Assembly: GCA_016872645.1 (NCBI GenBank)
Contig: VGZH01000004.1
Span: forward strand, 1-64,000
Length of the DNA stretch: 64,000 nt
Source: Planctomycetota bacterium
GTDB taxonomy: Bacteria; Planctomycetota; Planctomycetia; Planctomycetales; Planctomycetaceae
Reading direction: 5' to 3'
The notes under the pieces were generated by a model that made no database searches, had not been told where the DNA came from, and saw nothing but the letters and a program-made list of their open reading frames with translations. Below are positions 1 to 64,000 of the stretch, piece by piece (positions within the stretch are counted from its first letter, which is position 1; each line of letters begins with the position of its first letter). Made by a program: the position numbers and the translations under genes.

Positions 1-240
1 GTACTCCGCCGGAGCCAGCGGCTTCAGGTCATACATGTCCATGTGCGGAGGAGCCCCGCACAGATAAATCATGATGAGCGACTTGCGCGATGACTTAGAC
101 TGCTGCTCCCCCTGTGCCTTGAGCCGGAGCAAATCGGCCAGCGTCAAGCCGCCGAACCCGAGAGTCCCCACTTGCAGAAATGCGCGGTGGGAGAGGCCAT
201 CGCAAAGCGACTTCTGTTTCTTTCCCAAAATGGTGAGCAT
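1..240 (-). CDS. DUF1501 family secreted protein (N-terminal part)
   Basis: The reading frame starts at an ATG at 240, preceded by a GAGG-type ribosome site, and runs off the left edge, so only 80 N-terminal codons are present. The visible part has the twin-arginine-like leader common in DUF1501 proteins (residues CDGLSHRAFL, then a glycine/leucine-rich stretch) followed by the family's start-of-domain motif SLIMIYLCGAPPHMDMYD and KPLAPAEY. DUF1501 proteins are abundant in planctomycetes, have an alkaline-phosphatase-like fold, and are usually exported; their substrate is unknown. Three complete relatives lie further along this window. The identification rests on motif recognition; the catalytic half is outside the window. 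Confidence 0.85.
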   Translation of the reverse strand, partial: MLTILGKKQKSLCDGLSHRAFLQVGTLGFGGLTLADLLRLKAQGEQQSKSSRKSLIMIYLCGAPPHMDMYDLKPLAPAEY

Positions 241-556
241 GAGCTGATCCTCGCGCACCGTGCCGATGCAAGGCAACACCCCTGTTCGCTCAACGTAACA
301 AGGCGGGTTTTGGCTGTGTAGTTGCCAACGTTCAACTTAGCGGGGGCAGCGGCCATGCAATTCCGTAAGATCAGCAGCGTTCCTGAATTTCTCAATCAAC
401 CGGATTCGGACAATCCGTTACCGCGGCGTTAAGTCATTTCCCGGTCGCCACAGCTTCTTCAAGTAATCAGCGACGAAATCGAAAGCGGAATGACAGGCCG
501 TCTGAACGATTCATTAGCTTCTTGTGAAACGAGTGTCCTTCGCCATGCGAACGAAA
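241..556. other. Intergenic stretch, no confident gene
   Basis: This 316-base gap separates the start of the DUF1501 gene from the stop of the sugar kinase. It should hold the promoter and leader of the DUF1501 gene on the minus strand. Open frames across it have no recognisable protein character. A small dyad (CGGATT at 401-406 with AATCCG at 412-417) is the only structure seen. No tRNA or repeat array was found. Confidence 0.5.
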
Positions 557-2137
557 CTAGTCGTACAGCGGCGTCAGTCGGTCAAGCGACTTTGCGAACT
601 TTGGTAACTGCTTCTTGTAGAGCTTGGTGTGATCAGCTTTTGGTTCGACGCGGTCGGTGAGTTCGACGTACTGCGATAACAACTCGGCCAATTCGATCTG
701 GTCGCCGGCTCCGCGACGAGCCATCAGAACAGCGAGGTATGCGGCTCCGCGGGTCGCGGCCTCGTCAGCGTTCTGCGGCTTTGCAACCGGGACTCCGAAG
801 ACGTCCGCGATGATCTGTGGCCAAAGCGCGTTGCGCGATCCTCCGCCGCTGACCACGATCTGATCCAGCGATTTGAGGCCCATCTCGGAAAAGCCGACTC
901 GCAGCGTCAGGCTGGTCGCTTCAAGACTTGCGCGGGCCAGCACGCCTGCTTTGAGTGCCGCAGCATCGGAAGTCACGTCGCCGGACGCCGATCGCTTGCG
1001 GTCGCGAAAGCCGAGGAATGAGGCAAATGCGGCTGGCTGCTTGAAGACTCCCTCCCCTTTGTAGAACGGCAGAGCCAGCACGCCGTCGCAACCAGCCGGA
1101 ATCTTCGCCGCTTCGCTGGTCAGCCAATTGCGGATGTCCTCTTTCGTGGTCTTTTGGCCGAGCCACTGCGCGCAACCGAGAAAACAATCGACGAGTTCGT
1201 CGTAGACGACGCAGCCGCTGGTCATGCAGGTCATCAGCAGATGCCGGTTGTCGGCGGTGCGGAAGGAATCGACGAGGCCCCGCTTCTTGAGCACCGGCTT
1301 ACTGCCGACGGCGTTGAACACGACCGAGTTCCCCAGCGAAATCGACGCTCGGCCATCCACGCAGCCGGACGCGACCATGCCGATTGGCTGATCTCCTTCT
1401 GGGTACGCAACGGGGATGCCGACGGGCAGTCCGAGCAACTCCGCGCCGCGAGCGTTCAAGCGACCGAGCACCTCTCCCGCTGCGCCGACTTTTGGAACGC
1501 GTTTGCGAAGCTCGCGGTCGATGTTGTCGAGCTTGCTGTGACCGAACTGCCCCTTGCGATCGAGCTGCCCGAACATGCCGCTCCCCTCGCCGGGACCGAC
1601 ACCGAATTCGCCGGTCAGTTCGAGCGCGACAAACGTGCTCGGCACACAGACGCGCTTGACCGCCTTCTTCCACGCTTCGGGATGATGCGCCGCGAACCAG
1701 CGAATGCGCGAGGCGGTCATGCGTGCGGCGATCGGCTCGCCGAGTTCCTTCGAGAGCTTGCGGCCTTCCTTCTCACCGCGCGGGTCGTCCCACATGATCG
1801 CGCCGGACAGCAGTTTGCCGTCCGTCATCACCGGCTGATTGTCCTCGCCGAGCACGACCAGCGCGTGCATGTGCCCGCCGATCCCGATGCCGACAACCGA
1901 GTCCGCTTCAAAACTGGTTGCCTTGCGAAGTTCGTTCATCGCGGCCGGAATGGCCGCGATCCAGTCGCGCGGGTCTTGCTCTTTCCAGCTTGGATCGGCG
2001 AGGCCGGAGAGGTTGCCGTAACTCGCGCCGCCGAAGCCCACCATGTGGTTTTCGTGCGGGTTGAACAGCCCGACAGTCAGTCCGCCGGTTCCAAAATCAA
2101 ACGCCAGCACGCGCGAACGGGGGTCCGAAATCTGCAT
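557..2137 (-). CDS. xylB: FGGY-family carbohydrate kinase, xylulokinase-like
   Basis: The 526-residue protein is the right length for FGGY kinases, which phosphorylate pentuloses or related sugars with ATP in the cytoplasm. The N-terminal phosphate loop DFGTGGLTVGLFN (about residues 14-26), the GGHMHALVVL segment (near 107-116; xylulokinases have GQMHGLVLL) and the C-terminal adenosine motif VVSGGGSRNALWP (around 434) are all visible. The start at 2137 puts the phosphate loop close to the N-terminus, as expected. No isomerase, transporter or regulator of pentose use lies next to it, so D-xylulose as the substrate is inferred from overall similarity only; another ketose or polyol is possible. 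Confidence 0.72.
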   Translation of the reverse strand: MQISDPRSRVLAFDFGTGGLTVGLFNPHENHMVGFGGASYGNLSGLADPSWKEQDPRDWIAAIPAAMNELRKATSFEADSVVGIGIGGHMHALVVLGEDNQPVMTDGKLLSGAIMWDDPRGEKEGRKLSKELGEPIAARMTASRIRWFAAHHPEAWKKAVKRVCVPSTFVALELTGEFGVGPGEGSGMFGQLDRKGQFGHSKLDNIDRELRKRVPKVGAAGEVLGRLNARGAELLGLPVGIPVAYPEGDQPIGMVASGCVDGRASISLGNSVVFNAVGSKPVLKKRGLVDSFRTADNRHLLMTCMTSGCVVYDELVDCFLGCAQWLGQKTTKEDIRNWLTSEAAKIPAGCDGVLALPFYKGEGVFKQPAAFASFLGFRDRKRSASGDVTSDAAALKAGVLARASLEATSLTLRVGFSEMGLKSLDQIVVSGGGSRNALWPQIIADVFGVPVAKPQNADEAATRGAAYLAVLMARRGAGDQIELAELLSQYVELTDRVEPKADHTKLYKKQLPKFAKSLDRLTPLYD

Positions 2138-2279
2138 GATCAGTCGCCTCGCCGAGGAAGGTCATCAAGTTGCGAAGAGAGTGCGTCGGCAGTTTAGCAG
2201 TGGCGCAACCAGTCGCTAGCAACGGTGCCGATCCTTCGTCTCACCAGCATTTCGCCGTCGAGAGCGCTTCACGGCGCGG

Positions 2280-2837
2280 TCATGCACCGATACCGCCATC
2301 TTCAGCCAAAGCCGGCTCCGCTTGCAGGGCCGTCTCCAACTGCGACATCTGGCGATAGGCGCGAAAGCCGTGCGACATCGAGAACAACGCGTAAGCATGA
2401 AATCCGGCGCTGAGGTAATCGCCGAAGAGCAGATAGACCAGACCATCAAGCAAATACAAACCCATCCCCAGGCCGAACACCCAGACCAACCGCTTGCGCG
2501 ACAGCCATCCGAAAAGAATCACCACAATCACCACGCACAACGAGAAACCAATGGCCAAGCCCATCGCCAAGTTCGCCGCTTCGGGATGATCTTTGCCGAT
2601 GGCCGCGGCCACGGCGTCTACGTACGCCGTGATGGCCAGTCCCACGATGAAGTGCCGATCGCCCCCGGAATGAGCGATCGCGGTATTCACCAGCGACAAG
2701 CCCGCGATCCAATAAAACCAGTTGGCTCCCGCATCGCCGGCTTGTTTCAACGCCACGAACGCCTGGCCAATTTGGTTCGCGATGCCGTTCGGATTGGATT
2801 CCACGGGGACGCCAGCCGACTCAGCAGATTCAGACAT
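2280..2837 (-). CDS. Small polytopic membrane protein, unrecognised
   Basis: This 185-residue protein starts at the ATG at 2837 and lies 90 bases downstream of murA on the same strand. Hydrophobic segments at about residues 38-57, 62-81, 86-111 and 116-153 suggest four or five membrane helices, with a polar N-terminus and a charged C-terminal tail. I do not recognise a family. Its place behind murA could mean co-transcription with the rpmE-prfA-prmC-murA cluster, but nothing in the sequence ties it to peptidoglycan synthesis. A structural membrane role or small-molecule transport are both possible. Confidence 0.6.
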   Translation of the reverse strand: MSESAESAGVPVESNPNGIANQIGQAFVALKQAGDAGANWFYWIAGLSLVNTAIAHSGGDRHFIVGLAITAYVDAVAAAIGKDHPEAANLAMGLAIGFSLCVVIVVILFGWLSRKRLVWVFGLGMGLYLLDGLVYLLFGDYLSAGFHAYALFSMSHGFRAYRQMSQLETALQAEPALAEDGGIGA

Positions 2838-2927
2838 GATCGAATTCCGAGGTGAGAAGGGTTTGACCGGAGACAGGTGAGCAGCACTCTACCGAGCCTT
2901 TCGGTTCTCACCAACCAACTCGCGGGA

Positions 2928-4448
2928 TCATGGTTCTTCGAGCGGCGGAGTCGTGCCGGACTTCACGGAATTCGGCGACTTCAAAAAATGCGGAGCCTCG
3001 AACGACGCCGGCGGCTCGCCCGTGGCCTCCAGCAAACACAGACTGCGCGGCATGTTCTCCGGATTGTCTTCGACGCGCGTGATGTCCGCGCCGAGGGAAT
3101 TCAGCTTCCGTTCCAGAAACTCATAGCCGCGGTCGAGGTGGTAAATCCGTTTGACGACGGTCTCGCCTTCAGCTGCGAGCCCCGCCAAGACGAGCGCCGC
3201 ACTGGCCCGCAAGTCCGAAGCCATGATGCAGGCTCCGCTGAGTTGTCGCACGCCGCTGATGATCGCGCTGGGACCTTCGCGGCGAATCGTCGCACCCAGC
3301 CGAGCCAACTCAGCGGCATGCAGAAAGCGATCGGGAAAGACCTTATCAGTAACGACGCTGATGCCGTTCGCCAGACACAGCAGCGACATGAACTGCGCCT
3401 GCACGTCGGTTGGCAAACCAGGATAGGGAAGAGCCGTCGCGTCGACGGCTCGCAGTTCCAGCGGAGCATCGATGCGGATGACGGGTTGCTCGGTCCGAAC
3501 CTTGGAAGTCTGTTTTTGTGGCGGCGCGATGTCCGTTGAGTTGCTTTCCAACGACCCGACGAGCGCATCGATCGCGTTCAGCCGATCGAGCGGGGTCGGC
3601 GATTCATCAGCCAAGTCGATGCGCACGCCGATCTCTCGCAGCTTCTCGACGACAGCCGTCAGGTGATTCAGATTGACGTTTTCTAGCTCGATGCAGCCGC
3701 CGGTGATTGCAGCAGCAACCATCAAAGTCGCGGCTTCGATGCGGTCGGGGATGATTCGATGTTCAATGCCGATTAGTCGATCGACACCCTCGATACGAAG
3801 GAACGGTGTCCCCAAGCCCTCGATCTTGGCACCCATCGCGTTGAGCAGGTTGCCCAGATCGATGACTTCCGGCTCGCAAGCGGCAGCCTCGATAATTGTT
3901 TCCCCTTCGGCGAGCACGGCCGCGCTTAACACGTTGCAGGTACCAGTGACGGTGCTGCCGAACGGACCACCGAGATAAATTCTGTTGCCATGCAGACGTT
4001 TAACCTCGGCGAGGACATAGCCTTTCTCAACTCGAATGTCTGCACCGAGCGCCCGCAGCCCTTTGAGGTGCAGCTCAATCGGCCGGTCGCCGATGTTGCA
4101 GCCGCCAGGCAGCGACACACACGCTCGGCCGCGCCGCGCCAGCAATGGTCCCAGCACGCAGAAGCTGGCACGCATTTTCCGCACGAGTTCGTAGTCGGCG
4201 ATCACCGGCCGCTGATCGACCACTTCCATCGATAGCGAACGATCTGGTCGGCGCTCGATCTTCATTCCGAGAGTGCGGAGCAACTCCGCGAGTGTGGTCA
4301 CGTCCACTAAATTGGGAACGTCGCGCAGTACGGTCTCGCCGTCAGCGAGCAGCGCCGCCGCCATGATCGGCAGTGCGGAGTTCTTCGCTCCCTCGACCCG
4401 CACTCGTCCCGCCAGCGGCTTCCCGCCGCGAACCACGAACATGTCCAT
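2928..4448 (-). CDS. murA: UDP-N-acetylglucosamine 1-carboxyvinyltransferase
   Basis: MurA transfers enolpyruvate from PEP to UDP-GlcNAc, the first committed step of peptidoglycan precursor synthesis. The start at 4448 gives [14 protein letters not shown]; a frame further upstream crosses a repeat array and is unlikely to be translated. The catalytic lysine motif EGAKNSALP (K22) and the PEP-binding cysteine loop [11 protein letters not shown] (C117) are intact, so a fosfomycin-type target cysteine is present. The protein is about 506 residues, longer than the usual ~420: an extra polar linker lies near residues 310-350 before the [23 protein letters not shown] region, and there is a C-terminal tail. 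It follows prmC at 170 bases in a conserved rpmE-prfA-prmC-murA order. Confidence 0.95.
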
Positions 4449-4490
4449 CCTTGGACCGCTTCGGTGAGAAGGAGGGGTAATAAGGCGATA

Positions 4491-4563
4491 AAGTGACAAG
4501 GTGAGGGAGTGACAGGCCATGTTGTCCTGTGCTTTTCACCTTTTCACTTTGTCACCTTGTCAC
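4491..4563. repeat. Octamer array pair between prmC and murA
   Basis: On the plus strand 4491-4515 reads as 8-base units (GTGACAAG, GTGAGGGA, GTGACAGG) and 4532-4563 reads the same kind of unit in the opposite direction (CTTTTCAC, CTTTTCAC, TTTGTCAC, CTTGTCAC). The two arms face each other and could pair imperfectly in RNA or DNA. The array fills most of the gap upstream of the murA start on the minus strand. Confidence 0.75.
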
Positions 4564-4618
4564 AGCTCCGCCGACTCCCGCCTTTTCTGAAGAATCCCCC
4601 ATAAATTTCGGGAGCCTT

Positions 4619-5509
4619 TTAGTCCTTTCGGGCGGCTCGGACAACACGAGGTTGCTTGGCCAAATCCTTGAGCACGGTGATGTCGTCGTAGCGGCCATTC
4701 GCGGTCAGAAGTTGCGTGACGGCGTCGGCTTGCTCACTGCTGATTTCAATCAGCAGTCTCCCCTGCGAAACCAGATGCTGTGGAGCATCAGCAATCAAGC
4801 GGCGAACGAGGTCGAGGCCATCCGGGCCACCGTCGAGCGCCGACCGCGGCTCGTTCAACCGCACGTCGGCCGCAAGCGTTTCGATCTCGGCCGAGGCAAT
4901 GTACGGCGGGTTGCTGGCGATCACATCGAACTGCTCACCGGCCGTGAGCGGAGCGAACAGGTCGCCGTGGAGCCAGCGAATTCGATCTGCGACATTGTGT
5001 TTTTCAGAGTTCTCACGCGCGATGCCGAGCGCGGCCAGCGACAGATCGATCGCGGTGACTTCGGCGTTTGGACAGTTCACCGCCAGCGCGATCGCGATGC
5101 AGCCGGAACCAGTGCCGATGTCGAGCACTCGCGGTGCGGCTTGTGGCTTTGACGTTTCAATCGCGTCGACGACCAGCGTCTCGGTATCGGGACGCGGGAT
5201 CAGAACGTCCTTCGTGACTCGGAATTCCAGCCCGAAGAACTCGCGATGCCCGACGAGATACGCGACTGGCTCGGCAGCCGCGCGACGTTTCACGAGGTCA
5301 CGCATCGTCGCTCGTTGGCCGTCCGTCAGTGGCTGATCGTAGTTCGTGTAAAGCTGAATCCGCGGGCAGCCGCGCGCGTGAGCCAACAGAATCTCTGCGT
5401 CTAGCCTTGGCGAGTCACTGCCGTGAGATTTCAGGTGCGGGATCGTCCAATCCAAAATCCGCTTCACCGTCCAGACATCTCCGGCAGGAGTCGGCGGAGC
5501 GTCGGACAT
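4619..5509 (-). CDS. prmC: Release factor glutamine N5-methyltransferase
   Basis: PrmC (HemK) methylates the glutamine of the GGQ motif in release factors. The S-adenosylmethionine motif VLDIGTGSGC (residues 128-137) and the glutamine-binding NPPYI motif (200-204) are both intact, and the N-terminal helical domain (LLAHARG, RRAAAEPVAYLVGHREFFG) is recognisable. The chosen start at 5509 (MSDAPPT) gives 296 residues, close to the family's usual ~280-290; an upstream in-frame ATG at 5620 would overlap the end of prfA and translate an inverted repeat. It lies directly behind its own substrate gene, prfA. Confidence 0.95.
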   Translation of the reverse strand: MSDAPPTPAGDVWTVKRILDWTIPHLKSHGSDSPRLDAEILLAHARGCPRIQLYTNYDQPLTDGQRATMRDLVKRRAAAEPVAYLVGHREFFGLEFRVTKDVLIPRPDTETLVVDAIETSKPQAAPRVLDIGTGSGCIAIALAVNCPNAEVTAIDLSLAALGIARENSEKHNVADRIRWLHGDLFAPLTAGEQFDVIASNPPYIASAEIETLAADVRLNEPRSALDGGPDGLDLVRRLIADAPQHLVSQGRLLIEISSEQADAVTQLLTANGRYDDITVLKDLAKQPRVVRAARKD

Positions 5510-5550
5510 TCGGCGAGTCTTTCTGAATTTAGAACGATGGAGCATTGATG

Positions 5551-5608
5551 ATTGGTCGTTGGTTATTGGTGGACCTCTAATGAGTAATAGCCAACGACCA
5601 ATGACCAA
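5551..5608. repeat. Heptamer array pair between prfA and prmC
   Basis: The arm 5551-5567 reads ATTGGTC, GTTGGTT, ATT and the arm 5586-5602 is its reverse complement except for one position that would still form a G-U pair. A further unit extends the right arm to 5608. The period is 7 bases. The hairpin lies in the 107-base gap between prfA and prmC and has no T-tract, so it is not a normal intrinsic terminator. Confidence 0.8.
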
Positions 5609-5616
5609 TTGTCCGA

Positions 5617-6693
5617 TCACGCTTGAGGGCTGACGCCTTTCAAGCGTTCGTTGCGGTCGAACTCCAGCATCTGGCTGACGAGTTCATCCATTTCCCCCTG
5701 CATAATCTTGTCGAGCTTATAGAGAGTCAGGCCGATGCGATGATCGGTCAGGCGGTTCTGAGGAAAGTTGTACGTCCGAATGCGCTCGCTGCGATCACCG
5801 GAGCCGATGAGCGTGCGGCGTTGGGTCGCACGATCCGAGTGCAGCTTTTGCTGCTGCTGTTCGAAAATTTTGCTGCGAAGCAATCGCATCGCTTTTGCGC
5901 GGTTCTTGTGCTGGCTCTTTTCGTCTTGGCAGCGGACAACGATGCCGGTCGGCGTGTGCGTCAGCCGCACCGCGCTTTCGGTCTTGTTGACCTTTTGGCC
6001 GCCAGGGCCGCCGGCGCGCATCGTGTCCATTTCGATGTCTTCCGGGCGGATATTGAGCTCCACTTCCTCGACTTCCGGCAACACAGCGACCGTCGCGGCG
6101 CTGGTGTGGACTCGGCCTTGAGCTTCAGTCTCGGGTACGCGCTGGACCCGATGTCCGCCACTCTCGAACTGCAATTGGTGAAAGCAACCTTCGCCGCTGA
6201 CCGAGAACGTGACCTCTTTGATGCCTCCCATTTCGGCTTCGCTCAGGTCAAGCAGTTCCATCTTCCAGCCGCGCGCGCCAATGAATCGCGTGTACATTTC
6301 CAGAAGATTGCGAGCGAATAACGCCGCTTCTTCGCCGCCGGTGCCGGCTCGGATTTCGACGATGCACGAGCCGCGCGTCATCGAGTCGCCGGCTGTCAGC
6401 ACGTCTTCGATTTCGGCACGGAGTGCTGCGAACTTCGGCTCGACTTCGGCGAGTTCAGCCTTCGCATATTCGCGAGCCTCGTGGTCAGAATCTTCGTAGA
6501 TCAACTGCTTGATGTCGGCGACTTCTTTTTCCAACCGATTGAATTCTGCGATCTGGTTAGCCACTTTGCGCAGGCCGCCATGCTCGCGCTGCAAGGCGAG
6601 CATCCGGTCCACATCCGCGAGCACGGCCGGGTCTTGCAACAGACGCTCGATCTCCTCAAAGCGTTGCAGTTTGGTTTGCAGGCTGGGGTACAT
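5617..6693 (-). CDS. prfA: Peptide chain release factor 1
   Basis: RF1 releases finished peptides at UAA and UAG codons. The GGQ catalytic motif ([15 protein letters not shown] near residues 231-233) and the RF1-type recognition segment [15 protein letters not shown], with a PxT tripeptide (PET) rather than RF2's SPF, are present. The start at 6693 gives [14 protein letters not shown] and 358 residues, the normal length; an upstream ATG at 6780 would add a tail translated from an inverted repeat. The gene sits between rpmE and its methyltransferase gene prmC. Confidence 0.96.
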
Positions 6694-6744
6694 AGCGGTG
6701 AGCGTCCCAAGAATTCGATTTGAAATCGAGACCAAAAAAACCGA

Positions 6745-6809
6745 GAGGGTGAGACTCCCGCTGAGCTGTCGCGTGACCACGGCAACGGCTCTGCGGGAGC
6801 TTCACCCTC
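6745..6809. repeat. GC-rich inverted repeat upstream of prfA
   Basis: The arm 6745-6761 (GAGGGTGAGACTCCCGC) and the arm 6793-6809 (GCGGGAGCTTCACCCTC) are reverse complements with two mismatches. The element lies between rpmE and prfA. A single-arm relative is seen near 58205-58225, so this is probably a dispersed element, not a site specific to prfA. Confidence 0.7.
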
Positions 6810-6879
6810 CCGATTGTGTGCAGCCAACCAAAATCTTGACGCTGCCAGACACGCCCTCGCCGAGTGCGTCTGACGGTCG

Positions 6880-7092
6880 CTAGACCCCCTTGACTTTCCA
6901 GTTGTACTTCTTGGAGAACTTTTCGACGCGCCCGGCGCTGTCCACGAACTTCATCTGACCGGTGAAGAACGGATGGCACTCCGAGCAAATATCGACATGC
7001 AGCTTGGCCGACGTGCTGCGAGTCTTGAATTCGGTGCCACAGCTACAGCGAACCGTGACTTCCTCATACTTGGGATGAATGCCCTCTTTCAT
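6880..7092 (-). CDS. rpmE: 50S ribosomal protein L31, zinc-binding type
   Basis: The 70-residue protein starting at 7092 ([19 protein letters not shown]) is a standard bacterial L31. The CxC pair (CSC) near the N-terminus and the CxxC pair (CSEC) before HPFFTG mark the zinc-binding form. A longer in-frame extension exists upstream but has no family character. The order rpmE-prfA-prmC-murA is conserved in many bacteria. Under zinc starvation many bacteria replace this type with a zinc-free paralogue; none is seen here. Confidence 0.95.
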
Positions 7093-7226
7093 GGCGACGC
7101 CTGAGACCTTCACAAATGACGGAAAAACAACCGCTCGGCCAACCCGGCCAAAAAGCGAGGGCACGGAGTCTATGAAGCGACCCCTGAATCGGCAAGTTGA
7201 GGGCGGAAATGTGCCCGTGCCGTCGA

Positions 7227-7895
7227 TCACCCCTTTTTTGCGGATCTTTTTTCTGCCGGCTTGATCTCTGCTCCCTTGAGAACAGTAACTTGGACATCGT
7301 CGAGCAGCACGTCGCCACCGATGACTCGGAAGACGACGGTCGGCTTGGCGACGGAAAACGTCGGATCGCTCGCTTCCAGCTTGGCCGTCTTGCCGACCGT
7401 GGCCGTAACCTTTTCCCCGGCGGTTCGCAATTCGACGTCGAGCCACTCGCCGGCCGCGGCGTTGAGTGAGGCCGTCGCCAGTGTTTGATCCTTCGACGCG
7501 TCGTTCGCTTTGTCCTTGTGCTTCTTGAGCTGCGCTTGAGTCGGAGTCACGACCAGCGAATACAAGTGCCCTTGTTTCTTGAGTTCGCCCGGTGCGGGAT
7601 CAAAACCAAGATGAAACCCGGTCGCTCCGTCAAACTTCAACCGCAACTTGATGGCCGCATCCTTGGACGGAATTTGCCAGCGCGACGCGGCGGCATGATT
7701 GTCCTTGTCCAACTGCCGACAAACTAAGACCCCATCCTTCGGCTCCCAGTGGCCGAAGTTCACCAACCACTTCTCCGGCCGCTTGGCTTCTTCGAAGCGA
7801 GCGACGATCGGTTCGGTGGCCGACGAGGAACGAGCAACGAGCAGCAACAATGTTGCGCTCCACGACAGCAATATTCGGAATTGAGAGACGGACAT
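7227..7895 (-). CDS. Secreted DUF1080-like (concanavalin-fold-like) protein
   Basis: The 222-residue product begins with a short basic start and a hydrophobic stretch ([18 protein letters not shown]), a likely signal peptide. The mature part has the beta-rich, lectin-like layout of planctomycete DUF1080/LamG-like domains: [14 protein letters not shown] near residues 46-59, [12 protein letters not shown] near 95, and a final beta stretch [17 protein letters not shown]. Such domains often bind or hydrolyse sugars. No catalytic residues can be assigned. The neighbouring sulfatase gene upstream on the same strand suggests a shared role in extracellular polysaccharide use, but an inverted repeat separates the two genes. 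Confidence 0.6.
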
Positions 7896-7911
7896 CGAGA
7901 TCTTCCTTTGG

Positions 7912-7987
7912 AGGATGGCCGCCCTCGACCGTCCTGCGGTTCGCGCGAGTCTCGTTTCCAGAACAGACGGCCGAGGGCGGCCATCCT
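7912..7987. repeat. GC-rich inverted repeat at the end of the sulfatase gene
   Basis: The 16-base arm 7912-7927 (AGGATGGCCGCCCTCG) and the arm 7972-7987 are perfect reverse complements, and pairing continues inward with a few mismatches. The right arm overlaps the sulfatase stop codon. There is no T-tract after either arm, so this is better read as a repeat element or processing hairpin than as a classical terminator. Confidence 0.8.
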
Positions 7988-9395
7988 ACGGCAGCTTCCA
8001 GTGAGCGTTATCGACGTGGGCTGATTTCATCAGGTCTGCCGCCTTCGAGACAAGTTCCGGGTGACCGGCGGCAACGTTTTGCTTCTCGGCGATGTCGTTG
8101 TGTTGGTCGAAGAGTTCAATCGGGTTCGACGGCTTCTTGTGGCGGATCGCTTTCCAACGTCCGTCGATCAACACTGCTTGGCTGACACCCCCTTCGTAAA
8201 ACTCCCAGTAGAGGAAATCGTGCCGTGGCTGGTCTCCGTCGCGGCCGAGCAGCGTCGGCAGGAAGCTCAGTCCGTCAAGCTTGGTTTCGGCTTTCACACC
8301 CGCAAGCTCGGCGAGCGTCGGCAGCACATCGCCAAAGTAGCCGACGTGGTTCGAGTCCGTCCCGGCTTTGATCTTCCCCGGCCAGCGAGCGATGAACGGG
8401 ACGCGAATTCCGCCATCGGTCAGCGAACGCTTCAATCCGCTGAATGGGCCGTTAGCGTCGAAGAAGTCGGGGTCGTTGCCCCCCTCTTTGTGCGGCCCGT
8501 TGTCGCTGGAGAAGAAAACGATCGTCTTCTCGTCAAGGTTCAGCTTCTTGAGCAACGCGAACAGTTCGCCGATCTGCCGATCCATGCGGGTGATCATCGC
8601 CGCCTGACCTTTATTCTGTGGCGACCAATCGAGATCGGCATATGGGCCGTAGTCCGGCACCTCCTGGCCATCACCGAGCGCTCGCGAGCGTTCGTTGTTC
8701 GCGTGCGGCACGGTCAGCGCGTAGTACAAAAAGAACGGCCGCCCGTCTCGCGCGTGACGTTCAACAAACGACGCGGCTTCGCTCGCAAACAAGTCGCCGG
8801 CGTATTGCACTCGTTTGGTTGAATAGCCGTCTCCGAAATTGACTCCGTCCGGCGTCGCCCCGGCGACCACGTTCGGCAGGGCGATTCGTTCGGAGTTTCG
8901 CCACAGGAAGCCGGGATAGTGATTGTGAGCGTGATGCTGATTCAAAAACCCGAAGTACTCGTCGAAGCCTTGCCGGTTCGGATGCCCGGCCGATCCCACT
9001 TCGCCGAGTCCCCACTTGCCAATCAAGCCCGTCGAATAACCAGCGGACTTCAAGACCTCAGCCACTGTGACGTCCTCGTCGCGCAGAGTCTGTACTTCGA
9101 GATTGTTCTTGCCCGCGTTTCCGCGCACGGTCGTGTGACCGAGATGTTGTCCGGTCATCAAGACACTCCGCGACGGGGCGCACACTGTCGAACCGGCATA
9201 GAATTGCGTGAACCGCATCCCCTCGACGGCCATGCGATCCAAGTTCGGAGTCCGAATCTTCGTCTGCCCGTAACAACCGAGGTCTCCGTACCCCAAGTCA
9301 TCCGCAAGAATGAAAATGACGTTCGGTCGTTCCGCGGCATTCGCCTGAATCGCTAAGACACACCACGTGATGAGACAGACGAAACTTATACGCAT
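7986..9395 (-). CDS. Secreted sulfatase (arylsulfatase family S1)
   Basis: Family S1 sulfatases remove sulfate esters from polysaccharides or small aromatics using a formylglycine made from a cysteine or serine. The core CxPSR motif is intact (CAPSRSVLMTGQ, C72 from the chosen start), as is the metal-binding stretch ADDLGYGDLGCYG (residues 31-43). The start at 9395 yields a clear signal peptide (residues 1-20, cleavage after ANA) and 469 residues; a longer frame upstream has no signal character. The HDMIH-type second metal site cannot be fixed by eye, but SSDNGPHKEGG near the middle is typical. Sulfated polysaccharides are a known planctomycete food source. The partner formylglycine-generating enzyme is not in the window. 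Confidence 0.92.
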   Translation of the reverse strand: MRISFVCLITWCVLAIQANAAERPNVIFILADDLGYGDLGCYGQTKIRTPNLDRMAVEGMRFTQFYAGSTVCAPSRSVLMTGQHLGHTTVRGNAGKNNLEVQTLRDEDVTVAEVLKSAGYSTGLIGKWGLGEVGSAGHPNRQGFDEYFGFLNQHHAHNHYPGFLWRNSERIALPNVVAGATPDGVNFGDGYSTKRVQYAGDLFASEAASFVERHARDGRPFFLYYALTVPHANNERSRALGDGQEVPDYGPYADLDWSPQNKGQAAMITRMDRQIGELFALLKKLNLDEKTIVFFSSDNGPHKEGGNDPDFFDANGPFSGLKRSLTDGGIRVPFIARWPGKIKAGTDSNHVGYFGDVLPTLAELAGVKAETKLDGLSFLPTLLGRDGDQPRHDFLYWEFYEGGVSQAVLIDGRWKAIRHKKPSNPIELFDQHNDIAEKQNVAAGHPELVSKAADLMKSAHVDNAHWKLP

Positions 9396-9462
9396 GACGT
9401 AAAACCTCCGGGCAACGGCGATGAACTCGATCCCGATGGATAGACCCGCCGCATCCGCCGCT

Positions 9463-10965
9463 TCAGGCCAGCACACCTTCGACCAGTTCGCCATGCACAT
9501 TCGTCAGGCGGCGTTGGATGCCGTTGTGGTAGTAAGTCAGCCGTTGATGGTCGATGCCCAGCAGATGCAGTACCGTCGCGTGGAAGTCGTGCCACGAGAC
9601 GCGATTCTCGACCGCCTTCCAACCGACCTCGTCGGTGGCTCCGTACGCGAGTCCCGGCTTGAGGCCGGCTCCGCACATCCAGACCGTGAATCCGTATTGA
9701 TTGTGATCGCGGCCTGCACCGATCACTCCGGCAGCCGACTGCGCGAACGGAGTACGGCCGAACTCGGACGTGAACAGCAACAGCGTGTCCTCCAACATCC
9801 CGCGCTGTTTGAGATCTCGAATCAGCGCGGCGATCGGTTGGTCGATGCGTACGGCCTCGCGAGCGTGGTTCTCACGCATGTCTTCGTGGCCGTCCCAATT
9901 GATGCGCGGCGAACCGAACGCTCCGCCGGAGAACATCTGGATGAACCGCACTCCGCGCTCCAGCAGTCGCCGCGAGAGCAAGCAGCCACGGCCAAAATCC
10001 ACCGTCGCCTTGTCATTCAAGCCGTAAGCCTCTTGAGTCGCAGCCGTCTCGGAGGCGAGATCCGCCACCTCTGGCACCGCGAGCTGCATCTTTGCCGCCA
10101 ATTCGTAGCTGCGAATCCGCGCAACCAACGCATCATGACCAGGGACTTTTGCCAGTTCCGCTTCGGCGACTTCCGCGAGTCCGGCAGGTGCCGTCAGCCG
10201 CAGATGCTTTTCGTTGAGCTTCCGCAGCAGTGCTCGCGACGCCAGTTCGGTGCGCTCGTCGATCGAGTGAGCGGGTTGTAGATCATCGATCGGGATGCCC
10301 CGACTGCGGATCACGACCCCTTGATGCCGAGCCGGCAAAAAACCGTTCGTCCAATTGATTGACCCGCCGGCCGGCAGCCCGCGCGTGTCCGGGATGACGA
10401 CGTAGGTCGGCAACTCGTCGGTGTCATTGCCAAGTCCGTAGGACAGCCACGCTCCGATGGTCGGGAAGCCATTTAACCGAAAGCCCGATTGTTCCTGAAA
10501 CGTCGCCGGTGTGTGATTGCTCGTCTCGGCCCACATCGAGCGAATGAGCGTCAATTCGTCGGCGACGGTCGCGATGTGCGGGAGCAATTCCGAGACCCAC
10601 AGGCCGCTCTCGCCGCGCTGTCGAAACGCCCAATCGTTTTTTCGCAGCAATCCTACCTGACCGAAGAACACATCCGGCCGCTCATCGCCGCCAAGCGGCT
10701 GACCATGTCGCTTGGCTAATTCCGGCTTGTAATCGAACGAGTCGATCTGGCTAAATCCGCCGCACGCCACGATGTGAATCACTCGCTTCGCCTTCGCCGC
10801 GAAATGCGGCGGCGGATCAGACGACTCGCCCGGCACAACTTCGGCATGCACGTCACCTGTTCGCAGCAGCAAATTCGCCAGCGCCGCGCCGCCGAGTCCG
10901 GTTTGCGTCCAGGAAAAAAAACCGCGCCGGCTGAGAAGGTGGGAATCGTTGGGAACACCGCTCAT
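9463..10965 (-). CDS. DUF1501 family protein
   Basis: The complete 500-residue protein has a twin-arginine-like leader (SRRGFFSWTQTGLGG, residues 13-27) and the DUF1501 landmarks HIVACGGFSQIDSFDYKPEL, RSMWAETSNHTPA, FTSEFGRTPFAQ and GRDHNQYGFTVWMCG. The last two correspond to metal-ligand regions of the alkaline-phosphatase-like fold. It ends 67 bases before the sulfatase start on the same strand, so the two may be co-transcribed. Planctomycete genomes often pair DUF1501 with DUF1549/1553 genes; here the partner is a sulfatase. The biochemical function is unknown. Confidence 0.9.
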   Translation of the reverse strand: MSGVPNDSHLLSRRGFFSWTQTGLGGAALANLLLRTGDVHAEVVPGESSDPPPHFAAKAKRVIHIVACGGFSQIDSFDYKPELAKRHGQPLGGDERPDVFFGQVGLLRKNDWAFRQRGESGLWVSELLPHIATVADELTLIRSMWAETSNHTPATFQEQSGFRLNGFPTIGAWLSYGLGNDTDELPTYVVIPDTRGLPAGGSINWTNGFLPARHQGVVIRSRGIPIDDLQPAHSIDERTELASRALLRKLNEKHLRLTAPAGLAEVAEAELAKVPGHDALVARIRSYELAAKMQLAVPEVADLASETAATQEAYGLNDKATVDFGRGCLLSRRLLERGVRFIQMFSGGAFGSPRINWDGHEDMRENHAREAVRIDQPIAALIRDLKQRGMLEDTLLLFTSEFGRTPFAQSAAGVIGAGRDHNQYGFTVWMCGAGLKPGLAYGATDEVGWKAVENRVSWHDFHATVLHLLGIDHQRLTYYHNGIQRRLTNVHGELVEGVLA

Positions 10966-10985
10966 GGATCAGCCTCTGAGGACAG

Positions 10986-12026
10986 TTACACCGTAAACGT
11001 GACCACTTTGGACTTCCACCGCAATGCTGGCGTGTTCGCGTGCAGCAACCGAGCAGGAATATTGTCATCTGTCAGTTGGCGATAGCCGAGATAGCTGCTG
11101 GTCAGACGCGGGTTGATTTCGATGAGGATCGGCTCGGCGGGACGAGTGTCTGGCAAGACGATGTCGCAGCCGATGTATCCCGTCAGTCCTGGCACCGCAC
11201 CGCAGGCTTGCTCGGCAAGTTGCTGCACCGCGCGTACCGAATCCGGCGAAATATCAGCGAGAATTCGACCGCCGCGATATTTGAAGTGGCCATCCTCGCT
11301 GAGATGTTGTTCCGCGACAGGAAAGGTTTCGAGAACCGATCCGTCTTCGGCAATCAACACCACTACGGACAATGCCTTGCCGGCGATGAACGGCTGTTGG
11401 ATAAACGTTTGCGGCTCATGCAAGCGGCCGAGTTCGTGGCGAGCGTTCCACAAATCGAAGCCGTCGCGTACCAGGAACATGTCTTGCGAGCCGGCTCCGT
11501 CACGGCGTTTGATGATCGTTGGTCCGGACCAGTGAACTTCTGATTGTCGGTCGGCGGGATTGAACGGCAGCGTTTCGGGAGTCGGAATGGATCGCTCGCG
11601 CAACCACACCGCCAGCGGCAGCTTGTCCGAGGCCAACTGGATCGCCCGGTCGGAAGCTCCGAGGAATCGGCGCGGCGCGGATCGCGGAGGCTCAGTGTCG
11701 TTCACGAGTCGAAACAGCAAGGCCCGCTTCAGTAATTCGCCGTTCGTCTCCGGAGCGATCACCCACACGGCATCGCTGTCACGCACCAGTTCGCGGAACT
11801 GCGACAACTCATCCACCGCCGAATCGACGAAACGCACGTCGCAGTTTCTCAAGGGGCATGAACCCAGCCGAGTATCCCAGGTCGTGACGACATGGTGACC
11901 GGGAATCTCAGCGATGTCCTCGGTCAGCGCGGCCAGCATCGACTGGCCTTCACGAGCCAACGACGTCTCCAGACGGACTCCCGGCCAGCCGCCGCCACAG
12001 ACGAATTCGGAGACGAAGATTCGCAC
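10986..12026 (-). CDS. ATP-grasp ligase, MfnD-like (tyramine-glutamate ligase family)
   Basis: The gene starts with GTG at 12026 and makes 346 residues. The N-terminus (FVSEFVCGGGW, then EGQSMLAALTEDIAEI) resembles MfnD, which joins tyramine to glutamate in methanofuran synthesis. The ATP-grasp core is visible: PTIIKRRDGAGSQDMFLV as the ATP lid region and ILIEINPRLTSSYLGYRQL as the magnesium-binding ENPR-type motif. Planctomycetes are known to carry methanopterin/methanofuran-linked C1 genes. An MfnF-like gene lies about 8.6 kb away at 20663, which supports the pathway assignment. An unrelated carboxylate-amine ligase remains possible, as the specificity residues cannot be judged by eye. Confidence 0.65.
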   Translation of the reverse strand: MRIFVSEFVCGGGWPGVRLETSLAREGQSMLAALTEDIAEIPGHHVVTTWDTRLGSCPLRNCDVRFVDSAVDELSQFRELVRDSDAVWVIAPETNGELLKRALLFRLVNDTEPPRSAPRRFLGASDRAIQLASDKLPLAVWLRERSIPTPETLPFNPADRQSEVHWSGPTIIKRRDGAGSQDMFLVRDGFDLWNARHELGRLHEPQTFIQQPFIAGKALSVVVLIAEDGSVLETFPVAEQHLSEDGHFKYRGGRILADISPDSVRAVQQLAEQACGAVPGLTGYIGCDIVLPDTRPAEPILIEINPRLTSSYLGYRQLTDDNIPARLLHANTPALRWKSKVVTFTV

Positions 12027-12065
12027 GAAAGTTCCTCAACACTGTCGCGGGCAAGTCGCCTGGAG

Positions 12066-12878
12066 CTACGACTCTTTCACTCGATGTTCGTGGTTTTTGA
12101 GATGCTGTGAACAGTACTCGAAGATGCCGGCGTCGCACCTCGAGCAGATCCGGAAGTCCTCAAGAGGTGCGTCATGCTCGGTCAACCCGCAGATCGCGCA
12201 GGTGTGAAACGGCTTGTGGCCTTCCGTGACTTTGTGGAAGGCGGTTTCCATCGCGTGCTTGCCGTATCGCATCCGTCCCAAAATATCTCCGCCAAAGAAC
12301 AGCAGAAAATTGCAAATCGAAGCCAGGACGTAGGCTCGGCTTGGCCAATCCCCTTCAATCAACACGAAGCCATACCCAAGCCACGTCAGCAGCGCAAGCC
12401 ATTTGATCCGGATCGGAAGAATGAAGTAGATGCTGAGCGTGAAGTTCGGAAACAGGTACGCGAACGCCAGAAAGACTGACGAGCCGATGAACATGTTCGT
12501 GGCGGGTCTGCCATCCGGCAGCAGGAACGCTACGGCGATCGTCGCCAGCACCGAGATCAACACATAAAAGTTGCAGCGCACCGTGCCCCAGTAACCCTCA
12601 AGCGCCGTTCCCATCAGCCAGAACAAGTAGATGTAAAAGATCGCCAGCAGTCCGTTTCCCGGGGGCAAAAACACAAACGTGACCAGTCGCCAGACTTCGC
12701 CATCCCTCACCTTATCAGGGATTAACACAAAGGCTTCGAGAATCGAATCTTGGCCGACACGACGCGGCATCAACTGAATCAACAGCCACAATGCCCCCTG
12801 GAACCCGGCCAAAAATCCGGCGAGGTTCGGAATCGCCAGGCGGCGAAAGCGACGTTCGAGGCGATCCTGCCAACTCAT
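12066..12878 (-). CDS. Rhomboid-like membrane protein with C-terminal zinc ribbon
   Basis: The start at 12878 (MSWQDRLERRFRRL) gives 270 residues. About six hydrophobic segments lie between residues 20 and 205, arranged as in rhomboid/derlin proteins, including FIYIYLFWLMGTALEGYWG-like and NMFIGSSVFLAFAYL stretches. The latter sits where active rhomboids have GxSG; here it reads GSSV, and no clear catalytic histidine was found, so protease activity is doubtful. The soluble C-terminus carries CAICGLTEHDAPLEDFRIC followed by SRCDAG, a four-cysteine zinc-ribbon pattern. Function unknown; membrane scaffolding of a client protein is one option. Confidence 0.6.
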   Translation of the reverse strand: MSWQDRLERRFRRLAIPNLAGFLAGFQGALWLLIQLMPRRVGQDSILEAFVLIPDKVRDGEVWRLVTFVFLPPGNGLLAIFYIYLFWLMGTALEGYWGTVRCNFYVLISVLATIAVAFLLPDGRPATNMFIGSSVFLAFAYLFPNFTLSIYFILPIRIKWLALLTWLGYGFVLIEGDWPSRAYVLASICNFLLFFGGDILGRMRYGKHAMETAFHKVTEGHKPFHTCAICGLTEHDAPLEDFRICSRCDAGIFEYCSQHLKNHEHRVKES

Positions 12879-12888
12879 GTGGGTTCCA

Positions 12889-13323
12889 TCAATTCGCGGG
12901 CGACGGTGATTGCTCAACCTCGGTTTGCGGAAACTCCGCGGCCCACGCGTACCAGCGGCGCTGCACGCCGTCGCGCCAGCCATGAAAATCGTAGCCGTAA
13001 TCTTTCTTGAAGGTCGTGACGTACCCACCGTCCGGGTCGTAGAAGAACAGACCATAGGTGTCGTTGACGACTCGCGAAGCCGACAGAAAATGCCGCAACG
13101 AGACCGCTCCCTCGTTGTGAGACGCGCGAATCCAAGCCAGCACGCGGTCGTCCGGCTTCACAAATTGTTTCCGATTCTGCGTCGAGCAGTACGAGCAGGG
13201 CCGCTCGGTCAACAGTTTGAAGATGCCCGGCTTCGCAAGAATCGATCGCGGTTCGTCCGCTCGGAGTAATGGCCCGAAAAGCAGCACGAAGAAACATATT
13301 CGGAGAGCATGCCAACGGTTCAT
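12889..13323 (-). CDS. Secreted or lipid-anchored protein with CSYC motif, unrecognised
   Basis: This 144-residue protein has a hydrophobic N-terminal stretch (RICFFVLLFGPLLRA) that reads as a signal peptide. The mature part has a CSYC pair near residue 43 and the aromatic-rich segment YDPDGGYVTTFKKDYGYDFHG. Its stop is 10 bases from the start of the rhomboid-like gene downstream, so the two are probably co-transcribed. The closely spaced cysteines could form a disulfide or bind a metal in the periplasm. No family was recognised. Confidence 0.55.
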   Translation of the reverse strand: MNRWHALRICFFVLLFGPLLRADEPRSILAKPGIFKLLTERPCSYCSTQNRKQFVKPDDRVLAWIRASHNEGAVSLRHFLSASRVVNDTYGLFFYDPDGGYVTTFKKDYGYDFHGWRDGVQRRWYAWAAEFPQTEVEQSPSPAN

Positions 13324-13347
13324 CTCGGCCTCACATTCCTGCCGGTT

Positions 13348-13857
13348 CTAAGATTTGTCTTTCACGCCAGCGAGACGATGCACGACTTGCCATTCGCCAG
13401 CCGTGACCGGTTGGATCGACAGCCGCGCTCCCGGACGAATCACCATCATCTCGCTCAAATCGACACACTCCTTGAGTTCTTCCCGCGTCACGGGTTTCGG
13501 AAACACCTGCAACAGCCGCACATCGACCATGAACCAGGTCGGCTCTTCCGGATTGCTCTTTGGATCGTAGTGGTGATCTTGTGGATCAAACGCTGTGTGG
13601 TCTGGGTAGCCGCTCTTTACAACCTCAGCGGTACCGACGATCGCCATCGGGTCGGCATTGCTGTGATAAAAGAGGACTCGGTCACCTCGCCGGATCGTGT
13701 CGCGCAGAAGATTTCGAGCCTGATAATTGCGAACTCCGTCCCAAAATGTCGTCTTGGTCGGTTCCTTCGCCAGATCCGCAATCGCATACGACTCCGGCTC
13801 GGACTTGAACAGCCAGTACTGTCGAGCGGATGGACTGGATTTCTTCTTGGTGGCCAT
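13348..13857 (-). CDS. EVE domain protein
   Basis: The start at 13857 (MATKKKSSPSARQYWLFKSEP) gives 169 residues, the usual EVE size. The opening YWLFKSEPESYAIADLA, TTFWDGVRNYQARNLLRD and RGDRVLFYHSNADPMAIVGTAEV are diagnostic. EVE domains share the PUA fold and bind modified bases or RNA; bacterial members are often found near restriction or RNA-modification genes, but none is adjacent here. The gene is divergent from the DJ-1/PfpI gene at 14001, with a 143-base gap for both promoters. Confidence 0.92.
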   Translation of the reverse strand: MATKKKSSPSARQYWLFKSEPESYAIADLAKEPTKTTFWDGVRNYQARNLLRDTIRRGDRVLFYHSNADPMAIVGTAEVVKSGYPDHTAFDPQDHHYDPKSNPEEPTWFMVDVRLLQVFPKPVTREELKECVDLSEMMVIRPGARLSIQPVTAGEWQVVHRLAGVKDKS

Positions 13858-14000
13858 GCAGAGACTCCTCGGTTTGTGATTCTGGCAGCCGGGATCGGAT
13901 TGCTCTAGCGACTTGACGACCGGCGGAACTCCCAACTTCTGGCGTCGGTGATATGCTTTGCCGAAATTACTCGAGTCCGCCATCTCAGGAGAGTTCGCTC

Positions 14001-14561
14001 ATGCCCAAAGTTTTGCTGGTCATCGGGGATGCCACCGAAGTCCTCGATACGATGTATCCATTCTTTCGACTGCCCGAAGACGGCTTCGAGGTCGTCGTCG
14101 CGGGTCCGGAAAAGAAGCTGTACCACATGGTGCTGCACGAAATCCCCCCCGGTTCGACCTGGGACATCACGCAAGAGACGGCCGGATATCACTTGCAGGC
14201 CAACATCGCCTTCCGCGACGTGAAGCCCGACGAATACGCCGGCTTGTTCCTGTCCGGTGGGCGAGCACCCGAATACCTCCGCTACGATCAAGACCTTCTG
14301 CGGATCACTCGTCACTTCTTCGAGAAGAACAAACCGGTCGCGTCCGTTTGTCATGGAATCGAGATCGCTGCTGCGGCCGATTGCTTGAAGGGCCGCACGG
14401 CGACGACCGTCGCCAAGTGTGCGCTCGACATCACTCAGGTCGGCGGCAAGTATGTCAATCAGCAAGTCGTCGTTGATGGCAACTTCGTCTCTGCTCGCGT
14501 CTGGATGGACAACACGCCATTTGTGAAAGAATTCATTCGACTGCTGAAAGCCGCTCAGTGA
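14001..14561 (+). CDS. DJ-1/PfpI family protein
   Basis: The ATG at 14001 follows a GGAG ribosome site and gives 186 residues. The nucleophile elbow is intact as ASVCHGIEIAAAA (cysteine near residue 117), preceded by FLSGGRAPEYLRYD. These are the marks of the PfpI/YhbO branch, whose members include glyoxalases, deglycases and proteases. The insertion-free length and CHG triad element fit an intracellular stress-type enzyme. It is followed closely by a PQQ-propeller gene on the same strand (15 bases), which suggests one transcript. Confidence 0.9.
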   Translation: MPKVLLVIGDATEVLDTMYPFFRLPEDGFEVVVAGPEKKLYHMVLHEIPPGSTWDITQETAGYHLQANIAFRDVKPDEYAGLFLSGGRAPEYLRYDQDLLRITRHFFEKNKPVASVCHGIEIAAAADCLKGRTATTVAKCALDITQVGGKYVNQQVVVDGNFVSARVWMDNTPFVKEFIRLLKAAQ

Positions 14562-14576
14562 CAGGAGTTTGCCTTC

Positions 14577-15818
14577 GTGAGTATTCGCATTTGTTGTGTG
14601 ATTTGCAGCATCGTGTTGTCGGCGAGCACATTGCTCGCCGGTGATTGGCCGCAGATTCTCGGCCCGAACCGTGACGGCCACGCGGCCATCGATGAGAAAC
14701 TTGCCGAGTCCTGGCCAAAGGACGGGCCACCGGTCGTTTGGCAGCGGGACGTTGGTGGTGGCTTCGCCGGGGTGGCTGTCGTCGGCAATACCGCCGTGCT
14801 TTTTCACCGCGTCGGCGACGAAGAAGTTGCCGAAGCGATCGACGCGAAGACCGGCACCACCAAATGGAAGTCTGGCAGTCCCACGACTTTTTCGAGCGGC
14901 TTTTCAGACGATCAAGGTCCGCGTTGCACGCCACTTCTCGCTGGTGATCGAGTGTTTGTCTTCGGCGCTCAGGGAACGCTTCGATGCCTTAATCTGAAAT
15001 CGGGAAAGTTGATCTGGCAGCGAGACACACACTCCGAGTTCAAGGCTCCCGAAGGCTATTTTGGAGCCGGCAGTTCCCCGCTGGTGGTGGGTGAAAAACT
15101 TCTGGTCAACGTCGGAGGAAACAAGAGTGGCGCGGGGATCGTGGCGTTCGATATCGCCACCGGGAAAACCGTGTGGCAGGCGGTCGATGATGCGGCGAGC
15201 TACTCGTCACCGATCCTCGCCACGGTCGACGGTACGAAACACGCCCTCTTTGTGACGCGGTTGAAAACCGTCTCGCTTGATCCCGACAACGGGAAGGTGC
15301 GATTCGAGTTCCCGTTCGGAAAGCGCGGCCCGACCGTCAACGGAGCAACACCGATTGTGTTCGATGGACACCTGCTCGTTTCCGCTCACTACGGAGTCGG
15401 TGCAACATTCGCCAAGATCGGCGCGACCGCCGCCGACGAGAAATGGAACAGCGACGACTTGCTTTCCAGCCAGTACATGACGCCGCTGGTCCAGGACGGA
15501 TTGGTTTACGGCATCCACGGCCAAGAGCGAGTCGAAGAATCAGAGTTGCGCTGCCTCGACCCCAAGACAAAACGGATTCTGTGGTCAAAGCCGAGCGTCG
15601 GTTTCGGAACGATGATCGCCGCCGACGACAAAATGCTGCTGTTGACCACCGACGGCGAACTCATCCTCTGGCGGCCAGATTCACTTCGCTTTCAGGAGCT
15701 AACGCGAGCCCGCGTCTTCAAATCGACGACTCGCGCGCTGCCGGCACTTTCGAACGGAAACCTTTTCGCCCGCGACTCGCGCTTGCTGAAGTGCCTTCAG
15801 GTCGGGCCACCCAAATAG
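14577..15818 (+). CDS. Secreted PQQ-like beta-propeller repeat protein
   Basis: A GTG start at 14577 lies nine bases after a CAGGAG ribosome site and gives 413 residues. The N-terminus (ICCVICSIVLSASTLLAG) is a signal peptide. The mature protein opens with DWPQILGPNRDG, very typical of planctomycete outer-membrane-biogenesis-type PQQ-like proteins, and has several beta-propeller repeats of the AxDxxTGxxxW type (for example IDAKTGTTKWKSG, LNLKSGKLIWQRD, FDIATGKTVWQA). No quinoprotein active-site ligands are evident, so a binding or scaffold role is more likely than a dehydrogenase role. Confidence 0.85.
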   Translation: MSIRICCVICSIVLSASTLLAGDWPQILGPNRDGHAAIDEKLAESWPKDGPPVVWQRDVGGGFAGVAVVGNTAVLFHRVGDEEVAEAIDAKTGTTKWKSGSPTTFSSGFSDDQGPRCTPLLAGDRVFVFGAQGTLRCLNLKSGKLIWQRDTHSEFKAPEGYFGAGSSPLVVGEKLLVNVGGNKSGAGIVAFDIATGKTVWQAVDDAASYSSPILATVDGTKHALFVTRLKTVSLDPDNGKVRFEFPFGKRGPTVNGATPIVFDGHLLVSAHYGVGATFAKIGATAADEKWNSDDLLSSQYMTPLVQDGLVYGIHGQERVEESELRCLDPKTKRILWSKPSVGFGTMIAADDKMLLLTTDGELILWRPDSLRFQELTRARVFKSTTRALPALSNGNLFARDSRLLKCLQVGPPK

Positions 15819-15835
15819 AGCCTGCCCGGTTTCGC

Positions 15836-16237
15836 CTAACGTCGCCACTTCCGGGTTCGTTGCTGTTCCGCACAATGCACGCAGTTGCGAACATACGGAA
15901 TCGCTCGGAGTCGCTCTTTCGGAATGACCGCTTTCGCGGGGGGTTTTCCCTGTTCAAGGCACTTCTCGCAGAGGCCGTAAGTCCCTGTAGCAATTTTCTT
16001 TAGTGCCAAGGCAATCTCTTCGAGGATCTCTTGCTCGTTTTCAACAAACCGGAGCGAAAAGTCTTGCTCGTAGTTGTCAGTTCCCAACTCGGCAATGTGC
16101 GTCGGGCTTTTCGAGTCGCCGTCACCGTCGGCTCGGTGCAAGGCCCCATCCGCCAAGTGCTGGACGTCTCCTCGAAGTCGTGCCTGAAGGCCCAACAAAA
16201 GTGTCCGATATTCAGCCAGCTCGGTCTTTTTCAGCAT
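15836..16237 (-). CDS. DksA/TraR-family zinc-finger protein
   Basis: The 133-residue protein starting at 16237 (MLKKTELAEYRTLLLGL) has an N-terminal coiled coil and a C-terminal four-cysteine finger: CEKC, then 17-18 residues later CVHC after ERLRAIPYVRN. This is the DksA/TraR layout. DksA binds in the secondary channel of RNA polymerase with ppGpp; family members that lack the acidic tip do other jobs. The coiled-coil tip here includes THIAELGTDNYEQDFSLRF, close to the segment of YteA/DksA-like proteins in Gram-positives, not to E. coli DksA's DPAD tip, so a distinct role is possible. It converges with the PQQ-propeller gene. Confidence 0.85.
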   Translation of the reverse strand: MLKKTELAEYRTLLLGLQARLRGDVQHLADGALHRADGDGDSKSPTHIAELGTDNYEQDFSLRFVENEQEILEEIALALKKIATGTYGLCEKCLEQGKPPAKAVIPKERLRAIPYVRNCVHCAEQQRTRKWRR

Positions 16238-16513
16238 TGCCACGACCCATTTATGCTTGCCAAGCGGGGAGCCTGGAACTGCGGAATCGCCAATCGAGGC
16301 CGACGTCCAAGCCCCTTCCTCCCTGAGCACTATCAGGCCGAGACCCGATCCGGCCACTTCCAGCGGCCAGTAAAAAGGGCGGGATTATCCCCGGTTTTCA
16401 CTCGTTATCAAGGTGCCGGACGATGATGTGCGCAAAAAGAGCGACTTTTGCCACACGATTCAGCCGATTGCGAATCTTACAGTGCGGCTGTAACTACAAA
16501 TGCATTAAGCCAG

Positions 16514-17566
16514 TTACGCCGCTTTTTGTGGAGCACTGGAATGGGCGGCCGATTCCCGAATTTGTGGCTGCACCATCAAGGTGCCGAGAATTCGCTCCGC
16601 AACCGTCAGTGCGGCAATGGCTACCGTCCCAGTCACCGTGGGCGAGCTTCCAGATCGGACGCAATCCACGAATTCCGTAATCTCTCCCGTGAGAGCATCT
16701 TGCGGTGCTGGGGTTTCATTTTGGACCTCGATCAGGGAGCCAAAAACATCTTGCTTGAGTTGCTCGATATCGGCACCCGGTTGCCGAGCCCGATCAACCG
16801 GCGAAGTCCCAAAAAGAAGTCCCGGCGACGGGGAGTACGACGTCACCTGGCGCGATCCAAAATCGACGTTCAGACAACGAGTTGTCGTCCAGATGGTCGC
16901 CCCGCGGCGAGTCGTCGGATGAACGCGGCTGGCTGAAAGGTCCGCGACGCAGCCGTCTTCAAACGTGATTCGGGCCTGCACGGTGTCCTCGTGTTGACCC
17001 ATCAAGGTGACTCCAAATGCCTCGACTCGACGAACCGGAGAGTGGACCAGCGACAGCACCAGATCAATGTCATGAATCATCATGTCATGCACGACACCGA
17101 TATCCGTTGAGCGAAAGCTGAACGGGCTGAGCCGCTCGGCCCGGATGTAGCGAGGTCGCACGCACAACTTGGCGGCGGCTTGGTATGCGGGATTGAATCG
17201 CTCGACGTGGCCGACTTGCAGAATGGCTCCGGTTCGTTCGGCGATTTGGACGAGTCGCACTGCCTCGGTTAAATCAGCAGCCAGCGGCTTTTCGACCAGC
17301 GAGTGAATTCCGTTCTCTAGAAAATCGGTGGCGACAGGACTGTGCAATCCAGTCGGTACTGCAATCGTCACTGCATCGACATCGTCAATGAGCGTGCGAT
17401 AGTCGGCGACCCATTTCGTCCCTGTGGACTCGGCAACTTGTCGTCCTTGCGCTTCGCTGGAGTCTGCTACCGCCACCAATTCGACACCGGGAATCTGCGA
17501 CACAATTCTCGCGTGATGGCGTCCGAGTGCCCCAACTCCGATCACAGCCATTCTCAAGACCGACAT
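16514..17566 (-). CDS. Gfo/Idh/MocA-family oxidoreductase in the lpx cluster
   Basis: The 350-residue protein has the Rossmann start MAVIGVGALGRHHARI and the family's catalytic lysine motif LVEKPLA (near residue 93), with the GHVERFNPAYQ and HDMMIHDIDLVLSL segments typical of UDP-sugar 3-dehydrogenases. It lies 14 bases downstream of lpxA. In Acidithiobacillus and Leptospira an equivalent enzyme, GnnA, oxidises UDP-GlcNAc at C3 next to lpxA, so that lipid A is built on a diamino sugar. That role is an inference from position. The aminotransferase partner GnnB is not next to it here. Confidence 0.85.
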   Translation of the reverse strand: MSVLRMAVIGVGALGRHHARIVSQIPGVELVAVADSSEAQGRQVAESTGTKWVADYRTLIDDVDAVTIAVPTGLHSPVATDFLENGIHSLVEKPLAADLTEAVRLVQIAERTGAILQVGHVERFNPAYQAAAKLCVRPRYIRAERLSPFSFRSTDIGVVHDMMIHDIDLVLSLVHSPVRRVEAFGVTLMGQHEDTVQARITFEDGCVADLSASRVHPTTRRGATIWTTTRCLNVDFGSRQVTSYSPSPGLLFGTSPVDRARQPGADIEQLKQDVFGSLIEVQNETPAPQDALTGEITEFVDCVRSGSSPTVTGTVAIAALTVAERILGTLMVQPQIRESAAHSSAPQKAA

Positions 17567-17580
17567 GTACGCTCCCTCAA

Positions 17581-18432
17581 TTACGCCGCCTTGCGTTGTT
17601 CCTGCGTGTTGATAGAGGGCGCGTTGCGGAAGATCTCACGTCCTCGGCCGAGTTTGCCAGCCCCCGTCATATCCATGAAGTTGAGCAGTGTGTGCAGTTC
17701 CATCGGATGAATGTCGTGCTGCTGTTGAGCGAAGAACTCTCGTGTTTCGATGATCCCTTTGTGCTCGCGGAACAACTGCTTGTAGGCCTGCCGAATGATC
17801 CCGATCGTCGAATCAGAAATCCCGGCCCGTTTCATGCCGACGACGTTGATGGTCTTAATCTCAAATCTGTCGCTGCCCGCGGCCATCATGTATGGCGGAA
17901 CATCGACGGTGCATCGACAGCCTCCGCTGACGAAGGCCAGCGTGCCGATCGAGGTAAAATGATGCACAACCGTGTTGCCCGAAACGATTGCTCGATCGTG
18001 AACATGGACATGTCCACCAAGCAACACACCATTGACCAGCATCACAGCGTTGCCGATGCAGCAATTGTGCGCAACATGCGCGTTCGACATCAGCATGTTA
18101 TGGTTCCCAATGCGAGTGCCGTGATCTTCCTTCTCGGCTCCTCGATTGACGGTCACTCCTTCGCGAAAGACGTTGTCATCGCCGATCTCCAGCCAGGTCG
18201 CGGACTCCTGATAGCTGTGGTCCTGCGGTTCACCACCGATCACGCAATTCGAAAAAAAGCGATTCCGCTCACCGATCGTCGTGTGGCCGAGGATCGTCAC
18301 GTTGTTGGCCAATTGACAACCGCTGCCGAGTTTCACATGCGGTCCGATCACGCAGAACGGTCCGATCTCGATGTTGTCACCGAGTTCTGCTTTCGGGTCC
18401 ACGCATGCCAAGGAGTGAATTAAGTTGGGCAT
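17581..18432 (-). CDS. lpxA: Acyl-ACP:UDP-N-acetylglucosamine O-acyltransferase
   Basis: LpxA adds the first acyl chain in lipid A synthesis. The 283-residue sequence is a left-handed beta-helix of hexapeptide repeats (for example VDPKAELGDNIEIGPFCVIG), with the catalytic histidine in MSNAHVAHNCCIGN and the family motif GGEPQDHSYQ near residue 68. The C-terminal helical part (IIRQAYKQLFREHKGI) is normal. It starts 12 bases after lpxC and ends 14 bases before the Gfo/Idh gene, so it is the middle of an ompH-lpxC-lpxA-Gfo/Idh operon. Confidence 0.95.
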   Translation of the reverse strand: MPNLIHSLACVDPKAELGDNIEIGPFCVIGPHVKLGSGCQLANNVTILGHTTIGERNRFFSNCVIGGEPQDHSYQESATWLEIGDDNVFREGVTVNRGAEKEDHGTRIGNHNMLMSNAHVAHNCCIGNAVMLVNGVLLGGHVHVHDRAIVSGNTVVHHFTSIGTLAFVSGGCRCTVDVPPYMMAAGSDRFEIKTINVVGMKRAGISDSTIGIIRQAYKQLFREHKGIIETREFFAQQQHDIHPMELHTLLNFMDMTGAGKLGRGREIFRNAPSINTQEQRKAA

Positions 18433-18444
18433 AGGTCGTCCTGC

Positions 18445-19323
18445 TTAAACCGCCTCGGAGCACTGCGAATTCCCATGAGTCAGCAGAATTCTGCGCACGA
18501 GGTCGTGATTGTGTCTGTGTCCGGAACGATAGGCGTTGAAATAGCCGCACAGGTCCGCACCGATCAATGCGAAGTCTCCGAGGCAATCCAGAATCTTGTG
18601 CCGCACGGCTTCATCGGGCGCTCGCAATTTGTTGCCGATGACGTTTCCGTTCGCATCAAACACGAGCAGGTCTTGGTGTGTCACTCGGCAGCCGTAACCT
18701 GCAGCCTGCAATGCCGCGACTTCCGTGTCGAGCACGAACGTGCGCGCGAAGGCGATGTCACGGACAAATGCTTCCGGAGTGATCTCGACTGTCAGATTCT
18801 GCGGCGGAATCGGCGACCGATCGCCGTAATCCAGTTGGTAGGTAATCGCCAGTCCATTGTAATTCATCGGCCGAGCGACGATTTCGATGTCTCCGTCGTC
18901 CGCACTGACTTGGACAGGCATCAGCAATGAGATGACTTCGCGCGGACGATTTTGCTCGATGATGCCGGCAGCGAGCAGCAGATTGCAGACATCACAGCAC
19001 GAACCGTCAAAACCCGGAACCTCTGGCCCGTCGATTTCGATCAGGCAGTTGTCGATTTGCAGCCCCGCGAGCGCCGCCATGACGTGCTCGATCATCTCGA
19101 CCTGCACACCATCACGAGCGATCGCCGTGCGCCGCTGAGTACTCTTGACGTACTCGATCCGGGCCGGAATCGGTTTCGAGCCAGCGACGTCGATCCGCTG
19201 AAATGCAATCCCGTGATTCGCCGGGGCCGGCACGAAACGCAGACGGGCGTCAGTTCCGGAGAAGAGACCGACCCCCTGCGTTTCGACAGTTTGTCGAAGT
19301 GTACGTTGCGAACGGCAAAGCAT
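18445..19323 (-). CDS. lpxC: UDP-3-O-acyl-N-acetylglucosamine deacetylase
   Basis: LpxC is the zinc-dependent committed step of lipid A synthesis. All ligands and catalytic residues can be placed: IEHVMAAL (catalytic glutamate and zinc histidine), RHKILDCLGD (second histidine and aspartate) and SGHRHNHDLV (catalytic histidine). The start at 19323 (MLCRSQRTLRQTVETQGVGLFSG) gives 292 residues, a normal LpxC length. It is a stand-alone enzyme, not fused to FabZ as in some Bacteroidetes and other groups. It follows ompH at 25 bases. Confidence 0.96.
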   Translation of the reverse strand: MLCRSQRTLRQTVETQGVGLFSGTDARLRFVPAPANHGIAFQRIDVAGSKPIPARIEYVKSTQRRTAIARDGVQVEMIEHVMAALAGLQIDNCLIEIDGPEVPGFDGSCCDVCNLLLAAGIIEQNRPREVISLLMPVQVSADDGDIEIVARPMNYNGLAITYQLDYGDRSPIPPQNLTVEITPEAFVRDIAFARTFVLDTEVAALQAAGYGCRVTHQDLLVFDANGNVIGNKLRAPDEAVRHKILDCLGDFALIGADLCGYFNAYRSGHRHNHDLVRRILLTHGNSQCSEAV

Positions 19324-19348
19324 GTCGCGGACTTTCGCGAGGACCGAG

Positions 19349-20038
19349 CTAGTTTTTGCCTTTCCCGCCAGTACCGGCAGGAGCGCTGGCCGCCTTGGGT
19401 TGGCCGCCGTCAAATTGGCGGTTGAGGTACTTAATGACGCCGTCGGTCAAGTCGTCCTCCGCACGGTGGTAAACGATCACGCGGTTCATCACCAACTGCA
19501 TCTTGCTCATGTCCTCACCCTCGAATGTGTCCGAGTTGAAGCGCATTACCAACGTGTAGCCGAAGCGATCCGCGAACTTTTCGACGACGTCCATCGTTTC
19601 GAGGTACACGGTCTTCAGCAGATCGGCTTCCTTGCGGAGCAATTCGCGCTGCGCAGTTTGTTTGAACGCGCCGAGCTTGGCACCCAGATCCGTCTGTTTC
19701 TTTTCGAGATTGATGTACTCCGGACTGCCGGGCTTGAACTCCTTCATCTGTTCGATGACCTGCTGGACTTGGGCCGTCATCTTCTTGGCGTTTTCCTCAC
19801 TGACGGAGAACTCCGCCTTCCAGTCCTCTTTGAGAACTTCGATCTTCTTGTATTCCTTGAAGACCCGGCCCATGTCGATCAGCGCGATCTTGTGGGGAGC
19901 TTCGGCTTGTGATGCAGCGGCCGCCGCCGGTGTCACCGTTTTCTTGGTGCCGCCGGTACCGGCATTTTGGCCGTAGGCGTTGACGAACACGCTGGCCAAG
20001 CCGGCCAGCACAGCGGATGAAAGCAGAATTTTTCTCAC
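19349..20038 (-). CDS. OmpH/Skp-family periplasmic chaperone
   Basis: The 229-residue protein has a signal peptide (ILLSSAVLAGLASVFVNAYG), an alanine/threonine-rich spacer, and then the Skp start KIALIDMGRVFKEYKKIEV. The middle (about residues 65-150) is a charged helical hairpin with KEDWKAEFSVSEENAKK and EKKQTDLGAKLGAFKQ, as in Skp, which carries unfolded outer-membrane proteins across the periplasm. The C-terminus is proline/alanine/glycine-rich. It heads the lpxC-lpxA-Gfo/Idh run, matching the usual linkage of skp to lipid A genes. An AAAGGAG ribosome site precedes the start. Confidence 0.9.
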   Translation of the reverse strand: MRKILLSSAVLAGLASVFVNAYGQNAGTGGTKKTVTPAAAAASQAEAPHKIALIDMGRVFKEYKKIEVLKEDWKAEFSVSEENAKKMTAQVQQVIEQMKEFKPGSPEYINLEKKQTDLGAKLGAFKQTAQRELLRKEADLLKTVYLETMDVVEKFADRFGYTLVMRFNSDTFEGEDMSKMQLVMNRVIVYHRAEDDLTDGVIKYLNRQFDGGQPKAASAPAGTGGKGKN

Positions 20039-20134
20039 GGCAGACGCACTCCTTTGCTAGCCGAGACGGAATTGATCGGGCAAGTCGAACCATCCCCGGC
20101 TCGGGGGATTCGTTCGCATGACACTCAGTCGCGG

Positions 20135-20202
20135 ATTGCGTCAATCCAACGCAGGCCGGACGAAGGGTGGCGTATTCTGCACACCTCCGGAATTGCGTCA
20201 AT
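20135..20202. promoter_or_regulatory. Twice-repeated ATTGACGCAAT dyad upstream of ompH-lpxC-lpxA
   Basis: The 11-base imperfect dyad ATTGACGCAAT (minus-strand reading) occurs at 20192-20202 and again at 20135-20145, 57 bases apart, both in the leader region of ompH. The flanking bases are also partly conserved (GATTGCGTCAATCC on the plus strand at the second copy). Each copy contains a TTGACG that could act as a -35 box. A repressor or activator pair of sites is the simplest reading; no matching -10 box is convincing. Confidence 0.4.
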
Positions 20203-20228
20203 ACGAGTCTGGACTTCGGGGTTGCCCG

Positions 20229-20534
20229 CTACACGCTTACGAAGACGTCCCCGTTTTCGACCTTGACCTCAAAGCTCGTTTGGCAAATGCGCGAGTTCAG
20301 GCAATGCCGGCCGTTGGCAACTTCAAACTGCCAACCGTGCCAAGGGCACGTCACGACGCCGTCGACAAGTTGACCCTTCGCCAGCGGCCCCCCTTGATGA
20401 GCACAAATTCCGTCGATGGCCTGAAACTGCCCATCGACATTGAACAGCGCGACGATTCGACCGTTCACGGCGAACTCCTTGCCGCTGCCAACGGGAACAT
20501 CGGCTGTCGCAGTCAACTTCTGCCAATCGGACAT
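20229..20534 (-). CDS. Rieske-type [2Fe-2S] ferredoxin
   Basis: The 101-residue soluble protein has both Rieske cluster motifs, CAHQGGPL near residue 44 and CPWHGWQFE near residue 64, at the spacing of the small NirD/ferredoxin-like group. There is no transmembrane anchor, so it is a cytoplasmic electron carrier and not the bc1 subunit. The N-terminus (SDWQKLTATADVPVGSGKEF) is standard for the group. Its gene is divergent from the MfnF-like gene. A partner oxygenase or reductase is not adjacent. Confidence 0.93.
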   Translation of the reverse strand: MSDWQKLTATADVPVGSGKEFAVNGRIVALFNVDGQFQAIDGICAHQGGPLAKGQLVDGVVTCPWHGWQFEVANGRHCLNSRICQTSFEVKVENGDVFVSV

Positions 20535-20628
20535 TGTCTCTTTTTCCTTTCAGAGAACATCGGATGGTTGCATTCGTTCTCGGAGCAAGTCGGCCACGGT
20601 ACTCTTTGGGCGTGACATCAGTCTGTCC

Positions 20629-20656
20629 CCTCAACCCTCAACCCTCAACCCTCAAC
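20629..20656 (+). repeat. Four heptamer units directly before the MfnF-like start
   Basis: CCTCAAC is repeated four times without a break, ending six bases before the ATG at 20663. This array has no opposing arm nearby, unlike most others in the window. It occupies the place where a ribosome binding site would be expected; no purine-rich Shine-Dalgarno sequence is visible there. Confidence 0.85.
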
Positions 20657-20662
20657 CAAAAC

Positions 20663-21691
20663 ATGCGTGTGCTTGGTCTCGACATCGGCGGAGCGAATAT
20701 CAAAGCGGCAACCGAGACTGCCGAGGCGCTGTCAATTCCGCTGGAAATCTGGCGTTCGCCAGACCGATTGATCGATGTGCTCGTCCCAATCATAGATCGT
20801 TTCTCGGTCGCCGAACTGCTTGCGGTGACGATGACCGCTGAATTGGCTGACTGTTTTTCCACCAAGTCAGATGGAATCGACCGAGTACTGCGAACGGTCG
20901 AAGTGGTCGCTGGCAAGAGGCCAATTCGTGTCTGGCAGACGTCCGGCGAATTTGCATCCACGCAAGAAGCACGCGACGAACCGCGGCTCACCGCGGCAGC
21001 AAACTGGCACGCACAGGCGACATTCGTGGGTCGCTTGGTTCCGCGTGGTTCGGCGCTGCTGATCGACATAGGTTCGACGACGACCGATTTGATTCCGTTG
21101 GTCAACGGGCTCCCGCTTCCGACGGGTCGCACCGACATCGAACGTCTGCAATCGGGCGAGTTGGTTTACTGCGGAGTCCGCCGCACGCCGTTGTGCGCGC
21201 TGACCGATTGCGTCCCGCTTGCCGGAAACAATTGTGCCGTCGCCGCCGAATTGTTCGCGACGATTTTCGACGTCTATCTCACGCTCGGAGATATCCCGGA
21301 GAACTCGGACGATTGTCTGACGGCCAATGGACGCCCCGCGACGTTGGCTGCCGCTCACGATCGAATCGCACGTTCCGTCGGCGGTGACACAAGCGAAATT
21401 ACGTTCGAGGACACTCGCCGTATCGCCGAGCACATCGCTGCAAAACAACTCCAGCGGTTGTGTGAAGCCGCTGACAACATTGCTTCGCGAATGTCAGGGC
21501 CTTGTGAGAACGTGCTGATTTCCGGCAGTGGTTCATTCTTAGCTCAGCGAGTCGCCGCCAATGCCCCGCGATTGAAAAATGCGACCATCACCTCATTGCC
21601 TGAGCTGTTCGGTCCGCGAGTCTCCGACGCCGCGTGCGCCTTTGCAGTCGCCAAGCTGGCGGCTGAACGCGAACTGCAATTCCTGGGTTGA
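20663..21691 (+). CDS. MfnF-like ASKHA-fold protein of the H4MPT/methanofuran C1 route
   Basis: The ATG at 20663 gives about 342 residues beginning MRVLGLDIGGANIKAATE, the phosphate-loop start of the ASKHA fold seen in MfnF and in the 'hydantoinase/oxoprolinase' protein of methylotroph H4MPT gene clusters. Further motifs are LLIDIGSTTTDLIPL near residue 130 and VLISGSGSFLAQ near 285. MfnF couples the aminomethylfuran and tyramine-glutamate parts of methanofuran. With the MfnD-like ATP-grasp gene in the same window this suggests synthesis of a methanofuran analogue, although the core C1 genes are not here. The longer upstream frame is translated repeat and is unlikely to be used. Confidence 0.7.
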   Translation: MRVLGLDIGGANIKAATETAEALSIPLEIWRSPDRLIDVLVPIIDRFSVAELLAVTMTAELADCFSTKSDGIDRVLRTVEVVAGKRPIRVWQTSGEFASTQEARDEPRLTAAANWHAQATFVGRLVPRGSALLIDIGSTTTDLIPLVNGLPLPTGRTDIERLQSGELVYCGVRRTPLCALTDCVPLAGNNCAVAAELFATIFDVYLTLGDIPENSDDCLTANGRPATLAAAHDRIARSVGGDTSEITFEDTRRIAEHIAAKQLQRLCEAADNIASRMSGPCENVLISGSGSFLAQRVAANAPRLKNATITSLPELFGPRVSDAACAFAVAKLAAERELQFLG

Positions 21692-21705
21692 GCGGATTTT
21701 GCGCT

Positions 21706-22251
21706 TCATACCAGCCCGACGCGCGAACGAGGGGTTCTGGATGCGACCCCTCGTGGACGCGTCGTGCTGGATTTGCCGAACAGCAATCGCAAGAACTCCG
21801 CGGCTTGCTGCCCAATTCCCGGCTGCGAACTTTCTCGCGGCCCGGCGATGTTGAGGACACGAATCGAATTCGCCTCCAGCCAATCATGCACTTGCATCGT
21901 CGTCGCGTCGCGCAGATCGACCACCAAGCATGGCCGGCGATAGCGCTCGGCAAACGTTTTGGTCAGCGCGGTCCCGCCGCGCAACGATCCTCGCGAAAGA
22001 ATCAGCGTCCCCTCGGAGTCCTTGACGTTCAATGCGGTCCGCTCGGCATAGTTGGTCGATGGAGATTCTTTCAACGGGTAAGAGTCTGAGATCGGTCCGT
22101 CTTCGGCACGACGTCCCTTTGGACACCAACCGCCGCACGAGATGCCCAACTCCAAAGCCACATCCAAAGCCGCGCGATCGACTCCGCTTTGCCCGCCCGC
22201 AACGACTTGCTTCAGCCGCCATGCCTTGTGAGTCGTTCCCGCTGACTTCAT
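21706..22251 (-). CDS. SLOG-type putative molybdenum carrier protein
   Basis: The 181-residue protein has the family start VVAGGQSGVDRAALDVALELG (split here: GGQSGVDRAALDVAL) followed by CGGWCPKGRRAEDGPI, TNYAERTALNVKDSEGTLIL and GGTALTKTFAERYRRPCLVV, all typical of the MoCo-carrier-like SLOG proteins. These bind a nucleotide or cofactor; the true ligand in bacteria is unsettled. The final 20 or so residues (SSTTRPRGVASRTPRS...) are encoded by an inverted repeat at 21711-21770, so the natural C-terminus has been extended by repeat DNA. It converges with the MfnF-like gene. Confidence 0.85.
   Translation of the reverse strand: MKSAGTTHKAWRLKQVVAGGQSGVDRAALDVALELGISCGGWCPKGRRAEDGPISDSYPLKESPSTNYAERTALNVKDSEGTLILSRGSLRGGTALTKTFAERYRRPCLVVDLRDATTMQVHDWLEANSIRVLNIAGPRESSQPGIGQQAAEFLRLLFGKSSTTRPRGVASRTPRSRVGLV
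21711..21770. repeat. GC-rich inverted repeat overlapping a gene's 3' end
   Basis: The 25-base arms 21711-21735 and 21746-21770 are reverse complements with four mismatches (ACCCCTCGT and CGCGT cores). The right arm ends in GCGTCGTGCTGG, the same core as the repeat at 53304-53322. It supplies the last codons of the molybdenum-carrier-like gene and sits in the 14-base convergent gap. Confidence 0.75.
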
Positions 22252-22293
22252 CCAGCCACTCCGATTTCCGAATGAGCCGCCAATCTCAGTTCT

Positions 22294-22869
22294 TCACATT
22301 TCCGCTCGTTGCTCACCGCCAAACGCCAGCCGCAATTGCGGGTCTTTCTGCGCCTGCCATTCTTTGAACAACATGCTGGGCTGGATGTCGTGGTTGTTTT
22401 GATACTTGTCGCTGCGGTACTCCGTAATGTCACCCACGATTTGGTGGTAAAAGATCTGGCAGATCGGCACACCCGGATAAATCCGCACCGGCTGAATCGC
22501 GTACATCTCCAAGGTCCAATAGCCGCAGAAGCCGACATCGCCGAACCCGGCTGTCACATGCACGAACAGCCCCAACCGCCCGACCGACGAGCGGCCTTCC
22601 AGCATCGGCACGAGGTTATGCGTTTCGGTCCGTTCCATCGTCCGGGCGAGATACAACTGATTGGGGTTCAGGACGAAGCCGTCCTCTGGAATCGTGTAGC
22701 GGCGAAAGCGATTCGGCCGCCGCATGTCGAGCACGATTTCTTCGTAGACCAACAGTTCGTTGTGCAGGCGCAGGTTATAGCTGTTGGCATTGAGCTGCGC
22801 TTCGTCGAACGGCTCAATAACAATGCTATTGCCAAGCTGGGCTTTGATCTCATTGCCGGAGAGGATCAT
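22294..22869 (-). CDS. dcd: dCTP deaminase
   Basis: The enzyme turns dCTP into dUTP for thymidylate synthesis. The start at 22869 (MILSGNEIKAQL) gives 191 residues, the family length; the frame upstream is repeat DNA. The active-site block MLEGRSSVGRLGLFVHVTAG with FGDVGFCGYWTLEM is intact, including the arginine-serine-serine and the glutamate. Residues that decide between the mono- and bifunctional (dUTPase) forms cannot be judged safely by eye. The C-terminus (FGGEQRAEM) is short and polar. Confidence 0.93.
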   Translation of the reverse strand: MILSGNEIKAQLGNSIVIEPFDEAQLNANSYNLRLHNELLVYEEIVLDMRRPNRFRRYTIPEDGFVLNPNQLYLARTMERTETHNLVPMLEGRSSVGRLGLFVHVTAGFGDVGFCGYWTLEMYAIQPVRIYPGVPICQIFYHQIVGDITEYRSDKYQNNHDIQPSMLFKEWQAQKDPQLRLAFGGEQRAEM

Positions 22870-22967
22870 CGGAAGTCCCGTGGCTGGGGAGGACGTGATC
22901 GCAGACAGCGGCGGGAAGGTAGAGGGTGGCGTGACCGGAGGCAAATGAGCGGCGGGACGAAGACAGC

Positions 22968-23093
22968 GCAAAGTGCAGAGCGCAGACTGCAACATGAAAA
23001 TAGCGGCCAGAACAGCAACGTGCGGTCGACGTGACTCCGATAATCACTGCCGTTCAATTTGCACTTTGCAGTCGGCACACGGCACTTTGCAAT
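22968..23093. repeat. Heptamer array pair upstream of dcd
   Basis: The left arm 22968-22993 reads GCAAAGT, GCAGAGC, GCAGACT, GCAAC. The right arm 23055-23093, read on the minus strand, gives GCAAAGT, GCCGTGT, GCCGACT, GCAAAGT, GCAAATT. The period is 7 and the arms face each other about 60 bases apart. The same heptamer is used at 36123-36210. Confidence 0.85.
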
Positions 23094-23430
23094 CAGGTCT
23101 TGCAATTCCCGATTACCCCCAGTGCTTTGATCTCGAGAATGTCCGCGTTTAGGCGCACGGGCGCTGCGGTAAAATCGGACGCCGTCGTGTCCATGACTTG
23201 AGACGAAGAGGTTCCCGCCGAGCTGTCGGTGTTGTCGAACGAAATCAGCGCGGCGAGAGCCTCGGACTACCGATCTTCAGCAACAGTCTCGACCGATTGA
23301 GTCAACGGCTCGCTGACTTACTCTGACCCCGAACCAGAGCTCTGTCCGCTCCGCAAAACACCGCTCGCGGCACACCGAGCCCGCAAAGACTCCGCGCACC
23401 AAGCTGAGGAAAAATGCGTTATAAATCCTC

Positions 23431-23460
23431 AAACAAAAACGGCTTCCGGGCGGGGAAGCC
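23431..23460 (-). terminator. Orphan intrinsic-terminator-like hairpin
   Basis: GGCTTCC (23441-23447) pairs with GGAAGCC (23454-23460) around a GC-rich 6-base loop. Read on the minus strand the stem is followed by GTTTTTGTTTG, a good U-tract. No annotated minus-strand gene ends here, so it may end an unannotated RNA. On the plus strand the tail (TTTGCGGGTTTG) is weaker. Confidence 0.5.
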
Positions 23461-23626
23461 TTTGCGGGTTTGTGACTTTTGGGCATCGCGCCGCCAATTT
23501 GGATTGCAGCGATTGATCGGAGGTCAATCGCCGCGACCAGCCCGCGCACATCGGGCCGCTCACCGGTCGTTCATGCGACCGCTACGACACTCACATCCGA
23601 CAGACACAGAGCGATTTTCTCTGACC

Positions 23627-23665
23627 GGCAACTTTTGCCACTTCGGAGAACCGGCAAACTTTGCC
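23627..23665. promoter_or_regulatory. Two matching GGCAA..TTGCC palindromes
   Basis: GGCAACTTTTGCC at 23627-23639 and GGCAAACTTTGCC at 23653-23665 are near-identical palindromes spaced 26 bases apart, each preceded by ACC and followed by a GAGA-containing stretch. They lie about 110-150 bases upstream of the small secreted protein gene at 23776 and look like a pair of operator sites or a duplicated hairpin. Confidence 0.4.
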
Positions 23666-23775
23666 GATCAGCGAGAGTGATCGAGGGGCGCTTGGCTCAC
23701 TCGGACAATTTGGAGCTTCATTAGGGAAGCTCGAACACGTCGGCGAGACCGCCGCACATTTTGAAAGGGTGTGAC

Positions 23776-24033
23776 ATGCGCAAGTTTCTTTTGGGATTGA
23801 TCGCTTTGGCCGGAGTGGTGGCCATGTCGGATTCAGCGAGCGCTCGCGAACGGCAGTTCCTGTTCCTGGCGTGGGACGACGGCCGCCCGGAGTACGTTCA
23901 GCCGCAGGCTCAACCCGCCCAACCACAACAGCAGTACTACTACCAAGAAGAACGGCCGAACTTGTTTCAACGGCTGTGGGACATGGAACAACGTAAGAAC
24001 GCTTGGCTGCGTCGGACGTTTTTTGGCCAATAA
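23776..24033 (+). CDS. Small secreted glutamine/tyrosine-rich protein
   Basis: The ATG at 23776 follows AAAGGG at a six-base spacing and gives 85 residues. Residues 1-24 (MRKFLLGLIALAGVVAMSDS, then ASA) are a clean signal peptide. The mature part is short, with QPQAQPAQPQQQYYYQEERP and a basic, aromatic end (NAWLRRTFFGQ). It has no cysteine. Its own promoter region carries two palindromes and its transcript appears to end at a strong hairpin, so it is a genuine stand-alone gene. No family is recognised; a cell-surface or periplasmic role is inferred only from the signal. Confidence 0.7.
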   Translation: MRKFLLGLIALAGVVAMSDSASARERQFLFLAWDDGRPEYVQPQAQPAQPQQQYYYQEERPNLFQRLWDMEQRKNAWLRRTFFGQ

Positions 24034-24062
24034 ATCGCAATAAATTTCTGGGCGATTAAGCC

Positions 24063-24117
24063 GCTCGCAACATCACCGGTGGCACCGCAAGGCGGTGTTG
24101 CGAGCGCTTTCGTTTTT
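24063..24117 (+). terminator. Intrinsic terminator of the small secreted protein gene
   Basis: GCTCGCAACA (24063-24072) pairs with TGTTGCGAGC (24096-24105); CCG/CGG pairs continue the stem inward. It is followed by GCTTTCGTTTTT. The hairpin starts 30 bases after the stop codon at 24033. Confidence 0.75.
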
Positions 24118-24119
24118 GC

Positions 24120-24752
24120 TCACATGCTGGGAAGGCTCCTCTCGACCCGCATCCAGTCGGCAACTGCTCGAGAGTCGGGATTCGTCGAACCGTTTAATTC
24201 GCGGACAACGTTGGCGCGATCCTGCTCCGGCCGGTTCTGGCTGAGCTTGAACTTGCCTTCGATTCGCGAGATCGGCATCTCGAATCCGACGATGCTTTTC
24301 AAAAGATTGCGGCGAAAGTCCTCCGGTAACTGATTCGGCCACGGCTGCGGTCGGTTCGATTCGTAGCGCTGGACCATCTCATCGAGCAGTGACTCCAGCC
24401 AAACCTCGTCCTCGATGACGCGCGGAACACCGTAGGCATGCACGGCGATGTAATTCCACGTCGGGACCGCCAACTCGGTCGCGTACCATGCCGGCGAGAT
24501 GTAGGCATGCGGCCCGGAGAAGATCGCTAACGATTCGGTCTGGTTCACAAAGTGCTGCCACTGCGGATTCGCTCGTGCGACGTGACCGACCAGCGTTCGG
24601 GCCGCTCCGGGCTGAACCCGATGCAAAATTGGCAAGTGCGTCGCGAACGGCACCCCTTCCGCAGTCGTGATGAGTGTCGCGAAGCTGAAGCGGCGTATGA
24701 TCTCACCGAGTTTGTCCGGGTCGGTCACTTCAAAGGACTTCGGCAGATACAT
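24120..24752 (-). CDS. PaiB-like FMN-binding protein
   Basis: The start at 24752 (MYLPKSFEVTDPDKLGEII) gives 210 residues, the usual PaiB size; the frame continues upstream without family character. Landmarks are FATLITTAEGVPFATHLPIL, GHVARANPQW and SPAWYATELAVPTWNYIAVH, which form the split-barrel flavin-binding fold. PaiB was named a transcriptional repressor of protease and sporulation genes in Bacillus, but the fold is that of flavin reductase/oxidase-type proteins, and direct DNA binding is not well supported. It is divergent from the large unrecognised gene at 25012. Confidence 0.9.
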   Translation of the reverse strand: MYLPKSFEVTDPDKLGEIIRRFSFATLITTAEGVPFATHLPILHRVQPGAARTLVGHVARANPQWQHFVNQTESLAIFSGPHAYISPAWYATELAVPTWNYIAVHAYGVPRVIEDEVWLESLLDEMVQRYESNRPQPWPNQLPEDFRRNLLKSIVGFEMPISRIEGKFKLSQNRPEQDRANVVRELNGSTNPDSRAVADWMRVERSLPSM

Positions 24753-25011
24753 GGCGGGAATCTCACTGGCCGGAATTGGTCGATCGCGCTGGGATTGATA
24801 GGGCCTTAACTTCGTTGACTCACGACTGAGTCGCAAGGATGAGTTTCCGTTCTCATCGCGAAATCCCGAAAGTGCAAATCTCGGAAGAGATCCGCTTCTT
24901 GTTTGCGTTCTTTTGTAAGACCGAAGTTTCAGGGCGCGGCGAACTTCAACTGCGTACGGTACAGTGCTCGCGATTGCTTTGACCGTCTCCAGGATCAGGC
25001 CAACGAACTCG

Positions 25012-26925
25012 ATGCTCTCAAACTTCTTGCAAATCAGTGACCGCATTTGGGCGTTGCCGGTGATTCATGGCAGCGGGGATTTCGCCATTGAAGTTCGGCG
25101 AGTGATGTTGGCTCAGGAATTTGACTGTCTGGCCGTGCCGCTGCCGCCGTCGTTTCAGGAGCATGTCGAAGAGGCGGTCACCGAGTTGCCAAACCTGTCG
25201 CTGGTCGTGCAATCGGAGCCATTCTCATTTGAGAGTTGGCAAGCGGAGGAGAGCGGAAGCGACGATGAATTGGTGGCAGATGCGTTCGCTTCGCCGTCGG
25301 GTCGGCAAGACGAATTGAGGGCGTGCAGTTACGTCCCGATTGATCCGTGTCAGCCGGTGATTGCCGCGCTGCGGATTGCTTTGCAAGAACGGATTCCGCG
25401 AGCGTTCATTGATCTCGAAACGGCAAACTTTGTCAGTCTGCCAGCGTTTTATCCAGATCCGTATCCGGTCAAACAAATGTCGATCGACCGTTTTGCAGCG
25501 GGACTGATGCCGACGGTACCGCGCATTCCGGAAGGTCAGCCAGAATCACGTGTCGTCTGGATGGCGAATCGGCTGCGCGAACTCGAACGGCGGCATGAGC
25601 GAATTCTCTTCGTCTGTTCGATCATGGACTGGCCCTGGGTGAAAGACGCCTTTCACGACCAACGCGAAGATCTCGCCGAGAACGATGACGTCGAGCCGAC
25701 AGAGACCTACACGAACGATCCGCTCACGCATCTTTTCTGGCTGGGTGAGTTGCCGTTCATCACCGGCTTGTACGAGCAAGCTCGACAGTCGCTGGACGAC
25801 GACGAGAACTTGTCAATCGACGGCGTGAAGGCGCTGCTGCTGGCGACGCGCGACCGCTACCGCCGCGATCTGAAATCGCGGGCTCGCAAGATCACACCCA
25901 AGACGCTGCGGACGTTTTTGCATTACGTTCGCAACCTGTGTCTGATCGAATGCCGGATGACTCCCGATTTGTATTCGCTGATTCTGGCAGCGAAACAAAT
26001 TGCCGGTGATCAATTCGCGATTACGCTGGCCGAAGTGGCTCGCGAGTATGCCTGGAAAGGCGCGGCTCCTCCCACACTGCGGATGACCAGCGGCGTCGCG
26101 CAACTTCCGGATGGTGATGTCGTGCGGATGAAGAGCCGTTTGCCGGGACAGGCGATTGCCTGGCGGTCGCTGGAACTGAAGCCGAAGGCTCCGAAGATCG
26201 ATCAGGATCAGTGGCGGCAACGCTGGAATCCGTTTCATCAGTGTTCGTGGCCAGAAGAAGATGTCGCCATCGAAAAGTTTCGCACGCACGTCAAAGAGGC
26301 CGCGCTGGCGATGCTGGGTGCCGACCTCGCCCGCAGTGAGAAGTTTTCGACCAGCCTGAAAGATGGACTCGACATTCGCGAGACGCTGCGCAACTTTCAC
26401 ACCGGCGAGTTGTATGTGAAGGTTTGCCCGCCGACGCGCGGGACGCTCGATTGCGTGCTGATGTTTTTCGATTCCCCCGCCGATCCTCGCGACTATCCCT
26501 GGAGGATCACTTGGGTGGCCGAGCATCACGATGAATCGACGTTGGCACTGTTCGCGACCGACTTCGGCCGCGAGATGGTCGGCCCGGGGATCGGTGCCGC
26601 GAGCTATGGTGGAGCAATGTTTCTCTTCCCACCGCGACCGATCTCGGAAGTCTGGTCCGACCCGCAATTCGACTTTACCGACACCATGGAAGAGCGGTTG
26701 CTCGCCGCTGCCTGCGTCTACAGTGAATGCCGACACATCGCGGTGCTCAGCGAATCTCCCCCAGGCCCCGGCTGGCGAAGACTCGCCAAGAAGCATCGCA
26801 AGAAACTGATCCACGTCCCGCTCGGACGCTTCAGTCAGGAGACGATCCAGCAACTCCGCATTGTGCATGTCCTCAACGGCAAACAAGTTCGCAGCTACGC
26901 GGCCCACTTCATCCGCAAGTCGTGA
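25012..26925 (+). CDS. Large unrecognised cytoplasmic protein (637 aa)
   Basis: I do not recognise this family with confidence. The start is placed at the ATG at 25012 (MLSNFLQISDRIWALPV); a GTG at 24964 is also possible. No signal peptide or membrane helix is seen. The opening, ALPVIHGSGDFAIEVRRVML followed by FDCLAVPLPPSFQEHVEEAV, and the segment RILFVCSIMDWPWVKDAF near residue 200 recall TraB/DUF5682-type proteins, which start with a similar 'locate item, then who owns it' beta-alpha layout, but this is weak. The C-terminal third has CVYSECRHIAVLSE and a basic tail. Neighbours (PaiB, a pyrophosphatase) give no clue. Its size and clean codon structure argue for a real gene. Confidence 0.6.
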   Translation: MLSNFLQISDRIWALPVIHGSGDFAIEVRRVMLAQEFDCLAVPLPPSFQEHVEEAVTELPNLSLVVQSEPFSFESWQAEESGSDDELVADAFASPSGRQDELRACSYVPIDPCQPVIAALRIALQERIPRAFIDLETANFVSLPAFYPDPYPVKQMSIDRFAAGLMPTVPRIPEGQPESRVVWMANRLRELERRHERILFVCSIMDWPWVKDAFHDQREDLAENDDVEPTETYTNDPLTHLFWLGELPFITGLYEQARQSLDDDENLSIDGVKALLLATRDRYRRDLKSRARKITPKTLRTFLHYVRNLCLIECRMTPDLYSLILAAKQIAGDQFAITLAEVAREYAWKGAAPPTLRMTSGVAQLPDGDVVRMKSRLPGQAIAWRSLELKPKAPKIDQDQWRQRWNPFHQCSWPEEDVAIEKFRTHVKEAALAMLGADLARSEKFSTSLKDGLDIRETLRNFHTGELYVKVCPPTRGTLDCVLMFFDSPADPRDYPWRITWVAEHHDESTLALFATDFGREMVGPGIGAASYGGAMFLFPPRPISEVWSDPQFDFTDTMEERLLAAACVYSECRHIAVLSESPPGPGWRRLAKKHRKKLIHVPLGRFSQETIQQLRIVHVLNGKQVRSYAAHFIRKS

Positions 26926-27105
26926 CATTCCAGGGCGTCACCCTCAAAAGCCAGGCGTCGGCGAAAATTCAGCGACGTTCAAATTTCTCGCAACAGATGC
27001 CTTGTTTTGTTCGACGCGGCCCGCCACAACAACCGCCGATCGATGCGCGAGAAGGCTCGCGCCAAGACTTCATTCAAAACTCGTCCTTCACGGAAAGAGG
27101 GAACC

Positions 27106-29784
<2,679 letters not shown>

Positions 29785-29822
29785 CCGGCAATACGAGTCG
29801 AGTGAATTCCGATTGTTCGCGG

Positions 29823-29860
29823 ATGCCGCAGTGATTGACGTCACTGCGGCATTTGCGTTT
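29823..29860 (+). terminator. Intrinsic terminator after the pyrophosphatase gene
   Basis: ATGCCGCAGTGA (29823-29834) and TCACTGCGGCAT (29841-29852) form a perfect 12-base stem with a six-base loop, followed by TTGCGTTT. It lies 38 bases after the stop codon. The T-tract is interrupted, so efficiency may be moderate; the stem would also act on transcripts arriving from smc on the other strand. Confidence 0.7.
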
Positions 29861-30023
29861 CGTGAACTCACAGAGAGCGTCCGTAGCGTGTCTGTCTTTT
29901 GTCGACAACTGTGAGCCGCTCGACTGGTCCCGCGAGGCGATGACGGATTCATTCACTGCTGGTGTGTCTGGCGTCAAGCAATTTGACCAGCAGGCGGCCT
30001 GCGATGCCGGAGGCTCGTGATGC

Positions 30024-33000
30024 TCAAGCGGCATTCGCATCAGGCGATGGTGACATCCGGAAGTGTCCATCGTCGCTGACGTCTTCAAAGCGGACAGACA
30101 TCCGTTTGCTGACACCGCTTTGTTCCATCGTCACACCGTAGAGGATGTCGCCGATCTGCATCGAGCGTTTGTTGTGTGTGATCATGATGAATTGGGTGGC
30201 CTGTTTGAATTCGCGAACGACGCCGCTGTAACGCTCGACGTTGGCTTCGTCCAAGGCGGCGTCGACTTCGTCCAGGATGCAGAACGGGCTGGGCTTGCTG
30301 CGGAAGATCGCCATCAGCAGAGCGACGGCAGTCATCGTTTTCTCGCCGCCACTCAGCAGTGAGATGCTCCGCAGTTCTTTTCCAGGAGGACGAGCAACTA
30401 CGTCGATGCCGCAGTCGAGCACGTCGTTGTGGTCTTCCAGAATGATGTCTCCTTCACCACCACCGAACATCTTGCGAAACAAGTTTTGGAACTGCACGCG
30501 GATCGACTCGAACGTTTCCAGGAACATTCGCTGACTCTCGCCGTTGATCTGGCGGATGATTTCTTCGAGCGTGGACTTAGCTTCTTCGAGGTCTTGCAAC
30601 TGCGAACTGAGGTGCTGGTAGCGGCCATCCAATTCATCGAGATCTTTGAGGCTGTCCGTGTTGACGCTCCCCATCATTTTGAGCTTGCGCCGCAGACGAT
30701 TGACTCGCTCTTCGAGTTCCGGGCGAATGTCGGCGAAGGAGGGGTCAGTTGTCAGGGGTCGGGGGTCAGATAACTCACCTGACACCGCCTGAGTTTGAGT
30801 GACCGAAGTCGGACCATCCTCTTCTGACCCTTGAACTCTGATCCCTGACCCCTGCAACTCATCCCGCCACTTCGCAAACGCCGACGCTCCCGACGAGACG
30901 ACTTCGTCGAGTGTCATCTGGTATTCCTCTTCGATTCGTTCGGCGCAAACTTGCAACTGGTGGCGAGCATCGCGAGCGGCGATTTCGTTGGCGTGCAGTC
31001 GATCGGCTAGTTCGCGGCGAGTGGCTCGCAGGAGAGCCTCCTCTTCGGCGAACGAGGCTTTCTGATTCCGCAGTTGGTCCTTGTCGGCGAGGATGGCTGC
31101 CACCTCGGCGGCGAACTTCTCGTCGAGCAGTTGCAGTTCCCACAGCTCGGCGTTCGTGTTCAGCATCTGCAGGTTCAGCTGCCGCAGCTGGGTGGCAGCG
31201 GTTTGCAGTCGACGCTCGGCTTCGTCGAATTGCTCGTCGCGTTGTCGCTGTTCTTCCCGCAAACGGACCACCGTCGATCGTAAACCTTGCAGGCGTTCCT
31301 CGTGCTTGGCGAGGGCCAGACGCTGATCGACTTGCTGTTGCGTCAGCAGTTGCCGTTGGGATTCGTGCCCGGCGACGGCGGCTTCGAGTGCGGCGAACGA
31401 ATCGCGCAAGCTGGCCAGGTTGTCGTCAAACCAGGCGCGCTCGCGCTGAGCTTGATCGATTTGCAGAACGAGTTCGGCGACGAGCGACTCGAACCGAGCG
31501 GCTTCGGCGAGGATCGCGTCCCGTTCTTTGGAATACCGTTCGACCTCTTGCCGCTGGGAATAAACGTCCGAGCGTGCGTGGGCGAGCCGATCGGCGAGTT
31601 CCTGTTTCTCGGACGTGGATGTTTCGATGACTCGTTCGACGTTTTTGAGAGTCTGTGTGACGTCGGCCAGTTGTCGTTCCCCGTCGGCGATCGTGCGGTC
31701 GAGTCGTAGCAGATCATTCTTCAATCGACGGAGTTCGCTACGGCGAGTCAGCAGTGCGGACTCGCTGCGGACCGTGCCGGCGAACAGTGTACCGTCGTCC
31801 TCGAGCAGCTCTCCTTGCAGTGTCACGAACCGGCAGCCTTGGCCTTCGCCGTTGGCAAGCCGCAGTGCAGTGTCGAGCGTGTCGACAACCCATGTCGTGC
31901 CAAGCAACACCTCGGCCAAGCCGCGGTGGCCGGTCTTGAGGCTGGCGAGTTGGTCGGCCCGTTTGATGATGCCAGGGGCGTTGAGGGAGTGACTGGGTTG
32001 GGGGATGAGAGGGTGAGAGGGTACTTCGACAAAACCCACTCTTCCCGACAGACGGCTTCCGCCGCTGTTGAGGTACTCGATCAGCGGGGCCATCTCGCGG
32101 ACGACGATAAGTTGTGCTCTGGCGCCGAGGGCGACTTCGAGGATTGCGGCTTCGTCGAGGTCCGCTTCAAGCAGGTCGGCGACGCTGCCGAGGATGCTGG
32201 TCCACGGGGCATAGTCGGAAGATTGTGCTCGGCTGAGGATTTCCTTCACACCGATGCCGAGCCCTTCTTGCCGACGTTCGAGGTCTTCCAGGACCGCTTG
32301 CTGCGATTGCCGGGCACTGCGGTCTTCGCGTTGTTCGCGGAGTTGTTGCTGCAAGCGATCTTGCTCAGCGATGAGCTGTTGTTGGCGTTCGCGAACCTCG
32401 CGGACTTTGCTGTCGAGCGACGCGACTTCGCTGAGCACGGCATCGACGGCCGCTTGCCGACGCAAGACCTCGGACTGCGCTGAGACGGTGCTGGAGACGC
32501 ACTGATCTAAACGCTGGCTGGCGGTGATCGCGGCCGAGTTGGCGGCGTCGCGTTGCGAGTGCAGATTGTTGACTCGTTGCTGCGTCGCGCTGGCTTGCTG
32601 CGTCAGTTCGAGTTGTTTCTGGCGTTCGCGGTCGAGCGTGGCTTGATCAGACTTGAGCTGAGACGCGACTTCCACCAGCTGCTTTTCAGTGTCGGTAATC
32701 GCCGTCCGCAGCCGCAAGTGCTCGGCGTCGCCGGTCGATAGCACTTCCTCTGAGCAATGAAGTTCGGCGGTCAGTTCGCACGAGCGGCCGTGCATGACGC
32801 TGCGCTGCCGGCGCAGGCGATCCAAGTCGGTGCCGAGTTCCTTCTGCCGACCGGTCAGGTGCCGCAGCGTCGATTCCTGACGGACGACGCTCTCGCGATT
32901 ACTGGCGGCGGTGCGCTCGGCATGTCGCAGACGCGTGTCGACCTCGGCGATTTCGGCATCGAAGAATGAGAGCTTTTGTTCGAGTTCCTGTTGCCGCGAG

Positions 33001-33773
33001 GACAGCTCGGTGAGTTCGGCTTCGCCGGTGTGCAGATCGGCTTCGACGATCGCCAACTGTGTGGAGAAGTGCCGGTGATCGTCAGCGGCGAGGCCGAACC
33101 ACCACTCGCGAAGTTCGGCGGAGATTTCCCGGTACTTGCTGGCCTTCGAGGCTTGCGAGCGCATCGAGTTGAGTTGCGATTCGACCTCATCGACGATGTC
33201 GCGCAGTCGCAGCAGGTTTTGCTCGACGCGCTCCAGCTTGCGAGTCGCTTCCTCTTTGCGAAGTTTGTAACGCGACACGCCGGCGGCTTCTTCGAAGACG
33301 TGTCGTCGTGCGGCGGCGTTCGATTGCAGGATCTGATCGACTCGGCCTTGTTCGATGATGCTGTAGGCGGAAGATCCGGCTCCGGTGCCAAGGAACAGGT
33401 CTTTGATGTCCTTCAGCCGCGCGGTCTGCCGATTGATGAGATATTCGGAATCACCGTTGCGCCAAATGCGGCGGCCGATCTGCACTTCTGCGGCGTCGAG
33501 CGTCAGGCACTTCGACGAGTTGTCGAACGTCAACAGAACTTCGGCGAACGGAGCAGGCTTGCGCCCCGATGCTCCGTTAAAAATGACATCGGTCATTTCT
33601 TTGCCGCGAAGGCTCTTGGGGCTTTGATCGCCGAGCACCCATTTGATCGAGTCAACCACGTTGCTCTTACCCGATCCGTTCGGCCCGACGACGCAGGTAA
33701 TCCCGCGAGAGAAGTCGAAACGCGTCCGATCCGCGAAGCTCTTGAAGCCGAACATTTCCAGCGACTTAAGCAT
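30024..33773 (-). CDS. smc: Chromosome segregation protein SMC
   Basis: SMC forms the condensin ring that organises sister chromosomes. The 1249 residues have Walker [10 protein letters not shown] (residues 30-38), a long coiled coil, a hinge at about 510-690, the returning coiled coil, the ABC signature [11 protein letters not shown] (near 1145) and Walker [17 protein letters not shown]. The ends are intact. Two places are encoded by short-period repeats: residues about 583-598 in the hinge ([12 protein letters not shown]) and about 971-1010 near the end of the coiled coil ([13 protein letters not shown] and DPRPLTTDP). Both keep the frame. The gene follows the FlgI-like lipoprotein gene in a minus-strand run. 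Confidence 0.95.
30741..30854. repeat. Heptamer array pair inside smc, coiled-coil end
   Basis: The left arm 30741-30770 reads GGGTCAG, TTGTCAG, GGGTCGG, GGGTCAG. The right arm 30823-30854, read on the opposite strand, gives GGGTCAG, GGATCAG, AGTTCAA, GGGTCAG. The period is 7 and the arms oppose each other. The whole element is translated in frame as part of SMC. Confidence 0.85.
31980..32022. repeat. Octamer-type array inside smc, hinge region
   Basis: Read on the minus strand, 32022-31980 gives CTCTCACC, CTCTCATC, CCCCAACC, CAGTCACT, CCCTCAAC, an imperfect 8-base period. It encodes [13 protein letters not shown] in the SMC hinge. The units resemble the octamers upstream of murA (4491-4563). 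No opposing arm is seen. Confidence 0.65.
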
Positions 33774-33801
33774 GGCGGTGGGGAGGGGTTAGGAGTCGAG
33801 G

Positions 33802-33837
33802 GACAGAAAGCCAATGACAGAAGACAGAGGGCAGAAG
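33802..33837. repeat. Heptamer array between the FlgI-like gene and smc
   Basis: GACAGAA, AGCCAAT, GACAGAA, GACAGAG, GGCAGAA follow each other with a 7-base period. A weak opposing arm (TTCTGACCG and CCTCTGAT) follows at 33841-33862. The element fills most of the 94-base gap upstream of the smc start. Confidence 0.7.
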
Positions 33838-33867
33838 TCCGTTCTGACCGCCGGCCTCTGATTTCTC

Positions 33868-35853
33868 TCATTTGCGTTTCCAGAATTCGAACCAGCGTCG
33901 TTGGGCATCGTCGGCTGCCGTCGAATTGCGAGCGTCTGCGACAGAGGCGGTGCCATTCGAGTCGGTTTCAGACTGCGCGAGTTCGTCGGGTGCGGCGGTC
34001 TGCTTCTCCACAGCGTCGCCTTCCGAAAGCTTGGTGTTGCCGTCGTCTTTGAGATTCGGGACGAAGTTCGGGACGAGGTTCGCGTTGCCGACTCGGACTT
34101 TCTTGCCATTGGATTTGGCGGAGTCATCCTTGCGAACGTACTCGCGGCCACCTTGTGGTAGAGCGTCGATTTCGATGCGACCGGAGAGATTCTGTTGCTT
34201 GGCGGCCTGAAGCAGCAATTGCGCGACATCGGGATAGCTGGCTCCGAATTCGACGGCGGTGCGAATGACGTCCGCCACGCGTGTCGAAACTTCTTTGCGC
34301 TTATCCGGTTGGCCGGCTTGGTATCGGGAGATCACGATGCGATCCGTGGCGGGCTGTGCCGTGACAAGGATGTGATTGCCGGCTCGCACAGCCAACGGAG
34401 TTTTGAACTGCTGGCCTTCGCCGAAAAGAACGATTTCCGATCGGCGATGCTGCGTCAAATGGATGATTGGGTCGCCCGTGGTCGGCAGCGTGTGCAAGGC
34501 GAAGAGTTCGCGGTCAGAGTTGGCCTCGTGCATCATTTCGCCGTTGAGATACGGGTCACGTTTGTCGAGCGTCCACAATGCGCGAAAGGCTCCGTAACGG
34601 AGTTCCGCGCTGTCGACGATCTTGCCGGTGTTGTCCGTTTGTGAATTAGTCAGTTTCCGAAGCAACAGATGAGCCTCACCGTCATCGATCGTCGAGAGTG
34701 CCGCCAGCGCATATACGCGGAAGGCTCGCTCGTTGACGGCCACCTCGCCAAGAACGGGCGCCGCTTCGGCTTGACCGAGGTATGCCAGCGCGACGGCCGC
34801 ATTGAAACGGACTTCCAAATCAGGATGCTTCAACCCCGTTTTGAGAATGGGGATCGCTTCGTTGCCGATCGCCTCCAACTGCAATGTTGCCAGTTCTGTC
34901 GTGTCGGGATCGAGCAATTGCGATTTCAATTTCTCCATGCGGACATGCCGTGCGACCGGCGTCTCGCGAAACGCGATGTTTCGGATCACTTCGCGATACC
35001 GCGGGTAGTTGTCCTTGTAGCGCGGAAGCACTTTCAGCTCGATCGTCTGATCAGTGAGTGCTTTGGCCAACGGTTCACGCAAGCCGCTTTCGTTGTAAGC
35101 GAAGAATCGTTGACCGATCTTGTCGGCAATGCGTTTTGACTGTCGCACGCTGCGAAAGTCACTGCGAAGCTGGATGCGCAGGTCGCGGTCTTTTTTGGAG
35201 GCACCCCCGCCTAAAATTTTCCCGCGCCGCTTCAAGCCCGTGTTGTCGGACTTTCCTTCGCCAGATGTGACCATGATCGGCCCTTTGGCCTTTCCTAAAA
35301 TATGGCCTTTCATCACACCTTGACCGGGAATGATGGCGGATTCAGACAGTTCCGTTTCCAGCAGCCAGCCGCCATTGAGACTGCTGGTGGTGTCGCCATC
35401 GGGAACGCGAACCTCAACATCAAAGGCTTCACCCTTGCGAATCATTGGTGGCAAGTACGCACGCACGATGACCAACGCGGTGTTCGGCGAACGCAGGATT
35501 GTTTCAGGATCGTCGATCCCGCGGCGACGCATGTCGTCTGCGAGCACTTCACGATAACTCGAGGGTGGCGGATCACTGCCGGCCCCATCTAACCCGACGA
35601 CCAACCCAACGCCTTCCAAAGTCACCAGATTGAGATTTGCAAATCCGGCATAGTCGCCGACCATCGGAGTCTCGACTTTCGTCTCAAACTCATTGTCCTT
35701 TTCGTCGTCTTTCTCAGCTTCCTCATCCTGCTTGTCGGGTGACTGCGATCGCAGCAGCTTGGATGGCAACAGTTTGAAGTCTTGGCAGCCAACGATGGAG
35801 CCGGCCAGTAGCAAGCTCAACGTCAGACAAATGCTGTGTCGAAACGCCTTCAT
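33868..35853 (-). CDS. FlgI-like lipoprotein with HEAT-like segment
   Basis: The start at 35853 (MKAFRHSICLTLSLLLAG) follows a GGGAG site and gives 661 residues with a lipoprotein signal: the lipobox SIVGC puts the modified cysteine at residue 23. After an acidic linker (DKQDEEAEKDDEKD) comes a FlgI-type domain: LVTLEGVGLVVGLDGAGSDP, NTALVIVRAYLPPMIRKGE and FDVEVRVPDGD match the flagellar P-ring protein. Residues about 325-400 then read like HEAT repeats (AIPILKTGLKHPDLEVRF, NAAVALAYLGQAEAAP). No flagellar genes are nearby, and P-ring proteins are not lipoproteins, so this is more likely a planctomycete envelope ring or scaffold protein that reuses the FlgI fold. The C-terminus is low-complexity and basic. 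Confidence 0.75.
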   Translation of the reverse strand: MKAFRHSICLTLSLLLAGSIVGCQDFKLLPSKLLRSQSPDKQDEEAEKDDEKDNEFETKVETPMVGDYAGFANLNLVTLEGVGLVVGLDGAGSDPPPSSYREVLADDMRRRGIDDPETILRSPNTALVIVRAYLPPMIRKGEAFDVEVRVPDGDTTSSLNGGWLLETELSESAIIPGQGVMKGHILGKAKGPIMVTSGEGKSDNTGLKRRGKILGGGASKKDRDLRIQLRSDFRSVRQSKRIADKIGQRFFAYNESGLREPLAKALTDQTIELKVLPRYKDNYPRYREVIRNIAFRETPVARHVRMEKLKSQLLDPDTTELATLQLEAIGNEAIPILKTGLKHPDLEVRFNAAVALAYLGQAEAAPVLGEVAVNERAFRVYALAALSTIDDGEAHLLLRKLTNSQTDNTGKIVDSAELRYGAFRALWTLDKRDPYLNGEMMHEANSDRELFALHTLPTTGDPIIHLTQHRRSEIVLFGEGQQFKTPLAVRAGNHILVTAQPATDRIVISRYQAGQPDKRKEVSTRVADVIRTAVEFGASYPDVAQLLLQAAKQQNLSGRIEIDALPQGGREYVRKDDSAKSNGKKVRVGNANLVPNFVPNLKDDGNTKLSEGDAVEKQTAAPDELAQSETDSNGTASVADARNSTAADDAQRRWFEFWKRK

Positions 35854-36235
35854 GACGTTGCTCCCGAAAGGGACAGACGGGTGAGTCGCTTCATCGCGAG
35901 CTGTCGGAGCGCGTGAATAGCGCGGCATCTGAACGACGCGACAATTCGTACGCCTGAGGCTGGCGGTGAAACAATCGGAAGGAATTAAACGGTGAGAATT
36001 TCAGACAGGAAAACGCGCGGCCAGATCGCCGAGCGGCAGGAATGGGGCGGAACAGTACGTCCGGTCGCGAGAACGGGTCAAGGTGTCTCTCGCAGCGGAT
36101 GAGCAGCAAATCCGACGGGGCCGTGCAACGTGCAGAGTTCAAAGTGAAACATGTCCAACGGATCTTCTGTGTCGCCCCATTTCGCACTTTGCAGTTTGCG
36201 CTCTGCACTGACGTGTAGCGTGGCCGCGTTTCTGG
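35854..36235. other. 382-base gap upstream of the FlgI-like gene, with heptamer arrays
   Basis: The gap between plsC and the FlgI-like gene should contain the latter's promoter on the minus strand. No coding frame is convincing. Its only strong structure is the heptamer array pair at 36123-36210. Confidence 0.5.
36123..36210. repeat. Heptamer array pair after plsC, same heptamer as at dcd
   Basis: The left arm 36123-36150 reads GCAACGT, GCAGAGT, TCAAAGT. The right arm 36181-36210, read on the opposite strand, gives GCAGAGC, GCAAACT, GCAAAGT, GCGAAA. The units match those at 22968-23093, 13 kb away, in period, sequence and opposed layout. Confidence 0.85.
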
Positions 36236-37003
36236 TTACTTCGCCTCATCGGTTGACGGGCAATACCGCACTCCCCCTAGTTCGGCCAGCTTGCGCATCA
36301 GCAAGTCGGTCAGTGCCTGAAGCACCTCTTGCGATTTTCGTTGTCCTTGCCACGGGCTCAAGTCGATGGGGGTGCCGTAGGTCACTCGCACGCGGCTGGG
36401 AGAGTAAAACGGCTCGATCATGCTCTCTCCCTGAGGTGCGCCGTCGATGTAAACCGGGATGATCGGGACCCCGGATTTTAGAGCCAGAAACGCGATACCG
36501 GGATTCGCGGCACGCAGCCCCTCGCCCGTATTGATGCCACCCTCCGGGAAGATGCCGATCAGATCCCCCTTTTCGAGCCGCCGGATCGCATCACGCGTCG
36601 GACCGATGTCGTGGCCGTCTCGATCGACCGGGATTGACTGCATCGCCCGTCCGACCCAGCCGACCAAGCCGGGCTGTTCGTAATACTCGCGGGCCATCAG
36701 ATAGCCGATGACGCGAGTCGACCGAGCAGGTCCTTCGTACCGCAAGTGCGAGTTCATCCAGGCCAGCATCGGGTCCACAGGGCTACGATGATTCGACAGG
36801 ATGATTGCCCCACCGAACTCCGGATACGGGCAACGGCCACTGGCTCGCCAGTGAAACATGAACGCGACATACAAGCGATTCATGATGTACAGCAGCCAGA
36901 CCCGCCAATCATCTCGACACCGTCGTACCGACAGCGACACCAACCCGACCGCGATTATGGCATAAGCCAGCAACACCAATTGCGCGAGTTGGTCAGGTGT
37001 CAT
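36236..37003 (-). CDS. plsC: 1-acyl-sn-glycerol-3-phosphate acyltransferase (PlsC family)
   Basis: The start at 37003 (MTPDQLAQLVLLAYAI) gives 255 residues. An N-terminal hydrophobic helix anchors it to the membrane. The acyltransferase motifs are clear: NHRSPVD (the HX4D catalytic pair, near residue 71), a glycine-arginine block and FPEGGIN (near residue 155), and VPIIPVYIDG near 185. The enzyme puts the second acyl chain on lysophosphatidic acid in phospholipid synthesis, though relatives acylate other lipids. It lies 72 bases after truB, with a heptamer array in the gap. Confidence 0.88.
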   Translation of the reverse strand: MTPDQLAQLVLLAYAIIAVGLVSLSVRRCRDDWRVWLLYIMNRLYVAFMFHWRASGRCPYPEFGGAIILSNHRSPVDPMLAWMNSHLRYEGPARSTRVIGYLMAREYYEQPGLVGWVGRAMQSIPVDRDGHDIGPTRDAIRRLEKGDLIGIFPEGGINTGEGLRAANPGIAFLALKSGVPIIPVYIDGAPQGESMIEPFYSPSRVRVTYGTPIDLSPWQGQRKSQEVLQALTDLLMRKLAELGGVRYCPSTDEAK

Positions 37004-37044
37004 GCTTGTTCGCTGGGGCGGATGTGGTGGTGCAGCTGTCGACG

Positions 37045-37065
37045 GAGTATTGAGTACTGAGTACT
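37045..37065. repeat. Three heptamer units between truB and plsC
   Basis: GAGTATT, GAGTACT, GAGTACT run without a break from 37045 to 37065 in the gap upstream of the plsC start. It is the shortest array of the set and has no opposing arm; each GAGTACT is itself nearly palindromic (AGTACT). Confidence 0.75.
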
Positions 37066-37075
37066 GGCAACTCAA

Positions 37076-38029
37076 TCAAGAGCCGTTTCCCACCTCGTCA
37101 GTCCCGCACGCGGCGATCAAATTAAGCCGCGGCCGCAATTCCGGCCACCGATGATCCCAACCCCCGATCGCGAGAAGCGTCCCGGCGGTGTCAACGAATG
37201 CGAAGACCTCGGGATGACCGGGATTCACCGATTGCCAAGCAGATTCGCGGGGACCAATGCTCAGTCCGTGGCTTAGGCTCTTCATTTCTGACTCATCGCA
37301 GACATACGCTGGCAGGTGCGTCGTGGCGACAGCACAGGGCAGCAGTTCAGACACGACCGACTCTGCCGTCAAAGCACTGATTGAGATCGCCTGCGATTGC
37401 TCGAACTGGCCGATTCGCGTGCGGACGAGATCCGACATGACTGCTCCGCAGCCCAATCGTTCGCCCAGGTCTCTGCCTAACGAGCGGATGTACGTCCCCG
37501 AACCGCACTCGATATCAAGCGTCAGTTCTGGCGGTTTGAACCGGACAACTTCGAGCCGATGAACTTCGACCGCCTTCGCCTGAAGTTGAACCTCTTCGCC
37601 GCGCCGCGCGAGCTTGTACGCGCGGCGGCCCTCGACTCGCACGGCCGAGTACGCCGGCGGTACTTGTTGGATGCTTCCACGAAACTCAACGAGCGCAGCA
37701 TCCAACTCGGCACGGGTGATCAAAGCGGCTCGCTCGGTATCCCCTTCAATGACCTGTCCCGACACGTCGTCCGTGTCGCTCCGCTTGCCGAACAGAAATG
37801 TTCCGAGATACTCCTTCGGCCGCGACTGCACCAGTTCAATGAGTCGTGTCGCGTGGCCGACAGCGACGACGAGCACTCCGGTCGCCAACGGATCAAGCGT
37901 TCCCGCATGTCCGACCTTCGGCAACGTCGCACGCGTGAGGCCCCGTTCACGCAGCAGCCGATTGATGTGGTCCACGACCGAACGCGAGGTCAGCCCTTGT
38001 GGTTTGTCGATGTTCAGAAAGCCGTTCAC
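37076..38029 (-). CDS. truB: tRNA pseudouridine-55 synthase
   Basis: TruB makes the near-universal pseudouridine in the T loop of tRNAs. The start is GTG at 38029 (MNGFLNIDKPQGLTS) and the protein has 317 residues. The catalytic aspartate motif GHAGTLDPLATGVLV (near residue 46) and the RNA-binding segments KEYLGTFLFG, PPAYSAVRVEGRRAY and SGTYIRSLGRDLG are intact. The C-terminal extension is a PUA-like tail without clear homology. It is 11 bases downstream of pyrG. Confidence 0.95.
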   Translation of the reverse strand: MNGFLNIDKPQGLTSRSVVDHINRLLRERGLTRATLPKVGHAGTLDPLATGVLVVAVGHATRLIELVQSRPKEYLGTFLFGKRSDTDDVSGQVIEGDTERAALITRAELDAALVEFRGSIQQVPPAYSAVRVEGRRAYKLARRGEEVQLQAKAVEVHRLEVVRFKPPELTLDIECGSGTYIRSLGRDLGERLGCGAVMSDLVRTRIGQFEQSQAISISALTAESVVSELLPCAVATTHLPAYVCDESEMKSLSHGLSIGPRESAWQSVNPGHPEVFAFVDTAGTLLAIGGWDHRWPELRPRLNLIAACGTDEVGNGS

Positions 38030-38040
38030 TCGGACTCACT

Positions 38041-39666
38041 TCAACTGACCGGCATCTGCACTCGTTCGTGATGCCGTTGCAACGCGGCAGCGACAAAGCC
38101 TCGGAAGAGCGGATGCGGGCTGAGCGGTTTCGATTTGAACTCCGGATGGAATTGAACCGCCACAAACCACGGATGATCGGGGAGTTCCACGACCTCAACC
38201 AATTTGCCATCCGGACTCGTGCCGGCCAGCAGCATTCCCGCCTCTTCAAATTGCGAGCGGTATTCAGGGTTGAATTCATAACGATGCCGGTGACGTTCGG
38301 AAATCCGTTCGCTGCCGTAAGCCGCCGCCGACTTCGAATCCGGGTTCAAGACGCACGGCTGAGCGCCGAGGCGCATCGTGCCCCCCTTCTTCACGATCGT
38401 CTTTTGGTCTTCCAACATGCAAATGACCGGGTGCGGTGAGTCCGAACTGAACTCAGTCGAGTCGGCCCGATCCAGCCCCAGGACGTTGCGAGCGTACTCG
38501 ATCACAGCCGTTTGCATTCCGAGGCAGATGCCGAAGTAAGGAATCTCGAACTCGCGAGCGAATCGCACCGCCTGCACTTTGCCTTCAACGCCACGCATCC
38601 CAAAACCACCGGGAACGAGCAGGCCATCAACTCCCTTGAGAAGCATCTCCGGACCTTGTTGCTCCAGTTCCTCGGCTTCGATCCGCTTGATGATGACTCG
38701 CGCCGAATTCGCAACGCCGGCGTGATCGAGCGATTCGTAGATCGACTTGTAGGCATCGCGATGCTCGATGTACTTGCCGACGACGGCAATGGTCACTTCG
38801 TTTTCCGGATGACGCATCCGGTGCATCAGATCACGCCAGTCAGACATATCCAACAGGCCGGCGTTCAGCTTGAGCTTGTCGACGATGAGCTGATCCAAGC
38901 CGTGATCGACCAGCCCCAGCGGGACTTCGTAAATCGAGAATTCCTTATCGACCTCTTCGATGACCGCGTTTTTCTCGACGTTGCAAAACAGCGCGATCTT
39001 GGCCGCGTTGTCCTCTCCCATCGGCCGTTCCGTGCGGACCACCAGGACGTCTGGCTGAATACCTATCTGTCGCAACAGCCCGACGCTGTGTTGAGTCGGC
39101 TTGGTCTTCATCTCCTTCGCGGCCTTCAAATACGGCACCAGCGTCAAGTGGATGAAGAGGCAGTTGTCCTTGCCGATCTCCAGCGGAATCTGTCGGATCG
39201 CTTCCAAGAACGGCAGTCCTTCGATGTCACCGACCGTGCCCCCCAACTCGGTAATGACAACGTCGACATCTGGTCCCGACAAGCCGCGCACAGACGCCTT
39301 GATTTCGTCGGTGATATGCGGAATGACCTGAACCGTCTTGCCGAGAAACTCACCGCGCCGTTCCTTCTCGATGACCTTCAGATAAATCTGCCCGGTTGTG
39401 TAGTTCGATTTCCTAGAGAGCGGCCCATTCGAGAATCGTTCGTAGTGGCCGAGATCCAGATCGGTCTCGGCTCCGTCATCGAGGACGTAGACCTCGCCGT
39501 GCTCGTAGGGATTCATCGTGCCGGGATCGACGTTGATGTACGGGTCGAGCTTTTGCATCCGCACGCGCAGCCCACGCTTCTCCAACAAACACGCGATGCT
39601 CGCCGACGTCAACCCCTTGCCCAGCGAACTGACCACACCGCCGGTCACGAAAATATGCTTGCTCAT
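38041..39666 (-). CDS. pyrG: CTP synthase
   Basis: PyrG makes CTP from UTP with glutamine as nitrogen donor. The start at 39666 ([19 protein letters not shown]) gives 541 residues, the usual length; the frame upstream is translated repeat DNA. The synthetase P-loop [11 protein letters not shown], the [13 protein letters not shown] segment, the glutaminase oxyanion region [12 protein letters not shown] and the nucleophile GICLGMQ are present, with the C-terminal [11 protein letters not shown]. It follows kdsB, a frequent linkage because CMP-Kdo synthesis consumes CTP. Confidence 0.97.
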
Positions 39667-39691
39667 GATCCCCCCAGGCTTCCTCCCTGCG

Positions 39692-39768
39692 GGAAACCGG
39701 AAATCCGAAACCCGAAGTCCGAAGGAGGTCTTCGGGGTTTCGAGTTTCGGATTTCGAGTTTCGCACTT
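39692..39768. repeat. Heptamer array pair between kdsB and pyrG
   Basis: The left arm 39692-39726 contains CCGAAAT-type units (CCGGAAAT, CCGAAAC, CCGAAGT, CCGAAGG). The right arm 39730-39768, read on the opposite strand, gives CGAAACT, CGAAATC, CGAAACT, CGAAACC. The period is 7 with one slip, the arms nearly touch, and the hairpin fills the 114-base gap upstream of the pyrG start. Confidence 0.8.
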
Positions 39769-39780
39769 CCAAGAGTTCAT

Positions 39781-40539
39781 TCACGCCGCCGCGCGGCCGC
39801 GCTGTCGAACGACAAAACGAGCATAATCCTCCGGCGTGTCGATGCCAACTGACCGATGCGCGACCTCGCCGACCAGGATCGTTTCGCCCGCTTCCAGCAC
39901 GCGCAGTTGCTCAAGTTTTTCCCATTGTTCCAACCGGGAAGGGGGTAACGTCGTCAGCCGCAACAAGAAGTCCCGACGGTACGCGTAGATCCCCAAATGC
40001 AGCCGCCATGGCGAATCCGACGCCAGCAATTCGTCCGGATCGCGGTCTCGGCAAAACGGAATCGGACAGCGGCTGAAATACAACGCCTGCCCCGCCGCAC
40101 CGCAGACCACTTTCACGCAGCTTGGATCGTCAAGCTGCTCTCTGGTTGTGATCGGCGTGCAGAGGGTCGCCATCGAAGCCGTCCGATTCGACGCCATCAA
40201 ATTCACCAGCAGGTCGATATGAGCAGGTTCGATCTCCGGCTCGTCACCTTGGATGTTGACGATCACATCCGATTCGGAGCAGCATCGTCGCACAACCTCG
40301 GCAATTCGATCGGTCCCGCTGGGATGCTCGCCGGTCATCTCGCATCGGCCACCGAAACTTCGCACCGCATGAACGATCTCATCATCGTCTGCCGCGATGA
40401 TGACCTCCGACAGCGATTTCGCTTGGCGGACGGCATCCCAAGTGTATTGAATCAGCGGCCGGCCGGTCTCTGCCAACAACAGCTTCCGCGGCAGCCGAGT
40501 TGACTTCAACCGCGCGGGGATAATCCCAGACACTCGCAT
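39781..40539 (-). CDS. kdsB: 3-deoxy-manno-octulosonate cytidylyltransferase (CMP-Kdo synthetase)
   Basis: KdsB activates Kdo with CTP for LPS inner-core assembly. The start at 40539 (MRVSGIIPARLKSTRLPRKLL) gives 252 residues. Diagnostic motifs are the nucleotide loop PARLKSTRLPRKLL, EHPSGTDRIAEV, VNIQGDEPEI and the C-terminal LGIYAYRRDFL. Together with lpxA and lpxC it shows that the organism makes Kdo-lipid A. An upstream in-frame ATG eight codons earlier is possible. The gap to the yeaH gene behind it (84 bases) contains one arm of a dispersed repeat. Confidence 0.95.
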   Translation of the reverse strand: MRVSGIIPARLKSTRLPRKLLLAETGRPLIQYTWDAVRQAKSLSEVIIAADDDEIVHAVRSFGGRCEMTGEHPSGTDRIAEVVRRCCSESDVIVNIQGDEPEIEPAHIDLLVNLMASNRTASMATLCTPITTREQLDDPSCVKVVCGAAGQALYFSRCPIPFCRDRDPDELLASDSPWRLHLGIYAYRRDFLLRLTTLPPSRLEQWEKLEQLRVLEAGETILVGEVAHRSVGIDTPEDYARFVVRQRGRAAA

Positions 40540-40591
40540 CGATGAACTCCCTGTCACCCACAAGTTCCCAAGAATGTTTCTTCACAACTCG

Positions 40592-40615
40592 ACCACTCGC
40601 TGACGCGTCATGCTG
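40592..40615. repeat. Single arm of the CACTCGCTG..CGTC..GCTG repeat
   Basis: ACCACTCGCTGACGCGTCAT and the following GCTG match the arm at 53304-53322 (CGCTGGCGCGTCGTGCTGG) closely. No opposing arm lies nearby, so it looks like a solo copy or remnant of a dispersed GC-rich element in the gap between yeaH and kdsB. Confidence 0.55.
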
Positions 40616-40623
40616 AAATTTAG

Positions 40624-41733
40624 CTACTTCCCTTTTCCCAGGAACAGCTTAATCGAATCGTAGATCGCGTCGCGATTGGAAATCTCCGAGAGCACGAGGT
40701 TTTCGTGCTTGTCGTTGATCCGTTTTAGCTCGCGAATGTAGTCGCCACTGCCGTACGGACTTTTCACTTGGCCATAGCAGTACAGGTTGCAGACCGGCAG
40801 CAGGTCCGTCATCAGCATTTGCAGGCAACCCACGTTGTCCTCGCCCCAGTTATCGCCGTCGCTGAATTGGAAGATGTAGATGTTCCAATCGTCTGTCGGA
40901 AACTCCCGTGCGATGACTTGTTTGGCGACCGTGTACGCCGAACTGATCCGCGTGCCGCCGCTCTCGTGAGTGTGATAGAAGGTATTCTCATCAACCTCCT
41001 TGGCGACCGCATCATGAATGATGTATCGCACCTGCACGCCGTCGTATTGGCTTTGAAGCCAAGTGTCGATCCAGAAGGACTCCGTACGAACGATTTCCTT
41101 TTGCTCCTGCGTCATCGACCCGCTGACATCCATCAGATAAATGATCGCCGCGTTGGCCTGCGGATCGGAGATCGTCTTCCAGCTTCGGTAGAGCTGATCC
41201 TCTTTCGTCGGCACGATCTTGGGCTTCGCCAGGTCGTATTCGTTGGAAGCGATGCTGCGTTTGAGTGCCTGCTTGTAGGTCCGTTTGAAATGCCGCAACG
41301 ACTGCGGGCCAGTTTGCCGGATGCTGCTGTATTTGTCCTTCTGCGTTTTGAGCGAGTCGTGCCCCTTGGGCTGGATGTTCGGCAACTCCAATTCCTGAGC
41401 CAGCATTTTCGCGAGCTCTTCGATCGAAACTTCGACGTCGCGAGTGTGTCCGCTGCCCGGCTCGCTACCGGCTTGACCTTCGCCGTCACCTGGATTGCCG
41501 CCGCTGCCAATCGGCTGCCCGATTTCCCCTTCGCCCTGAGCGACTCCCCCCGAACCCTTCTGGCCATGCCGGAAGTGCGGAATGTCGATATTCGGCACCG
41601 GAATCGTTACCAGCCGCCGCCCCTGCCGCCCGGTCATCTCACCGTGAGTGATGTACCGGCGCAGGTCTTTGCGAACTCGCCCTTTGACGATCTCTTTGAA
41701 TCGTTGCACGTCTCGGTCGATGGCTCGTGTCAT
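40624..41733 (-). CDS. yeaH: YeaH/YhbH-family (DUF444) protein
   Basis: The 369-residue protein has the DUF444 layout: a basic start (ITHGEMTGRQGRRLVTIPVP), a glycine-rich middle, and a C-terminal von Willebrand-like domain with an intact MIDAS metal site (YLMDVSGSM near residue 203) and GGTRISSAYTVA. In E. coli yeaH lies next to yeaG (prkA) and responds to stress and nitrogen starvation; in Bacillus YhbH is a sporulation protein. The gene is 48 bases behind prkA here and on the same strand. The usual third partner, SpoVR/YcgB, does not follow. Confidence 0.92.
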   Translation of the reverse strand: MTRAIDRDVQRFKEIVKGRVRKDLRRYITHGEMTGRQGRRLVTIPVPNIDIPHFRHGQKGSGGVAQGEGEIGQPIGSGGNPGDGEGQAGSEPGSGHTRDVEVSIEELAKMLAQELELPNIQPKGHDSLKTQKDKYSSIRQTGPQSLRHFKRTYKQALKRSIASNEYDLAKPKIVPTKEDQLYRSWKTISDPQANAAIIYLMDVSGSMTQEQKEIVRTESFWIDTWLQSQYDGVQVRYIIHDAVAKEVDENTFYHTHESGGTRISSAYTVAKQVIAREFPTDDWNIYIFQFSDGDNWGEDNVGCLQMLMTDLLPVCNLYCYGQVKSPYGSGDYIRELKRINDKHENLVLSEISNRDAIYDSIKLFLGKGK

Positions 41734-41781
41734 GAGAGACCCTGAACTGCGCGGGCAGACTGTCGTGGGTTTCGCGATGGA

Positions 41782-43836
41782 TTACTCACTCTTCGAATCC
41801 CCGCGCGCGAAAATGCTGGCGACGTATTGCAGCACGTCGGTTGCCGACTCTTCGTTGTAGCCAAAGTTGCGGATCAGGCGACTTTTGACGATATCGATCT
41901 TTTCTTGCGTGTCTTTGTCGATCACGTTCGACACAAGACTCGTCAGCTTGATCGTGTCTTTCTGGTCCTCGAAGAGTTTCATCTCCAGCGCCTTCTGCAG
42001 GCGTTCGTTGGTCTTGTAGTCGAACTTCTTGCCGTCGAGAGCCAAGGCACCGATGTAGTTCATGATCTCGCGGCGGAAGTCGTCTTTGCGAGTCTCCGGG
42101 ATGTCGATCCGTTCTTCGATCGAACGCATCAGGCGTTCGTCCGGTTGCTCCTCTTCGCCCGTGAATTTGTTTTTCACCTTTTCGCGCTGCGTGTAGGCTT
42201 TGACGTTGTCGATGTAGTTCGAGCAGAGTCGCAATAGCGCGTCTTCGTCGGCGGCGATGGCTCGCTGGACTTCGTTTTTGACGACGTCCGTGTACTCGTC
42301 ACGCACGACAGAGATGAGCTGGCAATACCGTTCGCGGACCTCTTCGGCCCCGACCAGCGAGTGATGTTTGAGCCCTCCTTCCAACTCCTTCATGACCATG
42401 AACGGGTTGAGGCTGGTAGCGGTTGGGTTCACGACGAGGGCGTTGCTGATCTTGTCTTGGACGTAGCGCGGACTGATGCCGTGCAGACCCTCGGCTTTGG
42501 CTTCGCGGCGCAGCTGCACGATGTTGTCCGTCGTGAAGCCGGGCAGCGTCTTGCCGTTGTAGAGCTTCATCTTCTGCATCAGGCTCAGGCCGTGATGTTT
42601 CGGCTCTTCCAAGCGAGTAAGCACCGCCCACATGGCGGCGGTTTCGAGCGTGTGCGGGGCGATATGTTTGCCTCGGACACGCTTCTCGTTGTAGTCCTTG
42701 GTGTAGATGTGGATTTCGTCGTTGAGCGTCGTGACGTACGGCACGTCGATCTTGATCGTGCGGTCGCGCAGAGCTTCCATGAACTCGTTCGACTGAAGCT
42801 TGCGGTATTCCGGTTCGTTGGTGTGGCCAATGATGACCGTGTCGATGTCGGTCTGAGCGAACTTCTTCGGCTTGATCTTGTGCTCCTGTGACGCGCCGAG
42901 CAGGTCGTACAGGAACGCCACGTCGAGCTTCAGCACTTCGATGAACTCGATCATGCCGCGGTTCGAGACGTTGAACTCGCCGTCGAAGTTGAATGCCCGT
43001 GGATCGGACTCGCTGCCGAACTCAGCGATCTTGCGGTAGTTGATGTCACCGGTCAGTTCGGTGCTGTCCTGATTTTTTTCGTCCTTGGGCTGGAACGTGC
43101 CGATGCCGATGCGGTCTTGCTCGGACAGAAAGATGCGTTTGACGACGACGTCCTCGACCACCTTGGTCCAGTCGCCGTTGTATTGCATTAGCCGCTCGCG
43201 GAATTCGTAGCGGCACAGCGGGCATAGCTCGCCGGTGAATTCAAGCGGGTAATCGTGCTCGCCAACCTTGCCCTGGCGGTGCGTCTCGATGAACTGACGG
43301 ACGGACTCGCGCTGCGAATCTGGCACAAGCTGCAGCGGCGACTCGTGCATCGGGCACCAAGTGATGCTGCCGTCGGATTCCTTCCAGCCGAACGAATACA
43401 ACGCACCAGCGTCAGTCCAACTGTAGTGTTCCAGGCCACGCTTCAATTGACGGGCAATCGTGCTCTTGGAGCTTCCGACCGGACCATGCAGCAGCAGCAC
43501 GCGCCGTTCGCTGCCGTACTTGAGTGCGGCGGATTTGAAGACGTTGACCAGATCCATCAGCGTTTTGGTGAGGCCGAAGATGGCGTCTTCGCCGCCGTGG
43601 TCCGGGTCGTCAAAGAACTTGTAGCGGACGAGATTCTCTTTGGAGTTCTCGACCTTGTAAGTGCCGTAGGACATGACCATGTCGTACAGCCGCTGATACG
43701 CCGTGCGGTTGACGCCGGGGTGCTGACAACTGATGTCGAGATAGTCCGAGAACGTGCCAACCCAGTGCTCTTGGCGGAAGGCCTCGGGGCTATGTTGTGA
43801 AGAAATGTTTTGCAGGAGTTCGCGACCAGTCGCCAT
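41782..43836 (-). CDS. prkA: PrkA serine protein kinase
   Basis: The 684-residue protein ([17 protein letters not shown]) has the PrkA AAA+ domain with Walker [15 protein letters not shown] (near residue 119), followed by the DUF-type linker and the C-terminal kinase-like region ([37 protein letters not shown]). PrkA (YeaG) has been reported as a kinase and, in Bacillus, as a protease linked to sporulation and stress. The gene is the first of a prkA-yeaH pair. A 453-base leader upstream contains a nested-helix RNA candidate. Confidence 0.95.
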
Positions 43837-44289
43837 AGCACCGTTCCTTGTGAAAGGGAAAAGCCGTGATTAGGGGCTTGCCGCTGTCGGCCTCACGAGC
43901 CGGCAGCGGAAAGTTGGTTGTTCTTCAGTGCTCATGAGTGCTGTTGCAAAACGAGGACAAGGGGGAACGTCACGCCGCCTCGCGTGGCAAGTGGGATAGT
44001 GGCCAAAGGGACGGGCGTCTCACGCTGCGAGGGATCGCGGTATCGCACCGCGAAGCAATCCCGAGACGTGCGGGTCCGACCTTCCTTGGCCAAAGCCGAC
44101 TTGTCAGCGAAGAGCGATCAAAGACCCGCCTGAGATGCCCTGCCCGGGAGTCACAGGCGAATTTGGAGAGGCACACAGTTCACGTGAATTATCACGAGAG
44201 ACGAAAGCGAGGCAAGACGAGTTTTTTCGCTCACACTGATGTTGGTGGCGAAATGTGGTTTACCCATCCGCAGAAACGAACCCGAAACG
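43837..44289. other. 453-base structured gap upstream of prkA
   Basis: No convincing protein frame is present. The stretch carries a hairpin at 43881-43909 (CCGCTGTCGG with CCGGCAGCGG), a five-base hairpin at 43971-43986, the nested helices at 43988-44103, a TTCACGTGAA palindrome near 44179, and a T6 run at 44222-44227. It does not match the conserved cores of tmRNA, SRP RNA or RNase P RNA that I looked for on both strands. Confidence 0.5.
43988..44103. ncRNA. Candidate structured RNA, nested-helix rod
   Basis: Five helices nest in one another: CAAGT 43988-43992 with ACTTG 44099-44103; TGGCCAA 44000-44006 with TTGGCCA 44086-44092 (plus GGG with TCC); CGTCTC 44016-44021 with GAGACG 44063-44068; GGGA 44031-44034 with TCCC 44059-44062; TCGCGGT 44035-44041 with ACCGCGA 44047-44053 around a five-base loop. 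About 30 base pairs in 116 bases, arranged as one rod with internal loops, resemble a 6S-like layout, but no identity is claimed. Strand is unknown; if transcribed leftward it is the prkA leader. Confidence 0.4.
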
Positions 44290-45768
44290 TCATGCCAGGA
44301 GATCTTCAATCGGCTGGCCATACTGACCGATCGGAACCGGGCGGCCGAGCTTGTCTGGAATTGTCAGATGCGGGTCGAGGCCCATCGCGGAATAAATTGT
44401 CGCCGCGATGTCGGCGTGACTGACGGGGCGGTCTTTCACCCAGGCCGCTTGATCGTCGGACGCTCCGTAGACCGTGCCGCCACGAATGCCGGCTCCAGCC
44501 AGCAGCACCGAGTAGCAGTGAATCCAGTGATCACGGCCGGCGTCTTTGTTGACTCGCGGAGTTCGGCCGAAGTCGCTCATCACAACCACCAGCGTCTCGT
44601 CGAGCAGACCGCGCCGGTCAAGGTCTTCCATCAGCGAGGCGAACGACATGTCCACGACCGGCAGATACTTCTTCAGAATCTGAAAATTCCACATGTGCGT
44701 GTCCCAGCCAAAATCCTGGAACGTGCCGCTGCCGAGCCGGCCGTTGTACCAGTCCCACAAGACGGTCACGAAACGGACGCCGCTCTCAATCAGGTTCGCC
44801 GCGATGAACGTGCTGTTGCCGAACAGCGTGTCGCCGTACCGCTCGCGCACCGTCGCGTCGATGCGAGACGGATCGAACGCTCGCTTGAGCGTGTTCGAGG
44901 TCAGGACGTCGAACGCCTTCTGCTGAAAGCGATCGAAGCCGGACAGAGCCGTCTGCAACGCTGGCCCGCGAAGCTGCTGATCAAGCTGTTCGAGCAATCC
45001 TTTTCGCTGGCTTAGGCGGTCGATCGTGACGCCCTGAGCCAGCACATTGTCCGGCAGACGAGGGACACCCTTCACGAGTGCCGGATCCTCGCGCACGGTG
45101 ATCGGCACACCGGGATCGGTCGTCGGCGTACAGATCGCTTCGAGCGGGTCGTATCGCTTGCCGAGGAATCCGGCATACGGCCCCGCTTTGATCGGCCCAC
45201 CTCCCCAACCGAGCGGCGCGGGCAAATGCGCGTAAGCAGGCAGATCTGCGGGCGGAGCGGGGCGCGTCGCGAAGGCCGGCAGCCCGCGCTGTTGATTCAG
45301 GTATTCGATGACCGACCCCACGCTCGGCGGGTAAGAGTCCTTCAGGATCGTCAGGTCTTCGAGGAACTGGTCCCAGCCGGTGAAGCTGGGCATCGTGTTG
45401 TGGCAGTTCGAGCGATTCACGACCGACCGCACGATCGCCGCCTTGTGCATCCACTTGGCCATGCGCGGCAGGTGCTCGCAGATTTGAATACCGGACGCGC
45501 TCGTTGCGATCGGATTGAACTCGCCGCGCACTTCGACCGGAGCCTGCGGCTTCATGTCGAACATGTCCTGCGTCGGCGCGCCGCCGTGCAAATACATCAC
45601 GACGATGCTTTTCGCTTTGCCAGCTCGCGGCTCTGAACCAGCCGACTCGGCCCGCAGTACGCTTGGCAACGACAGCCCGCCGAGCATTCCGAGGGTGCCG
45701 GCCTGCAAAGTCTCGCGGCGCGTGATCCCGTCGCAGAAATTTCGCAGTCCACCAAGCATCGTGAGCAT
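44290..45768 (-). CDS. DUF1501 family protein
   Basis: The start at 45768 (MLTMLGGLRNFCDGITRRETL) gives 492 residues with a twin-arginine-like leader (ITRRETLQAGTLGMLGGLSL). Domain landmarks are IVVMYLHGGAPTQDMFDMKP, the metal-site region GWDTHMWNFQILKKYLPVVD, MSDFGRTPRVN and GRDHWIHCYSVLLAG, and the end PVPIGQYGQPIEDLLA. It resembles the DUF1501 at 47041-48387 more than the one at 9463-10965. A broken CysQ-type gene lies between the two. The function of DUF1501 proteins is unknown; export through the Tat system is likely. Confidence 0.9.
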   Translation of the reverse strand: MLTMLGGLRNFCDGITRRETLQAGTLGMLGGLSLPSVLRAESAGSEPRAGKAKSIVVMYLHGGAPTQDMFDMKPQAPVEVRGEFNPIATSASGIQICEHLPRMAKWMHKAAIVRSVVNRSNCHNTMPSFTGWDQFLEDLTILKDSYPPSVGSVIEYLNQQRGLPAFATRPAPPADLPAYAHLPAPLGWGGGPIKAGPYAGFLGKRYDPLEAICTPTTDPGVPITVREDPALVKGVPRLPDNVLAQGVTIDRLSQRKGLLEQLDQQLRGPALQTALSGFDRFQQKAFDVLTSNTLKRAFDPSRIDATVRERYGDTLFGNSTFIAANLIESGVRFVTVLWDWYNGRLGSGTFQDFGWDTHMWNFQILKKYLPVVDMSFASLMEDLDRRGLLDETLVVVMSDFGRTPRVNKDAGRDHWIHCYSVLLAGAGIRGGTVYGASDDQAAWVKDRPVSHADIAATIYSAMGLDPHLTIPDKLGRPVPIGQYGQPIEDLLA

Positions 45769-45886
45769 TGCCTCAACCCCTGACCGTCTCGACGGAAGTC
45801 CTCGCAACGTATCGTCAACATCGGCCGCTCACAAGCCGTTCTTGATGTTGCGTGCGGTGCTGACACGCCGCACGCCAAAGACTTGC

Positions 45887-46985
45887 TCAATCGACATGCT
45901 CGCGGATTGCTCGCAGCACGTCATTGTGCAGTCGGCCGTTCGTGACGACGACTCCGCGATTGGCGGAAAGCTCCCGCCCGTGAGTGAACTCCAACGGCTT
46001 TCCGTCGATATCGGTGACTCGGCCGCCCGCCTCTTCGACAACGAGCACTCCACCCGCGTGATCCCAAATCTTTTCGCGATAGTCCTTCTTGGTCGGCAAG
46101 CGGAGATACACGTCTCCTTCACCGCGTGCGACCACCGCGTACTTGGCTTGGCTGTCGAGTCGCACTGGTTGCTTCACGATTCCCAATGACGTGGAAATCA
46201 TGGCCGAGCGGTCATGCGCGCTGTGTCCCGATTCGACCGACTCACACAGCCGCACGTCGGCCCAATTCGACGTTGACGTGACCCGCACCGGCGAGACGAC
46301 AGACTCGCCGAAACAGGATCGCACGCTCGCCCCTTGGCCGCGCACCGTGGAAAAGATCGTTCCCGCAACCGCCGTTCCGCCTGGTTCGAGCGGCAAGTTC
46401 GGACAACCGAGAATTGCAACTAGACTCGCCGAAACAGGATTGCACGCTCGCCCCTTGGCCGCGCACCGTGGAAAAGATCGTTCCCGCAACCGCCGTTCCG
46501 CCTGGTTCGAGCGGCAAGTTCGGACAACCGAGAATTGCAACTTCGATTTGACCATTCACAATCAATGCGAGGGAGACTGCGTACTGCTCGCCGCGCAGAA
46601 AGCCTTTCGTGCCGTCGATCGGATCAAGTGTCCAGAACCTTGGACCAAAGGAGTTTGCTCCACCACGATCAATCCAACGGCAGATTTCTTCCGGTGAACC
46701 CTCGAGTCCAATACGGCTTAATTGCGACAGTACTCCGTCGAGCGACGATTTATTTTCGGGCAGTCGTAGTTCCGCTGAGTCTTCCTCGCCGATGATCGGA
46801 TCATTCGGAAACGCCTCGCCCAGCGCGCGACAGATGACTGCCTGGCTGGCGAAATCGGCGATGGTCACCGGACTCTTGTCCTGTTTCTCCATCGCGGCGG
46901 GAATTGATCGTTGGATGTTGCGGCAGACTTCGGCCGCTCGACGAACGGCGGAGACAGCGATCGAGAGCTCATGCGCGTATTGCAT
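45887..46985 (-). pseudogene. 3'(2'),5'-bisphosphate nucleotidase (CysQ/HAL2 family), frameshifted by a tandem duplication
   Basis: The N-terminal part starts at 46985 (MQYAHELSIAVSAVRRAAEV) and holds the metal motifs GEEDSAELR and WTLDPIDGTKGFL. The C-terminal part, in another frame and ending at 45887, holds the final WDHAGGVLVVEEAGG motif. Between them 121 bases are duplicated in tandem (46301-46421 and 46422-46542). Removing one copy gives an open frame of exactly 326 codons (325 residues), a normal family length. As it stands, translation from 46985 stops at 46242 after about 247 residues and loses the WDxAxG metal site, so the gene is probably inactive. The enzyme removes PAP or related products of sulfate metabolism. 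Confidence 0.85.
46301..46542. repeat. 121-bp tandem duplication inside the CysQ-type gene
   Basis: Copy one is 46301-46421 and copy two is 46422-46542. They differ at one position only (C at 46320, T at 46441). The unit length is not a multiple of three, so it shifts the reading frame. The copies abut with no spacer. Confidence 0.97.
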
Positions 46986-47040
46986 GGGAGAGGTATCCCG
47001 CGCACGAACACGCCTGTCAAACAAGCGGCGATTGAATTGC

Positions 47041-48387
47041 TCAAGCAATCAATCCCGGAATCACTTTACCGCCGTTAACCAACGGTACTGGTCGGCCCAA
47101 CGGGTCGTCGTATTCACGGTCGGCGTCGATCCCCAGCAGTGTGTGAATCGTCCGCAATAAATCGTCGACGCTGATGGGATCGCTGGTTGGATACGCGGCT
47201 TGTTTGTCGGTCGAGCCGATGATTTGGCCGGGCTTCACTCCGCCACCGGCGAACAGAATACACTGCGCCTGCGACCAGTGATCGCGGCCAGCTTGGGCGT
47301 TCACGCGCGGAGTGCGGCCCATCTCCCCCATCATCACAACCAGCGTGCTTTCGAGCAGACCGCGTTGTTCCATGTCGGTGATAAGTGCGGCGAACATTTT
47401 GTCGGCGGGAGGAATCAGGTCGTTGACCAAGCTCGGAAAGCAATTGAAGTGGACGTCCCAGCCGGGTCCGTCGATGCCGACGAATCGGCAACCGGCTTCG
47501 ATTAGTCGGCGTCCGAGCAACGCGCTCTGGCCGATTTGAGTCATGCCGTAAGCCTCGCGCACGTTGGCCGGCTCTTCGTGAATGTTGAACGCCTTGCGAG
47601 CTTGCGGCGACGTGATCAGGTCGCGAGCCTTCTGGTAGTAGGTGCTCATCGCGGCCGCCCGACCAGTGCGCGGCTGTCGTTGTTCAAGTCCGGCGAGCAG
47701 TTTCTGTCGCAGGTCGGAACGTTGGCTCGACACGCCATCGATCTTGGCAAGGTCACGAACCTCAAAATCCGGCTGACTGGGATCGGCCTCGATGACGAAC
47801 GGCGCGAACTCGGCCCCGAAGAAGCCGGGGCCGCCAGCCGACATCGGGTGCGGCATGTTGATGTATGGAGGCACCGTCCCGCTGCTGCCAAGCTCACGGG
47901 CCACGATTGAACCGAGCGACGGATACAGCTCGTTGGTCGGAATCGGGTACTCGCCGTCGGCGAACGCCGCGCGTCGACCAGTCATGACGTAGTGGTAGCC
48001 GGTTGCGTGTCCGTTGTCGGCGTGGCTGTGGCTGCGGACGACAGTGAACTTGTTGGCGATCTTCGCGCAGTTCTTGCAGTGCTCGGTGAAGATCACGCCG
48101 GGCAGCGCGGTCGAGATCGGCTCGAACGGCCCCCGAATTTCGGACGGAGCATCCGGTTTTGGGTCCCACATGTCCTGCTGCGGAGGACCACCTTCCAAAA
48201 AGATGAACAGGCACGACTTGGCTTTCGCCTCGCGTGCTCGGTCGGACTTGTTGGCCTCTTCTGCTCTTAACAACTTTGGCAAGGTCAAGCCGCCGAACAG
48301 TCCGGTCGCTCCGAGTCGAAGCGCGTGCCGGCGAGTCAGTCCGTCACAGAAACGATGCCCACGAGAAGGCAATTGGAAGTTGAGCAT
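47041..48387 (-). CDS. DUF1501 family protein paired with DUF1549/DUF1553
   Basis: The start at 48387 (MLNFQLPSRGHRFCDGLTRRH) gives 448 residues with a twin-arginine-like leader (LTRRHALRLGATGLFGGL). Landmarks are CLFIFLEGGPPQQDMWDPKP, FVGIDGPGWDVHFNCFPSLV, VVMMGEMGRTPRVNAQAGRD and GRPVPLVNGGKVIPGLIA. Its start is 26 bases from the stop of the DUF1549 protein gene, so the two form the classical planctomycete DUF1549-DUF1501 pair. Such pairs are thought to be exported and to act on an unknown substrate together. Confidence 0.92.
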   Translation of the reverse strand: MLNFQLPSRGHRFCDGLTRRHALRLGATGLFGGLTLPKLLRAEEANKSDRAREAKAKSCLFIFLEGGPPQQDMWDPKPDAPSEIRGPFEPISTALPGVIFTEHCKNCAKIANKFTVVRSHSHADNGHATGYHYVMTGRRAAFADGEYPIPTNELYPSLGSIVARELGSSGTVPPYINMPHPMSAGGPGFFGAEFAPFVIEADPSQPDFEVRDLAKIDGVSSQRSDLRQKLLAGLEQRQPRTGRAAAMSTYYQKARDLITSPQARKAFNIHEEPANVREAYGMTQIGQSALLGRRLIEAGCRFVGIDGPGWDVHFNCFPSLVNDLIPPADKMFAALITDMEQRGLLESTLVVMMGEMGRTPRVNAQAGRDHWSQAQCILFAGGGVKPGQIIGSTDKQAAYPTSDPISVDDLLRTIHTLLGIDADREYDDPLGRPVPLVNGGKVIPGLIA

Positions 48388-48413
48388 GATCGGCTCCAAG
48401 GGCTTCGTGATTC

Positions 48414-50837
48414 TCAGTGATTGTAGAGAAACTCTTTCGTGTTGAGCACTGCCCACAGCACGTCCTCGACTGCTTGATGCCGATTGGTTCCGGCGGCCTC
48501 GAAGGCGGTGGCCATCAGATGTTTTTCTTCGGAGGTCGGAAAGCGGGTGAGTGTACTCAGATAGATTTCATCGACGATTTCGTCGTTGGACTTGGGGGTC
48601 GCAGCAAGTTTGCGGGCCAGGCCGTGGCGATGCGACAGCTTGGCGTGAACTTCCGGTGAGTTCAGCAGGTGTAACGCCTGCGAGATGCTCGGCTCGTTGC
48701 TCCGTTCGCATTCGCAGACGGTGGCCCGAACGGGGCGGCCGAAGATGCGGAAGAAATACGACGGCATCCGGTTATCCCAGACTTGAATCGAGCGGACTCC
48801 TTCCGGCCAGCCATTGAACTTTTCGGGGACCCCGGTCGTCTGGCTGATCGCGTCGAGCAACACTTCGGCCGGCAGCGTCTTCGGCCGAGCATGCGAGAAG
48901 TGCTGGCGATCGTCGCGGTTCGAGTCGATCGCAGGACCAAGCTGGTAGGCTCGCGAGAGCAGGATCGTTTTCGTGAACGCCTTGAGGTCGTACTTGAGTT
49001 CCTTGAGATGCACTTCGAGTGCGGCGAGCAACGGTTCGTTAGTCGCGGGGTTTGTCGCGCGATTGTCGTCAATCGGCTCGACCAGTCCGCGGCCGAAGTA
49101 GTGCGCCCAAAGTCGATTGGCGATCGCCTTCGTGACGAACGGGTTGTCGGAAGCGGTCATCCAGTTGGCGAGGATGACCCGGCGGTCAACGACGTTCGTG
49201 AAGTCGGCGGTCTTTGCTCCGAGTGCTCTCGCCGGAACAAGTTCGCCAGTGCGTGGATGTTTTTGATCGGTCCCCGCGCGAGCGACGATTGCGTCCGTTC
49301 CATCGGGCAGTTTCTTCACCGTGATACCGGAGAAGAATCCAGCAAGGCCGGCGTAGTCGTCCTGGCTCCAGCGTTCGCTGGGGTGGTGGTGGCATTGAGC
49401 ACACTCGATCCGCACGCCGAGAAACAATTGGCTGACCGCTCGGCTGGTGACTTCCGGTGTGTCGAGCGTCTTGAAAAACGAGGCAGGGCTTTCGCCTTGC
49501 GTCGGTCCTTGAATCGTGATGATCTCGTGGACCATCTCGTTGTACGGCCGGCTAGACGCGAATTGCTTACGGAGCCAGCGAGTCAGCCCAACGGTTCCTT
49601 GCGGCGTGATCTTCAGCTTGTCGGCTTTGAGCAAGTCGGACCATTTCATCGCCCAGTACTCGGCGTACTCCGGCCGTTGCAGCAGCGTGTCGACAAGTTT
49701 TGCTCGTTTGTCGGCGGACGCATCGCCGATGAACGCACGAGCTTCGGCGGCCGTCGGCAGCGTGCCGATCACGTCGAGGAATGCTCGGCGAATGAACGTC
49801 GCGTCATCGATCGGTTCGCTGGGGGGAATGCCCAGTCGCGTCAGTTTGTCCCAGACATGCTTGTCGACGAAGTTGTTCTCTGGCGGCCGAGCGAATGTGC
49901 TGCCCGGCCGAGGCAGCACAACTCGGCAGACGGCGACGTGTCCGAGGTACCGGACGAGAATCGCCGACTCACCGGGGACATCGCTGGCTTGCAGCAGTCC
50001 GCGCGTATTGACGTCGGCGACGTGCGTTGCGTTCGAGAGGTAATCGGCTTCGACCGTCGCACACCGCTTGCCGCCGACATCGTCGATGGCGGTGACTCGC
50101 AATTGCTGCGTCCCGTTCGCGGTGAGGACGACTTGAGCCGGCTCGACTTCGATGCCGACGACTTGCCGTTCGACCGGCTTTCCATCGGTCGGCGGGATGA
50201 CGAACTCGGCTCCTTCGGCGATCCAGCGTCGCAGGCGATGTTCGGCGGGGCTGTTCAGTTCGATCTTTCGTCCGCCGCCATGCGGTATCGTGGCGGTCCC
50301 CTTCAGCAGCAACAAACTGGCTGCCGGATTGGTCAGCGTGAGACGTCGTCCTTTGGCCTCTTTGAAAATCGCATCGTGATCGGCTGCCGCATCGAAGCCG
50401 AACAGGCTCAGCTTGAATCCGTTTTGCCCTTCGGCCTTGCCGTGACATCCGCCGGCATTGCAACGTCCTTTGGTCAGGATCGGAACCACTTCGTAACTGA
50501 ACGATACCGGCACCGGCTTCTGCAAGCCGGTCACTGTGATCGGAACGTTGAGCGTCTTGTTGCCGAACGTCACGGTGAGCTGCGTCGTCCCTTCGTTCGC
50601 CGGCCGAAGCAGGCCATCGGCCGCGATGCTGGCGATGGCCGGAGTTGCGATTGCGAAGCGAGCTTCGCGCGTCACATCCCGTCGCTGATCCCCCTCAACC
50701 TCGGTCACAAGGATCTGCTGTGATCCTTCCGGCCGATCGAGCGAAATCACGGTCGGGCTAACTTGCAACTCGGCTCTGACCGAAGCGACGCTCAGCCAAA
50801 TTCCGGTGACCACAGCGGCAAGTCGCAGTCGAGCCAT
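48414..50837 (-). CDS. Secreted DUF1549/DUF1553 protein with Big_2-like domain
   Basis: The start at 50837 (MARLRLAAVVTGIWLSVASV) gives 807 residues and a signal peptide; an ATG at 50867 is an alternative. A Big_2/Ig-like domain occupies about residues 25-115. CNAGGCHG (near residue 124) is a CxxxCH-type site at the planctomycete cytochrome-c-like region, a second Ig-like stretch follows, then DUF1549 (NNFVDKHVWDKLTRLGIPPS) with CAQCHHHP, a true CxxCH haem-binding motif, and finally DUF1553 (NRLWAHYFGRGLVEPIDD). Haem attachment is plausible but unproven. The DUF1501 partner lies immediately downstream. Confidence 0.92.
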   Translation of the reverse strand: MARLRLAAVVTGIWLSVASVRAELQVSPTVISLDRPEGSQQILVTEVEGDQRRDVTREARFAIATPAIASIAADGLLRPANEGTTQLTVTFGNKTLNVPITVTGLQKPVPVSFSYEVVPILTKGRCNAGGCHGKAEGQNGFKLSLFGFDAAADHDAIFKEAKGRRLTLTNPAASLLLLKGTATIPHGGGRKIELNSPAEHRLRRWIAEGAEFVIPPTDGKPVERQVVGIEVEPAQVVLTANGTQQLRVTAIDDVGGKRCATVEADYLSNATHVADVNTRGLLQASDVPGESAILVRYLGHVAVCRVVLPRPGSTFARPPENNFVDKHVWDKLTRLGIPPSEPIDDATFIRRAFLDVIGTLPTAAEARAFIGDASADKRAKLVDTLLQRPEYAEYWAMKWSDLLKADKLKITPQGTVGLTRWLRKQFASSRPYNEMVHEIITIQGPTQGESPASFFKTLDTPEVTSRAVSQLFLGVRIECAQCHHHPSERWSQDDYAGLAGFFSGITVKKLPDGTDAIVARAGTDQKHPRTGELVPARALGAKTADFTNVVDRRVILANWMTASDNPFVTKAIANRLWAHYFGRGLVEPIDDNRATNPATNEPLLAALEVHLKELKYDLKAFTKTILLSRAYQLGPAIDSNRDDRQHFSHARPKTLPAEVLLDAISQTTGVPEKFNGWPEGVRSIQVWDNRMPSYFFRIFGRPVRATVCECERSNEPSISQALHLLNSPEVHAKLSHRHGLARKLAATPKSNDEIVDEIYLSTLTRFPTSEEKHLMATAFEAAGTNRHQAVEDVLWAVLNTKEFLYNH

Positions 50838-51004
50838 TGAACCAGTATCCTCCGACGTTCGAATCATCAACAAGGTTTTATGGCTCCATTCGAATGGCTG
50901 CAACGCCGCGTCCCAGATTCTACATCGTCGATCCCCACAACGTGCCAGTTGCGACGACAAGGTCCGACCCTGAGTTTCGATGGAATGGACTGCCTCAATC
51001 TCGA

Positions 51005-52027
51005 TTACGCGGTCGCCGCGAGTGCAATTGCCCCATGCACAACAACCTCCTCGTCGAGTGCCGCCGGAACGAGTCGCACTGAATCGGCCAGTGGCGGAAA
51101 GACAAACCGTCGCACTTGTCGGCGGAGTGGCTCGAAGAAGAGCTCTTCACCCATAAGCGAGACGCCGCCTCCGATGACGACGACGTGTGGTGAGAGCAGC
51201 GTCACCATCTGCGCGATTCCCCAGCCAAGAGCGACTTGGGCTTGGTGCAGAGCGGCTAGTGCAATGCGGTTGCCCGCCGCGGCGGCCTGCGAGATCGTCT
51301 TGGCATCGAGTCCCTCAATCTTGCCGAGACAGCGGCCGAGCAAGTCGGCGGTGTCGTCATCGGCCGCTTCCGATGCGCGGCCGGGGGGCCAATCGACGGA
51401 GATGTCTTGAACCGTGAATGCTCCGGCGACGATCAGCGGATGCCGAGCTTGTCCGGTAAGCAGTGCTCGCGCTGCGGCCTCGATGCCAGGTCCAGCGGCG
51501 AGCGACTCAACCGTCGCGTGCGGATCGTCGGCAAGCGGGCCGGGGCGCAGGTGGCCGATCTCGGCGATCGCGAGCCGGCCGGCTCCTTGTAAATTTCCGC
51601 CGATGACCAGACCACCGCCAATACCAGTGCCAACGGTGATGTAGAAAACTGTGCCGTGTCCACGCCCCGCACCGTAGGTCGCCTCGGCCAGCGCGGCGAC
51701 ATCGCAGTCGTTACCCAATCGAATCGGCACTCCGAATGCTTCTCTCGTCCAATCGACGATCGGGAAATCGGTCCAGCCTTCGACTTGATGACTGGTGATG
51801 ACTCGGCCGGTCATCGAATTTACCGGGCCGCCGAAGCCGTAACCGATCCGCTCGATCGGATACCGGCTGACGAGTTTTCGGCCGGCTTCGAGAATCTGCT
51901 CGCGAATCGCGGCCGCTCCACGAGTTCGCTCGACGGTACGTCGTTCGAGCGCAATCAGCGGCGGGCCGTTCCCGGTGCCGACTCCGAGTTGCATTTTCGT
52001 GCCGCCGATTTCGATGCCGAGATACAT
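51005..52027 (-). CDS. ROK-family sugar kinase-like protein
   Basis: The 340-residue protein begins MYLGIEIGGTKMQLGVG and has ROK signatures FYITVGTGIGGGLVIGG and GHLRPGPLADDPHATVESLA. Most ROK kinases bind zinc through a CxCGxxGCxE motif at the last position; here those cysteines are missing, while the catalytic aspartate in LGNDCDVAALAE is kept. It is therefore a zinc-free ROK kinase, perhaps a glucokinase, or a repressor-like relative without a DNA-binding domain. The gene stands alone between the DUF1549 gene and mcsB. Confidence 0.85.
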   Translation of the reverse strand: MYLGIEIGGTKMQLGVGTGNGPPLIALERRTVERTRGAAAIREQILEAGRKLVSRYPIERIGYGFGGPVNSMTGRVITSHQVEGWTDFPIVDWTREAFGVPIRLGNDCDVAALAEATYGAGRGHGTVFYITVGTGIGGGLVIGGNLQGAGRLAIAEIGHLRPGPLADDPHATVESLAAGPGIEAAARALLTGQARHPLIVAGAFTVQDISVDWPPGRASEAADDDTADLLGRCLGKIEGLDAKTISQAAAAGNRIALAALHQAQVALGWGIAQMVTLLSPHVVVIGGGVSLMGEELFFEPLRRQVRRFVFPPLADSVRLVPAALDEEVVVHGAIALAATA

Positions 52028-52150
52028 GCTTGTCCTTGCGAAGAGAGTGCGATGTGAACTTTACGAGAGGCATCTGAGTTTGGGAAATCGGACATTAACC
52101 GCGGCGTGCAGGCCGAGCTTGACTTCGGTATTCTGTCCGGGGAACACACG

Positions 52151-52170
52151 GAAGGAGATCGAAGGAGATC
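52151..52170 (+). promoter_or_regulatory. mcsB: Duplicated Shine-Dalgarno site of mcsB
   Basis: GAAGGAGATC occurs twice in direct succession just before the GTG start at 52175. The second copy's GGAG is at a usable distance from the start codon and supports the choice of GTG at 52175. Confidence 0.7.
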
Positions 52171-52174
52171 AATC

Positions 52175-53242
52175 GTGGATTTGGATGCACTGGCTCCGCA
52201 CTGCGGAGAATGGCTGCGCGGCACCGGGCCGGAATCGGACATCATCATGTCGAGCCGCATTCGGCTGGCTCGCAATCTGGCTGATTTCCCGTTTCCAAGC
52301 AAAGCGGACGACACGGCAAAGTCGGAAATCGTCGGGTTGATTCGCAACCACGTCGCTTCCTTGCCGTTGTCTGACGGCTTGAAGTTCCTGCCGGTCAGCG
52401 ACATGAATTCGCTGGATCGGCAGTTCCTGGTCGAACGGCAGCTCATCAGCCGCGAGCACTCGGAGGCAAACGGCCCGCGCGGCGTGGCGGTCAGCGACGA
52501 GGAGAACATCAGCCTGATGGTCAACGAAGAGGACCATCTGCGGATACAAGTCATTCACAGCGGCTTCGCATTGGATGATTGCTGGCGCGAGATCAATCGC
52601 ATCGACGATCTGCTGAGCCGCGAGGTCACCTTCGCGTTCGACGATCGCTTGGGTTACCTGACCGCCTGTCCGACGAACGTCGGCACCGGCATTCGGGTCA
52701 GCGTGATGCTGCACCTGCCAGGGTTGGTGCTCACGAAAGAGCTGCAAAAAGTTTTCCAGGCGCTGCAGCGGTTGCGACTGGCCGTCCGCGGCCTGTACGG
52801 CGAGGGGAGCCAGGCGATGGGAGACTTCTATCAGATCTCCAATCAGGTCACGCTTGGCCACAGCGAAGAATCGCTGATTCAGACCGTGCAGGAAGTCGTC
52901 CCCTCGATCCTGAAGTACGAACGCAAGGCGCGCGAGAGTCTGCTCAACGACAACCGCGAGGGACTGCACGATCAAATCTCGCGAGCGTTCGGCATCCTCA
53001 GCAGCGCCCAGACCATCACATCAGAAGAGACGCTGCATCTGCTGTCGAGCGTCCGGCTGGGCATCAACCTCGGCCTGATCGGCAAGCTGGAGATTCCGAC
53101 GATCAACGAGTTGCTGATCACGACGCAGCCGGCGCATCTGCAAAAGGTTCGCAAGCGACAACTCGAATCGGCCGAACGCAACGTCGCTCGCGCCGCACTG
53201 CTACGGCAACGGCTGGGGTCACGGCCCCACGAGCAGAATTGA
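52175..53242 (+). CDS. mcsB: Protein-arginine kinase McsB
   Basis: The GTG start at 52175 follows a duplicated GAAGGAGATC site and gives 355 residues. Phosphagen-kinase motifs are intact: SSRIRLARNLADFPFP (near 26-41), VNEEDHLRIQ (near residue 110) and CPTNVGTGIRVSVMLHLP (near residue 165). In Firmicutes McsB phosphorylates arginines on proteins to mark them for ClpCP and needs the activator McsA; planctomycetes have it too. McsA is not adjacent here and no clpC lies in the window. The C-terminus is basic. Two Hsp20 genes lie 2 kb away, so a heat-stress context is plausible. Confidence 0.93.
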   Translation: MDLDALAPHCGEWLRGTGPESDIIMSSRIRLARNLADFPFPSKADDTAKSEIVGLIRNHVASLPLSDGLKFLPVSDMNSLDRQFLVERQLISREHSEANGPRGVAVSDEENISLMVNEEDHLRIQVIHSGFALDDCWREINRIDDLLSREVTFAFDDRLGYLTACPTNVGTGIRVSVMLHLPGLVLTKELQKVFQALQRLRLAVRGLYGEGSQAMGDFYQISNQVTLGHSEESLIQTVQEVVPSILKYERKARESLLNDNREGLHDQISRAFGILSSAQTITSEETLHLLSSVRLGINLGLIGKLEIPTINELLITTQPAHLQKVRKRQLESAERNVARAALLRQRLGSRPHEQN

Positions 53243-53261
53243 GTGGATTGGCCTGGCGAAA

Positions 53262-53322
53262 CCAGCACGATGCGCCAGCGAGTGATTGCTCGATCGAACC
53301 ACCCGCTGGCGCGTCGTGCTGG
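53262..53322. repeat. GC-rich inverted repeat after mcsB
   Basis: The 19-base arms CCAGCACGATGCGCCAGCG (53262-53280) and 53304-53322 are reverse complements with one mismatch. The element starts 20 bases after the mcsB stop and lies between convergent genes. There is no T-tract. The arm recurs in part at 40592-40615 and 21746-21770. Confidence 0.8.
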
Positions 53323-53338
53323 CTGATAGAATCCTCCA

Positions 53339-53932
53339 TCACTCCGCCGGTTGACCCGTGAAGTAGTCGGGTTCGTTGCCAGGCTTCCATTTGATGTTGC
53401 AGCCGATGCTCGGCCGCTGTCCCTCTTCGATGGTCTTGCCAGCCAGAACCGCATCACACGCGGCGCGCAGGTGTGATCCGGTGACGGGGACTCCGTTGGT
53501 CGGTCGACTGTCGTCGAACTGGCCGCGATAGACCAACTTCTGATTGCCGTCAAATAGAAACAGGTCCGGTGTGCAGGCCGCTCGATAGGCTTTCGCGACC
53601 GACTGCGTTTCATCGAATAAGTACGGAAACTCATAGCCCGCCGAGGTGGCTTCGGCTTTCATCTTATCGGGTCCGTCAGCCGGGAACGCGACGGCATCGT
53701 TTGAGCTGATGCCAGCGATCGCGATCCCTTTGGCTTGGTACTCGCGAGCAAACTTCGCGAACTCCGACCGAATGTGGATCACGAACGGACAATGGTTGCA
53801 GAGGAACGCGACCAGCAGTCCCTTCGAACTTTTGAAGTCCTTGAGCGAGATGGCTCGCCCATCGACATTTGGCAGCGAGAAATCGGGTGCCGCAGTTCCC
53901 AGCGGCAACATTGTCGAAGCGGTTTTGACCAT
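53339..53932 (-). CDS. Thioredoxin-fold (AhpC/TSA-like) protein
   Basis: The 197-residue protein (MVKTASTMLPLGTAAPDFSLP) is a peroxiredoxin-type thioredoxin fold. It carries CNHCPFV (near residue 45), the active-site CxxC of the group, PDVDG-type start PDFSLPNVDGRAISLKDF, and KAYRAACTPDLFLFDGN with the cis-proline (TPD). This group is found in many planctomycetes and is probably a cytoplasmic disulfide reductase or peroxidase. No export signal is seen. It converges with mcsB across an inverted repeat. Confidence 0.88.
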   Translation of the reverse strand: MVKTASTMLPLGTAAPDFSLPNVDGRAISLKDFKSSKGLLVAFLCNHCPFVIHIRSEFAKFAREYQAKGIAIAGISSNDAVAFPADGPDKMKAEATSAGYEFPYLFDETQSVAKAYRAACTPDLFLFDGNQKLVYRGQFDDSRPTNGVPVTGSHLRAACDAVLAGKTIEEGQRPSIGCNIKWKPGNEPDYFTGQPAE

Positions 53933-54416
53933 GGTGCGACCTCCAAGTGTGGCAAGCTCTCCACCTGCCCGTGACTCAAGGCACGTTGAAAACGTGCCTC
54001 AAAAATTTGGTGGGGAGTGTCCCGTCTTGGTCAGCGCCTCGCAAGCAGTTTCAGGTCGGTGGCGACCGCCGACGAAAGAATCATTCGGAGGCTCGGCGAT
54101 CGAAGCTTCCAGCGACGAACTTCGCAAAACGTCCTGCCGGTCCAAATGGGCTGCTGGCGGAGGATTGTTCGAGCATCGCCCGCCGAGAGCGTCGCGGCCA
54201 TCTCGGGCGACGTGCGATCCACGATCGGCAATCGAGTGTCGTGATCGATAAATCTCAGGCCAGGAATTCATAGTCTGCCGGCACGATTGCCGCGAGCCAA
54301 TTTTCAGCGAGCTGAATGGAACCCCGATTGGACTGATTCAACAGATCACGTTGCGATTCGGCAACACGTTGATGAATCCAGTCGATTCGTTGGCAGCGTT
54401 CATCTTGGCGAGATCG
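53933..54416. other. 484-base gap with decayed-looking coding frames
   Basis: Downstream of coaD on the minus strand two stretches look protein-like but do not join in one frame: one gives HQRVAESQRDLLNQSNRGSI and ends EFLA near 54270; the next, in another frame, gives DRTSPEMAATLSAGDARTIL and ends at 54031. Neither has a good start. They may be remnants of one small gene. A hairpin (AGGCACGTT 53979-53987 with AACGTGCCT 53991-53999) follows, with CAAAAATTT after it. The thioredoxin-like gene's promoter should be in this gap. Confidence 0.35.
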
Positions 54417-54929
54417 TCACTTCGACGGAAACTTCGCCAGCAACGGTTCGATGATTTCGCGAGGCAGGAAGGATTTGAGCTGTTCGGAAGTGTTGCCTCG
54501 GCCCAAGCTGGCGATCTGCTTGATGAGGCTGCTGGAAATGTGCGAGTACTTTTCTCCGGCCATCAGGAAGACCGTCTCGATAGCCGGGTCGAGCGCTCGG
54601 TTGGCGAGTGTCAGGGTGAATTCCAGTTCGATGTCGGTCAGCGTGCGGACGCCGCGAAGCATCACGGCGGCTCCGCATTCGCGCACGAAGTTCACGGTCA
54701 AACCCGCAAAGCACTTCACCTCGACATTCGGAAACGGCGCGAGGGCTGTTCGGCACATCGACTCACGCTCGTCCGGGGAAAACAGCGGCTGCTTGTCCGG
54801 ATTGAGACCAATACCGACGGTCAGCCTGTCGAACAGCGCGGCACCTCGGCGGATAATGTCGAGATGCCCCAAAGTCAGCGGATCAAAACTGCCAACGTAA
54901 ACGGCGTGATGCGGATTCAACTCGGACAT
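54417..54929 (-). CDS. coaD: Phosphopantetheine adenylyltransferase
   Basis: CoaD makes dephospho-CoA from 4'-phosphopantetheine and ATP. The 170-residue protein starts at 54929 (MSELNPHHAVYVGSFDPLTL). The GSFDPLTLGHLD nucleotide-binding motif (T/HxGH type), VLLRGVRTLTDIELEF-like core (MLRGVRTLTDIELEFTL) and SSSLIKQIASLG at the C-terminal side are intact, as in bacterial hexameric CoaD. It is a stand-alone gene divergent from the Hsp20 genes. Confidence 0.96.
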   Translation of the reverse strand: MSELNPHHAVYVGSFDPLTLGHLDIIRRGAALFDRLTVGIGLNPDKQPLFSPDERESMCRTALAPFPNVEVKCFAGLTVNFVRECGAAVMLRGVRTLTDIELEFTLTLANRALDPAIETVFLMAGEKYSHISSSLIKQIASLGRGNTSEQLKSFLPREIIEPLLAKFPSK

Positions 54930-55189
54930 GATCGCCTTTCGAGATCAGGGCAGGACTCCAAATCAGCTTAGCCAACTCCCGTTCAGCGAGCGAATCTGGC
55001 AGCCAATCCGAACGGGGCGTGTTTGCTGCAACCTTGGCAGCCTTGAGTTTTGTTTGCGAATGCCGGGCAAGGCCGCTAACTACGCTTCAGAAAAGAGCTT
55101 GAGTGCCAGCTGCCAGAGGCGCAAATCCCTCGGCACACTCTTTGCCTTGTGAGGAACTGACACTTCAACCTGTCATTCGGAGAACGATC

Positions 55190-55633
55190 ATGGCTCTCTT
55201 CCGTTGGGGACACAGTTGGGATGCCTTCCACGACCTGGAGCGGGAAGTCGATCGGCTGCTGCAAAGCGTCAACCTGTCGTTCCAGGGGCTACGCTTCGGC
55301 CGACAGTATCCGCCGGTCAACTTGTACGAACTGCCGACGGAGTATCTCATCACGGCGGAACTGCCCGGCGTCAACTCCGAAGAATTGGAGCTGACCATCG
55401 CCAACGGCGTTCTCTCGATGACCGGTCGCCACGCCAGTCCTGAAGGGACCACCGAAGAACGCTATCGCCGCCAAGAGCGGCCGCGCGGCGTCTGGCAACG
55501 ATCGATTTCACTCCCCGACCGGGTGAGGTCCGACAACCTCTCGGCCGAGTTCGTCAACGGCATCCTGAAGATCCATCTGCCCAAAGCGGAAGAAGTGAAG
55601 CCGCGTCAGATCCCCGTTGCGTTCGGAACGTAA
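55190..55633 (+). CDS. Small heat-shock protein (Hsp20 family)
   Basis: The ATG at 55190 (MALFRWGHSWDAFHDLEREV) gives 147 residues. The alpha-crystallin domain is complete, with PPVNLYELPTEYLITAELPG, TIANGVLSMTGRH and the closing AEFVNGILKIHLPKAEE (the GIL motif). The C-terminal IPV (QIPVAFGT) is the IxI-type anchor used in oligomer assembly. It is the first of two adjacent Hsp20 genes, 29 bases apart. The upstream region has an imperfect GAGTGCC..GGCACACTC inverted repeat (55101-55140) that could take part in heat control, but it is not a proper CIRCE element. Confidence 0.93.
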   Translation: MALFRWGHSWDAFHDLEREVDRLLQSVNLSFQGLRFGRQYPPVNLYELPTEYLITAELPGVNSEELELTIANGVLSMTGRHASPEGTTEERYRRQERPRGVWQRSISLPDRVRSDNLSAEFVNGILKIHLPKAEEVKPRQIPVAFGT

Positions 55634-55662
55634 CACGACTCCATCGATTCGAGGCAATCGCT

Positions 55663-56061
55663 ATGACTACGGAACTGACTCACACCGCCAAGAACGGAAA
55701 TGCTCCGGCCCCGCATCCGCCGGTCGAGCGGCTGGTCTTCACGCCGCCGATCGACATCTACGAAACCGACGCGGGGCTCATTCTGCGTGCCGACCTACCC
55801 GGCGTGTCGCTCGACACCTTGGACTTGCAGGTACAGGACAACAAGCTGACTCTCTTCGGTCGCATGCAGCCTTCTGTGCCGGACAACGCTCGGTTGCTGC
55901 ATCAGGAGTACGAGACCGGTGACTTCCTGCGATCGTTCATTCTCAGCGATGAAGTCGATCACCAGCACATCGCCGCCAAGCTCAACAACGGCGTGCTGGA
56001 AGTCGTCCTGCCCAAAGCCGACAAGCCGGAACCGCGCCGCATTCCGGTGCAAACGAGTTGA
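55663..56061 (+). CDS. Small heat-shock protein (Hsp20 family), second copy
   Basis: The 132-residue protein (MTTELTHTAKNGNAPAPHPP) has a variable, proline-rich N-terminus and an alpha-crystallin domain beginning PPIDIYETDAGLILRADLPG. The VDHQHIAAKLNNGVLEVVLP segment and final RIPVQTS give the GVL motif and IPV anchor. It differs enough from its neighbour to be an old paralogue, not a recent duplicate. The pair probably forms mixed or separate oligomers that hold unfolded proteins under heat stress. Confidence 0.93.
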   Translation: MTTELTHTAKNGNAPAPHPPVERLVFTPPIDIYETDAGLILRADLPGVSLDTLDLQVQDNKLTLFGRMQPSVPDNARLLHQEYETGDFLRSFILSDEVDHQHIAAKLNNGVLEVVLPKADKPEPRRIPVQTS

Positions 56062-56441
56062 CGTTCGCCGTTTCCTCTCAACGCGATTCAATACAGCCTG
56101 ATCGTCGTTCGATCCCCTGCGGTGCTGGGACGGCTCGCACAATGCGAACGCCAAAACAGCGAAGTCGACGCAAGGATCTCAGGTCATACGGTCGAGGTTG
56201 CCTGAGGACGCCACCGCATGGCTGACGCAGTTGCCACGCATCACGTGGGATCGCGGACCTCGTCTGAAGTTTCGACCAAGCGACGATCAGCGCGTCGCAG
56301 TTCGTGATTGTCGTGCTGCAACCGCGAATGAAGGTCTGGCGTCAAAACAAAACCACCTCGGACGCGACCTGCTTCGCGTCCGAGGTGGGGAAGGAGACGG
56401 CCGGAAAGCCGTCAGTGCGAGCTGGCTGAATTCGAAGCTCG
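56062..56441. other. 380-base convergent gap
   Basis: The gap between the second Hsp20 gene and the coiled-coil protein gene holds no convincing frame. Apart from the strong hairpin listed separately (56345-56388) nothing structured was found. A terminator for the Hsp20 pair is not evident. Confidence 0.5.
56345..56388 (-). terminator. Strong intrinsic terminator of the coiled-coil protein gene
   Basis: CCACCTCGGACGCGA (56353-56367) and TCGCGTCCGAGGTGG (56374-56388) form a perfect 15-base stem with a six-base loop. On the minus strand it is followed by TTTTGTTTTG. It lies about 55 bases after the stop at 56442. Confidence 0.9.
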
Positions 56442-57770
56442 TTATTCGATCACGCCGGTGCGGACGGGTGGAACTGGTTCGTTGCTCTCCCTGAAATCAC
56501 TCGGCATCGGAACCACGCGGTTACCGTTGACCGGGGGTGGCTCGTCGGAAAACAAACCATCTTCGAGAGGCAGCTTGGCGGCTGGCGACGCGGGTTGCAG
56601 TTCGTCGTGGCGAGAAATCTTCGAGTTGCGTTGTTCGAGAATCGCTCGTGCCGCAGCGCGAACCTCGGCTTCGTTCATGCGAGTGAGATTCTTCAATTGT
56701 GCCAGCGGTTCAAGAACACGCATTGCTCGACCGATGGTGGTTTCGAGCATCGCAATTTCGGTCAATGCCTGTCGCATTCCCGCCAGCGATTGCGTTTGGA
56801 CTCGCAGTTCGGTCCCCAGATCAGTAAGCAGTTCCAGCGTCTCGATCGCGTTGGTGATATCGCCGCCAGCCGTCTTCATTTCTGCTTCGAGCTTACGAAC
56901 CGAGGCCCAATGCCGGTGCGCGATCTGCGTATCATCGACACTCGCGGCCAGATTATCTCGCAACGTGAGCAACTCCTGCACATGAGTTTGCGATTGCTCG
57001 GTGCTGTCGTCTCGTGACCGCAACGAATCACGCAGTGCGAGCAATTGATTGGCGCTCTCCTGCACGGCAGCTACGTCGTCGGCCTTTCGAACCACATCCT
57101 TGAGAGCAATCAACTCGGCCGCGTTGCGTTGTGCCACTTCAACTCCGGCGGCATTCTCTAACACCTTGGTGCGCAGGTCACCGAGTTTTTGAACCTCAAC
57201 GGCGGCGACTTCAGATTCCTTTGCCGCGTCGCGTACCTGTTGGTGCAACTCTGACAGGCGATTAACACTGGTCACCGCATCCTGCTGCGCCGGTTTTTGG
57301 GAGATCAGACTCTCGTGCAATTTGACGAGGCCAGCGAGAACCTGCTCAACGTCCGCCGATTGTTCGCGCTGGCTGATCACTCGCTTTTGCAATTCGGCGA
57401 TTCGATTCCAGCAGGCCACGGCTTCTTCAGTCTGCCGGGCTTCATGCTCAACGCTCATGCGGAATTCGCGAACATCTCCGAGTGCCGCTCGGGCTGGTTC
57501 CAATTGGCGTTTCTGAGCCTGTAAGGCTGATAGCAAATGGTTGTTTTCCCAGGCGACGTCCTTGACTCCTACAAGGTCGCGTAAGCTTTTTTCGACGTTG
57601 ACCAGATCACGTTTGACCGAAGCCAATTCCTGCATCAACGGGCGACGCAGCAGAAGATCCATCGCCAGGAGCGAGATTGCGATTCCGATCAGCATCAACC
57701 CCCAGCGAACAAGGGGGATATTTATTGAATCTTTTTCCACGGGTGAGTCACGGTGGGCTGTGCGAGACAA
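56442..57770 (-). CDS. Membrane-anchored coiled-coil protein, unrecognised
   Basis: The 442-residue protein has one membrane helix near the N-terminus (LMLIGIAISLLAMDLLL, residues 25-41) with a short cytoplasmic or periplasmic lead, followed by about 330 residues of continuous coiled coil. The rod contains many related stretches (ELIALKDVV, QLLALRDSLRS, ELLTLRDNLAAS) spaced roughly 30-35 residues apart, which suggests internal repetition. The tail (SDEPPPVNGNRVVPMPSDF) is proline-rich. Such proteins can act as envelope spacers or scaffold proteins. A strong terminator follows. No family was recognised. Confidence 0.65.
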   Translation of the reverse strand: MSRTAHRDSPVEKDSINIPLVRWGLMLIGIAISLLAMDLLLRRPLMQELASVKRDLVNVEKSLRDLVGVKDVAWENNHLLSALQAQKRQLEPARAALGDVREFRMSVEHEARQTEEAVACWNRIAELQKRVISQREQSADVEQVLAGLVKLHESLISQKPAQQDAVTSVNRLSELHQQVRDAAKESEVAAVEVQKLGDLRTKVLENAAGVEVAQRNAAELIALKDVVRKADDVAAVQESANQLLALRDSLRSRDDSTEQSQTHVQELLTLRDNLAASVDDTQIAHRHWASVRKLEAEMKTAGGDITNAIETLELLTDLGTELRVQTQSLAGMRQALTEIAMLETTIGRAMRVLEPLAQLKNLTRMNEAEVRAAARAILEQRNSKISRHDELQPASPAAKLPLEDGLFSDEPPPVNGNRVVPMPSDFRESNEPVPPVRTGVIE

Positions 57771-58323
57771 GGCGTGTCCTCCTCAAAGCCGGTCCTGTGC
57801 AGACCGGAAGGCCGTAATAAGCGGTTGACTCGGTGGCAGTCTTCGCAATCACTGCCATGCGGATCTGTTCTCCAATATCGCCCACCTGACCCCGCAGAAA
57901 TTGCCTGTTCAACCCTCCAATCGGCGAACGGAAAAGAACTCGACCAGACAGACGTGACGCATCAGTGCCAGCAATCGCGACGGCCGAAGCGGTCGTGACG
58001 AGCATTCTGGCAAACACCTCGAATTGACGTCGCCAGGTGAGACGGACTGACTTGTCACCCCGCAAATTGTCAGAGTTGTCCGGGATACTGAATGTTGTAT
58101 TACGGACGTGAAAATGGGATGGCGCGACCTTAACGCATTTAGGAACCGCCTCTGGAGACGCTTTGGGAAAATGTGTCCGCGTGAGAGGCATACTGCGTGG
58201 TGCTCGGGTGAAGCTCCCGCAGGCGAGGGGAGTCTCAGAATACTTTCTGGTGTGGGGAGTTCCAGCCGATTCTACCCGGCACGATGAGATCACCGAGAAG
58301 GGAGACGATCCGTTAGGAATTGC
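57771..58323. other. 553-base gap with an unrecognised open frame
   Basis: A 181-codon open frame on the minus strand (58293-57748) runs through this gap and overlaps the coiled-coil start by 22 bases. Its middle (QFEVFARMLVTTASAVAIAG) looks protein-like and its third-position GC is moderately high, but the frame lacks a good start and family match, so it is not called as a gene. A solo GC-rich element arm (GTGAAGCTCCCGC, about 58208-58220) lies in the right part. Confidence 0.35.
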
Positions 58324-58776
58324 TCAAACTTGGGACCGGATTGGAGACACCAACGGCTCTTGATCGTCGGGGACCACGATGAATGCACCCACCAGTTCTG
58401 GTGGGCATCGTTTAGGGAGACGTTTAGGCCAACTGATGAAAGCCCAGGTCGTTACCGCCTTGGCGAGCAGAACGTTGTCCCGTATCCGGATGACTTGGTA
58501 CTTTCGCACGGTCGTGAATTTTTCAAAACGACTGACCCAAGTCACGACTTTGACATCTTCGCCAGCAAAGGCCGGTTGCAGGTATTCAATCTGATGAGAC
58601 CGCACGACGAAGACCGCGCCCGCCGCAAGATAGCGCTCTTTCGGCCAACCTTGCGCTGCCGAATGTTCGACGGCGGCATCTTGTAGCCACCGCAAATACT
58701 CGACATTGCTGACATGTCCTTGATCGTCGATCTCGTGTGGCTGAACGGTATGAGGGAATTCAAAAACAACCGGCAT
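58324..58776 (-). CDS. Hot-dog-fold acyl-CoA thioesterase
   Basis: The start at 58776 (MPVVFEFPHTVQPHEIDDQG) has a GAGG site six bases before it and gives 150 residues. The 4-hydroxybenzoyl-CoA thioesterase/YbgC signature is clear: HEIDDQGHVSNVEYLRWLQD (the catalytic aspartate and GHVxNxxY run). The rest (VVRSHQIEYLQPAFAGEDV) is the usual hot-dog core. Enzymes of this type hydrolyse short or medium acyl-CoAs or phospholipid-derived thioesters. The frame upstream lies over rpsB and is not coding. It is divergent from rpsB. Confidence 0.92.
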   Translation of the reverse strand: MPVVFEFPHTVQPHEIDDQGHVSNVEYLRWLQDAAVEHSAAQGWPKERYLAAGAVFVVRSHQIEYLQPAFAGEDVKVVTWVSRFEKFTTVRKYQVIRIRDNVLLAKAVTTWAFISWPKRLPKRCPPELVGAFIVVPDDQEPLVSPIRSQV

Positions 58777-58858
58777 GGTTGGCCTCGGCATCGAAGGTTG
58801 TCCCAACTCTCGGCAACATAGGCTGGCCGCTGGCGGGCGGACAACAGCGGAGGACCGT

Positions 58859-58887
58859 TTGACGGTCTGTTGGGTCACCGATATCCT
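58859..58887 (+). promoter_or_regulatory. Sigma-70-type promoter of rpsB-tsf-pyrH
   Basis: TTGACG (58859-58864) and TATCCT (58882-58887) are separated by exactly 17 bases. The start codon of rpsB lies about 160 bases downstream, leaving room for a leader. Confidence 0.6.
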
Positions 58888-59052
58888 CTCGGCCCTTCCG
58901 CTTGGCTCAAGGTGAGTCCAGTGTGGGGGACTTACCCTTTTTCTAAGCTTTCGAACGCCTTCTTCGCGAAGGTGTGCCTCACGCAACCGCGACCTTCGGC
59001 TGGATCGACCGCCGATTTCCTCGCCGCGAGAGGTGGAAAGGAGCAACTCAGC

Positions 59053-59799
59053 GTGTCGAATATTGTTGTCAAAGAAATTTTGGAAGCCGGCGTCCACTTC
59101 GGCCACAAGACCAGCAAGTGGAACCCGAAAATGCGGCCGTACATTTACGGCAAGCGAAATCAGATTCACATCATCGACATCAAAGAGACCGTGCGCGGTC
59201 TCCTGCGAGCCAAAAAGTACCTCGAAAAGGTCTCCTCGCAAGGCAGTCTGGTGCTGTTCGTCGGGACGAAGCGGCAGGCTCAGAACCCGGTCATTGAAGC
59301 GGCGAATGCCTGTGGCATGCCCTTCGTTTCCGAGCGTTGGCTGGGAGGCACGTTCACAAACTTCCGCACGATTCGCAGCCGGCTCAAGCGACTGGAAGAG
59401 TTGGAAGCTCTCGTCACAACAGGCGAGATCAACACTTACTCGAAGAAGATGCAGTCCACGCTCGGCCGCGAGCGCGAGAAAATCTTCCGGAACTTGAACG
59501 GCATCCGCACGCTCAACCGCATGCCGGAAGCCGTCATCGTCATTGATCCGACCAAAGAGCATAACTGCGTCGACGAATGCCGGATCATGGGGATTAAGGT
59601 CATCGCGCTGATCGACACCGACAGCAACCCGGACAAAGTCGATCTGCCGATCCCCGGCAATGACGACAGCATCCGCTCGATCCGCTTGATGCTCACGCAT
59701 CTCGCCGAAGCCGTGCTGGCAGGTAAAGGCCAAACTGCTACTCAGGACAAGGACACCGTTGCGGCCGATGAGCCGAAGGCTGTGCCGTCATTGGCCTGA
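59053..59799 (+). CDS. rpsB: 30S ribosomal protein S2
   Basis: The GTG at 59053 ([20 protein letters not shown]) follows AAAGGAG and gives 248 residues. The S2 core is standard: [57 protein letters not shown] and [21 protein letters not shown] longer frame upstream has no S2 character. It heads the conserved rpsB-tsf-pyrH order under a sigma-70-type promoter. Confidence 0.97.
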
Positions 59800-59908
59800 T
59801 TTGGTGAGTCGTTGTCGCATTGAAAATCTCGCAGGTGAGCCGGAGGGTGTTCCCCTTCGGACGACCGCGTTGACCCGCTCAATTTCATTCTGGATTTGGA
59901 GATGACAC

Positions 59909-60745
59909 ATGGCCGAAATTACTGCTGCCGCCGTCAAGGCGCTGCGCGAACTGACCAATCTGCCGCTGATGGACTGTAAGCAAGCACTCACCGAAGCAAA
60001 CGGCGATCAAACCAAAGCTGTTGAGGTTCTCAAGTCCAAGTTCAAGAAGGTGATGCTCAAGCGCGCCGACAACGCAACCTCGGAAGGCAAGATCTTCATC
60101 GAGTCCAAGCCGGATGGCTCGGAAGCCGCAATGATCGAACTCCAATGCGAATCGGCTCCGGTGGCCGGCGCGGAGTCGTTCCTGGATCTGGCTCGGCAGT
60201 GTGCTCAGCAGTTACTCAACGGACCCGGTGCGGATTCGCCGGAAGCCCTGTTGGCTCAGCCAGCTCCTGATGCTCCGGGCAAGACGTTGAATCAGCTGTA
60301 CGAAGACGTGGTCAATTCGATTCGCGAGAAGATCATCCTGGCGCGAGTCACTCGCGTGAAAGGCCCTGTGGGAGGCTACGTCCACCACGACGGCAAGCAA
60401 GGCGTGCTCTTCCAAGCCGAAGGCACCAACCTGACTGCTCCCGTGCTGCGCGACGTTGCGATGCACATCACCGCGCTCAAGCCGGTCTGCACCTTGCCCG
60501 AACAACTTCCCACCGAAGTGGTCAACGCCGAGCGTGATCGCTTGCGAGCCGAAGCGAAGAAGACCGGCAAGCCGGACAACATCATTGAGAAGATCGTCGA
60601 AGGTCAGTTGAACACGTTCTACAACGACCAAGGAGTTTTAGTCTGCCAACCTTTCGCCAAGGACGACTCCAAGCGGGTTAGCCAAGCTCTGGCGGAAGCC
60701 GGCCTGAAGGCCGTCAACTTCACCCGCTGGGTATTGGGCCGCTAG
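59909..60745 (+). CDS. tsf: Elongation factor Ts
   Basis: EF-Ts recycles EF-Tu by exchanging GDP. The 278-residue protein ([20 protein letters not shown]) has the family's N-terminal domain with [21 protein letters not shown], and the core ENLT-type regions. The pre-core segment [20 protein letters not shown] is typical. The C-terminus ends in [12 protein letters not shown]. It lies 109 bases after rpsB and before a hairpin terminator. Confidence 0.96.
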
Positions 60746-60777
60746 GTGTTCCTCGTTCTAATTTGACGTGGATCAAA

Positions 60778-60808
60778 CGAGGGGTGATGCCGCCCCTCGA
60801 TTCTTTTT
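60778..60808 (+). terminator. Intrinsic terminator between tsf and pyrH
   Basis: CGAGGGG (60778-60784) pairs with CCCCTCG (60793-60799) and is followed by ATTCTTTTT. It should end or attenuate transcripts from rpsB-tsf before pyrH. Confidence 0.85.
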
Positions 60809-60815
60809 GGATGGC

Positions 60816-60832
60816 GGTTGCCAATGGCAACC
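60816..60832. repeat. Small perfect hairpin upstream of pyrH
   Basis: GGTTGCC (60816-60822) and GGCAACC (60826-60832) form a perfect seven-base stem with a three-base loop. It lies in the pyrH leader, eight bases after the tsf terminator's T-tract. Confidence 0.6.
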
Positions 60833-60870
60833 TCCACTCGTGCGGCAATTCGCAATCTCTGAGGTATCCC

Positions 60871-61611
60871 ATGTCCGATCATCCCAAGCGCATCCTGCTG
60901 AAGATCAGCGGCCAAAGTTTCTGCCGGCCCGGCGAGACCGGGATTCACATGGACGAGATTACGAGCATCTGCGACCAAATCAAACGCGTCGTCGATCAAG
61001 GTGTGCAACTGGCGATTGTCTGTGGCGGCGGAAACATTCTCCGAGGCAGAGAATTCGCTGCCGTGAGTGCCTCGATCAAGACGCCGACCGCGCACTATAT
61101 GGGCATGCTGGCTACCGTCATCAATGGGCTCGCGCTGCAAGACGCGCTGGAAAACGCCGGCGTGCAGACGCGTCTGCAAACAGCTATTCAAATGGAAAAG
61201 GTCGCCGAGCCGTTCATTCGCCGCCGCTGCATTCGGCATCTGGAGAAAGGCCGAGTCGTCATCCTGGCCGCAGGCACCGGCAGTCCGTTCGTGACCACCG
61301 ACACCGCCGCCGCGCTGCGTGCTCGTGAAATCGAAGCGGACGTGCTGCTGAAAGCGACCAAGGTCGACGGCATCTACGCTGAAGATCCGGAGAAGAACCC
61401 GCACGCCGTCCGCTACTCCGAGATTTCCTACCAGGACTTTCTGAGGCAAAACTTAAAGGTGATGGACGCTCAAGCGATTCATCACTGCATGGAGCACAAC
61501 ATTCCGATCGTCGTGTTCAACTACAAAAAGCTCGGTAACATCGAACGCGCCTCGGCAGGCGAGCGTGTCGGGACGCGCGTCTTGCCCGCTGCGGAGATCA
61601 CCAAAGCCTGA
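60871..61611 (+). CDS. pyrH: UMP kinase
   Basis: PyrH phosphorylates UMP to UDP. The ATG at 60871 ([20 protein letters not shown]) gives 246 residues. The amino-acid-kinase motifs are intact: [46 protein letters not shown] and [19 protein letters not shown]. Most bacterial enzymes have SGEALxG at the start of the phosphate-binding loop; the SGQSF form here is common in planctomycetes and related groups. It completes rpsB-tsf-pyrH; frr does not follow. Confidence 0.95.
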
Positions 61612-61623
61612 CGCGCCCCTGCC

Positions 61624-61851
61624 ATGCCATTTCCGCAACACCAAATTCTGATGGGCGTCGGCATTGTTTGGATCTGCTTGACCGGCTTGGCGAAATACCG
61701 TTGGCTGATGAGCAAGACTCGCAAAGGACAAGCGCTGGTGATTCGCTTTGGCGAGACAACCGCGCGAAACTTGATTTGGTTGCTCTGCGTGCTGGGAATG
61801 ACTTTCGGCTCACTGCTGGCGTGCGGCATTGTGCGGCCGATCACCTGGTAG
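61624..61851 (+). CDS. Small membrane protein, two helices
   Basis: The 75-residue frame begins 12 bases after the pyrH stop. It has two hydrophobic segments (ILMGVGIVWICLTGLAKY and NLIWLLCVLGMTFGSLLACG) separated by a basic loop (SKTRKGQALVIRFGE), as expected for a small inner-membrane protein. The ribosome site is weak. On the other strand the same DNA extends a GNAT-like remnant, so the call is uncertain. Confidence 0.4.
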   Translation: MPFPQHQILMGVGIVWICLTGLAKYRWLMSKTRKGQALVIRFGETTARNLIWLLCVLGMTFGSLLACGIVRPITW

Positions 61852-62078
61852 CCGCTGGGCCAGTCGCACGAATGCGACTCGTGTCGCACCGGTTGAAATC
61901 CGAGCGACGTGTACAGAGAAATCGCCGAGACATTGCGAACCTCAGCGACGATCGACAATTGTTCGAGCGGCGTTGTCACAACCCCCAGATAGATATCTCC
62001 CGCGCTTGTTGGCCGGGATCACCCGTTCTTTTGAGCACCGAAGTGTCGAGGACCGGTGGCCACACCATGCCCATGTGA
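61845..62078 (-). pseudogene. GNAT acetyltransferase remnant
   Basis: Read on the minus strand, IVAEVRNVSAISLYTSLGFQ (around 61876-61935) is the classical C-terminal end of a GNAT domain. In a different frame just upstream, MGMVWPPVLDTSVLKRTGDP looks like an earlier part. No single start-to-stop frame joins them, so at least one frameshift and a large deletion are needed. It follows an FmdB remnant, so both may belong to one decayed segment. Confidence 0.45.
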
Positions 62079-62268
62079 TCATCGCGGATGAATTTTGAAT
62101 TGGACACGGGCCTGCAGCGATTTGAAACCGCTGGACCGCACGACCGAGGCGCTCAACAACTTGCCAATGTCGGACGTGCCGCAGGTCCGACAGGCGGGCG
62201 CTTCGTTGGCTCGCAGCAACTGCTCAAAAGTCTGATCACAGGACGCATTCAAATTCAAACATTCGCAT
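62079..62268 (-). pseudogene. FmdB-family zinc-ribbon protein, frameshifted
   Basis: The start at 62268 (or 62262) gives MRMFEFECVL and then a TGA. One base over, the frame continues CDQTFEQLLRANEAPACRTC and GTSDIGKLLSASVV to the stop at 62079. Together they have both cysteine pairs of the FmdB zinc ribbon (C..C at the start, CRTC later). The length of 190 bases is one over a multiple of three, so a two-base deletion or one-base insertion near codon 10 broke it, unless it is a sequencing error. FmdB-type proteins are small putative regulators. Confidence 0.7.
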
Positions 62269-62306
62269 GACGGCGGAAACTTCTGCGTGAGGCGAACTGG
62301 TTACAG

Positions 62307-62777
62307 TCAAGGAGCAGGACTGTCGGATTGGTTGGCGCGAACTGCATCTGGCCGAGGGCGAAGAGGAGTTCCTTCACGACGATCGACTGGCGAAGAAACC
62401 ATTGTGCCTCCAAAGACACTTCCGATTTGCGGCCGCGATGCGACGGGAATTGAACTCTCCTGGCTGAAGACGAAAATCAGCACACAAGCCGCAGTCACGG
62501 CCAGACCGGCAAACCAACCATTGAACTCGCCACGCGGAAAATCGGCTTCTCGTTCTCGCAACTGGTCGGACAACACGGGCCAGACGCTGTCGGACTTCGG
62601 ATGAATCTCTTGGGCTCGACTGTGCTGCAACACCGCGAAACCGTGCTGCTGTTGCTCCCACGTTGTCTGGCACTTTCCACAAGCCTGAAGATGCCCCTGC
62701 AACTCCTGGATCTCCACTGGGGAAAGGTCCTCACCCACAGCCAAAGCCATCTGACGCTGAGCAGTCTTGCAATTCAT
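62307..62777 (-). CDS. Membrane-anchored anti-sigma factor (zinc-finger type)
   Basis: The 156-residue protein starts at 62777 (MNCKTAQRQMALAVGEDLSP) and overlaps the sigma-factor stop by four bases, so the two are translationally coupled. The HxxxCxxC zinc motif is HLQACGKC (near residue 29), and one membrane helix lies at about residues 87-104 (WFAGLAVTAACVLIFVF). The outer part is short and polar. It probably holds the ECF sigma factor at the membrane until a signal releases it. Confidence 0.9.
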   Translation of the reverse strand: MNCKTAQRQMALAVGEDLSPVEIQELQGHLQACGKCQTTWEQQQHGFAVLQHSRAQEIHPKSDSVWPVLSDQLREREADFPRGEFNGWFAGLAVTAACVLIFVFSQESSIPVASRPQIGSVFGGTMVSSPVDRREGTPLRPRPDAVRANQSDSPAP

Positions 62778-63427
62778 TGTTCGCTCTCCGAACTTTCCGA
62801 CGGGGTAAAATTCTCAGGCAGCACAGTTCCATGCCGCTTGCCCCAGTAGTATTGGAACCGATGACGAGCCTCCGCCAGTCGCCAACGGATCGTCGCTTCC
62901 TTGCGATGCAGCACTGCGGCAATCTCCGAAGTGGAAAAATTCTCCAGATCACGCAGTGTCAGCACCGTACGGTACTTCTCCGGGATCATTTGCAAAACCT
63001 TATGGACCTCTTGTTGCAGGTCCAAAGCTTTGCGGGGATCGGCCAAGGACGGATCGGGGATTTTTTCCTTCCACCGATCCGTGAACAGTGACCAGCGGCC
63101 ACGGCGTTTTTTCCGGCGGAGGTAATCCAGCGTCAGGTTTACGCCGATCCGGAACAGCCACGGACCAAATCGTCGGGATGAGTCGAACTGTTCCAGACGG
63201 TCGTAAACCCTCAGGAAGGTCTCCTGAGCCAGATCCTCCGCCAGCTCCATGTTGTGCACGAACCGGTAAATCACACGAATCAGCCGTTGTTCGTACCTCA
63301 ACACAAGTTCGCCGTAGGCCGCTTGGTCATTGCGACGCGCAGCCTCTACCAATCGAGCGTCGCTGGAACTGCTCGGCTCGTGAAGGCTTTCGTCAATCTG
63401 AGACTGTGGCTCCAAGATGCACTTCAT
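62774..63427 (-). CDS. ECF-type RNA polymerase sigma factor
   Basis: The 217-residue protein (MKCILEPQSQIDESLHEPSS) has region 2 at about residues 40-108 (YRFVHNMELAEDLAQETFLR and the -10 binding FGPWLFRIGVNLTLDYLRRK) and region 4 at about 150-205 (YRTVLTLRDLENFSTSEIAA and VLHRKEATIRWRLAEARHRF). It lacks other domains, so it is an ECF factor. It is coupled to a zinc-finger anti-sigma factor. The leader upstream has an eight-base hairpin (CGAGTCGA 63495-63502 with TCGACTCG 63509-63516). The target genes are unknown; autoregulation of the pair is common in the class. Confidence 0.95.
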   Translation of the reverse strand: MKCILEPQSQIDESLHEPSSSSDARLVEAARRNDQAAYGELVLRYEQRLIRVIYRFVHNMELAEDLAQETFLRVYDRLEQFDSSRRFGPWLFRIGVNLTLDYLRRKKRRGRWSLFTDRWKEKIPDPSLADPRKALDLQQEVHKVLQMIPEKYRTVLTLRDLENFSTSEIAAVLHRKEATIRWRLAEARHRFQYYWGKRHGTVLPENFTPSESSESEQ

Positions 63428-63646
63428 CTGGCGAATCCCCGGAAGTGACGCCTTCTACGGCCAACGGACCCGCTGCGTTGGAGAGTTTTTGCCACGAGTC
63501 GACACTTCTCGACTCGCCGCTGCCAAACCACAGGATTGTTGCGTGTCACCGTCGTTCCCGCATCCGTTTCACCGCCACATCGCAGGCACTACAAAATCTC
63601 AACGAAATGAAGCCCTCTTCCCTTGTGCCCTTCGGAGACCTTCAGC

Positions 63647-64000
63647 ATGACTTCGCAACCCAGCTTGTACGAACGACTTGGCGGCGTGTACGCGATTGCG
63701 GCCGTCGTCGACGATTTTATCGACCGGATCATGAAAGACTCGCGGCTCAACGCGAATCCAAAGGTGGACGAGGCCCATCACCGTGTCTCCAAAGCCGGCT
63801 TCAAGTACCTCGTGACCGAGCAGGTCTGCTGGGCCGCCGGAGGCCCGCAGCAGTACACCGGCAAATCGATGCGCGACTCGCACGCCCACCTCGACATCAC
63901 CGAATTCGAGTGGCAATCGTTCCTGGATGACCTGCGGCAGACCTTCGACAGGTTTGAGGTTCCCGCCGCCGAACGCGCCGAACTGCTGGCGATCGTCGAG
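63647..64000 (+). CDS. Group 1 truncated haemoglobin (cut by the window edge)
   Basis: The ATG at 63647 (MTSQPSLYERLGGVYAIAAV) opens a frame that runs off the right edge after 118 codons. The truncated-globin fold is clear: LYERLGGVYAIAAVVDDFID, the CWAAGGPQQYTGKSM segment (residues 62-76), and the proximal histidine in DSHAHLDITEFEW (near residue 80). Such proteins bind O2 or NO with a small haem pocket. The C-terminus is outside the window. It is divergent from the ECF sigma factor gene. Confidence 0.9.
   Translation, partial: MTSQPSLYERLGGVYAIAAVVDDFIDRIMKDSRLNANPKVDEAHHRVSKAGFKYLVTEQVCWAAGGPQQYTGKSMRDSHAHLDITEFEWQSFLDDLRQTFDRFEVPAAERAELLAIVE

Follow-up and report, generated by a model that had tools for sequence, protein, structure and literature searches.

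The window analysed here is a stretch of 64,000 nucleotides of contig VGZH01000004.1, from a Planctomycetota bacterium of the class Planctomycetia (hereafter, the class). Its minus strand carries a gene, referred to below as FlgI-HEAT, whose product joins a lipoprotein signal, a FlgI-like region and a HEAT-like block (Table 1). The ATG at 35853 was taken as the start, which gives 661 aa; with the in-frame ATG at 35928 instead, the protein would be 686 aa long. A previous sequence-only reading had described a lipobox, a P-ring (FlgI) domain and HEAT-like repeats in one protein, encoded between plsC and smc with no flagellar gene nearby. All of these elements were recovered: the lipobox pattern IVG-C occupies aa 20-23, Pfam identifies both domains, and the flanking genes encode a PlsC-like acyltransferase, which is common to the closest relatives only, and SMC. 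When flagellar families were searched genome-wide, the only match inside the window was the FlgI-HEAT gene itself. The analysis confirms the observation and strengthens it beyond the initial description.

Table 1. Features of the FlgI-HEAT locus (positions within the window; aa, residues of the 661-aa protein).
Feature	Position	Strand	Remarks
FlgI-HEAT lipoprotein gene	33868..35853	-	661 aa; stop codon counted in
Predicted lipoprotein signal peptide, aa 1-23	35785..35853	-	lipobox IVG-C23, Gln at +2
Charged linker, aa 24-66	35656..35784	-	from sequence
FlgI N-terminal two thirds, aa 67-295	34969..35655	-	IRU and OR domains, named as in the available text of PMC8298488
HEAT alpha-solenoid insert, aa 296-449	34507..34968	-	Pfam core 309-385
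FlgI C-terminal third, aa 450-567	34153..34506	-	IRL-like
C-terminal tail, aa 568-661	33871..34152	-	low sequence conservation (alignment)
Spacer between FlgI-HEAT gene and smc	33774..33867	-	94 nt
smc, 1249 aa	30024..33773	-	SMC_N, SMC_hinge; conserved downstream partner
PlsC-like acyltransferase gene	36236..37075	-	upstream neighbour

The Pfam FlgI model (PF02119) matches aa 67-302 of the window protein with an E-value of 5.7e-20 and 72 bits (cut-off 25.3), and HEAT_2 (PF13646) matches with 33.9 bits (cut-off 27.7). The best FlgI model of NCBIfam, PRK05303, scores 63.1 bits, below its cut-off of 300 bits. Against the PDB, a phmmer search with the window protein retrieved flagellar P-ring chains (E 4.7e-8), and a profile of 26 FlgI-HEAT rows retrieved Salmonella-type FlgI with an E-value of 1.7e-27, together with a second stretch in the same protein, the last 51 residues of the PDB FlgI, with an i-E of 0.0027. 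Two stretches of FlgI are thus matched by this profile, one reaching mature residue ~237 and the other covering residues 295-345. The HEAT insert also matches PDB alphaReps in the family profile search.

For profile comparison with hhalign, 43 FlgI-HEAT members of the class, window protein included, were set against 48 FlgI proteins of the same phylum, which are not a random sample of flagellar FlgI because the source searches rank by FlgI score; of the 60 FlgI loci that the two ranges contained, 12 were passed over by the motif and length filter and so left out. The segment preceding the HEAT block matches FlgI with a probability of 99.9 and an E-value of 2.7e-34. The part after it (~aa 469-563) matches the C-terminal end of FlgI with a probability of 74, a weak match taken alone, and an E-value of 2.7e-5, against 2.6 and 0.018 for the reversed control. 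The HEAT region gave no match to the FlgI profile (probability 0.3). In genome G167, the Pfam FlgI model is matched at positions 8-230 and then 233-343 within a single reading frame. The FlgI homology, which the sequence-only reading had placed at residues 60-320, therefore does not end there, but resumes past the HEAT block. Given that the post-HEAT sequence matches the end of FlgI, the window protein appears to be a whole FlgI, of ~345 residues, interrupted by a HEAT block after FlgI residue ~230-240. According to the domain limits in the available text of PMC8298488 (OR 1-11 and 160-230, IRU 12-159, IRL 231-346), the block lies at or just past the OR/IRL boundary. At the level of profile comparison, these results show FlgI-HEAT to be a FlgI homologue in which a predicted HEAT solenoid splits the FlgI sequence near that boundary.

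AlphaFold2 gave the FlgI part a mean pLDDT of 38.4 when the whole protein was predicted and 36.4 when the N-terminal FlgI part was, and this low confidence is attributable to a shallow alignment of ten near-identical sequences. In the whole-protein prediction, pLDDT was 72-86 over aa 301-370 of the HEAT block and 53-65 from aa 371 to 410.

Lipoprotein signals were called by sequence pattern rather than by a signal-peptide program. With a relaxed pattern, a lipoprotein-type signal is found in 34 of the 43 class members, window protein included, and in 18/18 members of a second group described below, hence in 52 of 61 sequences overall; a stricter lipobox pattern retains 28/43 class members. Given nine of the 43 class members have no recognisable lipobox (among them all the sequences sampled from f5, f102 and f103, three, three and one respectively), lipid anchoring is not essential everywhere; it looks ancestral and lost in places. 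By these patterns, FlgI-HEAT is an exported, mostly lipoprotein-type precursor. A twin-arginine-like motif precedes the lipobox in five precursors (L053-L055, L063 and L123), which suggests Tat export in some lineages.

Searches covered the phylum Planctomycetota, with 59 genomes of the class and a separate draw of 392 phylum genomes. FlgI-HEAT is present in 59/59 class genomes, representing 36/36 genera. True full-length FlgI, with rows read by hand, is found in 32 of the 59, and FlgH in the identical set of 32; the remaining 27 lack both FlgI and FlgH, and all of them carry FlgI-HEAT. Rod domains are found in 35/59, FlgA in 40/59 with weak matches counted, FlhA in 53/59 (counting a short piece in G420) and FliP in 52/59, and the six genomes with neither an FlhA nor an FliP match retain FlgI-HEAT. 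Strict co-occurrence with flagellar genes is hence absent, which bears out the earlier suggestion that this FlgI-like protein is not tied to flagella. In the host genome, which is 99.99% complete, models of true FlgI, FlgH, FlgA, the rod and FliF_C gave zero matches, FliF_C being an insensitive marker that also goes unmatched in a number of genomes that do have FlgI, FlgH and rods.

Some export genes persist in the host genome. FlhA lies with FlhF-like and MinD/FlhG-like genes (G000:C2, L125:6352-10629), and FliP lies with a gene that is FliR-like by eye (G000:C69, L187:925-3943). Likewise, 18 of the 24 rod-less class genomes retain FlhA at full length, an export gate lacking its flagellum. 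Copies of the FlgI-HEAT gene with 91-93% identity occur on contigs titled Candidatus Kuenenia stuttgartiensis (L032-L034), and these titles look wrong.

In the phylum draw, FlgI-HEAT was detected in 40/40 class genomes with E-values of at most 9.8e-149. Among the matches listed, a second group comprises 41 genomes of nine other families (f7, f49, f51, f60, f67, f73, f78, f89 and f96), with long matches at E-values from 2.6e-76 to 4.9e-27, and all genomes drawn from these families matched. The nine families are probably Phycisphaerae, as we infer. For the phylum count, the matches listed, which reach down to E 2.6e-21, were restricted to long ones with E <= 4.9e-27 and a frame of at least 539 aa; the raw profile tally of 341/392 overstates the family, weak E-values also taking in flagellar FlgI and other proteins. 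Of ten second-group members scanned with Pfam, FlgI was matched in 10/10 and HEAT_2 in 10/10 at E <= 0.008, with 6/10 above the curated cut-off.

The N-terminal FlgI region of 105 rows was placed in a tree by a quick method, with eight near-copies of the window protein left out and no FlgI from outside the phylum as outgroup. All 55 FlgI-HEAT rows form one clade with an SH-aLRT of 100, and flagellar FlgI falls outside it. The clade splits into the class (37 rows, SH-aLRT 91) and the second group (18 rows, SH-aLRT 89); the inner order is unsure, since several rows have long branches. FlgI-HEAT forms its own planctomycete branch within the FlgI family, distinct from the P-ring protein of the flagellum, and is best read as an old, flagellum-independent paralogue of FlgI within Planctomycetota.

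Other unusual FlgI relatives were observed in the phylum. Genomes of genus g3 carry an additional FlgI paralogue of ~590-630 aa (L183:8951-10837 and L184:9059-10822, both on the minus strand), and in two of these genomes a single frame holds a ChapFlgA-like stretch followed by the FlgI part; inspection by eye showed no flagellar genes beside the paralogue. Like FlgI-HEAT, it is a second, non-canonical planctomycete FlgI, yet it differs in its ChapFlgA-like stretch and in grouping with flagellar FlgI, on a long branch. Genome G353 encodes a mini-FlgI of 142 aa (G353:C62:14303-14575, in L186) that matches profile positions 1-33 and 303-343 only. It lies near an FlgA match and an ORF that is flagellin-like by eye, and G353 has no FlgH match.

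The smc gene is the sole widely shared neighbour of FlgI-HEAT in the 25 loci compared. When 40 loci from distinct genomes were clustered, smc was found in 32/40, and the next best family in 4/40. A profile search placed smc downstream on the same strand in 17/22 class loci and 16/18 second-group loci; in the latter group it lies within 250 bp in 15/18 and at 2784 bp in L175, and none was found in L173 and L176. So as not to pick loci, SMC_hinge was surveyed in all 59 class genomes. A single match was obtained in 45 of them, the genomes with a detectable smc, and in 42 of the 45 it lies directly downstream of FlgI-HEAT. The three exceptions are G274 and G167, where the two genes are apart, and G402, where they lie on short contigs, the first of which ends 362 bases past the match. 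No SMC_hinge match was found in the remaining 14 genomes, all of family f5 (14/14), and FlgI-HEAT is kept there. The f5 smc is lost or strongly diverged.

Since these 14 f5 genomes keep the gene, FlgI-HEAT does not need smc, and an SMC-dependent function is weakened as an explanation. Direct contact with SMC is not expected either, given SMC is cytoplasmic and FlgI-HEAT is exported. A joint transcript is nevertheless plausible from the layout of the locus, since the spacer is 94 nt long and simple scans of it reported neither promoter-like nor minus-strand terminator-like sites. Apart from smc, the loci compared share no conserved neighbour.

In comparison with flagellar FlgI (PF02119; 7CLR, 7BGL), FlgI-HEAT shows homology along the N-terminal two thirds and a weaker match at the C-terminal end, yet it differs in its HEAT insert, its lipoprotein signal, its own clade, its smc neighbour and its independence of flagella. 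FlgI, which assembles into a 26-fold ring, has a non-lipid Sec signal peptide, whereas a lipobox is found in the window protein and across the 52 lipoprotein-type sequences, and the rod, FlgH and FlgA that accompany FlgI all went undetected in the host genome. Lys95 of Salmonella FlgI sits near the rod, as described in the accessible portion of PMC8298488. The corresponding site is basic in 41/48 flagellar FlgI against 5/43 FlgI-HEAT sequences, which mostly have Thr or Ser, and the contrast at the Lys63 site is weak (30/48 against 14/43); the window protein has Pro and Ser at these sites. The loss of the Lys95 site, combined with the loss of rod genes, argues that FlgI-HEAT grips no rod.

With FlgH, the L-ring lipoprotein, FlgI-HEAT would share the character of a lipoprotein of an envelope ring (PMC8298488, available text), here predicted from sequence, but it has no FlgH domain in Pfam, and FlgH was not detected in the host genome. 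The outer-ring domain FlgI-OR resembles secretin N3 and OmpA-like or MotY-type wall-binding domains in fold, as far as the available part of PMC8298488 states, so that the copied domain could plausibly contact the wall, although none of these families was matched by sequence in the Pfam scan of the window protein. The insert itself resembles HEAT_2/alphaRep solenoids (PF13646), here lodged inside the FlgI sequence of an exported protein.

As the sequence-only reading had proposed, we infer that FlgI-HEAT forms a ring in some other envelope machine, and it is probably one component of an envelope structure yet to be described. In specific terms, we consider it about an even bet that this non-flagellar FlgI paralogue forms a periplasmic collar tethered to the outer membrane and is produced jointly with smc. 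The lipid would fix the protein to the periplasmic side of the outer membrane, and the FlgI-like domains would pack side by side into a collar within the cell-wall layer. The HEAT blocks would stick out from this collar as docking arms for a partner, and a joint transcript with smc would couple synthesis of the protein to chromosome replication and segregation. FlgI-HEAT may in this way be the envelope collar or anchor of a non-flagellar planctomycete machine, plausibly one for growth or budding. No partner machine was identified among the conserved neighbours.

A ringless arrangement, which we regard as a somewhat unlikely but serious competitor of the collar, would make FlgI-HEAT a monomeric or small-oligomer periplasmic scaffold, its FlgI fold being reused as an anchor to the wall and outer membrane, its HEAT block binding a partner, and the smc link reflecting a shared promoter only. 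The export and mostly lipoprotein-type signals called by pattern are consistent with such a scaffold, as are the likeness of the FlgI outer-ring domain to wall-binding folds (PMC8298488, in its available text), the scarcity of a basic residue at the Lys95-equivalent site in comparison with flagellar FlgI, and the persistence of FlgI-HEAT where smc is undetected. Yet the FlgI stretches flanking the insert are conserved family-wide, beyond what a simple anchor would appear to need. A collar whose HEAT arms link both membranes could, distinctly less probably, be a component of crateriform structures. Crateriform complexes are reported to link the outer and cell membranes in P. limnophila (PMC5394234, available text), and FlgI-HEAT, with its predicted export and lipid anchor, occurs in every class genome sampled; it has no sequence link to known crater proteins, however, and the terms FlgI and P-ring are absent from the available text of PMC5394234.

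Two further explanations start from flagellar remnants. The host genome retains FlhA and FliP without rods, FlgH and FlgA, and the full-length FlhA of most rod-less genomes would likewise fit a wall ring of the reduced flagellar-type export apparatus (FlhA, FliP) retained by many non-flagellated planctomycetes. We hold this to be very improbable, given the six class genomes with no FlhA or FliP match that retain FlgI-HEAT, the lack of a conserved neighbour but smc, and the presence of FlgI-HEAT also in genomes with complete flagellar rings. The idea of a leftover from a lost flagellum draws on the same host genome, which has lost rods and rings and keeps some export genes, but it is contradicted by the distribution, the separate clade and the mostly intact frames. 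FlgI-HEAT stands beside an intact FlgI in 32/59 genomes, its clade is old and separate, the gene order with smc is conserved, and frames are open nearly throughout, with an internal stop in one of the 59 main class matches (G423).

The most far-reaching version of the collar model, which we put forward as a rather doubtful extension, would make FlgI-HEAT the founder of another type of P-ring, in which a collar held by lipid anchors carries solenoid arms. This collar would belong to the core envelope equipment (crater or budding) and, being encoded in a single operon with smc, would couple the building of the envelope to chromosome segregation in a lineage reported to divide without FtsZ (PMC12283558, available text). 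The open-access literature searched yielded no report of a FlgI-HEAT protein, of a non-flagellar FlgI or of a FlgI-smc pair in planctomycetes.

Given P-ring proteins are taken as flagellum markers, FlgI-HEAT is likely labelled flagellar in organisms without flagella. To our knowledge, the parts of planctomycete craters and of the budding machinery have not been identified. FlgI-HEAT is amenable to test in the flagellated species Planctopirus limnophila, where transposon data on gene essentiality are available (PMC10632474, available text). As an exported protein found throughout the class sample in a fixed pair with smc, it is a concrete candidate for planctomycete envelope biology.

Follow-up and report, generated by a model that had tools for sequence, protein, structure and literature searches.

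The window analysed here, a stretch of 64,000 nucleotides of planctomycete DNA, carries a 121-bp tandem duplication that shifts the frame of a minus-strand gene (46985 to 45887) and thus splits it in two. This duplication is very probably an error of short-read metagenome assembly. The cells themselves most likely carry a normal, single-copy gene for a HAL2/SAL1-type 3'(2'),5'-bisphosphate nucleotidase of 325 residues.

The duplicated unit is present at positions 46301-46421 (copy 1) and again at 46422-46542 (copy 2), with neither a gap nor an overlap between the copies. There is a sole mismatch, located at offset 19 of the unit, where copy 1 carries a C (46320) and copy 2 carries a T (46441). 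This exact abutment and the one-base difference were already described in the initial annotation, and both are reproduced here. A comparison of the repeat boundaries reveals no bases common to both copies past their ends, and therefore the junction (46421..46422) has 0 bp of microhomology. A scan of the 64-kb window finds no other near-identical tandem duplication of about this size, and so the pair cannot be due to chance. The window also includes a perfect array of the heptamer CCCTCAA, with 4.3 copies at positions 20628-20657.

The broken gene contains two minus-strand open frames. The 5' frame (46242..46985) encodes a 247 amino acid product that carries the first metal motif, DPIDGT, and it matches the HAL2 model TIGR01330 at model positions 2-216 with 160.6 bits. 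The 3' frame (45887..46555) carries the motif WDHAGG and matches model positions 167-352 with 187.9 bits. Like known HAL2/SAL1-type nucleotidases, the two halves jointly match nearly the whole family model (positions 2-352 of 359) and both metal motifs are present, albeit in separate frames. Unlike them, the gene as assembled lacks a single open frame, and neither half reaches the curated cut-off of 267 bits. The earlier claim that the frameshift costs the gene its C-terminal metal site is thus borne out, wherein WDHAGG falls in the separate 3' frame. The same holds for the claim that deleting one copy yields a 326-codon frame, because 1099 - 121 = 978 nucleotides, which is 326 codons including the stop, or 325 amino acids. 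This restored product has the same length as that of the relative L169.

On the basis of these profile matches, the gene is assigned to the HAL2/SAL1-type family (TIGR01330) and not to the E. coli CysQ type. The initial identification of the frame and of the gene ('CysQ/HAL2-type') holds, with the HAL2 type as the better match. Among solved structures, those nearest to an intact relative are 8f9y (SAL1 phosphatase), 4hxv (putative bisphosphate nucleotidase) and 1k9y (HAL2). No second HAL2-type gene was found in the genome, where other members of the inositol-phosphatase family match the HAL2 model weakly. Thus, a real loss of this gene would leave no close backup. The broken gene is flanked by two minus-strand genes (44290-45807 and 47041-48456) whose proteins are alike and have N-terminal regions resembling FCDGITRRE/FCDGLTRRH; these look like putative members of the DUF1501 family.

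The gene is a single, uninterrupted frame in all 11 same-genus relatives, and six more distant relatives likewise have one open copy. Neither the 121-bp duplication nor variants of it occur at this gene in any of these relatives. Three of the loci that carry the gene (L168, L169 and L173), at 94-96% identity, come from records titled Candidatus Kuenenia stuttgartiensis that look mis-named. In the alignments to each same-genus relative, copy 1 with the left flank and copy 2 with the right flank both fall on one continuous stretch in which the unit is covered once. In every one of these genomes, copy 1 lines up with the 3' part of the gene and copy 2 with the 5' part. Each copy thus continues the flank next to it, which is the pattern expected of two overlapping pieces of sequence.

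These comparisons also bear on the idea that the locus encodes two functional half-genes, or that a programmed frameshift permits reading through the duplication. In its favour, neither frame is interrupted within the duplicated part. However, the 5' product ends with a shifted tail that lacks homology, the first ~45 residues of the 3' frame also lack homology (relatives are matched only from about residue 45 on), and the relatives are single-frame. We consider this reading hardly credible.

The genome is a 213-contig draft assembled from environmental DNA. Exact overlaps between the sampled contig tips are 127 bases long in 13 of 13 cases, which marks the assembly as built from short reads on a de Bruijn graph (k=127). 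A k list of 55/77/99/127 would be SPAdes-like, and MEGAHIT may equally have been run with a list whose last value is 127. Because the 121-bp unit is shorter than k, a real duplication would have been assembled correctly at k=127 and would look identical to what is observed. Despite this, the chance that the duplication is real in any sense appears small.

One form that a real event might take is a tandem duplication of recent date and without adaptive value, which disrupted the gene in all or some of the sampled population; this is unlikely. Residues past the frameshift are 90-93% identical to those of the nearest relatives, and such a conserved 3' part would fit a very recent event. Together with the lack of a backup gene, this conservation also counts in favour of the artefact. 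However, the C/T difference is non-synonymous, with Arg encoded in copy 1 and Gln, like the nearest relatives, in copy 2; a change of this kind is unexpected for a brand-new duplication. The junction without homology also argues against a real event, as do the positions of the mismatches near one end of the unit. Moreover, the further events of the same form described below would need a shared cause.

A survey of 2.26 of the 5.76 Mb (39% of the assembly) reveals seven two-copy, abutting, near-identical duplications, including the one in the window. Their periods are 121, 121, 118, 160, 170, 105 and 55 bp, of which only 105 is divisible by three. Three lie in other genes, namely a weakly phosphatase-like gene (L043, contig C17, 4243-4484), an integrase-core gene (L088, contig C118, 14907-15229) and a gene of the 6-pyruvoyl tetrahydropterin synthase family (L095, contig C125, 1729-2069). 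The remaining three are located at L088 5787-6022 (also contig C118), L130 7470-7679 (contig C41) and L053 9891-9999 (contig C27; 54 identical bases). Four of the seven junctions have 0 bp of homology and the other three have no more than 3 bp, as in random blunt joins. Two near-repeats at contig ends (L071 19045-19393 and L146 1-312) were considered as further examples and rejected, since they belong to repeat families dispersed genus-wide. A repeat array in L045 and a several-copy array in the control locus L154 are ordinary repeats and were likewise left out.

The window gene and the duplicated loci of C17 and C125 were compared with relatives. In every relative matched (11 for the window, six loci for C17 and ten for C125) both copies map to one stretch, and at all three places each copy is colinear with its flank. 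For L130, the matches to relatives end before the duplication is reached. The six further duplications are probably the same artefact as the case in the window.

There is only a small control for how often such structures arise in other genomes. Single-contig relatives totalling 0.4 Mb include one comparable structure, which is part of a several-copy array, and 0.55 Mb of other loci from other genomes include no comparable duplication. This amounts to 0 to 1 comparable case in ~0.94 Mb, where ~3 would be expected at the rate of this assembly. Taken alone, the excess is weak evidence.

The lengths of the identical blocks within the duplications were also compared. In four of the six duplications that bear mismatches, the identical block that touches the junction or the unit end is 101, 99, 99 or 102 bases long, and with random placement of the mismatches this clustering at 99-102 was reached in 0 of 200,000 trials (post hoc). 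Longest blocks are 0-3 bases above 55, 77 or 99 in five of the six (p ~0.0004, also post hoc). The two cases outside the 99-102 cluster are L130 (88) and the 160-bp duplication (56). Both tests were framed after the data had been seen, using a SPAdes-like k list, and they serve as strong hints rather than proof. The block lengths fit pieces that share one k-mer's worth of sequence from an earlier assembly round and then diverge at a strain variant.

These observations suggest how the duplication may have been made. Two pieces of the assembly graph, contributed by strains that live side by side and have one base different, would overlap by ~121 bases. The one-base mismatch between strains would cause this overlap to go unrecognized, and the pieces would then be joined end to end with the overlap untrimmed. 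As a result, the 121 bases would appear twice and the frame would be shifted. We infer both the joining step and the mixture of strains. A single C/T difference is expected under this mechanism, since the joined pieces stem from different strains. The initial annotation had listed a mutation, a switch and an artefact as options, and had taken the single difference to speak against the assembler. The artefact option gains from the recurrence of the structure and from the single copies in relatives, and the lean away from it is reversed, because a mismatch from mixed strains would explain why the overlap was missed and there are at least six similar cases.

Errors of a related kind are known. 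According to Chen et al. 2020 (PMC7111523), joins whose flanks overlap can retain a duplicate of the shared sequence, and identical sequence can be falsely concatenated. Those errors resemble the window case in that sequence is doubled at a join and genes are broken in a short-read metagenome draft. In contrast, the duplicate-flank error was reported with Ns and for other assemblers (PMC7111523), whereas the window copies have no Ns between them, carry one mismatch and are known from the assembly alone. An assembly artefact is nevertheless indicated by the nature of the draft, built from short reads on a k-mer graph, and by a structure that recurs at unrelated loci and is absent from the relatives at the three loci where these could be aligned.

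One further possibility, also raised initially, is that the duplication acts as a reversible on/off switch, in which the 121 bp are gained and lost by recombination or slippage at a useful frequency. Long, near-identical direct repeats that lie out of frame inside a gene would allow reversion. Waite et al. (2001, 2003) reportedly observed, in isolates and cultures, sequence duplications in tts and cap8E/wchA that control phase variation. That tandem duplications inside pneumococcal capsule genes control phase variation is stated in a citing article (cited in PMC4022640), and given this precedent a switch is possible in principle. The window case resembles tts and cap8E/wchA in that a tandem duplication in a reading frame would abolish the product. 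It differs in that it is known from one assembly, the relatives lack the duplication and unrelated loci are alike. In addition, the gene encodes a predicted metabolic phosphatase, only one form was assembled, and similar events strike unrelated genes as well as the end of a gene. With every relative single-copy and other, unrelated loci bearing this signature too, the proposal of a phase-variation-like switch finds no support, and we regard it as highly unlikely. There is an equally slim chance that this is a genuine on/off duplication of a planctomycete phosphatase, one of several generated by a common mutational process.

If the duplication were real after all, a planctomycete might here possess a reversible switch, and the case would be worth attention. 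Under the far more probable explanation of an untrimmed join, it shows that genes in metagenome-assembled genomes can be frameshifted by a local duplication where pieces were joined, and that a one-base difference between the copies is no safeguard. This assembly appears to have several such genes, and therefore claims of gene loss or pseudogenes drawn from it need the support of reads.
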